Below are positions 1 through 64,000 of a stretch of DNA of 64,000 bases, one piece after another (the stretch's first letter is position 1; every line of letters begins with the position of its first letter). The notes beneath the pieces were generated by a model. That model did not search any database and was not told the origin of the DNA. It was given only the letters and a program-made list of their open reading frames with translations. The translations under genes and the position numbers were made by a program. The DNA is from Chlorobiota bacterium (lineage in GTDB: Bacteria > Bacteroidota > Ignavibacteria > Kapaibacteriales > UBA961). The stretch is taken from the NCBI GenBank assembly GCA_014191195.1, contig BJGZ01000011.1, positions 1-64,000 on the forward strand, given 5' to 3'.

Positions 1-97
1 TAAGATATTTTCTTAGAAATACTGGCAGTTCCTTGTGTTCTAACTTGTCAAGCAGAAAATATCCTTTTTCTGGCAGTTGGTCTGGTCTAATTTTCAT
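1..97 (-). CDS. partial ORF running off the window start, unknown
   Basis: On the minus strand an open frame starts at the ATG at 97 and runs off position 1, giving 32 residues beginning MKIRPDQLPEKGYFLLDKLE. The frame stays open further upstream to a stop near 215, so a longer start, for example the GTG near 185, is possible. It uses CTG codons more than the rest of the window, where TTA dominates. I do not recognise the protein. It could be a real gene end or a chance open frame. Confidence 0.3.
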   Translation of the reverse strand, partial: MKIRPDQLPEKGYFLLDKLEHKELPVFLRKYL

Positions 98-277
98 TTC
101 TAAATGTCGTTTTAAAATGACGCATAATAGATGTATATGCGAAGAAAAATTACTTTTTGTTAATATATGTTTTTTATAAATCACAAAATAGACTTTTGAT
201 CTGTTGATAATTTATGGTGCTGTCATAGGTATATTTCTATGTGATTTTGCAAATATCCCCCTCCCACTTATCTTCTA

Positions 278-598
278 TCAATAAGAATTTAATTCTTCGA
301 TTTCCATTCTTGAAAAAAAGTACTCAAAAGACCAATACATCCAATATGGAAATGCTATGCCACATGTAATGATGGATAATAAGAGTAATCCTAAAGACAT
401 AATGAAATATTCACCAAAGGTTCCTGTAAAAAGAATCTTATTGCCATTTAATTCTAAATTGTTAAAAAAATACTCGGTAGACCAATACATCCAATATGGC
501 GTAGCCAGACCAAATGTTATTATTGATAATAATAAAAGTCCTAAAGACTTTATAAAATAGTCACCAAATCTACCCGTAAAAACAATTGATCTTCTCAT
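278..598 (-). CDS. DUF898/DUF6693-like small membrane protein with internal duplication
   Basis: This 106-residue protein consists of two near-identical units, at about residues 7-45 and 57-95, exactly 50 codons apart. Each unit carries an FTGxFGxYF start, a hydrophobic helix rich in leucine and isoleucine, and a PYWMYWSxEYFF end. About 32 of 39 aligned positions match. The pattern resembles the short repeat of DUF898 (YjgN-like) membrane proteins, whose function is unknown. Two membrane segments are expected. The duplication is also visible in the DNA. No strong ribosome binding site is seen, which is usual in Bacteroidota. Confidence 0.75.
   Translation of the reverse strand: MRRSIVFTGRFGDYFIKSLGLLLLSIITFGLATPYWMYWSTEYFFNNLELNGNKILFTGTFGEYFIMSLGLLLLSIITCGIAFPYWMYWSFEYFFSRMEIEELNSY
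321..588. repeat. imperfect tandem duplication, 150-bp period
   Basis: Two DNA units beginning with TACTC at 321 and 471 share long identical stretches, including GACCAATACATCCAATATGG. The period is 150 bp, which is 50 codons of the gene it lies in. The similarity extends to about 436 and 588. This is an in-frame gene duplication that kept the reading frame. Confidence 0.8.
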
Positions 599-690
599 TT
601 AATTATCCCTAAATTGCTGTTCCCACTATGTATTATCTTGCCTAAACAGTAAAATTATCTTTTCTATTTAATAATAAAATCTATTGATAT

Positions 691-1029
691 TTATCGCATT
701 GAGAGATAACATATATATCCATTTAATAGCATATAAAACATTGCAGGTAATGATATCCACAAGCTATCGCCAAACTTTATGCGGACAATTAATCCGCATA
801 ACATCAGTAAGGCTAAACCTATAGATGAAATCGTTAATAGTGGATTATATTTTAATCCAATAATTAAACCTGCCGCACCTAAAAGCTCTAAAAGTATAAC
901 CAATAAACCAAATTGCTCTAATTCAAATCGCTTAAAATCATTCTGTAAATTATCTGTGATAAAATACATCGCAACATATATAAAGAAAGATATACTAGAA
1001 AATAATGTACATACTATGGTAAGAGTCAT
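691..1029 (-). CDS. DoxX-like membrane protein, copy 1
   Basis: This 112-residue protein has four hydrophobic helices and the DoxX-type pattern: a first helix, then a short loop containing FKRFELEQFGLL, then ELLGAAGLIIGL. DoxX-like proteins are small inner-membrane proteins linked in various bacteria to thiol or quinone redox processes, but the exact role here is unknown. The start lies 3 bp downstream of the stop of the paralogous gene at 1033-1374, so the two are almost certainly co-transcribed. The paralogues share the FGL motif and topology but are well diverged. Confidence 0.75.
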   Translation of the reverse strand: MTLTIVCTLFSSISFFIYVAMYFITDNLQNDFKRFELEQFGLLVILLELLGAAGLIIGLKYNPLLTISSIGLALLMLCGLIVRIKFGDSLWISLPAMFYMLLNGYICYLSMR

Positions 1030-1032
1030 TAT

Positions 1033-1374
1033 TTATTGATTAATCGTTGTGTATGCTATAAAAGCGCATAAAATTAGGAAAACAAGCGAAGGTACTCTTC
1101 TTATAAATGGATTATGTGCTTGAAAATGAAAATACTGAGCAGATATCATAAATATTCCCATTAATATAGATGGTATTTGTACAAAAGATGGATACCAAAC
1201 ACCAGCAATCAATAATGTGGCTAAGGCTATTTTAGATGCACCTACAAAACTTCTCATTAAATCACTTAAACCAAATTGCTTAAACTCTTTAATGATATTA
1301 TCAAATCTAAATATCCAAACAAATAATACAGATATTCCAACTACTAATTGTACAACCTTGATTATATTTTCCAT
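1033..1374 (-). CDS. DoxX-like membrane protein, copy 2
   Basis: This 113-residue, four-helix membrane protein has a DoxX-like layout: an FKQFGLSDL loop after helix 1, then GASKIALATLLIAGVWYPSF. It is the first gene of a two-gene operon with its paralogue downstream. A short inverted repeat, CATTGT-TT-ACAATG, lies 31 bp upstream of the start and may be an operator. DoxX genes are often controlled by MarR or HxlR repressors, but no such regulator is next to this one. The function beyond the family is not known. Confidence 0.75.
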   Translation of the reverse strand: MENIIKVVQLVVGISVLFVWIFRFDNIIKEFKQFGLSDLMRSFVGASKIALATLLIAGVWYPSFVQIPSILMGIFMISAQYFHFQAHNPFIRRVPSLVFLILCAFIAYTTINQ

Positions 1375-1404
1375 AACTTTTCTTTTATAACTTTACAAAT
1401 AGTG

Positions 1405-1418
1405 CATTGTTTACAATG
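1405..1418. promoter_or_regulatory. 6-2-6 inverted repeat upstream of the DoxX pair
   Basis: CATTGT and ACAATG form a perfect inverted repeat around a TT centre. It lies 31 bp before the first gene of the DoxX operon and about 85 bp after the stop of no other gene in that direction. This is the usual size and place for a dimeric repressor site. It could also be a chance palindrome. Confidence 0.3.
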
Positions 1419-1500
1419 ACCCGTTTTTTAAAGTGGGTTCTGGTCTCCACAAATAAAATTTGTACTTAATCTACGATAATTATTCGACAATTACTGTTTT

Positions 1501-4500
1501 CTATTTCATGATAATAAATGATAGTGTTTCTTTCCTACTGCTATTGTGAATCGGCATGAAATATACTCCATTCGGCATCGAAGAAATGTCAAACTCTCTA
1601 TATTCACATGAAGTATCATTTCTTGGTTTTAAATGATATATTCTTCCATAACTATCATATATATCAATAACTTGATTTTTATCAATATCTAATCCAATAC
1701 TATATTGCGATATTCTAATAATACTAGTCGCAGGATTAGGATATATCACTTCATGAATATTTTGTGCATTCATAATAGAAGATGGGATTTCTTTAACTTT
1801 TACTGAAAAACTCTTTGATTGTACAATGCCACAATCTGAAATAATATCACATCTATATATTCCATTAATGGTTGTGTCAATAGCTTGTATAACTAATAGA
1901 GAATCATTGTTTTTATTGAGTACAGTTCCATTTTTATACCATTTGTATTGGACAGAAAATCCAGCTGCATTCGAAATGTCCGCAGTATATGTTATACTTT
2001 TTCCTTGTTCAATTATCGTGTCTGTAAATTGAGATATAATGATGGGTAATTGAGAAGAGATATTCCTTTTTTGTCCGGCATTAGACATAATATCAAGCGC
2101 TTCTTGATTCCACTTGTCATTCACAATAAACTCATTATTTCTTATGATACAATTTGTTCCATTAATGGCACTCACTTGAGTATCTGAATAATTATTTTCT
2201 ACGGTGTCTTTTAGACATTGATCCGACCACAAACTAAGCCAGCATTTTACATTCTTGATAACATTATGATGCCATCTCATATTGCTTGAACCTAAATCTG
2301 GATATAATGCACCAAAGCCATTTAATACATTGCTTATATAATTATATGAAATATCCGCACCAGGTAAAGATCCAATTGTATAGATGCCACCTCCATCTTT
2401 TAGCTTCGTCATAATTGAATCTATGCGATTATTCTTTACTTGTATATTTCTTCCCGGAATTAATTGATTGTTCCAACCCCAGCCTACAGAAATTCCTGTA
2501 TATGGTAATTGAATTAATGTATTTGAATTGATTATTGTATTCTCGCTAATTGGCGTAAATACACCAACGCTACTTTCATATTCAACACCAATATCTCTAA
2601 TCAAATTATGTTCTACTGTATTATCTTTTACCATATCGTTTTCTGATAAATTAAAAGACATAATACTTCCAATTGCAATTGCACTTCCAGAAATATCTTT
2701 AAATGTATTATTGAATATTGTATTATTCTTACATCCAAAATATAATTGTAATGCTGTACCGCCCAAATGTTCAAAAGTGGAATGTAAAAAGTTCACATTT
2801 CTACAATATTCTAAGATAATATTACCTGGATTTTGTACCCATGTTGTATTGTCAAATCGGACATCAGCCTGCACAACGGGATAACCAAATTTAGAATTTG
2901 GCTGTAACCACGTTGCATGTGAAAAAGTAATTCCATTAAATTCTGTATTCTGTAAGCCAGAACATCTCATTAATAATTCAAGCTTCGGAGCAATAATTTC
3001 TGCTTGCTGAATATCTTCATTTGCTCTACATTTTACATAGATTATACCAGTTTTTTTATCAAGATACCATTCATCATCAGCATCAAGTAATTCATAGGCA
3101 TTTTCTATCCATACAGGTGGGGCGTCAAATTGTTTATGGACATTTGTCCAATAAGGCTGCGACATGATAATTGAATTACCATTCACAGAGTCAATTAATC
3201 CTCGGTGATGTTTCCATTCATTTCTTGCAACAATTTCGATATTAGAAATATTAGACCAACTAGAAATATTTATTGGACTACTATATCCATTGCTCGTTTC
3301 TTTCCAACCTTCTGCATCTATAGATCTAGCCCTAATTGCCCTACGTCCATTGATATATAATTGTCTTGTATCAAATGATGAATCTATAAATGCTTTATAT
3401 ATATTCTTTGAACCATCGTGCAAAACCCAATTTTTAATGCGTTTTCCACCACTTATAATTGGTTTTTGACAATCAAATGCTTGATAGCGAATTGTGTGTC
3501 CATTAAATCCTGAATCATCATAATCAAATATCAATGTAGAATCAATAGTATACATACCATTCATTATAAAAACAACAATATCTTTATCTATTGATTTATT
3601 AATCTTTCGAATTTCTTTCTTTGCTTTATTAATGGTTAAAAATGGAGCATCTTTTGTCCCAGAATTAGCATCATTCCCTAAAGAAGACACATAAAAACTT
3701 TTGTGATCATCAGATTGAACTGTTATCACAGAAATAGTAGTTTTAGCAGATTCTAAATCAGCATGATTTACAGTAGAAATTGCAATAGTATTAGTATTCT
3801 TTAGATTAGCATTATAGATCGTATAATTCATAGCAGGTTGTTCTGTCGGAATAGGCTTATCTGAATTAGTATCAAAATATTGATAATACGATTGCTCGGG
3901 ATATGTAGCTACTTTTATATCATTCAGATATATATTAAAATGTTTAATTCCAGATTCACGATCTGCATGTGCTTTCCAATTAATTGCAATTGTAGAAAGA
4001 CCATTGGTTTGCGCCTGAACTTTGATAGGAGCAGATGGTGGAGTAATATCCTTAATTGTTCCACTGATGATAAATTCTTGGAATTTTGTTGCACATAGTG
4101 TGTCTGGAAGCCATGATTTGGCAAGCGCATTTCCAGTAAATAATGATGCTTTAAAGATATTTGGTTTGCCAGAAGTGCTTGTATCAACCAAAAAACCTGT
4201 ATTCGCATCAATATTTTTAAGAATAGTGCCACTTTCGGGTAATCGCAAAGAAAGAATAGATTCAAAAAAGGGGATAGCCATATAACGAACAAAGCTATAA
4301 TTATGATTTTGATTAGGTGTATATGCAATACTAATATTGCCATTCATCTTGCGGATTTTAGAGAAAGTATTAAGAGCAGTATTCCAACAATCACCACCAG
4401 GGCCATTATAATCAAAAGCACCAGCATGACGAATCATAATAGGAACTTTTGCAGCTTTTTCGGAATATTCAATCGGTATATTAAGTGCAGGAGAATACAC

Positions 4501-5016
4501 AAAAGTAGCAATAACTTTTTCTGGAAAAAGATTTGTCATAGATAGAGCCCAGTGTCCACCACCGGAATGTCCCCATAATAGCCAAGGAGCAGATTTTAAT
4601 TCTGGATGACCACTTTGAGCAGCTAAAGAATCTATACCAGCTAATAGTGATTGTGCAGAGCCATCTTGTGGTTGTACCCAATCATAGCAATTTTTGCCTT
4701 GATTAGGATATAAATCTGGGGCAATAATAGCTAAATGCCAAGTATTTGCGAAAGCTTGATATTGCGCATCAGTGACAATTGGCTCTCCCGAACCTTCGGC
4801 CCCACAACCATGCTGATGGATTAGAATACCTTTAATTGTTTCTACATTATTAGGTATGTACATCGCATATTTTGCTTTTTGAAGATAGTTCTGTGAATTA
4901 CCACCTTTGATTTCAGTAAAATATGTCGATCCATTCCAATAAGTATCTGCATTACATATACTTATGATAAAAAACAACATGAATGTAATTATTGAATGAA
5001 GTCGCAGTGAAAGCAT
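1501..5016 (-). CDS. secreted esterase / parallel beta-helix / T9SS-sorted protein
   Basis: This 1171-residue protein has a signal peptide (about 1-23). An alpha/beta-hydrolase domain follows (about 45-300), with a GHSGG nucleophile elbow at S151 and an HQHG oxyanion-type motif near 69. A fibronectin- or Ig-like stretch lies at about 325-425. A right-handed parallel beta-helix domain starts with FYVSSLGNDANSG near 435, with many N-containing turns, and runs to about 960. An Ig-like domain comes next, then a type IX sorting domain (IYPNPATSIIRIS ... GVYFMPI). The protein is probably exported and attached to or released from the cell surface, acting on esterified polysaccharide. The substrate cannot be told from the sequence. 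Joining an esterase to a pectate-lyase-like helix suggests de-esterification combined with glycan binding or cleavage. Confidence 0.8.
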   Translation of the reverse strand: MLSLRLHSIITFMLFFIISICNADTYWNGSTYFTEIKGGNSQNYLQKAKYAMYIPNNVETIKGILIHQHGCGAEGSGEPIVTDAQYQAFANTWHLAIIAPDLYPNQGKNCYDWVQPQDGSAQSLLAGIDSLAAQSGHPELKSAPWLLWGHSGGGHWALSMTNLFPEKVIATFVYSPALNIPIEYSEKAAKVPIMIRHAGAFDYNGPGGDCWNTALNTFSKIRKMNGNISIAYTPNQNHNYSFVRYMAIPFFESILSLRLPESGTILKNIDANTGFLVDTSTSGKPNIFKASLFTGNALAKSWLPDTLCATKFQEFIISGTIKDITPPSAPIKVQAQTNGLSTIAINWKAHADRESGIKHFNIYLNDIKVATYPEQSYYQYFDTNSDKPIPTEQPAMNYTIYNANLKNTNTIAISTVNHADLESAKTTISVITVQSDDHKSFYVSSLGNDANSGTKDAPFLTINKAKKEIRKINKSIDKDIVVFIMNGMYTIDSTLIFDYDDSGFNGHTIRYQAFDCQKPIISGGKRIKNWVLHDGSKNIYKAFIDSSFDTRQLYINGRRAIRARSIDAEGWKETSNGYSSPINISSWSNISNIEIVARNEWKHHRGLIDSVNGNSIIMSQPYWTNVHKQFDAPPVWIENAYELLDADDEWYLDKKTGIIYVKCRANEDIQQAEIIAPKLELLMRCSGLQNTEFNGITFSHATWLQPNSKFGYPVVQADVRFDNTTWVQNPGNIILEYCRNVNFLHSTFEHLGGTALQLYFGCKNNTIFNNTFKDISGSAIAIGSIMSFNLSENDMVKDNTVEHNLIRDIGVEYESSVGVFTPISENTIINSNTLIQLPYTGISVGWGWNNQLIPGRNIQVKNNRIDSIMTKLKDGGGIYTIGSLPGADISYNYISNVLNGFGALYPDLGSSNMRWHHNVIKNVKCWLSLWSDQCLKDTVENNYSDTQVSAINGTNCIIRNNEFIVNDKWNQEALDIMSNAGQKRNISSQLPIIISQFTDTIIEQGKSITYTADISNAAGFSVQYKWYKNGTVLNKNNDSLLVIQAIDTTINGIYRCDIISDCGIVQSKSFSVKVKEIPSSIMNAQNIHEVIYPNPATSIIRISQYSIGLDIDKNQVIDIYDSYGRIYHLKPRNDTSCEYREFDISSMPNGVYFMPIHNSSRKETLSFIIMK

Positions 5017-5078
5017 ATAAACTCACAGTAAATCTAAAGGGAATGAGGAAAGCACATTCTAATAATAAGTACATCTAT

Positions 5079-5816
5079 TTATATAATATCATGTTCAGTA
5101 AAAATACGTCTGAAATAATATTTATACAATTTTTGAGTTAACCAAGAAATACGTCTGAATATAGACCTCGGTTTGCTTGAAATTGTAGAATGCATTAGAC
5201 CATTATGGGAGCCCTGTTCTACAAAAGAAGGATGAGCCCAATACATGGAAATTATATTGTGTTCAATTAATGTATTGTGCCATAAGTCTATGACATTGTT
5301 ACATTTATTTGATTCTAAATACTCGATGATATTCTTTGCACCTACATAATCAATAAGATAAGCACCAGCCATTCTTCCTGATTTTGCTTTATAAAGAATT
5401 TGATTATTATGTGTCTGGAAAAAAGAAGGAAAACGCAAAGTGCTGTTTTCTAAAGAGATAATAAATCCGCTAGGAATATGCTGTAATTCTTGTTGAATAA
5501 TTGCAATATTTTTTGAAAAGTCACCAAGAAAAAAGGGGTCATTTTCAAAGATAATAGCATAGTCAAGGCCTTGTTTAATGATTTTTTTATACGCATATAT
5601 ATGATTCAATGTGCATGAAAGCACACCTGCAGACAACACTTTATCAATATTCGAAACAAAAAAAGAATTGATTATATCCTTATTTGTCAAAGATGGGTCA
5701 CCCTCAGTTATAAATTCAAAATCTAGATGATATTGACTAAATAACTTCTTTATTCTTTCGGCATGAAATTCATATCCTTTAAGAGCATGAATAACAAAAA
5801 TATTTTTCATGAACAC
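5079..5816 (-). CDS. GT25-like glycosyltransferase
   Basis: This 245-residue protein begins with KNIFVIHALKGYEFHAERI, followed by a GVLSCTLNHIYAYKKII segment and then DYAIIFENDPFF. That order matches glycosyltransferase family 25 (LPS galactosyltransferase type), where the same positions hold the C-SH-x-x-x motif and an LEDD acid motif. Here the acidic motif reads FEND, so one acidic residue is replaced. The likely role is adding a sugar to LPS or a surface glycan. The start may be the second methionine, two codons in. It lies just upstream of the secreted esterase gene but has no obvious functional link to it. Confidence 0.7.
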   Translation of the reverse strand: MFMKNIFVIHALKGYEFHAERIKKLFSQYHLDFEFITEGDPSLTNKDIINSFFVSNIDKVLSAGVLSCTLNHIYAYKKIIKQGLDYAIIFENDPFFLGDFSKNIAIIQQELQHIPSGFIISLENSTLRFPSFFQTHNNQILYKAKSGRMAGAYLIDYVGAKNIIEYLESNKCNNVIDLWHNTLIEHNIISMYWAHPSFVEQGSHNGLMHSTISSKPRSIFRRISWLTQKLYKYYFRRIFTEHDII

Positions 5817-5895
5817 ATCATTAAATAAATAATGTAATAGTTGGTATTATAGTTATAGGAAAAATAAACTGGATACTATGTACTTTGTGAGTTAA

Positions 5896-6834
5896 TCAAC
5901 CATCATGTTCATGACTATGAAGATTTTCTTGAAGTGATAATTTCTTTTCAAATTGGTTATGTATTATTAAAATTACAAGCCCAAATACAACCGCAGAAAT
6001 AATTAATGCAGTGTTTAGCAATCCGGTTGCCGCAAATGATAATCTTATTAAGATTGTAGATATGATAAATCCTGAATTTCTTATCACTTTATGAAATTCA
6101 TCGGTGTGGAAAAATGAGAATAGTAATAGAATTACATCAGCAATGATTAGCATTGAAAAAAACTGCTCAAAGAATATATTATTGATATTTTTTAGAGATA
6201 TAGATCCAACATCACTTGGAGAAACTACACTCATTATCCAATGAAAAAAAGAATATATAGCAGCAAAAAAAAGAGCAGGAACTAAAAGAGTAGCGATAAT
6301 TTTTTTGATTTTTATAAATGTAGATATGCTTTCAGCTTTGCTAGCACTAATGTTTTCAGTTCTATAACGTTTTTTATTCTGAACATAAAACTGATAAATC
6401 AGAAAAAACAGAAGAATTGATGTTATTAAGTCATAAGTAAATTCTAAATCATATTTAATATTAAACCAATTATTAGAAAATGTTAGCTCAGATAGGTCTT
6501 TAAAAAGACGTCTTATAATAATTAATGAAATAATCTCATACTGTTTGCTGATATATGTTGTAATTGACTTTGGTAAATAATATATAAGTAGATAAACTTC
6601 GTAAACTAAAATAAATGAAAAAGGCGTATATATAGCGCTTATAGTATTACTGAAAAGAAGGGGCGCACCTTGAATAGTGATGAAGCCAAAATCTACTAGC
6701 CAAATAACTATCAAGTGAATAAAGAAACTTGCTATTGCAATAGATAATATTATTTTCTCAAAAATATGTTTTGTCTTTTCTGAGAGTAGACTAGTGTAAG
6801 TTTTTTGAAGAAGAGAAGATAATTTTTTGATCAT
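5896..6834 (-). CDS. polytopic membrane protein of unknown function
   Basis: This 312-residue protein has about seven to eight hydrophobic segments, for example around residues 28-48, 65-90, 130-147, 178-200, 225-242 and 255-290. Its tail is polar and histidine-containing (ENLHSHEHDG). No catalytic motif is recognisable. A 237-bp region upstream separates it from the LprI-like gene, so it probably has its own promoter. The family is unknown to me. Confidence 0.6.
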   Translation of the reverse strand: MIKKLSSLLQKTYTSLLSEKTKHIFEKIILSIAIASFFIHLIVIWLVDFGFITIQGAPLLFSNTISAIYTPFSFILVYEVYLLIYYLPKSITTYISKQYEIISLIIIRRLFKDLSELTFSNNWFNIKYDLEFTYDLITSILLFFLIYQFYVQNKKRYRTENISASKAESISTFIKIKKIIATLLVPALFFAAIYSFFHWIMSVVSPSDVGSISLKNINNIFFEQFFSMLIIADVILLLFSFFHTDEFHKVIRNSGFIISTILIRLSFAATGLLNTALIISAVVFGLVILIIHNQFEKKLSLQENLHSHEHDG

Positions 6835-7071
6835 ATTATAGGGTGTAAATTAAAAGACTAAAAACATATAATCAGAATTCAGACTTTGATATAAGGAAAA
6901 ATATACGATGAGTTATCACAGGTTTTTAATTAATCAAAAGAGAGAAAAATAGAATAATGTAGATTCAAGGAAAAATGATATTTACGCGTTCCGATATTTG
7001 AAGTTAAAATAGTAAATATGGTTGCTATTAAAAAGTATTTAAGTCTTAATGTATATTTTTCTCATAACTAT

Positions 7072-7614
7072 TTATTCTTCTTGAACAATGTCATTATAGT
7101 AATCAAATATGGTGATTGCTCGATTTTCAATTAAATCTGCATATATACTAATTGAAATTATTGATTGTTCAGCGCCCCCGCCAGAATATTGTTGCTTAGA
7201 TAATGTATTTATTAATTGTTCTTCGGTATCTCTATAAGCAATCCAAGCTTTTTGAGCAGTAGTAAGACTAATTTTATCATCTTCACTCAATAATTTTAAA
7301 AGCTTATTGAAATATTTATTCATCAATTTATCATAATCAAAAATCATATCATGTAATGTAGCTTTTACGGCAATGGGAGAATTATCAAGCTCTAAACGTT
7401 TATCAGTAATATGTTCAATTCTAAATGTATCTAAAGAAAAATCTATATGATCTTTGTTTAGTCCTTCTTTAATAAGACTTTCCTTCAATGCCGGAATTTG
7501 CTTTTCAATATCTGCTTTAATTTTTTGTAAAGCTTTAGGTGAAATACCTGCTTTAGCTGGAATATCTACAAATAAGAAAGAAATAATAAATAATGAAATA
7601 AATAAACGATTCAT
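7072..7614 (-). CDS. LprI-like (DUF1311) secreted protein
   Basis: This 180-residue protein has a signal peptide (about 1-22). The C-terminal half carries the LprI/DUF1311 pattern: LTTAQKAWIAYRDTEEQLIN, a GGG turn, then YADLIENRAITI. In the family the motif is Q-x-x-W-x-x-Y-R-D followed by a glycine-rich turn and a hydrophobic helix. Family members include a lysozyme inhibitor from Mycobacterium, and most others have no known role. The usual cysteines of LprI are absent here. It is probably periplasmic. Confidence 0.65.
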   Translation of the reverse strand: MNRLFISLFIISFLFVDIPAKAGISPKALQKIKADIEKQIPALKESLIKEGLNKDHIDFSLDTFRIEHITDKRLELDNSPIAVKATLHDMIFDYDKLMNKYFNKLLKLLSEDDKISLTTAQKAWIAYRDTEEQLINTLSKQQYSGGGAEQSIISISIYADLIENRAITIFDYYNDIVQEE

Positions 7615-7678
7615 AAGAAAGAAATAATTAAAGTAGTAGAAGACTTATAAAATATGTATTCATCTATAATGATATGAA

Positions 7679-8098
7679 TTAAGTATATGATTCTTTTAGG
7701 AAAACAATTGTATTATGACAGATCTTTTCTAGAATATTTATATCAATATCTGATACTTTTTTGATATATATACAACCTTTTCCTGCAGTATGTTTTCCTA
7801 ATTGTTCTAATAATACTGCATTCTGATCTGTTTGAGAATACACATATAAAGATATAGCAGATTTTCGAGGTGAAAATCCAATTAAAAACCAATCGCCGGT
7901 ATGTCCACTTGCATAAGTATAATGATAAGAACCAAATCCCATTAAAGAAGCTCCCCACATTTTGGGTTTGCATCCTGTGTATGAACTCATTAATTCTATT
8001 AAAAGCAAACAATCTTGCTTTCTTTGATCATTATCAGCATGAGAATGTATGAATTGATCAACATCTAGTTTGGTTTCGACAGTTTTATTCTTTTCCAT
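7679..8098 (-). CDS. DUF1801 domain protein
   Basis: This 139-residue soluble protein matches the DUF1801 (YdhG-like) fold. It starts with a helix containing RKQDCLLLIELM, then PKMWGASLMGFGSYHYTYASG, then WFLIGFSPRKSAISLYV, and a C-terminal helix with HTAGKGCIYIKKVSDID. DUF1801 proteins share the fold of YdhG and the frataxin-like group, and their biochemical role is not established. The gene is divergent from the RNA methyltransferase gene at 8332. Confidence 0.85.
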   Translation of the reverse strand: MEKNKTVETKLDVDQFIHSHADNDQRKQDCLLLIELMSSYTGCKPKMWGASLMGFGSYHYTYASGHTGDWFLIGFSPRKSAISLYVYSQTDQNAVLLEQLGKHTAGKGCIYIKKVSDIDINILEKICHNTIVFLKESYT

Positions 8099-8136
8099 AC
8101 AAAGTTTTCAACTTTTTAGAAGGAAAGGAGATATAT

Positions 8137-8208
8137 ATGGATTTACTATACATTAAGATCTATATACAAAATAAGATTTTCCTCTATGTTATTAGATATG
8201 AATGTTAA
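8137..8208 (+). CDS. possible 23-codon small ORF with canonical Shine-Dalgarno
   Basis: In the 233-bp divergent intergenic region an ATG at 8137 is preceded by GGAAAGGAG, an excellent Shine-Dalgarno match that is rare in this window. The frame encodes 23 residues, MDLLYIKIYIQNKIFLYVIR plus three, and ends with TAA at 8206-8208. The peptide is hydrophobic with lysines, like a small membrane peptide or a leader. No relative is recognised, and the match may be chance. Confidence 0.2.
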   Translation: MDLLYIKIYIQNKIFLYVIRYEC

Positions 8209-8331
8209 TATTAATCATTGGATTATTACATAAATCAAGATCAAAGAGTTCTTCTTATGTCAAAAATGCAGATTAGCGTGTTAAATACTTAAGTTTGCAT
8301 GATAATGCATCGTTAACAATACTTCTTATAC

Positions 8332-9831
8332 ATGAAAAGCAGAAAACCCAGAACCTTAGGTGGAAGAAATAATCCAAGAAAGCCAAGTGATATTGTTCCT
8401 TTTTATCAAGCCCTGAAAGATAAAAAGAAAAAACCAGTCAAAATCAAAAAAGAAGATGATGACTACAGATATCCAGATGCACAGAATAATCAAGATTCCG
8501 GGTTCAAGCCGTATTTCCAAAAAAAACCAATAGATAATACCCGCTTTAATAGTGAAGAAGCTAAATTTTCACGAAGTATATTGATGAGTTTGCCTGAAAG
8601 AAATGCTACAGAGGGAAGTCATGAAGGCCTTGAACCATTAGCGCATTATCCATATTTTACCGAACAAATGGTAAAGTTAAAAGAATTTAGTAAGTACTGG
8701 ATAGATAAGCACTTAGATGGGGAAATATTGCCTTTGATACCAGCTCCAGAACCAAGAAATTATCGGGCACATTCACGCAGAAAAGTATTTTTTAGTGGAC
8801 ATTCTATTGTCCTTGGTTTTGGTGAACAAAAATTTCTAGAATTTCCTAAACGTGGAATGGCTATAGTTGCCCAATCGTCAATTGAACCTGAAATACATTA
8901 TGATATTTATTTGGCAATTGCAGAAAAACTAGCGACAACTCCCTATAAAGAATTGAGCGAGGCACTTAATTTTATCATTATTAGGGATACTGGCGAAAAA
9001 GCAATCATCTTTAATGTTTTTGAAATAAATGGTGAAATTGTTAGAAAACTGAAATTAATAGCAGAAATGCTTCAAAAATCAGATTTTAATATAGTTTCTG
9101 CATGGATGTATCATGATCCAAATCGTTCAGAGTATTTTTTAGATCATAAGGATTTAGCACCAGGACAAATGAAGCTTAAAAAGCTTTTTGGTTTTGATAT
9201 GCTAAAATTAGAAATAGAAGAAATTAAATTTCAGCTAAGCCCTTTTATTCTAACTCAAGTTAATATCCCAATGCTGCGAATCGTTGTAAAACGGATTCAG
9301 CATCTTTTATCTGATATTCCATCAGATGCTCGTTTACTTGATTTATATTGTGGATATGGACTTTTTTCTCATACATTGAGTTCTGTATTTGCCGATAGTA
9401 TTGGATTAGATTCATCGGCATCTGGAATAGAATCTGCTAAAAGTTTAGTACAAAGAAGACTAAAAGCAGGCCATACATTAGGGACTTTGAATTTTAAAGA
9501 AACATACATTACGAAAGATTCAATTAAGCAATTAGTACCTCAAATCGGGAAGCCTGAATATATAATTATAGATCCTCCTAGACAGGGGACAGCCGATGGA
9601 GTTATAGCCGAAATTGCATTAAGAAAGCCAGTAAAAGTGATTCACATATTCTGTGCAATCGATCAAATTGTGAAAGCGATGGGAGAATGGAAAAGAGCAG
9701 GATATATTCCAACTTCAGTGCAAGCTTTAGATATGTATCCTGGGACGCCATCTATAGAGACATTGGTAGTATTAGAACCAGACACGAATGCATCTCCAAC
9801 AAGATCTTATAGAATAAGATATCGCCCTTAG
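8332..9831 (+). CDS. SAM-dependent RNA m5U methyltransferase-like protein
   Basis: This 499-residue protein has a Rossmann methyltransferase domain in its C-terminal third. DLYCGYG at 337-343 is the SAM-binding loop, DPPRQG at 414-419 is the family acid/proline motif, and C441 in HIFCAIDQ sits where TrmA/RlmD enzymes place the catalytic cysteine. It therefore resembles uracil-5-methyltransferases of rRNA or tRNA. The N-terminus (about 1-55) is strongly basic and probably disordered, consistent with RNA binding. No TRAM domain and no four-cysteine iron-sulphur motif are seen. The expected SCNP sequence around the cysteine is altered to FCAI, so the exact target is uncertain. Confidence 0.8.
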   Translation: MKSRKPRTLGGRNNPRKPSDIVPFYQALKDKKKKPVKIKKEDDDYRYPDAQNNQDSGFKPYFQKKPIDNTRFNSEEAKFSRSILMSLPERNATEGSHEGLEPLAHYPYFTEQMVKLKEFSKYWIDKHLDGEILPLIPAPEPRNYRAHSRRKVFFSGHSIVLGFGEQKFLEFPKRGMAIVAQSSIEPEIHYDIYLAIAEKLATTPYKELSEALNFIIIRDTGEKAIIFNVFEINGEIVRKLKLIAEMLQKSDFNIVSAWMYHDPNRSEYFLDHKDLAPGQMKLKKLFGFDMLKLEIEEIKFQLSPFILTQVNIPMLRIVVKRIQHLLSDIPSDARLLDLYCGYGLFSHTLSSVFADSIGLDSSASGIESAKSLVQRRLKAGHTLGTLNFKETYITKDSIKQLVPQIGKPEYIIIDPPRQGTADGVIAEIALRKPVKVIHIFCAIDQIVKAMGEWKRAGYIPTSVQALDMYPGTPSIETLVVLEPDTNASPTRSYRIRYRP

Positions 9832-9832
9832 T

Positions 9833-10753
9833 CTATTGTAGCGGCAATGGTAGAATATTATCAGAATATCCAATGAATAAGCCTAAACCTTGTCCTTTGA
9901 TATTCCAATGTATGCCAGTGCCTCCACCGCCAAAAATACCACCCAGATTATCACCAAAATACTGAGTATCGATATATTCTTTCATGGCTTTATCATAATG
10001 TTTAGTAATGATTTTAGAATCAGCATACATATATAAAGCTTCTGAAATTGTTTTACTGGAAGGAGCATATAGCCATGTAAAAAACGAAGATATATGGGGA
10101 ATTTCTTTTTTTGTAAAGTAATAAGGTGGAAAATATTGAGGATAATTAAATTCTTTATAATTCACTGTATCAATTTCATTATAAAAGGAATTATCAAAAG
10201 GAGAAATTGTATTAATAGTATGGACAATTGCTTCTTTATCTTCAGGATGATAAGAAAGTGATATGAATACTTTAATATAATCTTGATAACCATATACAGA
10301 GGAACGATTTGTATCAATATTAATGCTTAAAATATCAGGTTTATGTGCAATTGGAATCTGAGTTTGGGCATAGATAATTTTGTCATTCCATGATGCATTC
10401 AACATATACATAGATCCGATTTTCCCTTTAATGGATTGTTGTTGAGCATCAAATATTCTATATCTGCCATTATTCATATGAATTAATGGATAAGAAATTC
10501 CATCTATTGATATAGTTCCTTGAAGAGTAGTGATTCTATTATTCACAGTATCAATAGTATAAATATTATGAGTGTCTAATACAGGAACAGTTTTAGAAAA
10601 AACAATTTCAATAATAGAATCTGCTTTTAGAATTCCTTCTACCATAATCTTTTCTTCAAATGGTAATTCAGCATTATTGACGGTTTGTTCGCATCCACTT
10701 AGAACAAGCATGGATATGGTATAAACAAATATAAAAAAAATAGAAAATTTCAT
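9833..10753 (-). CDS. DUF4249 lipoprotein, partner of TonB receptor
   Basis: This 306-residue protein has a lipoprotein signal with cleavage before the cysteine in VLSGCEQ. It shows the DUF4249 pattern: an early KIMVEGILKADSIIEIVFSKTVPVLD segment followed by beta-rich sequence. DUF4249 proteins are encoded next to TonB-dependent receptors in Bacteroidota, and this one follows the receptor gene at 10765 by 11 bp on the same strand. It is probably a surface or periplasmic lipoprotein that works with that receptor. Its stop nearly abuts that of the convergent methyltransferase gene, with no room for a terminator. Confidence 0.85.
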   Translation of the reverse strand: MKFSIFFIFVYTISMLVLSGCEQTVNNAELPFEEKIMVEGILKADSIIEIVFSKTVPVLDTHNIYTIDTVNNRITTLQGTISIDGISYPLIHMNNGRYRIFDAQQQSIKGKIGSMYMLNASWNDKIIYAQTQIPIAHKPDILSINIDTNRSSVYGYQDYIKVFISLSYHPEDKEAIVHTINTISPFDNSFYNEIDTVNYKEFNYPQYFPPYYFTKKEIPHISSFFTWLYAPSSKTISEALYMYADSKIITKHYDKAMKEYIDTQYFGDNLGGIFGGGGTGIHWNIKGQGLGLFIGYSDNILPLPLQ

Positions 10754-10764
10754 GTTTAACTCAA

Positions 10765-13107
10765 TTAAAAAGTTGCACTTAATCCAAAAGTTGGAATAAA
10801 TGGGAAAAGAGTTATTTGCTTCACAACGCTTTTATTAGTATTTGTAGCAGGATCATACTCATCTGTTATATACTGTGCAAAAGGATTTAAGCGATTATAT
10901 GCATTATAAATATTGATAGAAAACTGCATAGGTAAACCAAACCACGAGAACAAATGAATAAAGTTTAGATCTAATTTGTGAAAAGAGGGTAATCTATAAC
11001 CATTCCTTTCACTGAAATCATATGCTGTTCTTATACCATTATTTCCGGTGAAGTCTGGAATGACATATTTACTTGTAGGCATAGTGTATGCCTGCCCAGT
11101 GCCAAATACCCACGTAGCTCCTAGCTGCCAAGATGAGCCTAATTTCCAACTTAATGCAACAGAAATATCATGTCTGCGGTCATAACGAGGAAAAAATGTT
11201 CTACCTCTATTTAATTCTGCAAATGTTCTGTTTGTCCATGATAAAGTATATCCAATCCACCCTGTCAATGAACCAATTTGTTTATTTATGAATACTTCCA
11301 TTCCATATGAAGTACCATTGCCAGATGTAAATTGTTGTTCTAATGGTAAACCTAAAGTAAATGATGCTGTATCTTTATATTCATAGAGATTAGACATTTC
11401 TTTATAGTATCCATCAATGGTGAATTTCCATGTTTTGTCGTCGGTTCTATATTCGATTCCAGAAGTAACTTGATCAGCCATCGATGGTTTTATTTGTTTT
11501 GTCGATGGAAACCATAAATCGGTAGGTAAAGAAATATCATTGCGGACAATTAGATGCAAAAATTGATGGGCTCTTGCATAAGATGCATGAATATGAAGAT
11601 TATCAGCCACAAAGTATTGTGTGCTTATTCTGGGTTCAAATTGAAGATAATTACCATTTTGAAAATAATATAATCTACCGCCAGCATTCATCATCCAATT
11701 GTCTTGTATTTTCCATTCATCTTGAGCATACAATGCTATTTCTAGGGCTTGTTGAGTATTTGCTCTTAATAAGAGATCACCTTGGCTTATGTCAATCGAA
11801 TCAGTTGCATTCGCAGTGAATTTATGATGAATGGCTTCAAAACCACATTTAATTGTATGATTATCATAAGCAAAATACTGGGCTTCTCCACGAAATGTAT
11901 AATCTCGAATTTTAGAAAGACTAGTGAAATTAAATTGAGTAGAATTAGTATCGGTTCCGGATCTTTGTCCAAATAGAGTGCTGAAATGATAATCAGTATA
12001 AATAGCGCTAAAATTGGTGAATAAAGTTGGAGAAAATATATGCATCCACCGTGCATTTAATGTCGAATTTCCCCAATCTAAACCAAATGTTGTCCCTTCT
12101 TTAGAAGCAAGTTTAGGTTCTGATAAAACATCACGTCCAAAATATCCACTAACAAATAATCTATCATTCATCCCAAGTTTATAATTAATTTTTGCATTGA
12201 TATCATAGAAATAATATTGTGGTGTATTATCACTTAACTCTTTAGAAATCAGTGAAGTTAATACATCAAAATACATTCTACGACCAGAAATCATAAATGT
12301 AGATTCATCATTAATTGGTCCTTCTACTGTTAATCGCGATGATATCATTGATATGCCTGCACTACCAGAAATATGTTCTTTGGTTCCCTCTTTCATGGTT
12401 AAGTCTAAAACACTTGATAAACGCCCGCCATATTCTGCCGGAAAGCTTCCTTTTATCATTCGAATATCTTTTAATGCATCGCTATTAAATGTTGATAAAA
12501 ATCCGCCTAAATGAGAAGGATTATATACAATAACACCATCTAACAGGATCAAATTTTGGTCTGGAGAGCCACCTCTTACATATAAGCCGCTTGATAATTC
12601 GCTTGCACTTTTAATTCCTGGCATTAATTGTAATACTCTAAAAACATCGGTTTCACCTCCAATAGAAGGCATTTGTTTAAGAAAATCTTTAGATAGTTCT
12701 ATAGTATTTATCGATTGAATTGAAGCTTGCTCTTTTTGTGCAGTAACGGTGATTTCTTTGGTTTTGCTTGTTCTATTCATCAAAGATAAATCTATTCTGA
12801 TATTATCTTTTTTAATTTCTATTGGTATTGTTTTGGTACTATATCCTATTGAAGAACATGAAATGATATAAGAGCCAGGTTTGACAGATGGAATTGAAAA
12901 AAAACCAAACTTATTAGAATATGTTCCACTGATTATTTTTGGATTATTTGCTTTACTAATTGTTATAGTTGCCCCAATGAGTGTTTCTCCTGATAAAGAA
13001 TCACTAATAATCCCCGAAATACTAATTGCAGATTGTTGCGAATACAAAGAGGTACATGGCATGATTAATATCAAAAAGATAATCCACATAAAAAGTTTAT
13101 ATGTCAT
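10765..13107 (-). CDS. TonB-dependent receptor with carboxypeptidase-regulatory-like domain
   Basis: This 780-residue protein has a signal peptide. A carboxypeptidase-D regulatory-like beta domain follows (about 28-115, with GIISDSLSGETLIGATI and GYSTKTIPIEI). The plug domain (about 125-235) contains LYVRGGSPDQNLILLDGVIVYNP, and a long beta-barrel runs to the C-terminal GLSATF. It mediates TonB-driven uptake across the outer membrane. The ligand is unknown. It forms a two-gene operon with the DUF4249 lipoprotein gene downstream, a common pairing distinct from SusC/SusD. Confidence 0.93.
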   Translation of the reverse strand: MTYKLFMWIIFLILIMPCTSLYSQQSAISISGIISDSLSGETLIGATITISKANNPKIISGTYSNKFGFFSIPSVKPGSYIISCSSIGYSTKTIPIEIKKDNIRIDLSLMNRTSKTKEITVTAQKEQASIQSINTIELSKDFLKQMPSIGGETDVFRVLQLMPGIKSASELSSGLYVRGGSPDQNLILLDGVIVYNPSHLGGFLSTFNSDALKDIRMIKGSFPAEYGGRLSSVLDLTMKEGTKEHISGSAGISMISSRLTVEGPINDESTFMISGRRMYFDVLTSLISKELSDNTPQYYFYDINAKINYKLGMNDRLFVSGYFGRDVLSEPKLASKEGTTFGLDWGNSTLNARWMHIFSPTLFTNFSAIYTDYHFSTLFGQRSGTDTNSTQFNFTSLSKIRDYTFRGEAQYFAYDNHTIKCGFEAIHHKFTANATDSIDISQGDLLLRANTQQALEIALYAQDEWKIQDNWMMNAGGRLYYFQNGNYLQFEPRISTQYFVADNLHIHASYARAHQFLHLIVRNDISLPTDLWFPSTKQIKPSMADQVTSGIEYRTDDKTWKFTIDGYYKEMSNLYEYKDTASFTLGLPLEQQFTSGNGTSYGMEVFINKQIGSLTGWIGYTLSWTNRTFAELNRGRTFFPRYDRRHDISVALSWKLGSSWQLGATWVFGTGQAYTMPTSKYVIPDFTGNNGIRTAYDFSERNGYRLPSFHKLDLNFIHLFSWFGLPMQFSINIYNAYNRLNPFAQYITDEYDPATNTNKSVVKQITLFPFIPTFGLSATF

Positions 13108-13169
13108 AATGATAAGTCATCTTAAGTAAAGAAATAAAGAGTAATCAGGATATTCAAAAATATGAATTA

Positions 13170-14096
13170 CTAATAAGCAAGAACAGGTCCAAGCCATTTT
13201 TCACATTCTTCTACACTCATATTTTTTCTTTGAGCATAACTTATCACTTGTTCTTTAGATATTTTGCCAATTGTAAAATATTTTGCAGCCGGATGTGCAA
13301 AATACCAACCACTTACAGATGCTGCGGGCATCATTGCATAGCTTTCTGTCAATGTAATACCTGTATGTTCAGTTGCTTGTAATAAAGAAAACAATGTTGA
13401 TTTTTCTGTATGATCTGGACATGCAGGATAGCCCGGAGCTGGCCTTATGCCTTGATAAGATTCTTCTATTAATTGCTCTGTATCTAGCTCATTTTTATCA
13501 TAACCCCAAAGTTCTTTTCTTACTTTATCATGAAGCCATTCGGCGGCAGCTTCGGCAAGTCTATCAGCAATTGCTTTAACAAGAATGGATGAATAATCAT
13601 CATGAGCTAATTCATATTCTTTGCAGATTTCATCGCAATGATGCCCAGCAGACACAACAAAAGCACCCATATAATCATTGATATTGGACTGTTTTGGAGC
13701 AATAAAATCAGCCAAACAAAAATTAGGCTGATTGCTAGCTTTTTGATTCTGTTGTCTTAAAAAATGAAGTTTTGTTAAAACAGATTTTCTGGAGTTATCT
13801 GTATATATTTCTATATCATCATCATTAATAGAATTAACAGGAAATATTCTGCATACTGCATTAGCTTTAAGTCTTTTAGATTCAATTAATTGTGATAATA
13901 AATGTTGTGCATCATCAAATAATTGCTGTGCTTCTTTGCCATATATCTCATCGTGTAGAATTGCAGGATATTTTCCTTTTAATTCCCAAGAAAGAAAAAA
14001 GGGAGACCAATCTATATATGCTGAAATTTCTTGAAGAGAAATATCTTCAAAAACGCAAATATCAAATGTAGTAGGAATAGTTGGACTATAGCTCAT
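13170..14096 (-). CDS. methionine synthase activation domain as separate protein
   Basis: This 308-residue protein corresponds to the C-terminal reactivation (AdoMet-binding) domain of cobalamin-dependent methionine synthase. Conserved signatures are IRPAPGYPACPDHTEK near 215 and SVSGWYFAHPAAKYF with a RKNMSVEECEKWLGP tail near 265-305. In most bacteria this domain is fused to MetH. Here MetH (18920-21709) ends right after its cobalamin domain, and this separate protein supplies the missing part. It would bind AdoMet and remethylate cob(II)alamin with a flavodoxin-type electron donor. It sits 15 bp downstream of an outer-membrane barrel gene on the same strand. Confidence 0.92.
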   Translation of the reverse strand: MSYSPTIPTTFDICVFEDISLQEISAYIDWSPFFLSWELKGKYPAILHDEIYGKEAQQLFDDAQHLLSQLIESKRLKANAVCRIFPVNSINDDDIEIYTDNSRKSVLTKLHFLRQQNQKASNQPNFCLADFIAPKQSNINDYMGAFVVSAGHHCDEICKEYELAHDDYSSILVKAIADRLAEAAAEWLHDKVRKELWGYDKNELDTEQLIEESYQGIRPAPGYPACPDHTEKSTLFSLLQATEHTGITLTESYAMMPAASVSGWYFAHPAAKYFTIGKISKEQVISYAQRKNMSVEECEKWLGPVLAY

Positions 14097-14111
14097 GAAT
14101 TCACTTTAGAA

Positions 14112-17045
14112 TTAATGTCCTGGCATAGGCATTGGTGGCATGCCACCACCAGATGGTTTAGCATTGCTTGCATTAAATGCACGTAAATTATAAGTGAAAT
14201 TCAATAGGAAATATCTTTGTAATACATTTGTTTTTGTGTCTTCGATATAATTTGCAGCTACATTTCTAGAAATACTTTGATTTTGATTTAATGCATCAAA
14301 AACAGAGAGTTTAATTTCAGCATCATCATTCCAAAAGCGTTTACCAATACCTATACTTAATAATGGAATAGTAGTATTTAGATTTCCGGAAAGTCCATTA
14401 TTAATTGTATAAGCAAAATCACCATTGAGAACAAAACCGTCCCAAAAAACATAATTCAAGCGAGCATACAGATTATGAATAGAATAATTATTATTTAATT
14501 CGCTTCTGATTGAATTCTGAACAATTGTATAAGCAGTTCTCCACGATAAGGAGAAGTCTAGATTCTCGCTAATATTACTTGCAAAAGCTAATGAAGGCGT
14601 AAATGCAATATTATCAGCTTCATTTCTGGCTCCATTTATCAAAGTAGGAGTTCTAGAAAAAATACCACCTAAATTAAAACTAGTATTAAGCTTTGCTCCA
14701 GTAATTGGCTCGATAGGGAATGTATATGTAAGAAATGTACTAGCATTCCAGGCCCCATCGATATTGATCTGAGAGGTTAATTGCGACCCATTACCTAAAC
14801 GAATTCCGCCAGGTAAAATAGTATCCCCAGAAGCGATAAAAGATGAATTTGTGATTTTGTTATTAGTTATTCCAACATTTACCATTGTAAAGAAAGCAGT
14901 ACCGCTCATCATATTAAAGGTGCCATAATTTCCGCTGATTTGATGAGTATATTCTTGCACAAGATTGGGATTTCCGACAGTTAAACGTACTGGGTCAGAA
15001 TTATCGATTACTTTTTGTAATTGGCTTAATGAAGGTTGATTTGTAGAGGCTCTGTAACTGAAACGAGTATTGCTAGTAAAACCATTACGCATCGAATAGG
15101 TGATAGAAGGCAGAATATTATTAAACGTTTTTGTATCAGAAAAACTAGTAGGATACGATTGATCAACGGTTAATTTGGCAGATTGATAATCAATACCAAT
15201 AGACAAATTAGTGAACTGATCAAAATTATACTTATAGGTAATGCCTGGTCTTTGAGTACTATATGTACTTATAGAATTATTAGAAAGTCTTCGATTTAAT
15301 ATTGAATACGTTTCTGTGATAGGATCAAAATCATAGATTTTCTTATCATTGGTATTTTCATTGATAGCATATGAATATCCAAATTGAAGAATTCCATCTT
15401 TATGAATAGGTTCGGTATATACAATATTAGTATTAGCATTTTTGCCATTACCTTCAGTTGGCATATCTTGTTTTAATGTATCGGTAAAAGCTTGTTGCAA
15501 AGTTGTATAAAATTGATTGATAGCATCGTTTTTACCAGAACCATTATTTGTACTACTTCCAATTTTGACAGTTGCAGATACTGTACGACCATCTGTCATA
15601 AATCTATGACGATATGATAGATCCATACTACCATTATACCCATCATTTTCAGTGTTTGTAAACGTATTTGAACTATTTACTGGTAGATTATAAAAATCGA
15701 CAGTATTATTTGCAGAGCTATACTTTTTTTCAGTTGTTTGGAAAGACAATTGTGGTTGAAAGGTAATAGAATTCATAGAATCAATTGTATAATCCATCCT
15801 AAAATTAAAGCGATGATTTCCTGTTAATGACTGATTAATATTATTCTGAACATTATTTTGAGTAGTTGTATCACCAAAAAAATACAGTCTATTAATATTT
15901 TGATTAGAAGTATTATCGCTATAATTAACAAAGTAACTACCAGAAGTACTAAGGCCTTTTGCCCAAGAATCTGAATAATTAATACCAATAGCATGCGCCT
16001 GAGTTATTCCGTCACTTTGTCCAACAAGAAAATCTCCAACACTACTACCTCCTCCTCCACCGCCCATTCCACGCATCATTCCACCCATTCTAGAGCCGCC
16101 AGAACTACCACTAAAAGAGCGCATCATGCTTCCCATTCTTTGCATCATTGGATTATTTCCACCTCCAACTGCACCTAATATATCTTGAATAGAAAAGTTC
16201 TGTTGATTGATATTATTACTCATTGCAATCACAGAAATTCTTCTATCACCATTAAAAAAATTTACATTGCCACCCGCAGTATATCTCTCTTGATTTCCAT
16301 ACCCTGCATATAGTTTGCCAAACTGTCCATTTTTCTTATCTGCTTTCATTACAATGTTAAGTGTTTTTGTTCTATCTCCATCGTCAAACTTGGTAAATGC
16401 GGATTGATCGCTCATTGCATCAAAACTTTGCACTTTATCGATAACTTCAGCAGGTAAATTTTTAAGAGCAGCACTAGGGTCTGTTCCAAAGAATGGTTTT
16501 CCATCTACTAGAACCCTTCGAACTTGCTCTCCTTGAGATTTTACGGTTCCACTTGCATCAACTTCCATTCCAGGAAGTTTTCTTACCAAATCTTCAGCAG
16601 TAGCATTTTTATCTGTTTTGAAACTATTAGCACTAAATTCTGTGGTATCACCCTTTAATTCTACTCGATTTGCAATTGCTGTAACTTCAACTTCATCAGT
16701 TAAATAACCTAAAGTCCCCAATCGTATTGTGCCGATTTTGACAGTATCATTATTACTAGAAATATTTAAGTTTTTGTTGTACTTGGCATAACCAATAGAT
16801 TGAACAACAAGAGTATATTGTCCTGAAGGGACATTTTTAAGTAAAAAAATACCAGAACGATCACTAATTGCACCCGATACAAAGCTATCGTCTGATTGCT
16901 TCAAAAGTTGAGCTTTTACCCCAGGGATTGCAACTTTGGATGTACTATCTATAATTACCCCTCTGACAGTATTACCAGATTGTGAAAAAGCGATACTACA
17001 TGTAGTTAAACAAAGTATAATAAGAACGTTGAATTTATAGAACAT
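14112..17045 (-). CDS. outer-membrane beta-barrel (TonB receptor-like) protein with Met/Gly-rich segment
   Basis: I start this at the ATG at 17045 because it gives a clean signal peptide (MFYKFNVLIILCLTTCSIAFSQ). An in-frame ATG at 17087 adds 14 residues. The protein carries a carboxypeptidase-regulatory-like domain (about 20-110 of the mature form) and then a plug-like segment (AEDLVRKLPGMEVDASG, VLVDGKPFFGTDP). A long barrel of the OMP_b-brl_2 type follows. A low-complexity insert at DNA 16040-16150 is rich in Met, Gly, Ser and Arg. The tail is GGGMPPMPMPGH. The ligand is unknown. The gene for the MetH activation domain follows closely, suggesting co-transcription. Confidence 0.85.
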   Translation of the reverse strand: MFYKFNVLIILCLTTCSIAFSQSGNTVRGVIIDSTSKVAIPGVKAQLLKQSDDSFVSGAISDRSGIFLLKNVPSGQYTLVVQSIGYAKYNKNLNISSNNDTVKIGTIRLGTLGYLTDEVEVTAIANRVELKGDTTEFSANSFKTDKNATAEDLVRKLPGMEVDASGTVKSQGEQVRRVLVDGKPFFGTDPSAALKNLPAEVIDKVQSFDAMSDQSAFTKFDDGDRTKTLNIVMKADKKNGQFGKLYAGYGNQERYTAGGNVNFFNGDRRISVIAMSNNINQQNFSIQDILGAVGGGNNPMMQRMGSMMRSFSGSSGGSRMGGMMRGMGGGGGGSSVGDFLVGQSDGITQAHAIGINYSDSWAKGLSTSGSYFVNYSDNTSNQNINRLYFFGDTTTQNNVQNNINQSLTGNHRFNFRMDYTIDSMNSITFQPQLSFQTTEKKYSSANNTVDFYNLPVNSSNTFTNTENDGYNGSMDLSYRHRFMTDGRTVSATVKIGSSTNNGSGKNDAINQFYTTLQQAFTDTLKQDMPTEGNGKNANTNIVYTEPIHKDGILQFGYSYAINENTNDKKIYDFDPITETYSILNRRLSNNSISTYSTQRPGITYKYNFDQFTNLSIGIDYQSAKLTVDQSYPTSFSDTKTFNNILPSITYSMRNGFTSNTRFSYRASTNQPSLSQLQKVIDNSDPVRLTVGNPNLVQEYTHQISGNYGTFNMMSGTAFFTMVNVGITNNKITNSSFIASGDTILPGGIRLGNGSQLTSQINIDGAWNASTFLTYTFPIEPITGAKLNTSFNLGGIFSRTPTLINGARNEADNIAFTPSLAFASNISENLDFSLSWRTAYTIVQNSIRSELNNNYSIHNLYARLNYVFWDGFVLNGDFAYTINNGLSGNLNTTIPLLSIGIGKRFWNDDAEIKLSVFDALNQNQSISRNVAANYIEDTKTNVLQRYFLLNFTYNLRAFNASNAKPSGGGMPPMPMPGH

Positions 17046-17133
17046 ATTAAAAAAAGAGAGTGATGAAGGCTTTGCTAATAATAACATTTGGTGGACGTAT
17101 GAGTTGAGTTAATAGTGGATATACTGTATAGCT

Positions 17134-17169
17134 AAAAAAAATCCCCAAAAAAATATATTTGATTGGGGA
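17134..17169 (-). terminator. rho-independent terminator of the DEAD-box helicase gene
   Basis: Read on the minus strand, TCCCCAA and TTGGGGA form a seven-base-pair stem at 17169-17163 and 17148-17142, followed directly by a run of eight T residues. It lies 29 bp after the helicase stop and before the next minus-strand gene. This separates the helicase from the barrel gene transcriptionally. Confidence 0.85.
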
Positions 17170-17197
17170 CAATGAATGTTAAACAGATAAAGCAATA

Positions 17198-18694
17198 TTA
17201 TAATTTAATCAGCGCTTCTCTGCTAATACCGGTTGCTCGGATAATAATACTATAATCTACACCTTCGGCTTTTAACTTTAAAGCAACAGATTCAGAATCA
17301 GAAAGTGAACTTTTTTCTTTCTTACTGATTAAATGCTCGATATCATAAGAATCTTCTTGTACATTTTTTGACTTCTTATTACTAGAAGTATCTTTAAGAA
17401 TTGATTGCACAGCAGCCCCAGCTTTACTTAAAGGTTTAATTGGAGTATGAAAAGCAGGGATAAACTCATGTTTACCTGCTTTAAGCACTTTAGGCTCTGG
17501 ATAATCAGAAGGATCTCTAGGCGTCCAAGCTGGTAGAGACTCAGGAGTTTTTACAGTAATAGCATTATTACCAACAATCCTTTTGATATGTCTTAATGTA
17601 TCGCGTTCATCATTTGCACAAAAAGAAATCGCTGTACCTTTTAGTCCAGCACGTCCTGTACGGCCTATTCTGTGTACATATGTTTCGGCTGCATCTGGCA
17701 TATCATAATTTACAACATATGGTAATTCTTCAACATCGATTCCACGTGCTGCAATATCGGTAGCTACCAGAACTCTAGAGCGTCTTTCTTTGAATCTATT
17801 AAGAGCTCTCTGGCGTGCAGTTTGGGCTTTGTCTCCATGAATTGCTTCTGCTGGAACACCAGACTTATTTAATTCTTTTGTTAATCTATCTGCACCATGC
17901 TTTGTTCTAGAAAATACCAAAACAGAAGTCATTGGTAAAGTATCTAGCATTCTTAATAATAATGCAGTTTTATATTTTCTATCAATAAAATATACTTGTT
18001 GTTCAACTGGATCGGCAGCAGCAGAAACTGACGCAACTTGAATTTTTACGGGATCTTTAAGCATCTGTTGTGCAAGCTTTACGATTTCAGAGGGCATGGT
18101 TGCACTAAAGAGTAAAGATTGTCTTTTTTCAGGCAAAGTAGATAGAATCTTTTTTATATCGATTATAAATCCCATATCCAGCATGTGGTCTGCTTCATCA
18201 AGGACTACAATTTCAACTTCATTTAATGAAACTATACGTTGATTCATCAAGTCAAGAAGACGTCCAGGAGTAGCTACTAAAATATCTACACCATAGCGTA
18301 ATGCTTGCATTTGTTTACCTTGTGAAACACCACCATAAATTATAGTGCTTTTAAGGCCAGTATATCTTCCATAAGAATCAAAACTATCACCAATCTGCTG
18401 GGCTAATTCTCGAGTTGGAGATAAGATTAAAGCTCTTATCGGCGTATTAGAGCGTTTCTGTTTATCACCTTTATGATGAACTTTATGAACAGGTTGATCT
18501 AATAAAAGCAATTCTAAAATTGGGAGTGCAAATGCTGCTGTTTTTCCGGTTCCTGTCTGTGCACATCCAATCAGATCTCGACCGTTTAATACTTCGGGTA
18601 TAGCTTTAGCCTGTATTGGTGTAGGCTGTGTATATCCTTCAGCTTCGATGGCCTTCTGTATTTCAGGGCTCAAAGCTATTTCAGAAAAATTCAT
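17198..18694 (-). CDS. rhlE: DEAD-box RNA helicase, RhlE type
   Basis: This 498-residue protein has all DEAD-box motifs in order: a Q motif (PTPIQ near 25), AQTGTGKT at 45-52, PTRELA at 93-98, TPGR at 142-145, DEAD at 166-169, SAT at 197-199, then ARGID and HRIGRTGRAG. It unwinds structured RNA, typically in ribosome assembly or at low temperature. The C-terminal extension (about 385-498) is polar. It ends with a segment, VALKLKAEGVDYSIIIRATG, that resembles a small helix-turn-helix. The upstream 125-nt leader contains nested inverted repeats, so self-regulation is possible. Confidence 0.93.
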   Translation of the reverse strand: MNFSEIALSPEIQKAIEAEGYTQPTPIQAKAIPEVLNGRDLIGCAQTGTGKTAAFALPILELLLLDQPVHKVHHKGDKQKRSNTPIRALILSPTRELAQQIGDSFDSYGRYTGLKSTIIYGGVSQGKQMQALRYGVDILVATPGRLLDLMNQRIVSLNEVEIVVLDEADHMLDMGFIIDIKKILSTLPEKRQSLLFSATMPSEIVKLAQQMLKDPVKIQVASVSAAADPVEQQVYFIDRKYKTALLLRMLDTLPMTSVLVFSRTKHGADRLTKELNKSGVPAEAIHGDKAQTARQRALNRFKERRSRVLVATDIAARGIDVEELPYVVNYDMPDAAETYVHRIGRTGRAGLKGTAISFCANDERDTLRHIKRIVGNNAITVKTPESLPAWTPRDPSDYPEPKVLKAGKHEFIPAFHTPIKPLSKAGAAVQSILKDTSSNKKSKNVQEDSYDIEHLISKKEKSSLSDSESVALKLKAEGVDYSIIIRATGISREALIKL

Positions 18695-18760
18695 TCGTTC
18701 CTTTGTGGACGATGGATAAAAATCGTAGGCGCTGCAATAGCTAGGCGGATATCATGAGGA

Positions 18761-18834
18761 GTGAAAACTGCAGGCATATGCCTTTAACGATTTCTGAGTT
18801 TTTCACAAAGCAATGGAGCGCAATTACAAAAATA
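18761..18834 (-). promoter_or_regulatory. putative promoter and structured leader of the helicase gene
   Basis: On the minus strand a TATTTTTG box (18834-18827) matches the Bacteroidota -7 consensus TANNTTTG. The leader after it carries GTGAAAACT (plus-strand 18761-18769) paired with AGTTTTTCAC (18797-18806). These enclose the perfect palindrome AGGCATATGCCT (18772-18783). No good -33 TTG lies 20 nt upstream. The implied 5' leader of about 125 nt is long for this genome. Confidence 0.4.
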
Positions 18835-18919
18835 GGGAATTGCTGTCAGTCAACGTGTCAAATGACAAATTATTAATTGTTGCGATTTTAAGATAAGTCT
18901 ATAATTTGTATAAAGTTAT

Positions 18920-21709
18920 CTACCATAATTGCAATTTATTGTTTCTTGCTTTTTCTAATGATATTGTATTTTTTGCCTGTGTTCGAAATTCATAATCTTT
19001 TCTAACTTGTTCATATTCCGTTTGAATTTCTTTTGTAAATGATGGATTATGTTCTTGTGAAATCAGATTTCCCGCTACAGGAACTGCCCTTGATGCATCT
19101 AAAACATGAACAATTATTCCACTAGATTGAGGGGATATTTTGACTGCTGTATGCACTCTAGAAGTTGTTGCCCCACCTATCAATAAAGGAATCCGAATAT
19201 TCCGTCTTTCCATTTCTTTTGCTACATGCACCATTTCATCTAAAGATGGTGTTATTAAGCCGGATAATCCTATAATATCTGCATTGTGGAGTAGGGCTGC
19301 ATCCAAAATTTTATCTGCAGGTACCATTACACCAAGATCTATTACTTCATAATTATTACATCCTAAAACCACACCTACTATATTTTTTCCAATATCATGA
19401 ACATCACCTTTTACTGTTGCCATGATAATTGTTCCATTTGGTTTAGAAACTAAGCCACTTGCTGCTTTTTCTTCTTCCATAAATGGTGTTAAATATGCTA
19501 CTGATTTTTTCATAACCCTTGCAGATTTAACTACTTGAGGTAAAAACATTTTACCTGCACCAAATAATTCTCCTACAAGATTCATTCCATCCATTAATGG
19601 GCCTTCGATTACTGCTAATGGGGATGCTAATGTAATTCTAGCTTCTTCGGAATCTTGATCAATAAATGCGTCTATACCTTTAACTAAGGCATGTTTTAGA
19701 CGTTCTTCAATTGGTAAAGATCTCCACAAATCAGATTGTATTGATTGCGTATCTTTAGAAGTACCAGTTAATTTTATCTGTTCTGCATAGTCAATTAATC
19801 GTTCGGTTGCCTGATCATTTCTATTTAATATAACATCTTCAACAAGTAATAGTAAATCTTTGGGGATTTCATCGTAAATATAAATTTGCCCTGCATTTAC
19901 GATTCCCATATCCATTCCAGCTTTAATTGCATGATATAGAAATGCAGTATGCATGGCGCGTCTTACAGGTTCATTCCCTCTAAAGCTGAAAGATAAATTA
20001 GAAATACCGCCAGAGACTTTTGCGCCTGGAAGATTCTGCTTTATATATTCTGTAGCACGAATAAAATCTACAACATAATTATTATGTTCAATAATGCCAG
20101 TTGCAATTGCAAAGATATTGGGATCAAAAATTATATCTTCTGCTGGAAAATGAACGTGCTCTGTTAATAAAGTATATGCTCTGGAACAAATCTCAATTTT
20201 TCTTTGATAAGTATCTGCTTGTCCTTGTTCATCAAAAGCCATTACAATAACAGCAGCTCCATACTTTTTAATTTGTTTTGCTAGATAAAGAAACTGTTCT
20301 TCGCCTTCTTTCATGGAAATAGAGTTAACAATAGATTTTCCCTGAACGCATTGCAAACCTGCCTCTATTACAGACCATTTTGAGGAATCTATCATAATAG
20401 GAACTCTAGCAATATCTGGCTCGCTAGCTATCAAATTCAGGAATACTCTCATAGCATTTTCTGAATCTAACATTCCCTCATCCATATTAATATCGATGAT
20501 TTGCGCACCAGCTTCAACTTGCTGTCTGGCAATGCTTAATGCTTCGTCATATTTATTTTCTCTAATCATTTTAGCAAATTTAGTAGACCCAGTTACATTT
20601 GTTCTTTCGCCTATATTTACGAAATTGGTATCTGGCCTATATTCAAAAGGTTCCATGCCTGCTAAGCGCAATAAGGGAGTTCTTTCTGGAATACTTCTAG
20701 GAATAATTGAATGAACAGAATCTGCAATTGCCTTAATATGTTGTGGTGTTGTACCACAGCAACCGCCAACTAGATTAAAAAAGCCTGACTCCCCAAATTC
20801 TTTAAGTTCAGAAGCCATAGATTCCGGGCTTTCATCATAACCGCCCATTTCATTGGGTAAACCTGCATTAGGATATACACTTACAAAGCAAGTAGCTATA
20901 CGAGATAATTCCTCTAAAAAAGGACGCATCTGCTGTGCGCCCAAAGCACAGTTTAAGCCAATTGATAATAAATTAGGACAATGTTTTACAGAATTCCAAA
21001 ATGCTTCTGTTGTCTGCCCAGATAATGTTCTGCCACTCATATCTACGATAGTTCCAGATAACATAACTGGCACAGAAATTCCCCTTTCTTCAAATACTGT
21101 GTTTACGGCATAAATAGCAGCTTTACAATTAAGAGTATCAAAAATAGTTTCGATTAAAATAATATCAATATTACCGTCTAATAATCCATGTAATTGTTCA
21201 ATATATGAATCCACAACTTCTTTCCATGTGGTGGCTCTATAACCAGGATTATTTACATCTGGAGATAATGATAAAGACTTATTCATAGGCCCAATTGCAC
21301 CAGCTGCAAATCGGGGCTTATCAGTAGTTGAATATTCTGCGCAAGCTTGTTTTGCAAGTATTGCTGCTTGTTTATTTAATGAATAAGCTAAAGATTCTAA
21401 TCCATAATCAGCTTGAGCAATAGAAGTAGAACTAAATGTATTGGTTTCAATAATGTCTGCACCCGCGGCTAAATATTCTCTGTGTATATCTTGAATAATT
21501 TTAGGCTGAGATAAAACCAAGACATCATTATTTCCCCTTATATCATGATGATGATTACAAAGCAAAGAATGGTATGCAAGATCTGGAGATTGTTCTCCTC
21601 TAAAATCAGATTCTTCTAGAGAATGTTGCTGAATCATCGTTCCCATCGCCCCATCGATGATCAATATTCTTTTTTGTAATAATTGTGTGAGTTGCTCGAA
21701 ACTTGTCAT
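18920..21709 (-). CDS. metH: cobalamin-dependent methionine synthase, without activation domain
   Basis: This 929-residue protein has three of the four MetH modules. The homocysteine-binding domain has zinc ligands C254 (GLNCALG), C317 and C318 (GGCCGTT). The pterin-binding domain contains [14 protein letters not shown] and [12 protein letters not shown]. The cobalamin domain has DVHDIG with the axial ligand H771. It transfers a methyl group from methyltetrahydrofolate to homocysteine. The chain ends at [11 protein letters not shown], which is where the full-length enzyme would continue into the activation domain. That domain is encoded apart at 13170-14096. The upstream region has a -7 box and two direct repeats. 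Confidence 0.95.
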
Positions 21710-21739
21710 GTTTTATGCTTTTAATATTCAAAGTTGATG

Positions 21740-21793
21740 CAAAAATACATAATTATAGTGCCTGAATGTACCTTATTCTCTAAGGAATGTACC
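21740..21793 (-). promoter_or_regulatory. putative metH promoter with two GAATGTACC direct repeats
   Basis: On the minus strand TATTTTTG (21747-21740) fits the -7 consensus. GAATGTACC occurs twice on the plus strand, at 21764-21772 and 21785-21793. The starts are exactly 21 bp apart, or two helical turns. The nearer copy covers the place where the -33 TTG should be, and that TTG is missing. This layout suits an activator, but a repressor is possible. The site lies between the divergent metH and prolyl oligopeptidase genes. Confidence 0.45.
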
Positions 21794-21845
21794 TGCAAAC
21801 AATAAGGAAATCAGTATTTTTACATATTCATTATGGAACATATAC

Positions 21846-23927
21846 ATGAAAACAATATTTTTTTTAGTCTGGTTTCTTTTAGAACATATCTTTTTTATTA
21901 TGAATTCACATGCTCAAGAATTTGCGGTTATACCAACAACAAAAAATACGGTTAAAGAACATATTCATGGAATTGAATTAACAGACCATTTTAGATGGCT
22001 AGAAGATAAGAATCAAACTGATGTGATTGATTGGACACGTAAACAGCATGATGCAACAGTAGATTTTATAAAAAAAACAGCGCCTGATATTCCTGGACTT
22101 GATGAAGAAATCAAAGCATTATTTGATAGGGAAATGTCTTCTCCGCCAAGATTAAAAAAAGACAGAGAATTTATCTCCAAAAAGAAAAAAGGCGAATTAC
22201 AGTTTTCATTATATACTATATTAAATGGCGAAGAGATCAAGATTTTTGATCCGGTGCTATTAGATCCATCAGGTAAAACTTCAATTACATCTATAACCTA
22301 TAATAAAAATGCTTCAAAGGTTGCTATTGGTACTCAAAGTAAGGGTGCCGAAATAACAGATATTAGAATTATAGATACAAAGACTGGAAAACAAATAGGG
22401 GAAACATTATATGGTATTGGATCTTTTTCTTGGGCAAAAGATGAATCAAAAGCTTTTATTACCCCAAGAACAAAAGAATTAATCGATAAACAAAGTCCAT
22501 TAGCAGTTTATCTTCATACTATAGGACAAAACCCCATAACTGCACAAAAACTTGTTGAACCTTCCGATGCAAAGATCTCTGCTTGGATTTATGAAACAGA
22601 ATATGAAGATTTTCAAGTATGGGGAGAAGGCGATTTTTATACAAATACAATTAAGTTTCGAACTATACAGAGCAATGAAAATCCTAGAACAATTTATTCA
22701 AGTAAAGAATATAAAGCATATCCTGAATTTAGAAATAATGATATTTATTGGATGACAAATGATCATGCACCTAATTTTAAGGTGATGAAATCCAATGCGA
22801 ATAGTCCAGAATTTGCTACAGCAACTACTTTGATTCCTGAAGGAGAAACAGTAATAGATGGATTCGAGATTACAAATTCATGGATAATCGTTCAAGATAA
22901 AAAAGATATCATGACAAGACTGAAAGTATATGATTTACAAGGAAATTATCATAAAGAACTCGAATTACCTGAATTCGGCAATGTATCTGCAATGAGTTAT
23001 GATAGAGATAAAAATCTGTTATATATAACTATATCTACTTTTACTGCGCCAGCTAAAATGTATAAAGTGGATGGCAATACACTCAATTGGACATTTTACT
23101 ATCAAGAATCTGTACCAGTAGATCTATCTGATATTACAGCAGATATACATTTTTATGAGTCTAAAGATAATAAACGTATTCCTATGTTTATTGTCCATAA
23201 AAAAGACTTGCAATTAGATGGGAATAATCCCGTACTAATTACAGGTTATGGTGGTTTTAATATCGGTATATCACCCTCATTTGTTGGCTATAATGCATCT
23301 TTTTTAAAAAGAGGTGGCATTTGGGTAAGTACTGGTTTACGAGGTGGAAATGAATATGGAGAAAGCTGGCATCAAGATGGAATGCTACAAAAGAAACAAC
23401 ATACATTTGATGATTTTATTGCCGCAACAGAATGGCTAATAAAAAATAAATATACGAATCCAACTAAAATTGTTGCTCGTGGTGGCTCTAATGGTGGGCT
23501 TCTAATGGGGGCTATTGCTACCCAAAGGCCTGATTTATATCGGGCAATTATTTGCCAAGTTCCATTATTAGATATGATACGTTATCATAAATTTCAAATA
23601 GCCAGATTCTGGATTCCTGAATATGGAGATCCCGAAAAACAAGAAGATTTTGGCAATCTTTTAAGCTATTCACCATATCATTCTATGAAACAAGGAGTTC
23701 CATTGCCAGAAATGTTAGTTACAGTTGGAGAAAATGACTCCAGAGTTGACCCATTACATGGAAAGAAATTTGTTGCTTTAGCACAGCAAAAACCTGAACA
23801 GAAAAGTCCTATTATGCTATATGTAGATTATGATAGTGGACATGGTTCTGGAAAATCTATGGCCCAAATGATTGAAGATCAAGCTTTTTATTGGCGCTAT
23901 ATTATGAGTCGCCTTCAAATGAAATAA
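21846..23927 (+). CDS. prolyl oligopeptidase (S9A), exported
   Basis: This 693-residue protein has a hydrophobic N-terminus ending in NSHAQEF, suggesting export to the periplasm. A beta-propeller occupies roughly residues 90-420, and the alpha/beta-hydrolase catalytic domain follows. The catalytic triad is visible: S548 in GGSNGG, D631 in NDSRV and H666 in SGHGSG. The enzyme cleaves short peptides after proline. The length is typical for the family. It is divergent from metH and followed 12 bp later by an M15 peptidase gene, so the two may form a peptide-processing operon. Confidence 0.95.
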   Translation: MKTIFFLVWFLLEHIFFIMNSHAQEFAVIPTTKNTVKEHIHGIELTDHFRWLEDKNQTDVIDWTRKQHDATVDFIKKTAPDIPGLDEEIKALFDREMSSPPRLKKDREFISKKKKGELQFSLYTILNGEEIKIFDPVLLDPSGKTSITSITYNKNASKVAIGTQSKGAEITDIRIIDTKTGKQIGETLYGIGSFSWAKDESKAFITPRTKELIDKQSPLAVYLHTIGQNPITAQKLVEPSDAKISAWIYETEYEDFQVWGEGDFYTNTIKFRTIQSNENPRTIYSSKEYKAYPEFRNNDIYWMTNDHAPNFKVMKSNANSPEFATATTLIPEGETVIDGFEITNSWIIVQDKKDIMTRLKVYDLQGNYHKELELPEFGNVSAMSYDRDKNLLYITISTFTAPAKMYKVDGNTLNWTFYYQESVPVDLSDITADIHFYESKDNKRIPMFIVHKKDLQLDGNNPVLITGYGGFNIGISPSFVGYNASFLKRGGIWVSTGLRGGNEYGESWHQDGMLQKKQHTFDDFIAATEWLIKNKYTNPTKIVARGGSNGGLLMGAIATQRPDLYRAIICQVPLLDMIRYHKFQIARFWIPEYGDPEKQEDFGNLLSYSPYHSMKQGVPLPEMLVTVGENDSRVDPLHGKKFVALAQQKPEQKSPIMLYVDYDSGHGSGKSMAQMIEDQAFYWRYIMSRLQMK

Positions 23928-23939
23928 TCGAGGGATTCT

Positions 23940-24704
23940 ATGAAAACATTACTTTTCTGCTTATTAAGCTTTACTCTCATATGTAAATCAGAAGAAATTC
24001 CCAAAGGTGCTAAAGCATTAATTGATAATTATCCTCAGATTAAAACATATGAAAACAATAGAATTATATTTAAAGATGGTTCAAGTTTACTATATGATGA
24101 TGGAAAAAAGAAATCTTTTAAAGAATTACTGAAAAATCCAGATTTAGAAGACCAATTTACATATGCATATAGTACCGATACTTCTTTTAAACCATTAGAA
24201 GCAAACTTCGATCCAGGTAGAATAAGAAATGAAGAGTTTTTTAAAAAAATATATGGCTCAAAAAAGGAATCTGTTAGAACAAATTTAAAAAGTATCGCAT
24301 GGTGTCCAAAAATTGCCGGACAAACCATCAGAATAACCAATGTAAATGGAATAGCAGATAAAGTGAAACAGCTATCGGCAGATATCGATAAGCATCCAGA
24401 ATTTGCAAAGTATATTAAAAATATTGGTGGTACATTCAATTGGAGAAATATTGCTGGTACATCAAGAATTAGTATGCATAGTTTTGGAATGACAATTGAC
24501 ATTAATACATCTTTTTCTCATTATTGGCAATGGGATTGTGATTGCACAAATGAAGATGCACATGTAAAGTATAAAAATTCTATACCTTTAAAATTAGTGC
24601 AGATATTTGAAAAACATGGATTTATTTGGGGCGGTAAATGGTATCATTATGATACTATGCATTTTGAATATCGGCCAGAATTAATTTTTAATACATCAAA
24701 GTAA
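23940..24704 (+). CDS. M15-family peptidase (D-Ala-D-Ala carboxypeptidase/endolysin-like)
   Basis: This 254-residue protein has a short signal sequence. The zinc-binding motifs of family M15 are near the C-terminus: SMHSFGMTIDIN (H and D ligands) and HYDTMHFEYRPEL (catalytic region and final H ligand), with the WGGKWYHYD segment between them. Such enzymes cut peptidoglycan stem peptides or dipeptides. It probably acts in the periplasm on cell wall. The next gene starts 18 bp after it on the same strand. Confidence 0.88.
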   Translation: MKTLLFCLLSFTLICKSEEIPKGAKALIDNYPQIKTYENNRIIFKDGSSLLYDDGKKKSFKELLKNPDLEDQFTYAYSTDTSFKPLEANFDPGRIRNEEFFKKIYGSKKESVRTNLKSIAWCPKIAGQTIRITNVNGIADKVKQLSADIDKHPEFAKYIKNIGGTFNWRNIAGTSRISMHSFGMTIDINTSFSHYWQWDCDCTNEDAHVKYKNSIPLKLVQIFEKHGFIWGGKWYHYDTMHFEYRPELIFNTSK

Positions 24705-24722
24705 ACCAATAAAAAACCACTT

Positions 24723-25427
24723 ATGAAGAATTACCTAATCATGTGTTTTGCATTTCTTTTTCTAGTATTTAATAATACATATTCTCAAAAGATCAGCAAA
24801 AAACAAAAGAAAGACATTGCATCACAAACTGTCAAAAATAAATACACTATTAAATCTGGAGAAATTCTTCTTTTTTCAGAAATGCAAGGAATGCGCACAA
24901 AAATCACAGTATTATTTGATGATTATGGCAAAAAAGAAGTAACTGAGGCTATTGGGTATAGAATTGCAGACGAAGGATTAAAACTGAAAGTACATACTAA
25001 AAGTATCATTGTAGAAGGTACATTGATATCTATTGATATGGAAGAAGGGACTGCCAAAAAGATGTCTTTAGACTCTTATATAGATGCTGGAGGTATTAAT
25101 TTTAATGCTTTAAGTGATTCAATTTCTCAATCCATTGGTTTAAAGAAAACGCTAGACAAAGACACAGTTCTGGGCTATGTATGTGATGTTTGGTCTTTAC
25201 AACATCCAACTTTGCCATTACTGGGAACATACTCTGTGTGGAATAATATCTTATTAAAAAGTGAAGCATTAACAGCAGGTATTCCAATGGAAACATATGC
25301 TGTAAAATTTGAAGAAAATAAAATTATCGATAATTCTGTTTTTACTATTCCCCCTGATATTACCATCATAGAATCAAATAAAACCACACATAAGACAGAA
25401 GAAAAGGTACCCAAAAGTAAAAAATAG
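24723..25427 (+). CDS. secreted protein, DUF4412-like
   Basis: This 234-residue protein has a signal peptide ending near NNTYSQ and is otherwise beta-rich. Its layout resembles DUF4412-type secreted proteins of Bacteroidota: an early IKSGEILLFSEMQGMRTKITVLFDDYGKK segment, a VLGYVCDVWS segment, then a NNILLKSEALTAGIP strand and a final FTIPPDITI. The function is unknown. The three genes from 21846 form a tight same-strand run. The stop abuts that of the convergent hydroxylase gene. Confidence 0.6.
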   Translation: MKNYLIMCFAFLFLVFNNTYSQKISKKQKKDIASQTVKNKYTIKSGEILLFSEMQGMRTKITVLFDDYGKKEVTEAIGYRIADEGLKLKVHTKSIIVEGTLISIDMEEGTAKKMSLDSYIDAGGINFNALSDSISQSIGLKKTLDKDTVLGYVCDVWSLQHPTLPLLGTYSVWNNILLKSEALTAGIPMETYAVKFEENKIIDNSVFTIPPDITIIESNKTTHKTEEKVPKSKK

Positions 25428-25883
25428 TTATTTGGATCTTTGTATATATTCTTTTTTTACAAATAAAAACCCAAATTCTTCAGCATTCTTTTTGGTAAGG
25501 GTTTTATGATGAATTCTATGGGCTTTTTTTAAAGCAAGAATATATGAATTCGTAGATTTAGCAAACATTTTTACTCTTTGATGAACAATTATGTCATGAG
25601 CAAAAAAGTATAAAAAACCATATAATGTTATTCCCACACCTATCGATATCATCAAGGAATTATCAGTTGTAATTCCTTGAACAAAGCATCCAATTGCAAT
25701 AATTGCAAAGAATATTCCAAATATATCATTTAACTCAAAAAGACCTTTTCTTGCTTGATGATGGGTTTTATGAATAAACCACAAAGGGCCATGCATAAGG
25801 TATTTATGCACCGTCCAAGCAATACATTCCATCCCTATCACAGTACTTATAACTAGGCCTATTGCTAAAACAATATCAATCAT
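25428..25883 (-). CDS. crtZ: CrtZ-like beta-carotene hydroxylase (fatty acid hydroxylase superfamily)
   Basis: This 151-residue membrane protein carries the histidine clusters of di-iron hydroxylases: HKYLMH, HKTHHQ, HDIIVH and HRIHHKT. Their spacing matches bacterial CrtZ, which adds hydroxyl groups to the rings of beta-carotene to make zeaxanthin. Several hydrophobic helices lie between the clusters. No carotenoid gene neighbours are present, so the substrate is inferred from family only. The gene follows the cystathionine beta-synthase gene by 6 bp. Confidence 0.85.
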   Translation of the reverse strand: MIDIVLAIGLVISTVIGMECIAWTVHKYLMHGPLWFIHKTHHQARKGLFELNDIFGIFFAIIAIGCFVQGITTDNSLMISIGVGITLYGFLYFFAHDIIVHQRVKMFAKSTNSYILALKKAHRIHHKTLTKKNAEEFGFLFVKKEYIQRSK

Positions 25884-25889
25884 AGAATA

Positions 25890-27251
25890 TTAAATAAATT
25901 CAAGAATATCATGTCTAGTTAGTATTCCTGTTATCTTTCCAAAATCAGAAACCAAAACAGCATGATTATCTTTTAAAGCAATAATTGCAGATTGAATATC
26001 AGCATGTGAATCTATAATTGGCATAGGATTTTCCATGATTTCTGATATCTGTTTAGCCAAAAAGGATCGATTTGAAATAACTTTAGACATTAGTTTATTG
26101 TCACGAACAGTTCCAATTGGCTTACCATTCTCAAAAACTGGTAATTCAGAAATTTCATTTTCTTGCATTAATTGTAATGCTTGTTCAACAGTATCATCTG
26201 GAGAAATTGATAGAAGATGTGCTAATAATCTTTGATTTGATTTAACAGACAATGCTGTTTTTACAGACATTTTATCTTCATCTAACAAATTCTTTTCTTT
26301 TAACCATTCATCGGAATGATGTTTAGTTAAATATCTTTCTCCAGTATCACAGATAATTACTACAACGATATCTTTTTCAGTAAGATTTTTTCCAATTTTC
26401 AGGGCTGCAGCAACATTCATTCCGCTAGATCCACCGCAAAATATCCCTTCTTCTCTAGCTAAGCGTCTTGCAATAGAAAATGCTTCTTTATCATTAATAT
26501 TTACAATTTCATCGATAAGATGTATATCTAAATTTCCAGGTATGCGTTCTTGTCCAACACCTTCGATTAAATAAGGCAAAGCTTCTACTAATTTACCTGT
26601 TTCTTTAAATGCTTTAATACAAGAACCTGTTGGGTCTGCAGCAATTATTTTGATATTAGGATTCTGTTTTTTTAAATATCTGGAAGTACCTGTAATTGTT
26701 CCACCTGTTCCTATACCAGCAATAAAATGAGTTACCATTCCATCTGTATCATTCCAAATTTCTGGTCCTGTTGTAGCTTCATGAATTGCAGGATTTGCTG
26801 GATAATCATATTGATTCAGCATGATTGCATTTGGAATCTCTTGGGCTAATCTTAATGCGGTATTAAAATAATATTCAGGTGAATCAGCTTTTGCTGCACT
26901 TGATACAATTAAAACATCTGCTCCAATGGCTTTTAAATATTTAACTCTTTCTTGTGAGGCTTTATCAGACATCACAAATAAACATGAATATCCTTTTAAA
27001 ATTGCTGCTAAAGCAAGGCCAATTCCTGTATTGCCACTTGTAGGTTCTACAATTAATCCACCTGGTTTAATTTTTCCCTCAGCCTCGGCGGCTTCTAGCA
27101 TTGCTATGCCAATTCTATCTTTTACAGATCCACCAGGATTTCTACTTTCTAATTTTACATAAATCTGTGCTGGAATATCTTTGGCTACAGAATTCAAGCG
27201 AACTAAAGGTGTATTACCAATTAAACTTAAAATACTGGAATGAACATTCAT
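25890..27251 (-). CDS. cystathionine beta-synthase with C-terminal CBS pair
   Basis: This 453-residue enzyme has a fold-type II PLP domain with K44 in GGSVKDR, the phosphate loop SGNTG (72-76) and a GIGTGGTITG loop near 178. A pair of CBS domains follows (about 330-453, with ENEISELPVFENGKPIGTV and ILTRHDILEFI). This architecture fits cystathionine beta-synthase, which condenses serine and homocysteine, rather than plain cysteine synthase. CBS domains may sense adenosyl ligands. It draws on the same homocysteine pool as the nearby MetH. Confidence 0.92.
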   Translation of the reverse strand: MNVHSSILSLIGNTPLVRLNSVAKDIPAQIYVKLESRNPGGSVKDRIGIAMLEAAEAEGKIKPGGLIVEPTSGNTGIGLALAAILKGYSCLFVMSDKASQERVKYLKAIGADVLIVSSAAKADSPEYYFNTALRLAQEIPNAIMLNQYDYPANPAIHEATTGPEIWNDTDGMVTHFIAGIGTGGTITGTSRYLKKQNPNIKIIAADPTGSCIKAFKETGKLVEALPYLIEGVGQERIPGNLDIHLIDEIVNINDKEAFSIARRLAREEGIFCGGSSGMNVAAALKIGKNLTEKDIVVVIICDTGERYLTKHHSDEWLKEKNLLDEDKMSVKTALSVKSNQRLLAHLLSISPDDTVEQALQLMQENEISELPVFENGKPIGTVRDNKLMSKVISNRSFLAKQISEIMENPMPIIDSHADIQSAIIALKDNHAVLVSDFGKITGILTRHDILEFI

Positions 27252-27283
27252 AAATATTAACTGAAATTATTGAAAGAATTGAA

Positions 27284-27303
27284 CAAAAGTACGAGTTTAC
27301 TCG
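27284..27303 (-). promoter_or_regulatory. putative cbs promoter box with inverted repeat in the spacer
   Basis: On the minus strand TACTTTTG (27291-27284) fits the -7 consensus TANNTTTG. The next 12 bp upstream are an inverted repeat, CGAGT-TT-ACTCG, at 27292-27303. A dimer bound there would block the promoter. No TTG lies 20 nt upstream, so the promoter would be weak or regulated. Confidence 0.35.
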
Positions 27304-27404
27304 ATAAAGTGAGCTTAAGGTGTAATAACATCTGTTTTATTTTCACTAATTATATACTTTTTACTTATGATATTTAGTTTAATCTATTATTTGATGTCAA
27401 CTCC

Positions 27405-29048
27405 ATGTTTTTAATGCATCGTATATTCCTGAAGTGTATTCCTTTTCTATTGGTATTCCTTCTTATTGGATGTCCACATATGATGGTACAACAAATCAAG
27501 GAATTACAGCCACCCAAGGGATATCGTCCTGTATATCAGACATCAGAAATTATGTTTGATTCATTGCTTTATCAATATCCATTTTCATCTCAATCAGCTT
27601 TATGGAATGACTCTTTGTTTTCTTCATTAGGCTATCATTCTTATACACTTGACGATACTATTCAGCAAAATCAGATATCACCAACTATACAAGAAATCTC
27701 TACGAATAATCAAAGTATATCTCATCAGGGAATTCAAACATCAATAATCAGGATTGATGTTTCTCATTATCCAGACTCAATAATAATGCTTGTAAAAGTA
27801 ACTGATTCTTCTGGACATTTCATTAAAGGATTAGCTGGTGATAAAGGTATTGTTGTTACACCCAAAACCCCAAGTATAATATGGAAATCACTTATAGATT
27901 CTAGCTCAGTTTCTTATAAAAAAAGCAAAGTAGGATCATTTTCAGTTAAGGAAATTAGAGAAGACCAAAGAAATCCATTAGCATTATCTTTTGTTTTAGA
28001 CCATTCTCCATCTATGGGAAATTCACGTGCAATTAAATTACAAGAGGCAGTACGTAATACAATGGATATGTTATATGATGAAGATTATATATCTGTTATT
28101 AAGTTCACATCTAAGATATTTACTGAAGTACCATTAATGAATAATTATCAAACATATACTTCGCTATTTAAAATAGATGGTTTAAGAGATTATTCTTCGG
28201 TTTTATCTATAGGCTTTAATGGAAATTCTAGTTTTAAAAAAGATTCTACTAAAAGTTATGGAGGTGGTACGGCCTTATATGATGGTACAGCTGCAGGAAT
28301 TGAGGAATTAAAGAAAGTTTCTTCTATGCATCAACGTATTATCGTTTTATTTAGCGATGGAGGTGATAATTCTTCAAAGATTCAAGAAGATAGCATTATC
28401 AGACTAAGTAGAGCACAAAATATTCCAATATTTTCTATTGCATATGGCATGACAGATGAAAAGCCTCTCAAAAAACTATCTTCAGCTACCGGAGGTAAAA
28501 TGTATAGAATCTACACAATCAAAGAGTTTCCATATGTATTAGCTGATATAGTAAAAAGTATAAAAAATCATTATCGTATTTCATATAAACCACCAAAATC
28601 TGCTGATATTCATAAAATTGGACTATTTGTTCAACTAAGGAAAGACATAGTTGGATATACACATGGATATTATGATAAATCTTTATTTCAGTTTTATGAA
28701 AATAAAGGTTCTATTCATTTAGCAAATATTCAGTTCGAAAGTGGCACATCGATTATGTCTGCTGGAAATGAACAAATCATTGATGAAATAGTATTAGCAA
28801 TGAATAATAATCCAGAATTGATAATAGAGATTCGGGGGCATACAGATAATATTGGAACCGAAAATAATAATATGGCTCTTTCTTTGGCTAGGGCACAATC
28901 AGTTGCGACAGCTATCGCACAAAAAGGCATCATGAAAAATAGATTAATTCCTAAAGGAATGGGAGAATCTGAGCCATTATATTCAAATGAAAATGAAGAA
29001 CAAAGAAAACAAAATAGAAGAACCGAATTTATAATGATAAGGAAATAA
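27405..29048 (+). CDS. lipoprotein with VWA domain and OmpA-like C-terminus
   Basis: This 547-residue protein has a lipoprotein signal (LLIGC). It carries a von Willebrand A domain (about 190-390) whose metal site DHSPS lies at 199-203, with GGTALYDG downstream. An OmpA-like peptidoglycan-binding domain follows (about 440-547). It contains IEIRGHTDNIG, LSLARAQSVATAI and RRTEF, including the D and R residues that bind diaminopimelate. It probably anchors to peptidoglycan while the VWA domain binds a protein partner. It starts a three-gene run with a T9SS-tailed protein and an outer-membrane protein. Confidence 0.9.
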   Translation: MFLMHRIFLKCIPFLLVFLLIGCPHMMVQQIKELQPPKGYRPVYQTSEIMFDSLLYQYPFSSQSALWNDSLFSSLGYHSYTLDDTIQQNQISPTIQEISTNNQSISHQGIQTSIIRIDVSHYPDSIIMLVKVTDSSGHFIKGLAGDKGIVVTPKTPSIIWKSLIDSSSVSYKKSKVGSFSVKEIREDQRNPLALSFVLDHSPSMGNSRAIKLQEAVRNTMDMLYDEDYISVIKFTSKIFTEVPLMNNYQTYTSLFKIDGLRDYSSVLSIGFNGNSSFKKDSTKSYGGGTALYDGTAAGIEELKKVSSMHQRIIVLFSDGGDNSSKIQEDSIIRLSRAQNIPIFSIAYGMTDEKPLKKLSSATGGKMYRIYTIKEFPYVLADIVKSIKNHYRISYKPPKSADIHKIGLFVQLRKDIVGYTHGYYDKSLFQFYENKGSIHLANIQFESGTSIMSAGNEQIIDEIVLAMNNNPELIIEIRGHTDNIGTENNNMALSLARAQSVATAIAQKGIMKNRLIPKGMGESEPLYSNENEEQRKQNRRTEFIMIRK

Positions 29049-29049
29049 T

Positions 29050-29730
29050 ATGCGGGCTTCTTTTTTTTATTGTGTTCTCCTATCCATTATCTTCCTTGTT
29101 TATTCGGATGGATTTGCAAATGATACGCTGTCATTAGGCAAAAGTTATATATATGAATATCCGTCCACAAGTGAAGATTCATTATCATGGAAAATTTCCA
29201 TTGCTAATCCCACAATGTTATTTATTGATTCGCTTTCAATCAATGATAAGCCTATAATAATCAACAATTTATATAATGATAGTATTATATTCTTCACTAA
29301 AGAAATTGGTAAAGTGAATGTATATATAAGCCCTTTGGCAGGAACTGATAGCATAACAACAATGCATATTCAGATAATACAAAATAGAGCCATAATTCTA
29401 GATACTGTGCAACAAGTGTTTGTGAAGTCATTATATACACCCCTTCCATATATTAGAATTGCAGCTGTTTCGGATAATATTCCTAATCCAGTTTCAATTC
29501 ATCAAATAACTACTTGGTTTTATCGCATAGATAGGCCATCTGATATATCAATTCAGATATTGGATATTCTTGGAAGAATAATATATAAAGAGAAGTTTTT
29601 TCAAGCTTTTTCAGGACAATATCAATGGTCTTGGGAAATTTTACCTTATATACAAAGCCCAGGAGTCTATTTCTTTCATATACAAACAAATTCTGGAGAG
29701 ATTGTAAAAAAATGGAGTGTTTCTCCATGA
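29050..29730 (+). CDS. secreted protein with T9SS-type C-terminal domain
   Basis: This 226-residue protein has a signal peptide (about 1-24). The C-terminal 80 residues have the type IX sorting pattern: NPVSIHQITTWFYRI, then DISIQILDILGRIIYKEKF, then GVYFFHIQTNSGEIVKKWSV. The N-terminal part is beta-rich and unrecognised. Its start codon follows the previous stop by one base, and its stop overlaps the next start as ATGA. It is therefore in an operon with the VWA-OmpA lipoprotein and the outer-membrane protein. Confidence 0.75.
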   Translation: MRASFFYCVLLSIIFLVYSDGFANDTLSLGKSYIYEYPSTSEDSLSWKISIANPTMLFIDSLSINDKPIIINNLYNDSIIFFTKEIGKVNVYISPLAGTDSITTMHIQIIQNRAIILDTVQQVFVKSLYTPLPYIRIAAVSDNIPNPVSIHQITTWFYRIDRPSDISIQILDILGRIIYKEKFFQAFSGQYQWSWEILPYIQSPGVYFFHIQTNSGEIVKKWSVSP

Positions 29731-30701
29731 TTTATTTATATATAATGTGTTTATTGTGTACCTCATTTATTGCTTTTGGACAAGAAACTGTAAAAAGAGA
29801 TTCTACAAGAAAACCAAAAATAAATCTTGAAGAATTAAAACCTGAAGCATTCACAGTTGAATCAGATTTTAATGCAGAGTCTTCTTATGGTTGGTTTCCA
29901 TCGATACCCGCTATTTCTACATTAGATATTACCGGCATGGGAACACCATTTTTTATGGATGGTATATATCAAAATAGCTTACCTGTAAAAAGTAATAGCT
30001 TTATATATCCAGATTTAGAGTTTAGATCTTCTCATCCATTTGTTAAAAAAGATGTTCAAACCCTATATCCATTTACTATGGAAGAAACTGATGATGATAT
30101 ACCAGAGGATGATTTGTGGAGCATAGGAATACGAAGAAGAATTTCAATACAACCATTACAGACAGTTCTAAGAATAGGAACAGATCTATTAAGTACAAAT
30201 TCTACTGTATATGCAATTGATAAAACAAAGTCATATATAGGTATAAATGGACAAAAAAAACCATTAGAAGAATTGCATACTATATTTTTAAAAGAATATG
30301 AGGTAAATATTTCTGCAGGACTTGAATTCTCAATTTATGGTGCATATCTAACAGTGGCTGATATGCAAGTATATTCTGTATATACCACAAGTATTGGTGC
30401 TATAGGTGGTTTTATGGCATATTCTAATCAGATATATTCATCAACAATAATGAGTGATAGAGAGTATATACGCTATTCAAATGGAAGTAATGTTATCATA
30501 TTAGAACAAGATAAAAGATTAAAGGAATTACAATCATTTAGATGTAGAATAGAATATTCACTTGGATGGCAATTAATGTTTGGTCCAATTGGATTAGGAA
30601 TTGAAGGTTTTGTTCAAATGCCACTAACGCCAATAATACACAATTCTAATTGGAGTACATACTTAGTGGGAACCAGAACTTCTATCATGTTAAGATATTA
30701 A
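29727..30701 (+). CDS. outer-membrane protein of unknown function
   Basis: I choose the ATG at 29727 because it overlaps the previous stop as ATGA and starts a clear signal peptide (MIYLYIMCLLCTSFIAFGQ). Upstream in-frame codons would place charged sequence before it. The resulting 324-residue protein is beta-rich, with alternating hydrophobic strands in its C-terminal half (QTVLRIGTDLLS, YEVNISAGLEFSIYGAYLTV, WQLMFGPIGLGIEGFVQM) and a final SIMLRY. This suggests an outer-membrane barrel, perhaps partner to the VWA-OmpA lipoprotein. I recognise no family. Confidence 0.65.
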   Translation: MIYLYIMCLLCTSFIAFGQETVKRDSTRKPKINLEELKPEAFTVESDFNAESSYGWFPSIPAISTLDITGMGTPFFMDGIYQNSLPVKSNSFIYPDLEFRSSHPFVKKDVQTLYPFTMEETDDDIPEDDLWSIGIRRRISIQPLQTVLRIGTDLLSTNSTVYAIDKTKSYIGINGQKKPLEELHTIFLKEYEVNISAGLEFSIYGAYLTVADMQVYSVYTTSIGAIGGFMAYSNQIYSSTIMSDREYIRYSNGSNVIILEQDKRLKELQSFRCRIEYSLGWQLMFGPIGLGIEGFVQMPLTPIIHNSNWSTYLVGTRTSIMLRY

Positions 30702-30729
30702 TAAAGTTATTTTATAACATTACTATTGA

Positions 30730-30765
30730 ATTGTCTATATAGACAATAAAAACTCAGTATTTTTG
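30730..30765 (+). promoter_or_regulatory. perfect 18-bp palindrome and -7 box upstream of purD
   Basis: ATTGTCTATATAGACAAT at 30730-30747 is a perfect palindrome. The -7-like box TATTTTTG lies at 30758-30765, and purD starts at 30798. The palindrome covers the position expected for the -33 element, where a TTG is missing at the right distance. It is therefore a strong candidate operator for purD. The regulator is not encoded nearby. Confidence 0.5.
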
Positions 30766-30797
30766 AAGCATACTATCTACTTTTATATTACTATCTT

Positions 30798-32087
30798 ATG
30801 AATATTTTATTGATTGGTTCTGGCGGAAGAGAACATGCATTAGCTAAGGGTTTAAAACAATCTGCTTCTTGTGATTTATTATGTGCATTACCAGGAAATC
30901 CAGGGATTTTAACTTTAGCACAAAAAGTTACTGATTGTTCTTTGAATGATCCAAATACCATTATTTCTTTTTGTAAAAGAAATGCTATTGAATTAGTTGT
31001 TATCGGACCAGAGGCTCCACTGGTAAAGGGATTAGCTGATATGTTAACAGATAAAGGTATTTCAGTATTTGGTCCTTCAGCATTAGCAGCCCGCATAGAA
31101 TCATCTAAAAGCTTTTCTAAAGAGCTAATGATATCCCATAATATCCCTACTGCAAGATATACTACATTTACAGGTGATCAAGCACAATTAGCACATGATT
31201 ATATTGAACAATCTGAAATTCCAATTGTTATAAAAGCAGACGGATTAGCAGCTGGAAAGGGCGTAATTGTTGCAGAATCAAAACAAGAAGCACATGATGC
31301 AATCAATGATATATTTTCTGGATTATTTGCAGACGCAGGTTCTAAAATTGTCATTGAGGAATTTTTACAGGGGGAAGAGGCATCAGTATTTGCAATATGT
31401 GATGGTGAGAATTTTGTGATGTTGGCTCCTGCTCAAGACCATAAAAGAATATATGATAATGATGTAGGAAAAAATACTGGCGGTATGGGAGCATATGCCC
31501 CTGCACCAATTGTAACAGACGAAGTATTGCAAAAAGTAGCAGATACCATATTTACTCCAACCTTAAAAGCCATGAAAGAAGCAGGATATCCATTTATAGG
31601 ATGTTTATTCTGTGGTTTAATGATAGAAAATGGAAATCCATCTGTGATAGAGTTTAATTGTCGCTTTGGAGACCCCGAAACTCAAGCTGTTCTTACAGTT
31701 TTTGAAGGTGATTTAGCTGCATTATTGTACTCTGCTGCCAATGGTTCTATACAAGCAGAGCATATGAAACAAAGATCAAAAGGTTTTGCATGCAATATTG
31801 TGCTTGCTTCTAAAGGATATCCTGATCATTATGAAACTGGGTATAAGATATATGGAACAGAAAATATTAACCCTAATCAGCAGATTACGATTTATCATGC
31901 TGGAACAAGCCAAGATGTAGATAACAATATCATAACATCTGGAGGCAGGGTATTAGGAGTTTGTGCTCATGCAGAAACATTATCTGAAGCAATTCAAAAA
32001 GCATATAAAAGTATAGAACATATTTCATTTCAAGGTATGTATTTTAGAAAAGATATAGGTAAAAAGGGATTAGCTGTAACAAACTAA
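30798..32087 (+). CDS. purD: phosphoribosylamine-glycine ligase
   Basis: This 429-residue enzyme is typical GARS. It opens with NILLIGSGGREHALA, carries the ATP-grasp signatures IVIKADGLAAGKGVIV and GGMGAYAPAP, and contains IEFNCRFGDPETQ at the metal site. It catalyses the second step of purine synthesis, ligating glycine to phosphoribosylamine with ATP. It is not next to other purine genes. A palindrome upstream suggests dedicated control. Confidence 0.97.
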   Translation: MNILLIGSGGREHALAKGLKQSASCDLLCALPGNPGILTLAQKVTDCSLNDPNTIISFCKRNAIELVVIGPEAPLVKGLADMLTDKGISVFGPSALAARIESSKSFSKELMISHNIPTARYTTFTGDQAQLAHDYIEQSEIPIVIKADGLAAGKGVIVAESKQEAHDAINDIFSGLFADAGSKIVIEEFLQGEEASVFAICDGENFVMLAPAQDHKRIYDNDVGKNTGGMGAYAPAPIVTDEVLQKVADTIFTPTLKAMKEAGYPFIGCLFCGLMIENGNPSVIEFNCRFGDPETQAVLTVFEGDLAALLYSAANGSIQAEHMKQRSKGFACNIVLASKGYPDHYETGYKIYGTENINPNQQITIYHAGTSQDVDNNIITSGGRVLGVCAHAETLSEAIQKAYKSIEHISFQGMYFRKDIGKKGLAVTN

Positions 32088-32129
32088 GAATCCTGATATC
32101 TTTACCGTATAAAAAGCCCTATTTAGTCA

Positions 32130-32753
32130 ATGGACATCACTATGAATTCAGGAATTCCTCCGCATAATATGGATGATCAATCTTCTCTCATGGGGTATAA
32201 GAATCTTAGCGATATAGAGCTTTATCTTATGCTTAATGGTGGTGGATCATCAGCCCATTATGGACTGAATATTCTCTATAAGAGATATTCAGCAAGGATT
32301 TATTCCTATTGCAGAAAAATATTGGGCGAGATTCAAGCAACTGATGATATTTTTCAAGAGACATTTGTCCGATTTTATGAAATGGGAGTATTAGGCAGAG
32401 AAGTTCAGAATATTCAAGGATATTTATTAAAGATAGCACGGAATTTATGTCTAAACGAAAAACAAAAGAAGTATAATTCCACTAAAATATCACTCGAAAA
32501 CTTTGAATTTCCTTCTTTTGATACACCATATGAGCAAACTGAATTAAATCGATTAATTGCTACGGCTTTAGAAATGCTTCCTGATGATTATAAAGAAGTA
32601 TTAGTATTAAGAGAAATGCATGGCTATAGTTATAATGAAATAGCTGACATAGTAGAAACAACAATGCCAATAGTACGAACAAGAATTTATAGAGCAAAAC
32701 AAAAAATTCGTGTCATTCTAGCACCATTTATTGATGATTTATATCGTTCATAA
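32130..32753 (+). CDS. ECF-type RNA polymerase sigma factor
   Basis: This 207-residue protein has sigma-70 region 2 (about 40-110: ILYKRYSARIYSYCRKILG ... DDIFQETFVRFYE). Region 4 follows (about 140-200: ALEMLPDDYKEVLVLREMHGYSYNEIADIVETTMPIVRTRIYRAKQKI) with its helix-turn-helix. A second ATG four codons in (32142) is an alternative start. It begins a three-gene run with a putative membrane-spanning anti-sigma protein and a lipoprotein, which is typical of envelope-responsive ECF units. Confidence 0.93.
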   Translation: MDITMNSGIPPHNMDDQSSLMGYKNLSDIELYLMLNGGGSSAHYGLNILYKRYSARIYSYCRKILGEIQATDDIFQETFVRFYEMGVLGREVQNIQGYLLKIARNLCLNEKQKKYNSTKISLENFEFPSFDTPYEQTELNRLIATALEMLPDDYKEVLVLREMHGYSYNEIADIVETTMPIVRTRIYRAKQKIRVILAPFIDDLYRS

Positions 32754-32796
32754 ACATGCTAGGCATATTTAAAAGAAAGTACACATTAGGTTTTAT

Positions 32797-33957
32797 ATGA
32801 GTTTAGATTTTTCACAATTACAACCATCTGAATTATTAACATTATATGTTGATGGTGAATTGCCTGAATTAATGCATCCAACATTGTTTTCCATGCTTGC
32901 ATCAGATTCTGATTTACAGCAGGAAATGAATGAACATCTTACAATGAAGCGTCATTTTGATACTACATTAATAGCACCACCTAAAATATTGCAAGAAGGT
33001 GTATTAAGACGTATAGGAGCCATTGGATTAGGTACTACTGTTGCTCAGCCAACATTTATAGAAACAGCAAAAACTTCTTTGACTGCATTGGTTGGAATTG
33101 TTGTGCAACCTTTGCTTTATTTGTTAACTGGGGCTGCACTTACTGGTTTTTTTATGACATTGAACCCAGATAAACAATTTGTTAATTCAATGCAAAGTTC
33201 ACAAAGCATTCAACAATCTCCATTAGAATTACAGCAAAATTCACATAAACAGTTGAATAATCTTGGAAGGAATAGTTATTCATCAATTGCATTGCCAGCA
33301 TTTAGTTTTTCTCATGTGTATTTCCCAGAAATACATCAAACTTCTATGCTTGATGCATCTGTGAATATTGATAAACCGCTTGCATTATATGATGAATATT
33401 CGCCAGAGAATATATCTGAAACTGTATTAGAAGATATAGTTTGGAAAGCAGAGAAAACAATAATTAATGAAGAACCAACTTCTGAATTTTCTATTGGATT
33501 AAGAGGTTTTACTCAGCATTCTTATACACCACAAACAGTAAATCCATCTATAAAGCCAAGTGTGAATAATCTTGCATTATCTGTAGAATATGCATTATCA
33601 AAAAATAATTCCATATATGCAGAAGGTGGACAAGAATTTATTCCTCATAGATTCAGTGGACAAGAAGGAAATTATTTTATTCAATATGATCAAACATATC
33701 TAGCATCATGGGCAGCTATTGGATGGAAGCATACTTTTACTACCGATTATTCAGTTAAACCAATTATCAAAATATCTGCAGGAGCTACCGAAACAGGACC
33801 ACTAGGCAGAGTATCTGCGGGTATTGAATATGATCTTTCAAATAAAATAACATTAATGACAGGAGTTGAAGGAATTACCTCTTTGTATTCACATCAGCAA
33901 CAATGGTTTAGCACGCAAAAAATAGGCTTAACCTATGGTGCCAAGATTAAGCTTTAG
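32797..33957 (+). CDS. putative anti-sigma factor with inner-membrane helix and C-terminal beta-barrel-like region
   Basis: This 386-residue protein begins with an anti-sigma-like segment (SELLTLYVDGELPE ... SDSDLQQEMNEHLTMKR, about 10-55), as in zinc-free ZAS-related domains, but lacking the HxxxCxxC motif. One hydrophobic segment follows at about 96-120, and then a polar linker rich in Q, N and S (125-225). Residues 229-386 contain eight alternating strands of barrel type, for example ASWAAIGWKHTF, KPIIKISAGAT, RVSAGIEYDL and KIGLTYGAKIKL. The gene is 43 bp after the ECF sigma gene. Anti-sigma function is inferred from position and the N-terminus. Confidence 0.65.
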   Translation: MSLDFSQLQPSELLTLYVDGELPELMHPTLFSMLASDSDLQQEMNEHLTMKRHFDTTLIAPPKILQEGVLRRIGAIGLGTTVAQPTFIETAKTSLTALVGIVVQPLLYLLTGAALTGFFMTLNPDKQFVNSMQSSQSIQQSPLELQQNSHKQLNNLGRNSYSSIALPAFSFSHVYFPEIHQTSMLDASVNIDKPLALYDEYSPENISETVLEDIVWKAEKTIINEEPTSEFSIGLRGFTQHSYTPQTVNPSIKPSVNNLALSVEYALSKNNSIYAEGGQEFIPHRFSGQEGNYFIQYDQTYLASWAAIGWKHTFTTDYSVKPIIKISAGATETGPLGRVSAGIEYDLSNKITLMTGVEGITSLYSHQQQWFSTQKIGLTYGAKIKL

Positions 33958-34005
33958 GATTGCCCCTTGCCACCTATTTCATCAATAGCACACAACACAT
34001 ATTCA

Positions 34006-35112
34006 ATGATTGTTACTACCACATATTCAATCATTACTTTATTATTGATTCTTATCAGTTCTTGTTCTCCAGCGATAGAAGTGCCTGCTGATAGAACAAG
34101 AAATGTGATAGATTCGATAACGTTAGATTCATTATATAGGGAATATTTAGTAGTTAATCCTGCTTCTTTATATTTTGAGTCAGAATTTCCATCCTCGGAA
34201 ATTACAACAACAGTAGAATTCATTAATACTTCAGATTCTTTATTTATTCCCATTAATTCTGTTGTCTTATCTAATGGTGCAATTGGCTTTAAACTTATGT
34301 CTGATAGTATTTCTTTTATCCTATCACCAAAAGGAAAAGTTGGATCAAGTAGAACAATTTCTTTAACATGTAAGCCTACACAAGAAGGAATTATTCAAGA
34401 CACAATCTTAATCAATTCTTGGAAGAATTTTTTTGTACCAATTAGGTGCAATGTATTGCCCGGAACAAGGGTATGGGTAGAAGATTTGCATTTTGGAGAT
34501 TTAATCTTTGGAGAAAATCGCGATACAACTATCAAGGTATATAATAAAGGTAACCGAAATGTGACAGTTACAGGTGCATCTTTTGTATCAGGAGAAATAT
34601 CCCAGTTTCAAGTGCTAAACAATGCTATATTCCCAATGGTAATTTATCCAGGTTATTATAGGTCTATTCCAATTAGATGCATTTCAACTTTATTAGGTTC
34701 TTCTATTTCTGCAGATTTACATGCTAATATTTCATATTCTGGACAAGGCAGAGTTAAACAAATTGCTAAAGTTAATGCTGAAATACATTTAATACCAAAT
34801 GTATATGTAACTGATATACATGTAAATTATGCCTTTAAATCAATGGTATATATGGCTTCTTGTAGTATTGTTAATAATACAGATAGCCCATGTTATGTTA
34901 AAGAATTTGTCAACTTTAAAGATACAGATTCATTAACCATTATTATATCGGGAAAAAATCAAGGGTATTGGCTAAGCCCAAAAACAGCAATGAATTATAT
35001 CGTTAAAATTACTCCTAAATATTCTGGACCTTTTAGTACTAGTTTCGAATTCCCAATTACAAATGCAAATAATCCCAAAAATTACTGTAAGATTACAGGT
35101 GTAACTTTCTGA
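34006..35112 (+). CDS. lipoprotein with ASH/choice-of-anchor D-like Ig repeats
   Basis: I start at the ATG at 34006, which gives a lipoprotein signal (MIVTTTYSIITLLLILISSC). An upstream in-frame TTG at 33967 is possible but adds a polar leader. The mature part contains Ig-like units of the ASH or choice-of-anchor D type: VNPASLYFESEFPSSEIT, then VEDLHFGDLIFGENRDTTIKVYN, then a YVTDIHVNYAFKSM unit. Such domains bind partners, but the partner is unknown. It lies 49 bp after the putative anti-sigma gene and may be the outer sensing partner of that system. Confidence 0.7.
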   Translation: MIVTTTYSIITLLLILISSCSPAIEVPADRTRNVIDSITLDSLYREYLVVNPASLYFESEFPSSEITTTVEFINTSDSLFIPINSVVLSNGAIGFKLMSDSISFILSPKGKVGSSRTISLTCKPTQEGIIQDTILINSWKNFFVPIRCNVLPGTRVWVEDLHFGDLIFGENRDTTIKVYNKGNRNVTVTGASFVSGEISQFQVLNNAIFPMVIYPGYYRSIPIRCISTLLGSSISADLHANISYSGQGRVKQIAKVNAEIHLIPNVYVTDIHVNYAFKSMVYMASCSIVNNTDSPCYVKEFVNFKDTDSLTIIISGKNQGYWLSPKTAMNYIVKITPKYSGPFSTSFEFPITNANNPKNYCKITGVTF

Positions 35113-35173
35113 TAATCTTGATTATTTTTGTTGTTAAATTCTCTACCCTTTATTATTTACTCAGAGTTTCTAT

Positions 35174-35830
35174 ATGCCATTCGATGTTCAGGATTGGGGA
35201 TTGATCCAATATAGAGATGCCTGGAAAAAACAAGAAGAATTAGTAAAATCTATTCAATCTGGTACATCACATAGTACATTGATAATGTGCGAGCACCCTG
35301 CTGTAATTACCATTGGTAAAGAAGGTGGTGAACAACACTTGTTAATTTCTTCCGAATTTCTTCAATCATCACATATAGAAGTTATTCCAATTAATCGTGG
35401 GGGAGATATCACTTTGCATAATCCAGGACAAATGGTAGTGTATCCTATTTTTAATTTAATGGATTATAAACAAGATTTACATTGGTTCTTACGGGCTATA
35501 GAACAAGTGATTATTGAAGTACTGAAACATTATAATATCACATCTGATAGAATTCCCGGAAAAACCGGAGTATGGATAGATCAAAAAAGAAAAATATGTG
35601 CCATAGGCTTGCATTGTTCTAGGTGGGTTACTTCTCATGGATTGGCATTTAATATATCTAATGATATCAAACAGTTCGATTGGATTGTCCCTTGTGGAAT
35701 TAATAATATGAATGTTACATCATTATCTCAAGAGCTAGGATATATTCCTGATATGAATGAAGTGAAACAGCTGTGTTTAAAAGAATTCGAGACTATTTTT
35801 GAAAAAAAGTTTGGAATCATTATCCTATAA
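35174..35830 (+). CDS. lipB: octanoyltransferase
   Basis: This 218-residue enzyme shows LipB signatures: RGGDITLHNPGQ at 75-86, catalytic K140 in RKICAIG and C174 in IVPCGI. It transfers the octanoyl group from acyl carrier protein to lipoate-dependent proteins. Length and motifs are typical. A promoter for the downstream tRNA-Gly lies in the last bases of this gene. Confidence 0.97.
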   Translation: MPFDVQDWGLIQYRDAWKKQEELVKSIQSGTSHSTLIMCEHPAVITIGKEGGEQHLLISSEFLQSSHIEVIPINRGGDITLHNPGQMVVYPIFNLMDYKQDLHWFLRAIEQVIIEVLKHYNITSDRIPGKTGVWIDQKRKICAIGLHCSRWVTSHGLAFNISNDIKQFDWIVPCGINNMNVTSLSQELGYIPDMNEVKQLCLKEFETIFEKKFGIIIL

Positions 35831-35841
35831 ACCTATTTTTG
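35810..35841 (+). promoter_or_regulatory. tRNA-Gly promoter matching the Bacteroidota consensus
   Basis: TTTG at 35810-35813 and TATTTTTG at 35834-35841 are separated by exactly 20 nt, and the tRNA starts 21 bp after the second box. This agrees with the Bacteroidota major sigma factor consensus TTTG-N about 20-TANNTTTG. It is the best promoter in the window and overlaps the end of lipB. Confidence 0.8.
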
Positions 35842-35862
35842 TGTCCACTTAATTGTGAGAAT

Positions 35863-35934
35863 GCGGGAATAGCTCAGTGGTAGAGCGCAACCTTGCCAAG
35901 GTTGATGTCGCGAGTTCGACCCTCGTTTCCCGCT
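35863..35934 (+). tRNA. tRNA-Gly (anticodon GCC)
   Basis: The 72-nt sequence folds as a cloverleaf. The acceptor is GCGGGAA with TTCCCGC, the D arm is AGCTCAGTGGTAGAGC, and the anticodon arm is CAACC-TTGCCAA-GGTTG with anticodon GCC at 35895-35897. The T arm GCGAG pairs with CTCGT around TTCGACC. The CCA end is not encoded. The tRNA stands alone with its own promoter and terminator. Confidence 0.97.
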
Positions 35935-35969
35935 CGACGGTGAAAGCCGTTACTTCCTCTTTATGCTGC

Positions 35970-36011
35970 ATGCCTTGTCATCACTTCCCCCCGATGATAA
36001 GGCATTTTTTT
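35970..36011 (+). terminator. rho-independent terminator after tRNA-Gly
   Basis: ATGCCTTGTCATC pairs with GATGATAAGGCAT (one G-T wobble) around the loop ACTTCCCCCC, and seven T residues follow. It ends the tRNA transcript on the plus strand. The T run overlaps the end of the C25 peptidase gene on the other strand by two bases. Confidence 0.92.
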
Positions 36012-39000
36012 ATTCAATTATAATCATCTTACCAAAAACTGGTTCTGTATAACTATCCCCGTTGATTTGCAATTTGAATAGATAGACACCTGGTGCTACA
36101 AGATTACCATCCAAATCTTTACAATCCCATTGAATTTGATTATTGCCAATTGTTGTTATATGATGTAATGTATTAATAATAGATCCATTTATAGAAGCTA
36201 TTGTTAACCGAGAACTTGCATCTTGTTTTTGTGCAGCATATATATAGCCAATTGTTATACTATTGGGTAATTGAATTGGATTAGGCCATTGAATAAGAGA
36301 ATGCACCGAACTATTCAGAACTACATGTAATAATAGCCTTACAGTATCTTTATTTGCAGAAGCATCTTCTGTAAAGACAGTTAATAAATTCTCACCTATA
36401 TCTAATCTGTTTAGGCTTGTAAAATTAAGTGAAACCCTTTGAGTAGATCCATATTCATATTGAGTGAATGTAACCTTTGAAGCTGTAGAATCTGGTTGCC
36501 AATAGCGATTAATTCTTACCCTTAATTTACTAGAATCAAATCTTAAGAAAGAATTGTCTTGAACAATAACAGAAAATGAAGGATTTGCTGAAATTGTATC
36601 ATTATCTTTTAATAGGATACCATCTGCATATACTTGAATTGATGGAGACACAGAATCTTCGTCAATAAATAGTTGCTTGCTTACTGTATTATTAAATCTG
36701 TACATATCTTCATGTGTTAAAGAGCAATCTGAAATCATTGTCCAATCTGTACTTTTAGATACATTTTGTGAAGGAAGAATAACAGAAAATGCATATGCTT
36801 CATTTTTTTGTAATAATGGAATTTGATAAGTATAGGATTCAGATGAATTTGAACCACTAAGAGGTTTTTGTGAAATACAAATATCAGTTAAAGGAAAAGA
36901 AGATTGTTTTAACGATAGATTTTTGATTATGCCAGAAATCTCTAAACTATCTCCTTTTAAGATGGTTTGTCTAGTGTATGTACCTTTTACAGAAAAATCA
37001 GAAGGAAATACTGTTAATTCTGGTGCTGGAATAAATCTACAATTGATACCATTCAATATGGGAGAAAAATCTGAAGAATCATTGATTAAGTTAATATTTA
37101 CAGTGAGATATGGGAATATTTTTGCATCGATAGTGTTCAAATTGATTTTATTATCGGAACCTTCATATAACAATGAATCTTGGGGTATTAAAGAATTTCT
37201 TCCATACACCTGAAAGATAGTGGAATTACCATTGGATAATTGAGTAGAAATATCTAATGAATGCCATTCTTTTGCAGGTCCAATGAATCCTGAAGAATAA
37301 TTTCCTAATTTTTGTAGAATAGTAAGAGTATCAGAAACAGTTAAAGTATCCGAAGATGGAGCAAATTTTTCTATTGCCGAACCAGGGAGACTTCCTTTTC
37401 TGCCTATCATTACATAAGAGGAAGATATTCTATCTGAGCCAGATATTTCGGCACCATTTTGATATGTTTTTGCATTAAAGACAGAGTCGATCAAAGTAGA
37501 ACCACACTCTTTCAGAGCATCAATTAAACTTTGAGAATCTCCAATAAGCCCCGCCGATGTAACTATAGGACCTCTAAAACATGCATCAGAAACTGTTATG
37601 ACAATATAATCACCTTTTTGCACAGAATCTTTAAGGAAGGTGACTAGGTCTTTTGAATTCCCTCGATAATCTTGTTCATTGTCTTGTGGACTTAAAAATG
37701 CATTAAACTCTCGGAATGTACCAATAGTATCATAAGGACTAATCTTTAGTACACATAATTTTGCAGCATCATTTCTTTCGATATATACTCTACCACCATA
37801 ATTAATGTCCGCATAGCGTCCACCAGCACCCGCATTACAACCAATAACAGTTATATTCCTTTGTATAGATGAAATTGACAAAGCTGATGAAATAGCATTA
37901 ATATCTAATTGACGAGTAGCAGACTCTTTCCAGGCTGCAAGGTTGAACAATGAAAAATGAACTGTATCGCTAGCACTTTTTTCAATATGAATAGGTATAG
38001 ATGTCCATTTACTATATTGATTTGTAAGTGAATCAAGCACTCGAGCATTAAACAGAATATCTTTTCCTATATATTGCTGCAAGGCATCAGCAGAGGGAAA
38101 CCAATCAATATACCCTTCATACACTTTCAATGTATTATCTGTATCACCCATATATTGAGAGATAATTGAATCATTATTTATATGTTTTAACTGTAATTCT
38201 AATGATTGTGCAGAAGAATTTTTTGGGATAATGCATCTAAATTGAGGTTTTTCTGCATTAACTGTCCAGCCAGGAAGTGGATCTACCATAGACAATCCAT
38301 TAGCAAACACATTCACGGGAATAGACAGAATATTATTATCCTTGATATTTTCTTCCTGAATTACGCTATCTGGATCGATATGAACTGTAATCATATGAGT
38401 ACCAGAAATACCTTTAATAGGAATATTAAGGGAAAACGAACTACTTCTACACAAAGAGTCTGTAGAAATATTAAATGTATCTTTTATGCTGCCAATAGAA
38501 TGCATAATGCGAATAGGAATATTTTTTCCATTACCAATTCCTCTATTGTGGCATATTCCATGTAGAGTAAATATGCTATCATTTGCAGAAATAGTAGCAG
38601 AAGTAAGCGATAGATCACTTGTTCTTATATAATAATCGGGCTTATCTACAAGGGCTAGATTTGTCATTGGATCGCCCATTAGATTAAATTGCAAGCAAGA
38701 ATTATTAAACAAAATATCAAATCCAAAATTTCCTGCTTTAGCGCTATTAACAAGGTCACCAATTCTTCTTACATAATTATTGCTAGCCATAATGCTAAAT
38801 AAAGAGGTAAAAAGACTATAATCTGTGCTTACAATTCCTGTAAATGTATTTCCTAATGATGCCACAGAACCTTTATTTGCTTCGGTTAGATATGTTTCAT
38901 TTCTACAAGGACCGGAAGGTTCACCAAATGCACCTGAACTACAAGAAAAAGTAGAAAGAAGGAAATACTTACCTTTATTATTTAAATCAGGAGCTCTCCA

Positions 39001-41820
39001 CCCATCTAATTCATAATAAAGAGGGGATCCATGCCCAATGAAATTAACCCATAATGCACCTTCATTGATTGCAGAACGAATTTTAAATGAAATAGATTCA
39101 TCAACTCCACCCAGGGCATTTTGCCTGAAAATTCTTGTTGTATCACCACAAATATTACTATTGGTTAGATATTCATTAATCCCATCATATTGATTATAAA
39201 AGGTATTATCTTCGGGATCTCCTCCAGACAAAAACAGAAAATGTTTCATCCATGGCGATGCCTTTAACTCGTCATATTCTATGATTTTATTTACAGTTGC
39301 AATTGCTTCTTCAGGAGTAGAAACAGGCAATCTGCCAATAACCATATCCGGATTTTTTTTAGTACTGTCTAATAATGAAAACCAAACATCACTAACAGGA
39401 AAACCATAAGTTGGAACAAAATCATTTTGATTAGACGTATTTAGCAATTTGAGTGGGTCCCAACTAGCATTTCCAATTAACACAGCATATAATGGAGCAG
39501 GCTTTTTCCATTGTTCATGTGCATGTTTTAAAAAACTTTTAATTGCATGTACAGATTTAATTCCATGATTAAACTCTTTGTAAATATCCTTCACATCAAC
39601 AATTTTTATTATCCATCCCTGTTTATTTCTATGTTCGGCAAGTATTTTTGCTTGTTCAGCAAAATCAGAATGTACTATAAAAACGGCATCTGCTTGTGAA
39701 TTCTCTTGTAATAGATCGCTTGAAGAAACAACTTCAATGCTTGTTTCAGCAAAAGCTTCTGCATCTACTATATAACCAGAAAAATTGTTTTGTGAATTGA
39801 TATATGCACGATAGGCTTGGCCAGATTCTGAAGGCAAAAATTCTTGCATTGAAGTATAACCAAAAGCAATATGTCTTTGTAGATTTCCGCCATTGATTAA
39901 TAATGAAAAAGGCCCAGATTGAGGCGTTTGAATCGTTCCTAATAAGTCTCTTTTTTCATTTTGACTTAATGATTGTAAAAGGTTGCCAGATGAAAGTAAA
40001 AGTGCATAAGTATATTGAGAATAACTATTTAAGACGTTTTTTATATCTTGATATGTTTGAACTTGAATAAAATGAGTTGTTCCATCTTTCATTAATACCC
40101 ATAATATACAACCTGAATATATTTTTGAGAAATAGAGTGAATCCCTAAACATCAATGATGTAAACCCATTAGAAGCAATACCTGCAGAAATGATATCACC
40201 TTTTTTTTGAGTAGAATCTACTAGATAGGAATTATTTAGAGTATCTATAACAGTATATGATGATGTTCTTAATCCATCAATTTGCATTGAAATTGGCTGA
40301 TCTTTTTTATTGGAATATGCAAGTTCACCCTGTTCACATAATAGTTTTGTGTTATGTGATATTTCATAATAATTAAGATAAAGTTCTGTAAATACATTGT
40401 CAGAGATAGATATAGATCGTATCTGAAGAATATTTGCCCCAGGAATAACCAAAGATGCAGGAACAGAAATAGACACAAATTTATCTGTCATACCAGAAAA
40501 AGAATCTGTAGCAATACGATTACCATTCCATAAAATCTCTACATTATGGTCAAATTGCATTGTGTCAATATCAGAAGCTCCATGAAGAGCAATGGATAAT
40601 GATAAAGGAGTTGAAGTTGCTGTTAATTGAAGCGTATCAGTAAAAACCGAGTATGGACTTAATGTGCTTAGTCTTTGCCAAAAGAAATTTTTGCCAAATT
40701 TAAAATCACAAGAAAGTATAGAAAATTCAAATGCTGATGTTTTATCACCAGCATAGATACTATGATCCTCTTCTATATGTTTAGAGACAATACCTATAGA
40801 ATCTATAGTATTGAAAGGAATGGATTGAATGGTAGATAATCGAGCAGATTTATCGGATACAGGACCATTTTCTAATGTTAAAAAGAAAGAAGACTCATCT
40901 GTAACACGATTAAACCATGTAGTATCTCCGGCAGCACGTTTAGATGCAAAAAAGAAAGAATCATCATTGCTTAATATATTATCATTGTCTTTATCAATTC
41001 CAAAAGGATAGGTATTCCCTTTATATATAAGCCTGAATCTTGACAATTCCTTACCTAGCCATTCTGGTTTATTTGTAATAATTTCTTTGCCAGAAATCTT
41101 GGCTATACCATCTTTCTTTGTAATCAATCGAATATATTTTTGATTTGCTGAATACCAATTTTCAGTCAGAATTTTTTCTGTTTTTCTATTATATTGTACA
41201 ATACAAGCTGGAATATGTTGAGGATTTATAATTCTAGACAAAAAACCACTTTCTTTCTCATTGATATGATAAGTTGGAATATTCTGTACTACATGAGAAA
41301 ATTCAATATGCACGATGATTGTATCTGCAATAGATAATTTCCCTGATTGATAATCATATCTAAAGGGCTGTATTGTTAATTCTGCTACGGGGATTTCTCT
41401 TAAGGTACCTTGTCTTTCTAGATGGACAAATTCTTTAATATCTTTTTTACATTCTTGAGACTGGGAGAAAAAATTCAGGATAGCCAAAGGATTTTGCAAC
41501 TGAATAGATTTCCATCCATTCATTGTATACTTTATATTGATTGTCCCTGTATTTGGAACAGCTAATAGAGGAAATAAAGATTGAAGTGCAGGTGATGAAT
41601 TATCAATAGAAAACCTAGCATCCGCACTATTTGGAATATGTACACAATTCACAAGTGAATTGGAAGGCATATTTTGTTGTTTTGTTTGTAGATGAGTAAT
41701 TGTAAGGACAATGCCTTTAGGTGTATAAACAATTGTTTGTTCGCCAAATACACAATTAGTAAACACTATACACAGTAATAGTGCACCAATAAACAATCTA
41801 TAGAACATATATAAACTCAT
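36010..41820 (-). CDS. gingipain/PorU-like C25 cysteine peptidase, 1936 aa
   Basis: This protein has a signal peptide (about 1-26). Beta-rich N-terminal domains run to about 690, then a C25 peptidase domain (about 700-1075) with H930 in FIGHG and C960 in FSCSSGA. A CARDB-like segment lies near 1090-1210. An ILEI-like lectin domain lies near 1370-1530 (RGNSKDLVTFLKDS, YIVITVSDACFRG, SYVMIGRKGS). Ig-like domains and a final FlgD-type domain (WDCKDLDGNLVAPGVYLFKLQ) end the chain. C25 proteins include the T9SS sortase PorU and secreted gingipains. It is far longer than PorU (about 1150 aa), so it may be a surface peptidase instead. Confidence 0.85.
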   Translation of the reverse strand: MSLYMFYRLFIGALLLCIVFTNCVFGEQTIVYTPKGIVLTITHLQTKQQNMPSNSLVNCVHIPNSADARFSIDNSSPALQSLFPLLAVPNTGTINIKYTMNGWKSIQLQNPLAILNFFSQSQECKKDIKEFVHLERQGTLREIPVAELTIQPFRYDYQSGKLSIADTIIVHIEFSHVVQNIPTYHINEKESGFLSRIINPQHIPACIVQYNRKTEKILTENWYSANQKYIRLITKKDGIAKISGKEIITNKPEWLGKELSRFRLIYKGNTYPFGIDKDNDNILSNDDSFFFASKRAAGDTTWFNRVTDESSFFLTLENGPVSDKSARLSTIQSIPFNTIDSIGIVSKHIEEDHSIYAGDKTSAFEFSILSCDFKFGKNFFWQRLSTLSPYSVFTDTLQLTATSTPLSLSIALHGASDIDTMQFDHNVEILWNGNRIATDSFSGMTDKFVSISVPASLVIPGANILQIRSISISDNVFTELYLNYYEISHNTKLLCEQGELAYSNKKDQPISMQIDGLRTSSYTVIDTLNNSYLVDSTQKKGDIISAGIASNGFTSLMFRDSLYFSKIYSGCILWVLMKDGTTHFIQVQTYQDIKNVLNSYSQYTYALLLSSGNLLQSLSQNEKRDLLGTIQTPQSGPFSLLINGGNLQRHIAFGYTSMQEFLPSESGQAYRAYINSQNNFSGYIVDAEAFAETSIEVVSSSDLLQENSQADAVFIVHSDFAEQAKILAEHRNKQGWIIKIVDVKDIYKEFNHGIKSVHAIKSFLKHAHEQWKKPAPLYAVLIGNASWDPLKLLNTSNQNDFVPTYGFPVSDVWFSLLDSTKKNPDMVIGRLPVSTPEEAIATVNKIIEYDELKASPWMKHFLFLSGGDPEDNTFYNQYDGINEYLTNSNICGDTTRIFRQNALGGVDESISFKIRSAINEGALWVNFIGHGSPLYYELDGWRAPDLNNKGKYFLLSTFSCSSGAFGEPSGPCRNETYLTEANKGSVASLGNTFTGIVSTDYSLFTSLFSIMASNNYVRRIGDLVNSAKAGNFGFDILFNNSCLQFNLMGDPMTNLALVDKPDYYIRTSDLSLTSATISANDSIFTLHGICHNRGIGNGKNIPIRIMHSIGSIKDTFNISTDSLCRSSSFSLNIPIKGISGTHMITVHIDPDSVIQEENIKDNNILSIPVNVFANGLSMVDPLPGWTVNAEKPQFRCIIPKNSSAQSLELQLKHINNDSIISQYMGDTDNTLKVYEGYIDWFPSADALQQYIGKDILFNARVLDSLTNQYSKWTSIPIHIEKSASDTVHFSLFNLAAWKESATRQLDINAISSALSISSIQRNITVIGCNAGAGGRYADINYGGRVYIERNDAAKLCVLKISPYDTIGTFREFNAFLSPQDNEQDYRGNSKDLVTFLKDSVQKGDYIVITVSDACFRGPIVTSAGLIGDSQSLIDALKECGSTLIDSVFNAKTYQNGAEISGSDRISSSYVMIGRKGSLPGSAIEKFAPSSDTLTVSDTLTILQKLGNYSSGFIGPAKEWHSLDISTQLSNGNSTIFQVYGRNSLIPQDSLLYEGSDNKINLNTIDAKIFPYLTVNINLINDSSDFSPILNGINCRFIPAPELTVFPSDFSVKGTYTRQTILKGDSLEISGIIKNLSLKQSSFPLTDICISQKPLSGSNSSESYTYQIPLLQKNEAYAFSVILPSQNVSKSTDWTMISDCSLTHEDMYRFNNTVSKQLFIDEDSVSPSIQVYADGILLKDNDTISANPSFSVIVQDNSFLRFDSSKLRVRINRYWQPDSTASKVTFTQYEYGSTQRVSLNFTSLNRLDIGENLLTVFTEDASANKDTVRLLLHVVLNSSVHSLIQWPNPIQLPNSITIGYIYAAQKQDASSRLTIASINGSIINTLHHITTIGNNQIQWDCKDLDGNLVAPGVYLFKLQINGDSYTEPVFGKMIIIE

Positions 41821-41970
41821 GATTAAGAAATTTTATGTAGTTTCAAGGCGTAAAACTATAAATATTATTGCCTTTATAAACCTAAAGAAGTATAGAGTAG
41901 TCTTTGGATTTGATCTACACATATTAATTTACATCTGTTAAAAGAACAAATAGTCATTAAAAAGGAAACT

Positions 41971-43494
41971 ATGAAAAACATATTGAAACTTATAATGCTT
42001 TTATGTACCATGTTTTCGGTATTTGCATCAAAAACAGATTGGTCTAAAAATATTGCTTCAACTATCTATTCAAAATGTACTTCTTGTCATCATGATGGGG
42101 GAATAGCCCCTTTTTCATTAATGACATACCAACAAGCGATCTCGAAAAAAAGTGCAATTCTATATAATGTAGAAGGCAATAATATGCCACCTTATCCAGC
42201 AAATACCACTTTTAGAGAATATGCACATCAAACAAACCTTAGCCCAGAAGAAAAACAATCAATGATAGATTGGATTAATAATGATGTGCCAGAGGGTGAT
42301 ATTTCTATAGCACCAAAACCACCAGAATATACAGGAAATTCCATCATAAAAAATCCAGATTTTATTGCTTCGATGTCTGTTTATACTTCTCAAGCAAAAT
42401 CTGGAGGATTAGATGAATATAAATGCTTTGTTCTGAATGGAATCAATACAAATGAGCATTTTATTAGTGGAATCGAGGTGATACCTGGAAATCCAGAAAT
42501 TGTGCATCATGTATTGGTATATCAGGATACTTCATCTGTTGGTGATTCTTTAGACGCATTAACTCCCGAACCTGGATATGACGGATTGGGAGGTGTTGGA
42601 TCTAATACCGCTACTTTATTAGGTGTATATGCGCCTGGAACAGAACCCTATTTTTTCCCCAAAGGCTTTGGCTTACGTTTACAAAAAAATGCTAAAATTT
42701 TATTACAAGTTCATTATCCAGCAGGTTCAGTAGACAAACAAGATCAAACAACGATAAGATTTTTATTTAATAAAGATCTTAATGTAAGAGAAGTGAAAAT
42801 TAGTTCGCTATTAGATCATCAAAATATTATTGATGGCCCCCTTATTATTCCGGCAAATCAAAAAAAGACACTTCATCAACGATTTGTATCGCCGATAAAT
42901 GCTTCCATATTTGCAGTATTGCCTCATATGCATCTTATAGGAAAAAGCACAAAAATTATAGGCATAACACCAAGTAAAGACACTATAAAGATTATCGATA
43001 TACCCGAATGGAATTTCCATTGGCAAATGGCATATACATTCAAAACATTACAAAAGGTGCCTAAAGGAACTTTCTTTTACTCGGAAGTTCAATATGACAA
43101 TACAGCAGATAATCCACATAATCCTAGTAATCCTCCAAAATTAGTAACTCTTGGTGAAGGAACGACAGATGAAATGATGCTCACATTTTTTTATTATACA
43201 CCTTACAAAGCAGGTGACGAGCTCATCAGCTTAGAAAATACAGGAATATCTACAGGAATTTCAGAATCTCAATCATTTCAAGACTATGTTCTCATTAATA
43301 ATCATATAGTACAATCGGAAAATGCCGAATGTATAGATGAAATTTCAATGTTTGATCTTCAAGGAAAACAAGTATATACAGCTGTAATTGATAATCAATC
43401 ATCGATAGAATTACCATATTTTAATGCATCATATTATTTAATAAGAATTATAGATAAAAAAGGGAAGACTAAAACACTTCCATATATGAATTGA
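41971..43494 (+). CDS. cytochrome c / copper type II monooxygenase-like protein with C-terminal sorting-like domain
   Basis: This 507-residue protein has a signal peptide (about 1-20). A c-type heme site is C36-x-x-C39-H40. Two copper domains follow, like peptidylglycine or dopamine monooxygenases: H179-H180, H248, the H319-M320-H321 motif and M402/M403 match the copper ligands. The last 75 residues (MFDLQGKQVYTAVI ... YLIRIIDKKGK) look like a T9SS sorting domain. The protein is probably periplasmic or secreted and redox-active. The substrate is unknown. Confidence 0.85.
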   Translation: MKNILKLIMLLCTMFSVFASKTDWSKNIASTIYSKCTSCHHDGGIAPFSLMTYQQAISKKSAILYNVEGNNMPPYPANTTFREYAHQTNLSPEEKQSMIDWINNDVPEGDISIAPKPPEYTGNSIIKNPDFIASMSVYTSQAKSGGLDEYKCFVLNGINTNEHFISGIEVIPGNPEIVHHVLVYQDTSSVGDSLDALTPEPGYDGLGGVGSNTATLLGVYAPGTEPYFFPKGFGLRLQKNAKILLQVHYPAGSVDKQDQTTIRFLFNKDLNVREVKISSLLDHQNIIDGPLIIPANQKKTLHQRFVSPINASIFAVLPHMHLIGKSTKIIGITPSKDTIKIIDIPEWNFHWQMAYTFKTLQKVPKGTFFYSEVQYDNTADNPHNPSNPPKLVTLGEGTTDEMMLTFFYYTPYKAGDELISLENTGISTGISESQSFQDYVLINNHIVQSENAECIDEISMFDLQGKQVYTAVIDNQSSIELPYFNASYYLIRIIDKKGKTKTLPYMN

Positions 43495-43515
43495 TAAATT
43501 ATATCCTAAAAAAGG

Positions 43516-43545
43516 AAGCCAGACATTAATAAGACTGGCTTTTTT
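43516..43545 (+). terminator. rho-independent terminator after the monooxygenase-like gene
   Basis: AAGCCAG pairs with CTGGCTT around a 12-nt loop, with a following run of T residues to 43545. It lies 22 bp after the stop codon at 43494 and ends that transcript before panB. Confidence 0.85.
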
Positions 43546-43620
43546 AATGTTAGTGAGAAATAAAAACTTAAATTGAATCTCAGATTAAGTTATGAAAAGC
43601 CTTAAATCCTGGATCACAAT

Positions 43621-44463
43621 ATGAATTTATCAGATAAACACGATGCAGAACATCAATCTGCTCCCTTGAAACGCGTTACAACACGTCGTTTACAGGACAT
43701 GAAAAAAAAACAAAAGAAAATATCATGTCTTACAGCCTATGATGCATTAATAGCAAGAATAATAGATGAAGCAGGCATTGATTTAATTCTTGTAGGTGAT
43801 TCATTAGGAAATGTAGTTCAAGGACATGAAACAACAATACCAGTAACATTAGAAGATATCATTTATCATACAAAAGCAGTTGTTAAAGGGGTACAAAGGG
43901 CATTAGTAGTTGCAGATATGCCCTTTATGAGCTATCAAATAAGCCCAGAAGAAGCATTTAGAAATGCTGGCCGTTTAATGAAAGAAGCTGGAGCAAGCGC
44001 AGTAAAAATCGAGGGCGGGCATCGAGTAGCTAAAGCAGTAAGAAAAATGACAGAAGCAGGCATACCTGTAATGGCACATTTAGGATTAACACCACAAAGT
44101 ATTAATCAATTTGGAAGCTATCGTCCCAGAGGTGAATCCGAACAAGAAGCCGAAGAAATAATGAAAGATGCACTTGAACTTGAACAAGCAGGTGCATTTG
44201 CAATAGTTTTAGAAAAAATTCCAATGCAGTTAGCACAAAAAATTACATCCTCTTTGATGGTTCCAACAATTGGAATTGGAGCTGGACCACATTGTGATGG
44301 ACAAATTTTAGTGTATTCAGATATGGTAGGACTAACAATAGATTTTAGCCCAAGATTTGTAAGACGATATGATAATCTTCAAGAAAGAATTTCTCATTCG
44401 GTAGATTCCTATATTCAAGACATAAGAAATTGCAACTTCCCCTCAATTGATGAAAGTTATTAA
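43621..44463 (+). CDS. panB: 3-methyl-2-oxobutanoate hydroxymethyltransferase
   Basis: This 280-residue enzyme has PanB signatures: [33 protein letters not shown] near the start, then [26 protein letters not shown] and [15 protein letters not shown]. It makes ketopantoate from ketoisovalerate using methylenetetrahydrofolate. Length is typical. The usual partners panC and panD are not in this window. It sits directly upstream of the ATP synthase operon with 123 bp between them. Confidence 0.97.
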
Positions 44464-44536
44464 AATAGAATGTTTGGATTTATTTAATATTGTAACTCAA
44501 TATTAGATTTCAATCAAGAATTAATCAAATCTATTC

Positions 44537-44567
44537 TTGGTATTCTTTATCTAAATACTTAATTTCG
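44537..44567 (+). promoter_or_regulatory. candidate promoter of the ATP synthase operon
   Basis: TTG at 44537-44539 and TAATTTCG at 44560-44567 are 20 nt apart. The second box has one mismatch from TANNTTTG. The spacing equals that of the strong tRNA-Gly promoter. Transcription would start near 44573, upstream of the first gene of the operon. Confidence 0.4.
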
Positions 44568-44622
44568 AAACTTATTCAGTAAGCTTATGAATCGTTCCTT
44601 TATTTTCGTTCATGGATATGTG

Positions 44623-44862
44623 ATGTTACCAGAAAATGAAAAATCGGGATCTGTTCAGAAAGAATTAGCCCCTTTTATGGGCATGGGCATGCAATTGGCT
44701 GCTTCTGTAATTCTTTGTGGCTTTGCTGGTTGGTGGCTAGATGGCAAATATGGCACCGAGCCTTGGTTTATGGTTAGCGGAGGCTTTTTTGGAGCAGTTG
44801 CCGGATTAACCCACTTTATTAGAACTGCCCTTTCAATGGGCAAACAAAAAGATGTGAAATAA
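44623..44862 (+). CDS. atpZ: AtpZ/AtpI-family small membrane protein
   Basis: I prefer the ATG at 44623, giving a 79-residue protein. The in-frame ATG at 44587 adds a poorly conserved 12-residue leader. It has two hydrophobic helices: MGMGMQLAASVILCGFAGWWLDGKYG, with the typical GWWLD turn, and MVSGGFFGAVAGLTHFIRTA. This is the AtpZ/AtpI type found at the head of many F-ATP synthase operons, where it helps assemble or load the c-ring and may handle magnesium. It is the first gene of the operon and 12 bp before the next one. Confidence 0.85.
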   Translation: MLPENEKSGSVQKELAPFMGMGMQLAASVILCGFAGWWLDGKYGTEPWFMVSGGFFGAVAGLTHFIRTALSMGKQKDVK

Positions 44863-44874
44863 AGTATAAAAAGA

Positions 44875-45195
44875 GTGGATAATAATCCTTCGGACTTTTA
44901 CTCGGCGGTTCTTGCCCAAATTATTTGTTTACTTAATGCAGCATTGGGTTATATAATATCTGTTTATGCATATGGCAAGAAATTTGAAAAGTTTATTTCG
45001 ATTGTTTTGGGCAGCATGTTTTTGCGCATCATGGCAATTGGAATTTTTTCTTGGTGGGCATTAACACAATACGGTGTTGCAGCTTTAAGTTATTCGATTT
45101 CTTTGGCTTTTGGTGTATTTATTTATCTCTTTATTGAAATTTTTTACTTTCACTTTGTATCAGAAAAGATAAAAGTGAGAGATTCCAAAAAATAA
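44875..45195 (+). CDS. AtpI-like F0 assembly membrane protein
   Basis: This 106-residue protein has four hydrophobic helices. It begins at a GTG codon (44875), 12 bp after the AtpZ-like gene. Position and topology fit an ATP synthase subunit I type protein (AtpI), which assists c-ring assembly. The sequence motif is weak, so the assignment rests on place in the operon. No other start fits better. Confidence 0.6.
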   Translation: MDNNPSDFYSAVLAQIICLLNAALGYIISVYAYGKKFEKFISIVLGSMFLRIMAIGIFSWWALTQYGVAALSYSISLAFGVFIYLFIEIFYFHFVSEKIKVRDSKK

Positions 45196-45255
45196 AATAT
45201 TGAATTTCAGTAATCAATGTAGCTTGATTGTTAAGCTTAACAATTTCCATATATT

Positions 45256-46272
45256 ATGAATCACGATTCAACAGCAGTTCATACTGCGACTGAACCTCAC
45301 TCACAACATAATGAGTCTCACAATTCCCAGGCATCTGAAGGTTTTACTTTCAAGTCCCTATTTGACGAAGAGCTAGGCGATCATAGCGGATTCCATATCT
45401 TCTCTATCCATATTGCAGATTTGCCATATATCCTTTACGATGCAGAAACCGGATTAAAAATATATCCAAATCAGGCTTCATTATTTTCTGAGGGTATATA
45501 TGATTTGCACCATGGCCATGCATTAAAAAAAGATGGATCTCATCCTACATTAGATGCTTCTCCTACAAATTTTGTTGCATTTCAATGGATAACTTTAATT
45601 GTAGTATTAGGATTATTCATAGTAGGCAATAGACGTTATAAGAATGGCAATATAGGACCAAAGGGTATTCAAAATGCATTAGAAATGCTTACTATGATGG
45701 TAAGAGATACTGTGGTGCGTCCAAATATTCCTAATGAAAGATTAGTAAAAGCCTTTTTACCTTATTTTCTCACAATATTCTTTTTCATCTATGCAATGAA
45801 TCTTGTGGGATTATTACCGGGTGCACATACTGCCACTTCGGCAATTGGAACAACTGCTGCATTAGCAATTACAGCTTTTGTAGTAATTAATTTATTGATT
45901 CCAATTAAAGCAATGGGTACTGTAGAAGCTTTTAAATCATTTGCTCATCACTTATTGGGTGGCGCTCCATGGTGGTTAGCACCTATTATGGTTCCAATTG
46001 AAATTATTGGCTTATTTACCAAGCCATTTGCATTAAGCATACGTTTATTTGCAAATATGACAAGTGGACATATAGTATTATTAACATTGATGGGATTGAT
46101 ATTCTTTTTCCATTCATTTGTTGTAGCACCTATTTCGGTATTGTTTGCGATATTTATATATAGTCTTGAATTATTGGTAACCTTTTTACAAGCATATATT
46201 TTCACAATGCTAACTGCAGTATTTACTGGATTAGTATTGGGAGATCATGTGCAAGAAGATGGACACCACTAA
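45256..46272 (+). CDS. atpB: ATP synthase F0 subunit a
   Basis: This 338-residue protein has the subunit a core with the essential arginine R263 in LSIRLFANMTSGH. The helix with FLPYFLTIFFFIYAMNLVGLLPGAH and the C-terminal LQAYIFTMLTAVFTGLVLG are also typical. A histidine-rich leader of about 110 residues precedes the first core helix, as in Bacteroidota and Chlorobiota enzymes, and may be exported. It forms the proton channel against the c-ring. Confidence 0.97.
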   Translation: MNHDSTAVHTATEPHSQHNESHNSQASEGFTFKSLFDEELGDHSGFHIFSIHIADLPYILYDAETGLKIYPNQASLFSEGIYDLHHGHALKKDGSHPTLDASPTNFVAFQWITLIVVLGLFIVGNRRYKNGNIGPKGIQNALEMLTMMVRDTVVRPNIPNERLVKAFLPYFLTIFFFIYAMNLVGLLPGAHTATSAIGTTAALAITAFVVINLLIPIKAMGTVEAFKSFAHHLLGGAPWWLAPIMVPIEIIGLFTKPFALSIRLFANMTSGHIVLLTLMGLIFFFHSFVVAPISVLFAIFIYSLELLVTFLQAYIFTMLTAVFTGLVLGDHVQEDGHH

Positions 46273-46306
46273 ACTTATTAAGTTTTTAAGAAAACCATTT
46301 CGGTTT
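46271..46306 (+). other. two small hairpins at the atpB-atpE junction
   Basis: AAACTT pairs with AAGTTT at 46271-46285, directly at the atpB stop. AAACC pairs with GGTTT at 46292-46306, before the atpE start at 46339. They are short and AT-rich. They may affect processing or translation of atpE, but may also be chance. Confidence 0.3.
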
Positions 46307-46338
46307 CATTACCTCATAATTTTTCGGAGAATAGAACA

Positions 46339-46569
46339 ATGATGGAATCAAAAGCACTTGCTTGGCTTGCAGCCGGTTTAGGAGTAGGTATCACAGTTTT
46401 TGGTGTAGGTACTGGTATTGGACCACTTGTAGCAGCAGCATTAGAAGCTGGTGCACGCCAACCAGAAACAGCTAAAGATGCACGTACAACAATGATTATT
46501 GGTGCAGCTCTTATCGAAGGTGTTGCACTATTGGCTTGTCTTATCTGTATCATTCTTGCAAACAAATAA
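46339..46569 (+). CDS. atpE: ATP synthase F0 subunit c, proton type
   Basis: This 76-residue hairpin protein has the glycine-rich first helix (AAGLGVGITVFGVGTGIGPL), the polar loop (ARQPETAKDART) and the carboxylate E60 in ALIEGVALL. The sodium-binding residues (a glutamine in helix 1 and the ES/T motif after the glutamate) are absent, so it is predicted to be proton-coupled. The ATG at 46342 is an alternative start. Hairpins flank the gene on both sides. Confidence 0.97.
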   Translation: MMESKALAWLAAGLGVGITVFGVGTGIGPLVAAALEAGARQPETAKDARTTMIIGAALIEGVALLACLICIILANK

Positions 46570-46612
46570 TATCGCTTAATAAAGCAATAGGTTTGTAAGA
46601 TGTAATAATATT

Positions 46613-46659
46613 ATGCCATAAAGCAGTTCCTTTGAACTGTTGGGATTGCTTTGTGGTAT
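46613..46659 (+). other. 13-bp stem-loop between atpE and atpF
   Basis: ATGCCATAAAGCA (46613-46625) pairs with TGCTTTGTGGTAT (46647-46659) over 13 positions with two G-T wobbles. An inner GTTC/GAAC helix (46626-46629 with 46634-46637) extends the structure. No T run follows, so it is not a terminator. Such a stem could protect the atpE message or limit read-through into atpF. Confidence 0.6.
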
Positions 46660-46719
46660 GTTCAGTATAGGTTCGGGCTAAACCGAGTCTATTCATAAAA
46701 TTCAGAATGAAAGTGAATC

Positions 46720-47214
46720 ATGGATAATTTGCTGAATGTAAGTCCAGGTCTGATTATTTGGACCTTTATCAATTTTGGACTTTTCTTTATTCTTATTGGA
46801 AAGTTTGGTTTTAAACCAATGCTAGCTGCTTTAGATGCCCGTGAGAAAAAAATTAGTGAATCAATACATCAAGCAGAACAAGCTAGTATAGAGGCACAAA
46901 AAACATTGAAAGATAGTCGTGAAAAGATTGCCAATGCGCAATCAGAAGTAATGTCTATGCTTAAAGAAGGTAAAATTCAGGCAGAAATGATTGTAAAATC
47001 AGCTGCAGAAGAAGCCGAACGTGTAAAGCGAGTAAAACTGGAAGAAGCAAAAAGAGAGATATCGAGAGAAAAAGACTTAGCTCTTCAATCTTTACGAACC
47101 GAAGTTGCATCTTTAGTTATCCAAGCAACTGATAAAGTGATAGGCAAAGTAGTATCTGCAGAGCAGCATAAAGGCTTGGTAGAATCTGCTATATCAGAAC
47201 TTTCTAATAATTAA
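46720..47214 (+). CDS. atpF: ATP synthase F0 subunit b
   Basis: This 164-residue protein has one N-terminal membrane helix (PGLIIWTFINFGLFFILIGKF) with the conserved FKPMLAALDAREKKI segment. A long charged coiled coil follows to the C-terminus (DKVIGKVVSAEQHKGLVESAI). It forms the peripheral stalk. It is preceded by the stem-loop described at 46613 and followed 26 bp later by the delta subunit gene. Confidence 0.96.
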   Translation: MDNLLNVSPGLIIWTFINFGLFFILIGKFGFKPMLAALDAREKKISESIHQAEQASIEAQKTLKDSREKIANAQSEVMSMLKEGKIQAEMIVKSAAEEAERVKRVKLEEAKREISREKDLALQSLRTEVASLVIQATDKVIGKVVSAEQHKGLVESAISELSNN

Positions 47215-47240
47215 TTGGTTTTAGCAACTGCTACGATATT

Positions 47241-47798
47241 ATGGCTACTTCAACCCGAATTGCACAACGTTATGCTACAGCATTAATGAGCATAGCAAAT
47301 GATAATAATACTACCGAAGATATTCGCAAAGACTTCACTTTAATTGTTGAAAGTTTGAATGTTTCCGATGAATTGAGAGCGCTATTTAATAGTCCTGTAG
47401 TTAAATATCATCATAAGATTTCTATATGTAAAGAAGTGTTTGAGGGAAAGGTTTCAACATTGATGATTCAATTTCTTGAAATGCTTGCAAAAAAAAGAAG
47501 AGAATCTGTTTTTCAAGAAATTTCTGCAGCATTTACGGAATTATATAATAAAAAGAATAATCTAGTACCCGTAAAAATAATGTCTGCCATAGAATTATCA
47601 GAAGATTTATCAGCAAGTATAGTTACAGCTATTGCAGATAAAACAGGTAAAACAGTTTTACCACATTTTAGTGTCGATCCTGCAATAAAAGGTGGTTTAA
47701 TAATTACTATTGCAGATATGATGATAGATGCTTCTGTGAGACATCAACTAAACAAATTGCAAGTAGAGCTTTCTGGCTCTTATTCTGTTACAATGTAG
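47241..47798 (+). CDS. atpH: ATP synthase F1 subunit delta
   Basis: This 185-residue protein matches the delta (OSCP) subunit. It opens with RIAQRYATALMSIA, has LRALFNSPVVKYHHK in the middle, and ends with the family signature VDPAIKGGLIITIADMMIDASVRHQLNKL. It links the peripheral stalk to the F1 head. The next gene, 10 bp on, is not an ATP synthase subunit but an outer-membrane barrel gene. Confidence 0.96.
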   Translation: MATSTRIAQRYATALMSIANDNNTTEDIRKDFTLIVESLNVSDELRALFNSPVVKYHHKISICKEVFEGKVSTLMIQFLEMLAKKRRESVFQEISAAFTELYNKKNNLVPVKIMSAIELSEDLSASIVTAIADKTGKTVLPHFSVDPAIKGGLIITIADMMIDASVRHQLNKLQVELSGSYSVTM

Positions 47799-47808
47799 AA
47801 TAAAAAAA

Positions 47809-48654
47809 ATGAACATACTTAAACATTATTATATATCGAAAAGAAATTATGAGCTTTTTGCTCAAGCAGTTTCCCTTTGCGGCATTGTATTCATGTTTAT
47901 TCTATCTACAGTAGCTATAAAAGCACAAAATGATGATACGAAATTAATAGAAGACTTAAAGAATAAACCTAGGCGTGGTTTTGCCTATTTCACTATGGGA
48001 TCTGGTAATCCTCAAGGAGAATTCCAAAGCAATATTGGCTCAGGCGGATTTGGGCTATCATTTGGTGGAGGTTATTCACTTGAAAAATTGTTTTCTGACA
48101 ATAATATTCCTGTCAATTTTTCTGTAGTTCCAGGACTGGATATTGGATATTGCGCGCTAACAAAAAACAAACAATTTGCCTTGTATTCTCCCAAGTATAA
48201 TAATTGGGTATATACAAATTCTGTTGTACCAATTAATCTATTTACTAGATTTCAATTTGACATAAAACACTGGGTTTTTCCCTATGCTGAATTGTCTGCA
48301 GGTTTAAATATTTACAGTGCAACAACAGATGGCGAATATGATGTGAAAGTAAAAAAAGAAGATGGTACGACAGTAACTGAAACTAGAACTGATGAAATTT
48401 ATTCCGATAGATCCGTTTTTACAAATTATGGTATAGCTACAGGAATCATGATAAAAATTGTAGAAAATATTACTCTTCCAAATTCTGCAAGTAGCATATT
48501 ACTTGATATAAAAGCTAGATATCTGTATGGCAGCCCTAAAGATTATCAAAAAGTGAAAGATGTAGATAAATATGGTACAACCATATATGAGCAATTTACA
48601 AATGCAGGTACAGATATGCTTTTTGTGCATATGGGTATAGCATTCAGATTTTAA
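47809..48654 (+). CDS. outer-membrane beta-barrel protein inserted in the ATP synthase operon
   Basis: This 281-residue protein begins with a long polar leader (about 25 residues), then a signal-like hydrophobic stretch ending near VAIKAQN. The mature part is a string of alternating beta-strands (GGFGLSFGGGYSLEKLF, VVPGLDIGYCALT, FPYAELSAGLNIY, SSILLDIKARYLYG) ending in LFVHMGIAFRF. The final aromatic residue is typical of outer-membrane barrels. It lies between atpH and atpA and is separated by 10 and 42 bp. No link with ATP synthesis is known. Confidence 0.8.
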   Translation: MNILKHYYISKRNYELFAQAVSLCGIVFMFILSTVAIKAQNDDTKLIEDLKNKPRRGFAYFTMGSGNPQGEFQSNIGSGGFGLSFGGGYSLEKLFSDNNIPVNFSVVPGLDIGYCALTKNKQFALYSPKYNNWVYTNSVVPINLFTRFQFDIKHWVFPYAELSAGLNIYSATTDGEYDVKVKKEDGTTVTETRTDEIYSDRSVFTNYGIATGIMIKIVENITLPNSASSILLDIKARYLYGSPKDYQKVKDVDKYGTTIYEQFTNAGTDMLFVHMGIAFRF

Positions 48655-48696
48655 TATAATATTAGTATAACTCTATATTCAACAGGTAATTAGACC

Positions 48697-50256
48697 ATGG
48701 CTGAAGTTCGACCCGAAGAAATTTCTGCTATTTTACGCCGACAACTTTCAGGCTTTGAAAACGAAGCTGATATCTATGAAGTCGGAACAGTATTGCAGGT
48801 AGGAGACGGTGTTGCCCGCGTTTACGGCATATCCAAAGTTATGGCATCAGAACTCGTAGAGTTCCCCAATGGTGTTATGGGAATGGTGCTTAATCTAGAA
48901 GAAGATAATGTTGGTGTTATTCTCTTTGGCGATGACCGCCTAGTTAAAGAAGGAGATACAGTTCGTCGTACAGGCCGTATTGCATCTGTACCTGTTGGAG
49001 AAGAATTACTCGGTAGAGTAGTAAATCCATTAGGAGTTCCTATCGATGGCAAAGGCCCAATTTTATCTACAAAAACATTACCAATAGAAAGAAAAGCTCT
49101 TGGTGTTATCGAACGCCAACCAGTTACAGAGCCATTGCAGACTGGTCTTAAGGCTATTGATGCATTAATTCCAATTGGCCGTGGGCAACGTGAATTGATT
49201 ATTGGTGACCGCCAAACTGGTAAAACTGTAGTAGCTTTAGATGCGATTATAAATCAAAGATATACTCATACAGAAGAAGCAAAGCGTCTTGGTATAAACC
49301 CTGTTTATTGTATATATGTTGCTATCGGACAAAAAGGTTCTACAGTTGCAAATGTTGTATCTACATTAGAGCAACATGGTGCGTTACAATATACTATCAT
49401 TGTTGCGGCCAATGCTGCAGATCCAGCACCATTGCAATTTATTGCTCCTTATTGCGGAGCATCTATGGGCGAATTTTTCCGAGATTCAGGCCGTCATGCC
49501 TTGATTGTATATGATGATTTAACAAAACAAGCGGCTGCTTATAGACAAGTTTCCTTATTGTTACGCCGTCCACCAGGACGTGAAGCATATCCAGGTGATA
49601 TTTTCTATTTGCATAGTCGTTTACTAGAAAGAGCAGCCAAGCTAAGCGATGATTTAGGTGGTGGTTCAATGACTGCATTACCTGTTATTGAAACTCAAGC
49701 AGGTGATGTTTCGGCATATATTCCTACTAATGTTATCTCAATTACAGATGGACAAATATATTTGGAATCCAATCTCTTTAATGCAGGGGTTCGCCCAGCT
49801 TTAAATGTTGGTATTTCAGTATCTCGAGTAGGTGGAAATGCACAAATCAAAGCAATGAAACGTGTAGCAGGACCATTAAAATTAGAGCTCGCGATGTATA
49901 GAGAATTAGAAGCATTCTCAAAATTTGGATCTGACTTAGATAAATCTACCATGCAACAATTACGTCGAGGAGCTCGTTTAACCGAAATCCTAAAACAGCA
50001 ACAGTTTTCTCCTGTAAGTGTTGATAGGCAAATTGCTTTGATATTTGCAGCTACAAATGGCTATATAGATTCAATTCCATTAGAAAATGTACGTGAATTC
50101 GAAGATGAATTCCTAGACTTAATGGAAACAAAACACAAAGCTTTATTAAGCTCTATAATAGAAGTTAAAGATATCACAGATTCTATTAGAAAAGATCTTA
50201 ATGAAGTACTTACTTCATTTAGTGAAAGATTTAAAGCCATACGTGGTATAAGTTAA
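48697..50256 (+). CDS. atpA: ATP synthase F1 subunit alpha
   Basis: This 519-residue protein has the Walker A motif GDRQTGKT at 170-177 and the alpha signature [25 protein letters not shown]. The core and N-terminal barrel are of usual length. It forms the F1 head with beta. The beta and epsilon genes are not in this window, so they must lie elsewhere in the genome. The next gene is hldD, 25 bp downstream. Confidence 0.98.
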
Positions 50257-50281
50257 TTTTCTTAACTGTTCTTCCTGTTCT

Positions 50282-51250
50282 ATGATAGCTGTAACCGGAG
50301 CCGCCGGATTTATCGGCAGTTGTTTTTTAACAAAGCTTAATAATGAAGGATATCATGATATCCTAGTTATAGATACATTACAACAGGATGATCGTTGGAA
50401 AAATCTATCTGGAAAACGTTTTAGAACAATCGAACATCCAGAAGTTTTTCGTACAAAATGTATACAAGGACATTATTCTTCTAAAGACATAACTGCAATT
50501 ATCCATTTAGGAGCTTGTTCTGCTACAACAGAAAGAAATGCAGATTATTTATTAGATAATAATTATCGTTACAGTAAAGATATTGCAGAATTTGCATTGC
50601 ATAGATCTATACCTTTTATGTATGCTTCAAGTGCTGCAACCTATGGTGCAGGAGAAAAAGGTTATTCTGATACTTCATGTTATGGCTTTTCACCACTAAA
50701 TATGTATGGATATTCCAAACAACTCTTTGATGAGTGGATGAAGAATATGTCATATGTAGATAGTGCTATCGGAATAAAATTTTTTAATGTATTTGGACCA
50801 AATGAGTATCATAAACTAGATATGGCAAGTATGATATTTAAAGCATATAATCAGATACAAAAAACAGGACATATAAAACTTTTTGCTTCTAATGATTCTT
50901 CTTATTCCAATGGTGGACAATTAAGAGACTTCATTTATATAAAAGATGCATGTAATGTAATGTGGAAATTATTGTCCGATACATCTTTAAAAGGTTTAGT
51001 TAATTTGGGAACTGGCAAAGCCAGATCGTGGAATGACTTAGCTCATGCAGTATTTGCCGCAATGAATCTACCTGTGAATATTGAATATGTTCCAATGCCG
51101 GTATCATTACGTGGGCAATATCAAAACTATACCCAAGCTGAAATGACAACTTTATTACAATCAGATTCAGCTTACTCCTTCATGGAGCTTGAAGATAGCA
51201 TTTCAGATTATATCTGTAATTATTTATTGCCAATACAACAATATTATTGA
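50282..51250 (+). CDS. hldD: ADP-L-glycero-D-manno-heptose 6-epimerase
   Basis: This 322-residue SDR enzyme has the NAD motif TGAAGFIG at 5-12, then DRWKNL, YASSAATYG, the Y-x-x-x-K pair in MYGYSKQLFDEWM, and KFFNVFGPNEYHKLDMASM. This matches HldD (RfaD/GmhD), which makes the heptose of the LPS inner core. It lies between atpA and atpG, 25 and 39 bp away, so it is transcribed as part of the ATP synthase operon. Confidence 0.95.
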   Translation: MIAVTGAAGFIGSCFLTKLNNEGYHDILVIDTLQQDDRWKNLSGKRFRTIEHPEVFRTKCIQGHYSSKDITAIIHLGACSATTERNADYLLDNNYRYSKDIAEFALHRSIPFMYASSAATYGAGEKGYSDTSCYGFSPLNMYGYSKQLFDEWMKNMSYVDSAIGIKFFNVFGPNEYHKLDMASMIFKAYNQIQKTGHIKLFASNDSSYSNGGQLRDFIYIKDACNVMWKLLSDTSLKGLVNLGTGKARSWNDLAHAVFAAMNLPVNIEYVPMPVSLRGQYQNYTQAEMTTLLQSDSAYSFMELEDSISDYICNYLLPIQQYY

Positions 51251-51289
51251 GTGCTTTAAGCATTCTTTATAAATCAGAGAATAGATACT

Positions 51290-52171
51290 ATGGCTACATT
51301 ACGTGATATTCGTAATAGAATTACTTCCGTAAAAAATACAGCTAAAATAACATCCGCAATGAGAATGGTTGCAGCTGCAAAGTTGCGTAGGGCTCAAGAA
51401 AGTATTATGTCTGCTAGGCCATATACTGATAAAATGGCTGGAGTATTAGCAAATTTAGCTGCATCCTCCGAAGAAGGATATTTCCATCCTTTACTTCGTA
51501 AACCAGAAACAATTCGCTCTATAGCTATTATAGTTATTTCTTCAGATAGAGGTTTATGTGGTAGTTTTAATGCTAACTTATTAAGAACAGCTGCACATTA
51601 TATTGATAATACTCTACCTAAAGAATTTCCACAAGCCAAAGTTAGCGTGTATTCTGTTGGTAAAAGAGCTGTCAATTTTTTCACTAAAAGATCCGATACT
51701 CATCCTGCACAATTCCCAGATATATTTGCTCAACTTTCATTTAGTACAGCACAAGAAATTGCTTCGTTAACGTCAGATGGTTTTATTAATGAAAAATTTG
51801 ATCAAGTTATAGTGTACTATAATGAGTTCATTTCTATAATAAAACAACAAGTTATCGCAAAGCAATTACTACCTGTTGAAAGTAAGCAAAATGATCATAA
51901 GTCTGCAGTAACTGATTATCTTTACGAGCCGAATCGTGGAGATATCATGGATATTCTACTGCCTAAATATTTAAATAATATTGTGTGGAAAGCCCTGCTT
52001 GAATCAAATGCTGCCGAACAAGCAGCAAGAATGATGGCAATGGAAACAGCAACAATTAATGCAAGAGACTTAATTAAAGCTCTTCAATTATCATATAATA
52101 AAGCACGCCAAGCATCTATTACAACAGAAATGTTAGAAATTGTAGGTGGAGCTGAAGCATTAAAAAAATAA
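51290..52171 (+). CDS. atpG: ATP synthase F1 subunit gamma
   Basis: This 293-residue protein begins with TLRDIRNRITSVKNTAKITSAMRMVAAAKLRRAQ and ends with the gamma signature ARDLIKALQLSYNKARQASITTEMLEIVGGAEAL. It forms the central stalk. It is the last gene of the operon in this window. No clear terminator follows. Confidence 0.97.
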   Translation: MATLRDIRNRITSVKNTAKITSAMRMVAAAKLRRAQESIMSARPYTDKMAGVLANLAASSEEGYFHPLLRKPETIRSIAIIVISSDRGLCGSFNANLLRTAAHYIDNTLPKEFPQAKVSVYSVGKRAVNFFTKRSDTHPAQFPDIFAQLSFSTAQEIASLTSDGFINEKFDQVIVYYNEFISIIKQQVIAKQLLPVESKQNDHKSAVTDYLYEPNRGDIMDILLPKYLNNIVWKALLESNAAEQAARMMAMETATINARDLIKALQLSYNKARQASITTEMLEIVGGAEALKK

Positions 52172-52398
52172 TGTAATTATATGGTATGATTATTACTTAT
52201 AATTATAGTAGATATTTAATTTTAAAATCTTGTAACTAATTACTTATGATCTTGTTACTATCCTCAATGACGCAAACATCAGAAAAAGTTTAGTCCATCT
52301 GAGATAGAGCAAGTTGTATTGAATGCCGGCCTTAATTTAAACTTCTCTTATACTTATCCAGAAATAGCTTTATTAATTATATAATTCAGGAATTACTT

Positions 52399-53127
52399 AT
52401 GAAAAACTTCATCGCAAAAAAAGTACAAGGTACACTTGTTGCTTTAGCAGCTATTGTTGTGACTGTATTTGCTTCTAGCTGTACAGATCCTTCTGGCATA
52501 GTTCAGCCATCTATGGCTGATCAATCAAGCGAAAAAGTATTTGCATCAAACTATGATTATATGTCAGATTTAATGTCTGATAATACATCAGAAATGTTTG
52601 CAAAAGGCGATAGACGTGGTCCAGGTGGAAAACGTGATAGCCTTGATGATCGAGATGACCGTGATGGTAATAAAGATTCTGTTCGTGGTGATAAATCAAA
52701 TCGTCCCGCACGTTTAGAATCAGTATTACCTTGTTTAAAATTATCAGCTGAACAACTTGCAAAATTACGTGAGTTTATGTCAGCAAATCGTGATTGCGAG
52801 AAAGCAGCAAAAGATCAATTCCGTGCTGTTATCGAGCCAATCCGTCAACAACAAAAAGCAGCAATTGATGCTATTAAAGAACAAGTGAAAGCTGGAACTC
52901 TTACAAAAGCAGATGCCCGCACACAAATCGAAGCTTTGAATGCAAGTTTAAAGCCAGCTGTTAAATCAGCTGAAGCAGCAATGAAAGCAGCATTAGATGC
53001 TTGCCGTGCTTCTTTAATGGCAAATATTGAATCGATCCTTACTCGAGAGCAACTTGTTATTTGGATGCAATGGAAAACTACTGGGAAAGCACCGTGCGAT
53101 CCTAGTACTATTGGGACAAGAGGATAA
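52399..53127 (+). CDS. cysteine-rich lipoprotein with LTxxQ motifs, copy 1
   Basis: This 242-residue protein has a lipoprotein signal (ASSCTDP). A charged, arginine- and aspartate-rich linker (about 70-105) follows, then a helical domain with CpxP/Spy-type motifs: LSAEQ near 115 and LTREQ near 214. Four cysteines are shared with the paralogue at 53288: LPCLKL, RDCEKAA, LDACRAS and APCDP. Spy-family proteins are periplasmic chaperones or stress sensors. Assignment to that family is inference from the motif pairs. A terminator follows at 53178. Confidence 0.7.
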   Translation: MKNFIAKKVQGTLVALAAIVVTVFASSCTDPSGIVQPSMADQSSEKVFASNYDYMSDLMSDNTSEMFAKGDRRGPGGKRDSLDDRDDRDGNKDSVRGDKSNRPARLESVLPCLKLSAEQLAKLREFMSANRDCEKAAKDQFRAVIEPIRQQQKAAIDAIKEQVKAGTLTKADARTQIEALNASLKPAVKSAEAAMKAALDACRASLMANIESILTREQLVIWMQWKTTGKAPCDPSTIGTRG

Positions 53128-53177
53128 TTATAAAAAGATCTGCATGCATTATAGCTTGCTTATCTTAGAATGGATGA

Positions 53178-53210
53178 AACCCTCTGTCTTTTAAGATAGA
53201 GGGTTTTTTT
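53178..53210 (+). terminator. rho-independent terminator after lipoprotein copy 1
   Basis: AACCCTCTGTC pairs with GATAGAGGGTT around a TTTTAA loop with one G-T wobble, and a run of T residues follows to 53210. It lies 50 bp after the stop of the first LTxxQ lipoprotein gene and separates the two copies. Confidence 0.92.
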
Positions 53211-53287
53211 AATTATAGTTATAATAAGGTTATCTTAAAAAAATGCTAGATTCATTTACTTCTTTTAATAATACATTGGGTTGAAAC

Positions 53288-53971
53288 ATGAAGAAAATCA
53301 TTAATCTTAAAGTGATTTCATCACTTTTTTCATTATTAGCAATTATGCTTATTGTATCCGGATGTTCACAAGAAAACTGTCCTGTGGATAGTTCAATGAA
53401 CAATGTATCTTCTGCAAAAGTATTGTCCAATTCTGATATGGGCGGACTAGATATCTCTGTATTATCCAGCGGTGATAAATGTTCAGACAATGATGCAGAC
53501 GAAGATGATAGCAATGAATCGGAAACAAAAAAAATTACATTAGAGCAAGCATTACCTTGTTTAAAGCTAACAACTGAGCAAATGGCACAAGTATATGCAT
53601 TTATGAATGCTAAAAAGAACTGTGAAAAAGCTGCCTTATTTAATTTTAAAGAAGCTATCGCAAAAATACGTGCTGGTCAAAAAAACATGTTAGATGCAAT
53701 TGCAAAAAAAGTAAAAACAGGATCTTTCACTAAATCTCAGGTTTCTGAAGAAACTAAGAAAATTAATGATTACGTTAAAAAAGCTACAGCAGATGCGGTT
53801 GCAGCTAAAAAAGCAGCTTTAAAAAATTGCTACAATCAATTATTGGAAAATATTAAATCTATATTAACTGGAACACAATTAGGAGCTTGGAATGAATGGG
53901 TCACCAAAGGAACAAGCCCTTGTGATTATGTTCCACCACCACCAGGCGGTTCTATCGGTGGCCAAGGTTAA
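53288..53971 (+). CDS. cysteine-rich lipoprotein with LTxxQ motifs, copy 2
   Basis: This 227-residue protein has a lipoprotein signal (VSGCSQ). An acidic linker (SDNDADEDDSNESE, about 65-80) replaces the basic one of copy 1. The C-terminal domain has LTTEQ near 97 and LTGTQ near 195. It shares the same four cysteine positions, in LPCLKL, KNCEKAA, LKNCYN and SPCDY. Copies 1 and 2 are clearly related by tandem duplication. The function is unknown beyond the Spy-like resemblance. A terminator follows. Confidence 0.7.
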   Translation: MKKIINLKVISSLFSLLAIMLIVSGCSQENCPVDSSMNNVSSAKVLSNSDMGGLDISVLSSGDKCSDNDADEDDSNESETKKITLEQALPCLKLTTEQMAQVYAFMNAKKNCEKAALFNFKEAIAKIRAGQKNMLDAIAKKVKTGSFTKSQVSEETKKINDYVKKATADAVAAKKAALKNCYNQLLENIKSILTGTQLGAWNEWVTKGTSPCDYVPPPPGGSIGGQG

Positions 53972-53990
53972 TACATTAATATCTATATTT

Positions 53991-54022
53991 AACCCCGAAT
54001 CCTCTAAGATTTGGGGTTTTTT
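53991..54022 (+). terminator. rho-independent terminator after lipoprotein copy 2
   Basis: AACCCCGAATC pairs with GATTTGGGGTT around the loop CTCTAA with one G-T wobble, and T residues follow to 54022. It lies 20 bp after the stop of the second lipoprotein and before the mlaE gene. Confidence 0.92.
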
Positions 54023-54101
54023 ATTCTAGATAGTGATATCGAAATAGAATGCTTAATTTCGTATATCATCAATGATATTGTATACATCATTTCTATAATT
54101 T

Positions 54102-54881
54102 ATGCTACAAATCTTTGCTCAAATTGGCCGTTCGGTTATTAATTTTTTTAGGGAATTTGGACAAATCGCTATTCTTTTAACACAGATAATGCGGTATGTA
54201 CCTAGAATTCATAAAGATCGTCGTTTAGTTTTGGCTGAGATGTCTATAGTAGGAAATGAATCATTACCGTTAGTGATACTTATTGGCGCATTCACTGGGG
54301 CAATTGCAGCATTGCAAGCAACAAATCTTTTTGCAAAATTTAATTTGATAGGAATAGCCCGTCCATTTATTGGGGGTTCTATATCAACTGTCGTATTTAC
54401 TGAATTAACGCCTGTATTAACGGCATTGGTTATTGCTGGAAGAGTTGGAGGCGCAATAGCTGCCCAATTAGGTACAATGCAAGTATCAGAGCAGATTGAT
54501 GCTTTAGAAATGATGGCAATTGATAAAAATAGATATTTAGGTATGCCAAGGGTTATTGCTGCACTAACAATGATGCCTGTGCTTGCCGTATTTTCTAATC
54601 TAGTTGCACTGATAGGTGCTTATATGTTAACAACATTAAAATTTGATTTTACTTTTGATATCTTTTTTGATTCAATTCAACGATTCTTTCAAGTTTCAGA
54701 AATACTGCAATCATTATTTAAATCTTTTATTTTTGGTGGTGTCACTGCACTTGTTGGGTGTCATGTTGGATTCGCAACAGAAGGTGGTGCTGAAGGTGTT
54801 GGACGCAGTACAGTTCGTGCTTTTACAATCTCAGCGGCTACCATACTTATTTTAGATGCTGTTTTTGGCTATATTTTCTAA
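54102..54881 (+). CDS. mlaE: MlaE-family phospholipid transport permease
   Basis: This 259-residue protein matches MlaE. It has an N-terminal amphipathic segment (FREFGQIAILLTQIMRYVP) and then the family core: SLPLVILIGAFTGAIAALQ, FTELTPVLTALVIAGRVGGAIAAQLGTMQVSEQIDALEMMAID and GMPRVIAALTMMPVL. It is the inner-membrane permease of the lipid transport ABC system that maintains outer-membrane asymmetry. The ATPase mlaF and the MCE protein mlaD do not follow, so they must lie elsewhere. Confidence 0.95.
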   Translation: MLQIFAQIGRSVINFFREFGQIAILLTQIMRYVPRIHKDRRLVLAEMSIVGNESLPLVILIGAFTGAIAALQATNLFAKFNLIGIARPFIGGSISTVVFTELTPVLTALVIAGRVGGAIAAQLGTMQVSEQIDALEMMAIDKNRYLGMPRVIAALTMMPVLAVFSNLVALIGAYMLTTLKFDFTFDIFFDSIQRFFQVSEILQSLFKSFIFGGVTALVGCHVGFATEGGAEGVGRSTVRAFTISAATILILDAVFGYIF

Positions 54882-54882
54882 T

Positions 54883-55968
54883 ATGTTCATGACTATTCAA
54901 CAATTAATCGAACAATCCAATAATAATTGGGACAATGTCCTTGCTCTTGCACATATTGGTATCGAATTAGAAGCACGATCAAGATTTCCAGAAGCTAGAA
55001 AAGTACTAGAAAGAGCTATTAGTTTATCACCAGTTAATTTTCCAAACCTTTATGTCAGTTTAGCCTTTTCACATTTTAGAGATATACATTCTACAGATGA
55101 AAAAGGAGAATTATCTATAGTTCAAGGGCTAGAGCAAACAGACTCTGATTTTCTTAAAGCGTGGTATACTGCTTTTATAGAAGATCAACAGGGAAAAGAG
55201 TATTTAATAGAATATCTGAATTCTCTTAATGATCCAATTATTATGATTACACTTGGACATGCTCTTTTATGGCAAGGAGATTATGAAAAAGGATGGGAAT
55301 TATCCAAGCATGGATATGCTGCATTAGGTCCTAATATTATAGATAATATTCCTGACGAATTAGACTTATATTGCTCCACTTTAATTTGGCTGCATGGCTC
55401 AATCCCCGAAGTTCAGGCAGATATACAATCAATCCCACTTCTTCACCTATTACAAAGTAAATACCCTGAAAGATATTCTTATTATGCATCAGAAATTACA
55501 GCTTTGCAAGTTGCACAACGCTGGAATGATATCATTGAAGCCTGCAAAAAAACATTATATATATTTCCTGATGAAGAAACTACTATGCTGGCAATAGCTT
55601 TAGCTTTCGAAAAATTAGGAAAGTATCAATCAGCTTTATTATGGTTAAATAGAGCAATTGGTGTAAAATATACTTTTTCAAGAGCAAGACTAGTTGCTGC
55701 CAGAATACTAAAAAAAATTGGTGAACATGAATTAGCCCAACAAGTAATATTAGAAATTCCAATCGCTAATCCACGATATAGTATAGGTAAAGTTCACGTT
55801 GCTATATTTCTTTATGAAAACGATAATATATCACTAGCCCTGGATTATTTCAGAAGTGGATATTCAGATCTAAAACCACATGAAAAAGCCCAAATAGACC
55901 AAAATCCAATTGTAAAAAAATTAGTCGAAGAACAAAAAAAGTCTATAATGTTAAATATTCTACAATAA
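54883..55968 (+). CDS. tetratricopeptide repeat protein
   Basis: I start at the ATG at 54883, just after the mlaE stop, because the upstream in-frame ATG at 54856 would overlap mlaE. The 361-residue protein has no signal peptide and contains several TPR-like helix pairs: ARSRFPEARKVLERAISLSP, HALLWQGDYEKGWELSKHGY, AFEKLGKYQSALLWLNRAIGV and LYENDNISLALDYFRSGYSD. It is probably cytoplasmic and binds another protein. It may be co-transcribed with mlaE. Confidence 0.8.
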   Translation: MFMTIQQLIEQSNNNWDNVLALAHIGIELEARSRFPEARKVLERAISLSPVNFPNLYVSLAFSHFRDIHSTDEKGELSIVQGLEQTDSDFLKAWYTAFIEDQQGKEYLIEYLNSLNDPIIMITLGHALLWQGDYEKGWELSKHGYAALGPNIIDNIPDELDLYCSTLIWLHGSIPEVQADIQSIPLLHLLQSKYPERYSYYASEITALQVAQRWNDIIEACKKTLYIFPDEETTMLAIALAFEKLGKYQSALLWLNRAIGVKYTFSRARLVAARILKKIGEHELAQQVILEIPIANPRYSIGKVHVAIFLYENDNISLALDYFRSGYSDLKPHEKAQIDQNPIVKKLVEEQKKSIMLNILQ

Positions 55969-56020
55969 AAAAAGGTACTACTTATTAACTACTTATTTTG
56001 CATGGAAAAATAAATCTTTC

Positions 56021-56051
56021 TTGTTTTGGATGTTTTTAAGTAGTAAATATG
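56021..56051 (+). promoter_or_regulatory. candidate promoter of the small lipoprotein gene
   Basis: TTG at 56021-56023 and TAAATATG at 56044-56051 are exactly 20 nt apart. The second box has one mismatch from TANNTTTG. It lies about 80 bp upstream of the lipoprotein start at 56132. Confidence 0.35.
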
Positions 56052-56131
56052 TATGCAGTTAAAGAGTAAGTGGTTGATTCTAAGCAAAAAAAGAGTATAG
56101 TTGAAAATTATTTTATTTGGGTAGAGGGATC

Positions 56132-56539
56132 ATGAAAGCTTGGGTACAAAGTATAAGTTTATTGTTAGTTTCTTGTATTATTTTGGGTTGTAATAAAGAA
56201 ACAATTAATAAACCATCGTCTTCGGTAGACATATCATCAATCAATGCATCTACTTTTCTTCAAACAGCAGTAAATCCAATAGTATATAGGCCTGCATCTT
56301 CAAAAAATTGTGATCAATATCTTTTAGATTATCAATTATGGGTTGATAAATATATTGGAATTATAGAAAAATACAAAGCAAATCCTAAAGACAAAACAGT
56401 CTTCCTAGAATATAATATTATGCTTAGACAAGCAAGTATTTGGACCAAGCACTCTTATACATGCAATTCAAATCCATCAATCGAAAAAAAATACTTAGAA
56501 ATACAATCTAAACTCGAAAAAGCTGCATCGGGATTATAA
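56132..56539 (+). CDS. small lipoprotein of unknown function
   Basis: I choose the ATG at 56132, because AGAGGG precedes it at Shine-Dalgarno distance and it starts a clear lipoprotein signal (MKAWVQSISLLLVSCIILGC). The upstream TTG at 56117 would add five residues. The mature part is about 115 residues, mostly helical, with two cysteines (KNCDQYLLDYQ and YTCNSNPS) that could form a disulphide. I recognise no family. Confidence 0.65.
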   Translation: MKAWVQSISLLLVSCIILGCNKETINKPSSSVDISSINASTFLQTAVNPIVYRPASSKNCDQYLLDYQLWVDKYIGIIEKYKANPKDKTVFLEYNIMLRQASIWTKHSYTCNSNPSIEKKYLEIQSKLEKAASGL

Positions 56540-56767
56540 ATGTAATTCATAGGATGTGTAGTACGTATTGGATTATACAATTCGCTTTACTCTCAGATCT
56601 TTAGTCAAAAAAAAGTACAGATTCAAAGTGGATTATTACATACTTAATTCCTAAGCATCAATTTTTTGTTAATTATTGCAAATGAATGTTAATATCTAGA
56701 AAGTGAAATTATCGTTTAGCTAACTTTTGACATAACTATATTTCGCATTCTTTTTTTTGGTGTATTT

Positions 56768-57766
56768 ATGAAATCATTTCTCCTATTTTTAATTCTTAGT
56801 TCTATCCTTTTATTGAATAATTCATGTTCAGATACTTCAAATTCTGCATTGAATAGTGATAATGTAAAACCTACTATAGATTTTATCTATCCGGGAGGTA
56901 TCTATGGGACAGATCTTTATGAAAATGAGACATTTGAATTACAATGCAATGATAATGTAGGTGTAAAGAAAGTAGAGATCTATCTTGATAATACACTGAT
57001 CGGTACGATAACATCTGCTCCTTGGGAATTTACTTGGGATACATATTTGCAAAAAAATGGCTCTTATACTTTAAGGGCTTTGGCATATGATGCCGCAGGA
57101 AATATTGGTACTACAACACCATTTCTTATCAAGATTATAAATGACTATGCACTAACTGTGTATAATACAACGTTTACAAAAGCAGAAGTAAGAGTGTTTG
57201 GTGAAATAGTAACAATCGATCCAAATGATTCAACTACTATAAAATCTACATATATAGAAGGTAAAGTAGCGCCCAAACCAAGTCTTTATTGGGAAACAAA
57301 TGCCACATTTTCTGATGGTAGCAAATTGGGAGAAGTTATTTCTAAATTTGAGAATTTTGATTTTACTGATAATCAGTATCAACAATATATTATTCGAATT
57401 CCAGAATCATATTTTTATCTAATAATACATCATCAAGGTGTAAAGACAGTAAAAAAATTGAAAATCAATCCTGGTACTAATTATGAAAAAACAATTACAA
57501 CGTCTCTTGTGCCATCTGGAAATTATAAGATTGGTTATTATCGTTCATTATTAAATACTGAAATTAGAGTGTATGCTGCTACAAATACAGAAACAGAGTA
57601 TAATTATTGGAAAAATAACAATCAATTTACTTTGAAAAATATAAATAATGAATTACTTGACTTATATCTAACGAATTTTATGATGAAATCTGGAATTACA
57701 CCATTGCTTAATAAGAATACAGTTTCCGAATCAAATCTTTATCCATTGAAAGAAATTTCTAAGTAA
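56768..57766 (+). CDS. lipoprotein with bacterial Ig-like domain
   Basis: This 332-residue protein has a lipoprotein signal (LLNNSCSD). An Ig-like domain of the Big_9/PF17957 type follows (about 35-120: PTIDFIYPGG, VGVKKVEIYLDNTLIGT, PWEFTWDT, YTLRALAYDAAGNIG). The C-terminal two-thirds are beta-rich and unrecognised. It is likely on the periplasmic side of the envelope or at the surface, as a binding or scaffold protein. It is flanked by intergenic regions of about 230 and 260 bp. Confidence 0.7.
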   Translation: MKSFLLFLILSSILLLNNSCSDTSNSALNSDNVKPTIDFIYPGGIYGTDLYENETFELQCNDNVGVKKVEIYLDNTLIGTITSAPWEFTWDTYLQKNGSYTLRALAYDAAGNIGTTTPFLIKIINDYALTVYNTTFTKAEVRVFGEIVTIDPNDSTTIKSTYIEGKVAPKPSLYWETNATFSDGSKLGEVISKFENFDFTDNQYQQYIIRIPESYFYLIIHHQGVKTVKKLKINPGTNYEKTITTSLVPSGNYKIGYYRSLLNTEIRVYAATNTETEYNYWKNNNQFTLKNINNELLDLYLTNFMMKSGITPLLNKNTVSESNLYPLKEISK

Positions 57767-58029
57767 AAATTAGTAAGTGTTATATACTTTGTCTGAAGAC
57801 TAATTAATTTTATAGAAATTATGGTAGGACAAGCGATTTAGGGTTTTTTGTCATAAAAATGGATTGTATTCAATAGATACTTTTTAAGAGATTAAGATTA
57901 TCAATATCATAGAAAAAAACATAAAACTAGGCTAAGATGTTTTTGAAATGAAGATAAAATAAAGACTAAGATTATTGTAAACTTTATACATAGAATTCAG
58001 ACATAATTATTTATTTATACATTTATAGA

Positions 58030-58605
58030 ATGCGCATGAGATTATTTTTACTAGGTATGATAATGTGTTGTATGATTGGAGGTGCACAAAGTGCATTTGG
58101 ACAATCTTTTCTTGGTCTTGGATTAGGGGCTGGATTACCGCAAACACAATTTGTAGACCAGTCCAATTTAGGATTACACGGAGAATTACAATATGGCTTG
58201 CACAGATATTGCAAATTATGGCCAGTATTCACCGTTAATTATGGTAATTATCAACCAATTGATAGTTTAGAATATACTAGCCCGAGGATCTATTCTTTAC
58301 CACATGTACTCAATGTTCAAGCTAATGTTCGTTGGTTTCCTTGGGGAGCACCAACAGTTCCATTATATCTTGGAATTGGTACTGGACTATCAGTAATAGT
58401 AGGTAAGGATAAAGAGGGAAAAGTAGGAATGCCAGGAACGATAGAGGCAGGATATTTATTCAATTATGAAAATCCATGTTGTGATTGGTTTATAACTCTT
58501 TCTGCACGATATACAACTAATAATATGCTTCGCGATAAGGATCGTCCGCATTTGTCCAGCCTTGCAGGTATGGTTCATTTCAGCTTGCCATTAGGAGGAA
58601 AATAA
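58030..58605 (+). CDS. small outer-membrane barrel-like protein
   Basis: This 191-residue protein has a signal peptide ending near SAFGQ. It then shows repeating strands with glycine turns: SFLGLGLGAGLPQTQ, LGLHGELQYGL, VLNVQANVRWFPWG, PLYLGIGTGLSVIV, MPGTIEAGYLFN and FITLSARYTTNN. The final strand is LAGMVHFSLPLGGK. This looks like an eight-stranded outer-membrane barrel. The gene directly precedes, with no gap, the lipoprotein gene at 58606, and AGGAGG lies just before that start. Confidence 0.75.
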   Translation: MRMRLFLLGMIMCCMIGGAQSAFGQSFLGLGLGAGLPQTQFVDQSNLGLHGELQYGLHRYCKLWPVFTVNYGNYQPIDSLEYTSPRIYSLPHVLNVQANVRWFPWGAPTVPLYLGIGTGLSVIVGKDKEGKVGMPGTIEAGYLFNYENPCCDWFITLSARYTTNNMLRDKDRPHLSSLAGMVHFSLPLGGK

Positions 58606-59904
58606 ATGAAAACATCAAGTAAAATCCAAGTATTATTGGCATTCTGTTGTTTAGTTTTTATTGGTTGTTCATCTGTACCAAAGGATAATGAACAAACTAC
58701 ATATGAAGATGCTGTTCGTATCAAACCAGAATATTCAGCACAATATTTTCAAAAAGCCCAAAATGCAGCTAATCGTGATGGTAGAACATTAAGAGGATAT
58801 GTATCTCATATACAGATAATGAGAGATTCCGCACAAAATTCTATTGATACTGTATTTGCATTTCAGGATAAAATAGATACCACTTTATCTTCCAAAGGCA
58901 TATTAATTCCATTAAAACATATGGAGTCGATACCCGATTTATTTCCTGGGATTCAAACAGATTCTTTAGGTGGATTTAATTTAGTAGAGAGTTTTCATGT
59001 TACTAAACAAATTCCATTGATTCGAAAAATACCTTTACAGACAGTAAAACCATGTAATTGCGATCCATTGGATTTAAGTTTTGGTTTAAATTTTCGTTTA
59101 GGTTTGGGTATAGATGCTGGCTTGAATTTGCATTGTTTCGATAGGGAGTATTCTCCAGTATTTTTAGGAGTATTGGGCAATGCTTCTATGTTTAATGATG
59201 GTAATGCATTGGTAGATCAAGGAAAAATACATGTTATTGGTGATGTAATTACTGGCGCGCGTTTAGGAAAAGATCAAAGATGGATGCTTGGATTTACATA
59301 TTCATCTGGAATTCAAACAGTAAATGCAGGAGCAATAACTTCATTATTAACAAATTTAGATACGCTTATTACTATACCTCGTCCGATGGTTTTATTAACC
59401 GGACGTTATTATTTTAATCCTCCTAAAAATGTTATTGAAAAGAAAGCTAATCAAAGCTTTTTTTATATAAATGTTAATAATGGTGAAAGTGAAGGATCAT
59501 CCAAAGCAGAACAAGAATTGAATGAAATGAAATCCTCAGATAATTGGTTTAAGGCTATTTTTGGTTGTATTAAACCATATACATATGGTGAATTTGGGAT
59601 GTCATTTGATGCTCAAACAAAAAAAGCTTGGCAGATGTCTGCCGGGGCAACATGTAATACCTGTGTAGCCAAGATTAAAGAAGCTCAAGCAAATGGAGAA
59701 ATAGATCTTGATTGGTCTTTACCATTAAGTTATGGAATGGGAATAGGATTGGATATTCCAATTTTACCATTTATAGATATAGAATTAGATTTGGGTTATC
59801 GTAGTATTGCTGTAGGAGATTCATTTAGTCTTTTAGGTTTTGCAGATATCCCAGGAACAAGAAGAATAGGAACTTTTCAATTGCGCTTAGGAGTAATTTA
59901 TTAA
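58606..59904 (+). CDS. lipoprotein with barrel-like C-terminal region
   Basis: This 432-residue protein has a lipoprotein signal (FIGCSS). The N-terminal third is mixed. The segment after KPCNCDPLDLSFGLNFRLGLGIDAGLNLH consists of strands with glycine turns, to the end LGVIY. A cysteine pair CNTC appears near residue 349. It is the second gene of a four-gene operon. Its stop overlaps the next start by one base. I recognise no family. Confidence 0.65.
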   Translation: MKTSSKIQVLLAFCCLVFIGCSSVPKDNEQTTYEDAVRIKPEYSAQYFQKAQNAANRDGRTLRGYVSHIQIMRDSAQNSIDTVFAFQDKIDTTLSSKGILIPLKHMESIPDLFPGIQTDSLGGFNLVESFHVTKQIPLIRKIPLQTVKPCNCDPLDLSFGLNFRLGLGIDAGLNLHCFDREYSPVFLGVLGNASMFNDGNALVDQGKIHVIGDVITGARLGKDQRWMLGFTYSSGIQTVNAGAITSLLTNLDTLITIPRPMVLLTGRYYFNPPKNVIEKKANQSFFYINVNNGESEGSSKAEQELNEMKSSDNWFKAIFGCIKPYTYGEFGMSFDAQTKKAWQMSAGATCNTCVAKIKEAQANGEIDLDWSLPLSYGMGIGLDIPILPFIDIELDLGYRSIAVGDSFSLLGFADIPGTRRIGTFQLRLGVIY

Positions 59905-60791
59905 TGAAAACATATCAATTATTATTGTTAAGTATATGTGTACTAAGTTTTAGTGGTTGTGGAGATTGCTTTGTTCCAACACCAATAGTACCAAATGAAA
60001 AGCCTATTGTGAGAGAAGCAACCATTGCAGTATTTAATTCTACTATTGATACTTTAAACAATAGAACACCCGTTCCAGAATTTAATATTGCTACTTTTAG
60101 ATTCCCTTATTCTTCTTACTCTTCGGGGGATTTACCAAATAATCAAAAGTTCTCTGCAGGTCCTTGGACATTTGCAGAAAAGGATTATCCATTGACAGGA
60201 TATACAACGACATATACATTTAATTCACCTCCAAATTCATTAATGGATGGCGATATTCTTGTAGAAAGTGTCACATTACCACCAATTTCACTTGAACCAG
60301 AAACCAGACTACGTTTTAAAGGAGATGTTTTTCCAATTAATGCTTCTTTAAAAACAGATGATGCTAATATTTTTGCAACATATGTACAAAATTTGGGTAA
60401 ACAATCAAATCCTGGGTCTAATCTGGCATTTTGTGCTTTTTACGATGCATCTGCATTAACCTATAAGCAAGACTCAACTGGGAATAATTATTCTATTGTG
60501 GCAAGTAATCCGACAGGAAATCCTAAAACATTTATATTCCCAAGTTCTTGGCCATTAAATATTAAAACATTAAGTGTATTGCCACCATTTAGAAATGTAA
60601 TAGCCAATGATTTGTCAAATTATAGTGTACGATTTAACATTGGTGATGTGTTTTATTATAAAGCACAAAATGGAACAAACTTCTTTGTCTTGATATCAAA
60701 TATTCAAGAAGGAGTATTGGCACCAAAAGTAAGAAGAGTGACAGTTAAGTTTGCAGAAGCTTATAAATGTGAAGAGTGTAAAGAGAATTAA
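59904..60791 (+). CDS. lipoprotein of unknown function
   Basis: This 295-residue protein has a lipoprotein signal (FSGCGDC). The mature part is polar and beta-rich, with a proline- and asparagine-rich N-terminus. It ends with AYKCEECKEN, a pair of cysteines. It starts one base before the end of the previous gene (TAATG overlap) and is followed 9 bp later by the PD40/OmpA-like gene. I recognise no family. Confidence 0.6.
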   Translation: MKTYQLLLLSICVLSFSGCGDCFVPTPIVPNEKPIVREATIAVFNSTIDTLNNRTPVPEFNIATFRFPYSSYSSGDLPNNQKFSAGPWTFAEKDYPLTGYTTTYTFNSPPNSLMDGDILVESVTLPPISLEPETRLRFKGDVFPINASLKTDDANIFATYVQNLGKQSNPGSNLAFCAFYDASALTYKQDSTGNNYSIVASNPTGNPKTFIFPSSWPLNIKTLSVLPPFRNVIANDLSNYSVRFNIGDVFYYKAQNGTNFFVLISNIQEGVLAPKVRRVTVKFAEAYKCEECKEN

Positions 60792-60800
60792 GAAAAAACT

Positions 60801-63590
60801 ATGAAAAAATATATTTATACAAGCATATTGTTTTGCTTTGCATTATATGCAATGATACAAGCAACAGATAATAATTCATCGAAAGTAGTAATAAAGAAAA
60901 AACCTTCTATTTTAGGAACATCAGTTAATACTAAGGATGATGATTTTGCAGCGGGAACAGAAATACCGCATGATCAAAAAGAAATCAAAAAATATGATAC
61001 ATTATTGATAACCTCTAATACAAATAAAAGAGAAAGAGTTTATCAAGTTCCATTATCATTGATAGATAGTATGGGACAAGTCAAAACAGAAAGAGTAGTA
61101 CTTCATGATATGCCAGAAGAATTTGTTCGGCATTCAGGGACAGTAACTCCGGGTGCTTTTTCATTAGTATTTGCATCCTCTGCAGCGATTGATTCTACTG
61201 TTGCTAGCTTTTTAGGAGCATCAGGAAGTAAAGTACAAGGTGGAAGTGATTTATTTGAAAATTTTGATAAAAAAATTAGAAATTTATCAGAATTAAATTC
61301 TACAGCTTGGGATGCACATCCAACGATAGGAATTCATGAAGCATCAGGAATGGAATTATTAGTTTTTAGCTCAGATAGAATGTCACCAGAAGGCTTCTCT
61401 GCCCCATATGAAAATGCAATGTATACAGTAAACGGGATTGAAAGAAAAGGAAATTCAGATTTATTTATTTCTTTCAGGAAAATTGGCAAAGGAACAGAGT
61501 GGAGTAAACCAATAAATCTGAGATTATTTCAAGGTGATGGTTTCATAAATTCTCCAGCTAATGAATATTCTCCATTTTTATACTGTATAGATGGAAATCC
61601 ACATCTGATCTTTTCATCCAATCGATCAGGAAACTATGAAATCTATTATTCTACATTACAAGTATTATGGGATAGTTTATCTAATAATGGTAATCTGTCT
61701 ATGATAATAGATAGTACATTTACATTAGGAAATACTGAAGACTCAGTAAATACACTAGCAATGGAAATGTTCCCATTCATAAAATATCCTCATATGGACA
61801 CTACAGATGTACAACCTGTAGAAAGAGAAATGTTCTTTTCATCTAATAGATTATCTATAACATCACCAGATACAGCCAAAAAATATGGATATGGTGGATT
61901 AGATCTTTATAAATCTAGAGCTACATTTTTTTGTGGGATAAAAAAACCTGAACCATGTTTGCCATGCCAACCATGCGATCCAAATTATCCATGCGAACAA
62001 CCACCAAAACCATGCCCTGTAGCCTATACTGTAACATTAATCAATGATAATGGAAATGATACTTCGGTTAAAAATGGAGTATTAGAAGTGTATATTGATG
62101 GTAAAATGAAAGAGATTAAAGGCAATACATTTACAATGAGTGTTCCTTCTGATTCAATGAAAAATTATCAACAAGGAATAGCAATTAAATCAAATGGATA
62201 CTCATCATTTAATACTAAACCATGCAAGAACTTAGAACCAATCTTAACAAATTATAATGGATATGAGATTACCAGAACGATTGAACAAATATTGTCTAAA
62301 TCACGCAAAGAACAATATGATACCATGGTTCAGGATAAATCCGTAAAAGCTGCTAGAACAGCTAGAGTATATGATACATTACCAAAGGATAATTTTAATA
62401 TTCCTCAATTAAGAAAAAAATTAAATGAGAGAATTGATATTACACCAGAAATGAGAATCCGAGTTGGTAGAGATACAACAATCTATATTGATTCTATGCC
62501 ACCATTAAGACAGGCCAGAATGACTAGATCTGTTGCTTATAAAGATACAGTCTATTCATATGATACAGTAGGTATAGCAAGTTCAGTAAGACATATAGGT
62601 TCATCCAAAACCAGATTTGCAGAATTGAGACTTCCATATGTAATGGTAAAAGCAACTGATTCTTGTATGCCAATTATAGTTCACGATACAATTCGTTTAT
62701 ATCCACAATATGATAAATCACCATGTTGTCTAGAATTAGATACCTTACTAGTTTTTGGTTCACAAAAGAATGTCCCATATTTTCAGACAGCATTTTGGGA
62801 AGTTAATACAGTAAAAGGATATAGCGAACATATCGATAGACTTAAAGATGGAGACTTAGAAAGTGCATCTTGGATAGAACTTAATTGGAAGAATAAATAT
62901 TGGGGAAATCGTAATGGTAATGAATCGACAGAAAGAATGAATACGCGTAGAGCAGATTATAGAGCCAAGGCTGCTATTATTGATAGAAATATTAAGAATA
63001 TGGCCGATTCTACTTCTAAAGTTCTAAAGAATTTCTGGAAGATCTATGATAAAAATGATACTGCAAAAGTATTGATAACCATGACTGCTTATTCTGATAT
63101 TAGACCAATTACCGTTGGAAAATTTATTTCTCCTAATAATGTTCAATATATTTCATGTGCATTTGATACAGCGAATTATACATTTAAAAAACCAACTGCT
63201 ATCCAGATATCAAGTGGCGCATCATTAGTTGGACAAGATAATGATACACTTTCTAAATTAAGAGCGTATTATGGTTTTGAAGCCGTAATGCAACAACTAA
63301 AAAAGGATTCATTATTTAGTGAATTGCAAAGAAAAGGATTAATTATTAGCCCTACGGATTTCTCAAATCCATCAGATTATGAAAGAAAGCTAAAACAAGC
63401 TAGAATTATCATCATGGCAGAAGGACAATATGTTGATACATCGATTCAACCTGAAATACAAAAATATATAAGGGGTGAAAACAGTTATTATGACTTAGAC
63501 GGTGTTCGAAGAGTAGATGTAACTGTTCGATTAATCAATATGCGTCCAGATTTATATGCATTCCCAGATTGTTGTGTAAAATGTAAATAA
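60801..63590 (+). CDS. PD40 propeller / OmpA-like envelope protein (PorE-like layout)
   Basis: This 929-residue protein has a signal peptide. A PD40 (WD40-like) propeller occupies about residues 165-375, with VFSSDRMSPEG, FSSNRSGNYEIYYS and MFFSSNRLSI. A short Cys/Pro linker follows at about 385-407. Next comes a carboxypeptidase-regulatory-like strand region (about 410-480), and then a C-terminal region (about 650-929) with weak OmpA-like features (TAFWEVNTVKGY, MTAYSDIRP, DTLSKLRAYYGFEAVM, DVTVRLINM). The order PD40, regulatory-like domain, OmpA resembles T9SS protein PorE. It ends a four-gene operon. Confidence 0.7.
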   Translation: MKKYIYTSILFCFALYAMIQATDNNSSKVVIKKKPSILGTSVNTKDDDFAAGTEIPHDQKEIKKYDTLLITSNTNKRERVYQVPLSLIDSMGQVKTERVVLHDMPEEFVRHSGTVTPGAFSLVFASSAAIDSTVASFLGASGSKVQGGSDLFENFDKKIRNLSELNSTAWDAHPTIGIHEASGMELLVFSSDRMSPEGFSAPYENAMYTVNGIERKGNSDLFISFRKIGKGTEWSKPINLRLFQGDGFINSPANEYSPFLYCIDGNPHLIFSSNRSGNYEIYYSTLQVLWDSLSNNGNLSMIIDSTFTLGNTEDSVNTLAMEMFPFIKYPHMDTTDVQPVEREMFFSSNRLSITSPDTAKKYGYGGLDLYKSRATFFCGIKKPEPCLPCQPCDPNYPCEQPPKPCPVAYTVTLINDNGNDTSVKNGVLEVYIDGKMKEIKGNTFTMSVPSDSMKNYQQGIAIKSNGYSSFNTKPCKNLEPILTNYNGYEITRTIEQILSKSRKEQYDTMVQDKSVKAARTARVYDTLPKDNFNIPQLRKKLNERIDITPEMRIRVGRDTTIYIDSMPPLRQARMTRSVAYKDTVYSYDTVGIASSVRHIGSSKTRFAELRLPYVMVKATDSCMPIIVHDTIRLYPQYDKSPCCLELDTLLVFGSQKNVPYFQTAFWEVNTVKGYSEHIDRLKDGDLESASWIELNWKNKYWGNRNGNESTERMNTRRADYRAKAAIIDRNIKNMADSTSKVLKNFWKIYDKNDTAKVLITMTAYSDIRPITVGKFISPNNVQYISCAFDTANYTFKKPTAIQISSGASLVGQDNDTLSKLRAYYGFEAVMQQLKKDSLFSELQRKGLIISPTDFSNPSDYERKLKQARIIIMAEGQYVDTSIQPEIQKYIRGENSYYDLDGVRRVDVTVRLINMRPDLYAFPDCCVKCK

Positions 63591-63678
63591 ATACGAGAAT
63601 ATAAATAAGCTGAATGGCCATTTCTAAGCAAAAAGAAATTAAATTGCAGGGTATATATTTATAAACCTGGAAATGGCC

Positions 63679-64000
63679 ATGAAACGCTTATGTATCACAT
63701 CGTTATTGCTTTTTTTTATTGTAAATAGTGTTAATGTTTATGCAAAAAACACAGACATATCTTCAATGTTAATTAATAGAAATTCTATTGAATTTATCGA
63801 GAATAAAGGGCAAATATTAGATCAAAAGGGGAATATAAATGATGAAGTTATATTCATGGCACAAATACCTGGTGGGGCAGTATATGTAAAAGCAAATGAA
63901 ATTAGTTTTGCTAATTATGATACATCAAAGCAAGCCAATAAACAAGTCTATAGGGTAGACATGAAATTTAATGGGGCAAATTCACATCCGATCTTTCAAG
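63679..64000 (+). CDS. N-terminus of a large secreted protein (DUF7948-like), cut by the window end
   Basis: From the ATG at 63679 an open frame runs to the window end, 107 residues so far. It has a signal peptide (MKRLCITSLLLFFIVNSVNVYA) and then FIENKGQILDQKGNINDEVI, FMAQIPGGAVYVKANEISF. This matches the N-terminal domain often found in large T9SS-exported proteins, where the rest consists of SBBP repeats or Ig domains. The upstream ATG at 63673 is less likely. The gene continues beyond 64000. Confidence 0.8.
   Translation, partial: MKRLCITSLLLFFIVNSVNVYAKNTDISSMLINRNSIEFIENKGQILDQKGNINDEVIFMAQIPGGAVYVKANEISFANYDTSKQANKQVYRVDMKFNGANSHPIFQ

Follow-up and report, generated by a model that had tools for sequence, protein, structure and literature searches.

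A predicted trans-envelope anti-sigma factor joining an RseA-type domain to an outer-membrane barrel, with a partner lipoprotein, in Kapaibacteria

The passage of a signal from the outer membrane to the control of genes usually takes several proteins. A 2024 publication on Bacteroides reportedly presented the first single chain that spans both membranes. In Bacteroides thetaiotaomicron, the dual membrane-spanning anti-sigma factors (Dma) are made of an N-terminal anti-sigma domain, a helix, a disordered tether, and a C-terminal barrel, and they are encoded beside ECF21 sigma factors; Dma2 lies in a three-gene operon, and Dma is said to occur solely in Bacteroidota (PMC13088901). As of 2026, this trans-envelope single-chain design, with its ECF21 partner, was called unique to that phylum (PMC13088901). 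Two other systems are close to parts of the locus described here: RseA, whose Asp11 pairs with Arg178 of RpoE and is required for inhibition (PMC7406223), and RcsF–OmpA, in which the N-terminal segment of a lipoprotein engages an OmpA-type eight-strand barrel and signals the state of the envelope (PMC4942254, PMC7553776).

The locus lies in a window of 64,000 nucleotides, this being the whole stretch of DNA that was analysed, from a Chlorobiota bacterium whose assembly comprises 2.4 Mb in 29 contigs. The closest named relatives of this genome are MAGs labeled "Candidatus Kapaibacterium" and "Ignavibacteria bacterium", and the NCBI taxonomy places Kapaibacterium under Bacteroidota, class Eximiradiia. 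Three closely spaced genes on the + strand encode an ECF sigma factor (gene 1), a 386-aa protein (gene 2), and a lipoprotein (gene 3), flanked by purD upstream and a lipB-like gene downstream, both named by reading their translations (Table 1). The initial annotation had the coordinates and features of all three reading frames right; its start for gene 3, a TTG at 33967, is possible, but the ATG at 34006 is likelier and gives a 368-aa lipoprotein with Cys20. Quite probably, the three genes form a one-polypeptide trans-envelope signalling system, in which gene 2 would silence the sigma factor of gene 1, and the lipoprotein of gene 3 would dock on the barrel as an exchangeable sensor. As a separate observation on the neighbourhood, the − strand encodes at 36010–41820 a 1936-aa secreted protein which, on reading alone, has the look of a protease of gingipain type, or of type IX secretion, whose C-terminus resembles a sorting tail.

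Table 1. Coordinates in the window of the three genes and of the predicted parts of gene 2
Feature	Position	Strand	Remark
Gene 1, ECF sigma factor (regions 2 and 4), gene 2 partner	32130–32753	+	207 aa
Gene 2, trans-envelope anti-sigma factor (predicted)	32797–33957	+	386 aa
Class I anti-sigma domain, gene 2 residues 1–92, cytoplasmic (predicted)	32797–33072	+	
Single inner-membrane helix (predicted), gene 2 residues 93–122	33073–33162	+	
Disordered periplasmic tether (predicted), gene 2 residues 123–228	33163–33480	+	
Eight-strand outer-membrane barrel (predicted), gene 2 residues 229–386	33481–33954	+	
Gene 3, partner lipoprotein, 368 aa, Cys20, ASH/Ig-like domains	34006–35112	+	from ATG

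That gene 1 encodes a sigma factor, as first annotated, is borne out by two Pfam domains above their cut-offs, Sigma70_r2 (6.8e-10) and Sigma70_r4_2 (2.1e-13), and by a score of 79.1 bits against the sigma70-ECF superfamily (cut-off 42.9). Regions 2 and 4 thus pass their cut-offs and regions 1 and 3 are absent, which is the pattern that defines an ECF sigma factor.

The N-terminal domain of gene 2 gives no good match when the protein is used as a single query. A profile was built from the first ∼90 residues of 50 family members and searched against 177,635 PDB sequences; its three best matches are RseA (1or7_C, 7e-4), DdvA (8rlz_A, 1.1e-3), and RsiW (5wuq_C, 6.4e-3), with MucA and a further RseA ranking lower. 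The YVDGEL motif of gene 2 aligns on LMDGET of RseA and brings the nearly invariant Asp19 onto RseA Asp11, a position that is D or E in all 50 members. No N-domain of the 50 carries a zinc motif, and Pfam assigns RseA_N to two of them and zf-HC2 to one. AlphaFold2 (AF2) places helices at residues 10–18, 24–33, 38–55, and 63–74, at low confidence (pLDDT below 50 in the N-terminal half, from shallow alignments of 5–7 sequences). The anti-sigma-like character that had been read from this N-terminus is therefore upheld by the profile matches and the acidic residue, and its identity as a class I, non-zinc anti-sigma domain of RseA/RsiW type is well supported. On the sigma factor side, the column of Lys190 in gene 1, which is K or R in 57 of 59 partner ECFs, we take to be equivalent to RpoE Arg178, the contact of RseA Asp11, the columns of RpoE and the ECFs having been assigned by eye. 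The acidic residue of gene 2 and its relatives may accordingly be the one that touches this basic column.

Beyond this domain, gene 2 has just one hydrophobic helix, previously put at about 96–120 and now found at 93–119 by hydropathy (1.97 at 97–115) and at 96–122 by AF2, which then predicts disorder to about residue 230. The linker of 105 residues that had been described is confirmed at about that length. Tether length in the 50 members ranges between 94 and 192 residues, with a median of 135, whereas the C-terminal domain is nearly constant, mostly 156–168 residues (about 161). The tether is rich in S, A, P, T, and Q, has no cysteine in any family member, and within the genus retains only 14–25% identity, as against 50–55% at both ends of the protein. 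At ∼0.35 nm per residue for an extended chain, even a tether of minimum length would stretch to about 33 nm, which is enough for crossing a periplasm.

The C-terminal domain had been described as eight alternating strands in residues 229–386, and AF2, run with seven sequences, indeed predicts eight strands there (231–241, 258–266, 271–290, 293–313, 320–331, 335–346, 351–366, and 369–385). By sequence, the domain is less easily placed: the best Pfam match to an outer-membrane protein (OMP) family stays below threshold (E 0.035; PF13505, 14.7 bits against a cut-off of 28.7), and a profile of the domain finds no barrel among PDB sequences, so that comparison of folds was needed. Both results would be expected if the strands formed a soluble periplasmic β-domain, gene 2 then being a conventional anti-sigma factor of the inner membrane that senses in the periplasm. 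This reading is very improbable in the face of the structural evidence. Folded alone, the domain gives a barrel with a mean pLDDT of 77.5 and a pTM of 0.70, from a shallow alignment, and every one of the 37 Foldseek matches to the PDB at E ≤ 0.001 is a barrel, either of the outer membrane or a designed transmembrane one, with OmpA, OprF, and NspA at the head of the list and Ail among the rest (TM-scores of 0.62–0.64 for OmpA and 0.60 for NspA); the fold matches of the full-length model agree. The strands are long and the composition is rich in Gly and aromatic residues. By the β-signal rule for OMP C-termini, the ending of gene 2, TYGAKIKL, is β-signal-like, and most family members end in a TYGxxIxF-like form of this type, with about a quarter having an extra R or another terminal residue instead of F/L/I. 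We have thus rejected a soluble C-terminal β-sandwich, the outcome that had been named as fatal to the barrel; an eight-strand barrel of OmpX/OmpA type is well supported by the models. The trans-envelope topology first suggested for this chain is likewise well supported by prediction, with the membrane location and the control of the sigma factor standing as predicted properties.

The same architecture recurs widely among the relatives. Homologues occur in 40 of the 41 genomes searched (the source genome and 40 relatives), and on these grounds a chance fusion or a misassembly was rejected. A four-sequence alignment used as query in named genomes returned essentially matches within the genus alone. 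The profile search gave full-length matches in each of the 24 complete genomes sampled from the Kapaibacteria order, where the fusion beside ECF genes had been suggested as something to look for, together with related fusions in a small number of genomes from other parts of the class (L179–L183, L186); in the rest of the phylum, the profile matches are mostly to the N-domain alone. In 60 of 61 loci, the fusion gene is immediately preceded by a co-directional ECF gene, usually no more than 45 bases away, L047 being the sole exception, which disposes of the possibility raised earlier that the two halves of the protein are never near a sigma factor; since the loci and genomes are related, these counts are not independent events. 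One genome (G029) carries at least 14 loci, counted as distinct contig places (L028, L029, L032, L046, L047, and others on further contigs), a high number of copies for a regulator that would span the envelope. The source genome holds two such barrels, both inside the fusion, and also encodes barrel-less, ordinary anti-sigma factors beside other ECFs (L213, L214, L217). Compared with a 95%-identical relative, gene 2 is under purifying selection, with dN/dS values of 0.03 for the N-domain, 0.17 for the tether, and 0.08 for the barrel. An architecture kept across an order and under purifying selection implies more than chance.

Gene 3 had been annotated as an ASH-like lipoprotein that could complete the sensor. 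Its ASH match is at E 0.0033 when taken alone, and 10 of 14 relatives match as well (best 2.8e-11); with Cys20, the description stands. Its link to the sensor has gained operon linkage and a shared motif as support beyond the initial annotation, and the docking on the barrel is proposed on this basis. No fewer than 52 of 59 loci have a putative lipoprotein after the fusion gene, compared with 29 of the 131 other reading frames of the same loci (Fisher p 3e-18, an optimistic value given that the relatives are non-independent). These figures come from a pattern applied equally to the background, which replaced a strict lipobox pattern that undercounted the lipoproteins (30 of 59). The lipoproteins belong to unrelated families, namely ASH/Ig-like (14, including the one in the window), an unnamed family (20), TIG, and others, and share a motif that starts at the lipidation cysteine, C-x-[SDN]-P-x-[DE]-[LVI]-[DPN]-x-x-R, which in gene 3 reads CSPAIEVPADR. 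Of 49 module lipoproteins, 31 carry one form of this motif, compared with none of 60 background ones, and when the profiles of the two main families are compared, only the signal-peptide end and the post-Cys stretch align (prob 92.5%). Because the outer domains are unrelated and the post-Cys motif is shared, the motif would contact an invariant component, the barrel being the simplest candidate, and the outer domain would act as the variable sensor.

The order of the domains, the class I anti-sigma identity, the barrel fold, the operon linkage, and the lipoprotein linkage are all well supported by computation, and they suggest the following course of events for membrane location, sigma binding, lipoprotein docking, signal, and proteolytic release. 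In the cytoplasm, the RseA-type domain of gene 2 would bind and silence the sigma factor of gene 1; the single helix would anchor the protein in the inner membrane, with the flexible tether crossing the periplasm and the barrel seated in the outer membrane, where the lipoprotein of gene 3 would dock through its membrane-proximal motif as the exchangeable sensor. An outer-membrane event, be it a ligand or damage perceived through the lipoprotein or the barrel, or failed assembly of the barrel, may then open the tether to a site-1 protease, after which an RseP-type protease would cut the helix and free the sigma factor.

The source genome encodes proteases of the M50 (RseP) and HtrA families, which would equally serve a reading in which the protein reports on assembly and senses no ligand: the barrel would be a client of BAM, and when unassembled its exposed β-signal would activate a DegS-like protease to cleave the very chain that bears it. 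The RseA-type N-domain and the OMP-like C-terminal signal are in keeping with this, and in E. coli RseA cleavage is set off by the exposed termini of OMPs that have not folded (PMC8103513). We regard it nonetheless as an unlikely account, as 14 or more loci in one genome, and co-encoded lipoproteins with varied outer domains, point to specific inputs and not to one general folding stress.

The closest described relative of gene 2 in layout is Dma, with which it shares the order of the parts, the adjoining ECF gene, and, in the case of Dma2, the three-gene operon. For comparison, a Bacteroidia set (L170, L172, L190–L204) was chosen by layout as a stand-in for the published B. theta proteins; a few loci were picked by hand and then extended by single-protein searches, and searches with PF13568 gave mostly ordinary porins. 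In most of these loci, just ∼45 residues precede the helix, whereas the N-domain of gene 2 has about 90 and is of RseA type. The N-domain profiles of the two groups do not match (hhalign prob 0.8%), and the barrels match weakly, over 38 columns (prob 68%). In a quick tree with some long branches and no ECF21 reference, the sigma partners of the Bacteroidia genes form a separate clade (SH-aLRT 100) and the ECFs of the gene 2 family fall outside it.

A third version exists in Kapaibacteria (L187, L188, L080), where the barrel of the window (prob 99.6%) sits on another N-terminus and has its own sigma clade, from which it follows that the domains have been swapped. In L080:2553–4644, this barrel has a short N-terminus unrelated to RseA and an ECF of the third clade. 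In L187:1323–6403 and L188:1248–4747, the genes downstream of the ECF and the third-version barrel protein encode serpin lipoproteins (E about 1e-99 to Pfam Serpin; a tandem pair in L187), which places a protease inhibitor next to an envelope sensor. Among the Bacteroidia proteins of Dma type, those in L195:388–2049 and L196:214–2079 appear to repeat the N-terminal motif before the helix, which perhaps gives two sigma-binding segments.

Gene 2 could still be an orthologous Dma member that shares a trans-envelope ancestor with Dma1–3 and whose N-terminus has diverged beyond recognition. The common four-part layout, ECF neighbour, and three-gene operon (PMC13088901), the placement of both in the phylum Bacteroidota (NCBI), and the weak match of the barrels would fit such an ancestry, but the unmatched N-domains of different length, the separate groups of sigma partners, and the third N-terminus on the same barrel make it rather doubtful. 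As the N-domain profiles show no similarity, gene 2 is not filed as a Dma member. From the sequences compared, its family is a distinct, RseA-type variant of the trans-envelope anti-sigma layout, possibly of independent origin from Dma. More broadly, and as a tentative view that falls somewhat short of likely, trans-envelope anti-sigma factors may have arisen independently more than once in Bacteroidota, from unrelated anti-sigma domains and tethered barrels, and in Kapaibacteria they may belong to a receptor made of three parts, the post-Cys motif serving as the plug by which lipoproteins with exchangeable outer domains fit into the barrel.

How this family stands beside the known systems can be seen part by part. 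RcsF–OmpA offers a possible analogy for the contact between gene 3 and the barrel, although Rcs is a phosphorelay and the contact proposed here is one that we purely infer. As in FecR/FpvR signalling, information would pass from an outer-membrane barrel to an anti-sigma factor in the inner membrane and its ECF sigma factor; in those systems the barrel is a separate TonB-dependent transporter, whereas gene 2 has barrel and anti-sigma domain in one chain. FecR-type signalling was rejected for this locus, as gene 2 has no Pfam match to a FecR domain and the adjoining genes are purD and the lipB-like gene, not one for a TonB-dependent receptor. With regard to Dma, where loss of the protein reportedly increases outer-membrane vesicle production by way of the sigma factor, the further difference is the link to an ASH-type lipoprotein with a conserved motif, a feature absent from the published description (PMC13088901). 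RseA and RsiW resemble gene 2 in the Asp11-equivalent of the N-domain and the single helix, and gene 2 lacks a zinc motif as RseA does; they end in periplasmic or extracellular segments, whereas gene 2 runs on into a predicted outer-membrane barrel. The design known from Dma would thus be built here from a textbook RseA-type domain, with a lipoprotein partner added, and it is present in every sampled complete genome of a poorly known order, providing a testable receptor model that would link the RseA/RpoE stress pathway to direct sensing at the outer membrane.
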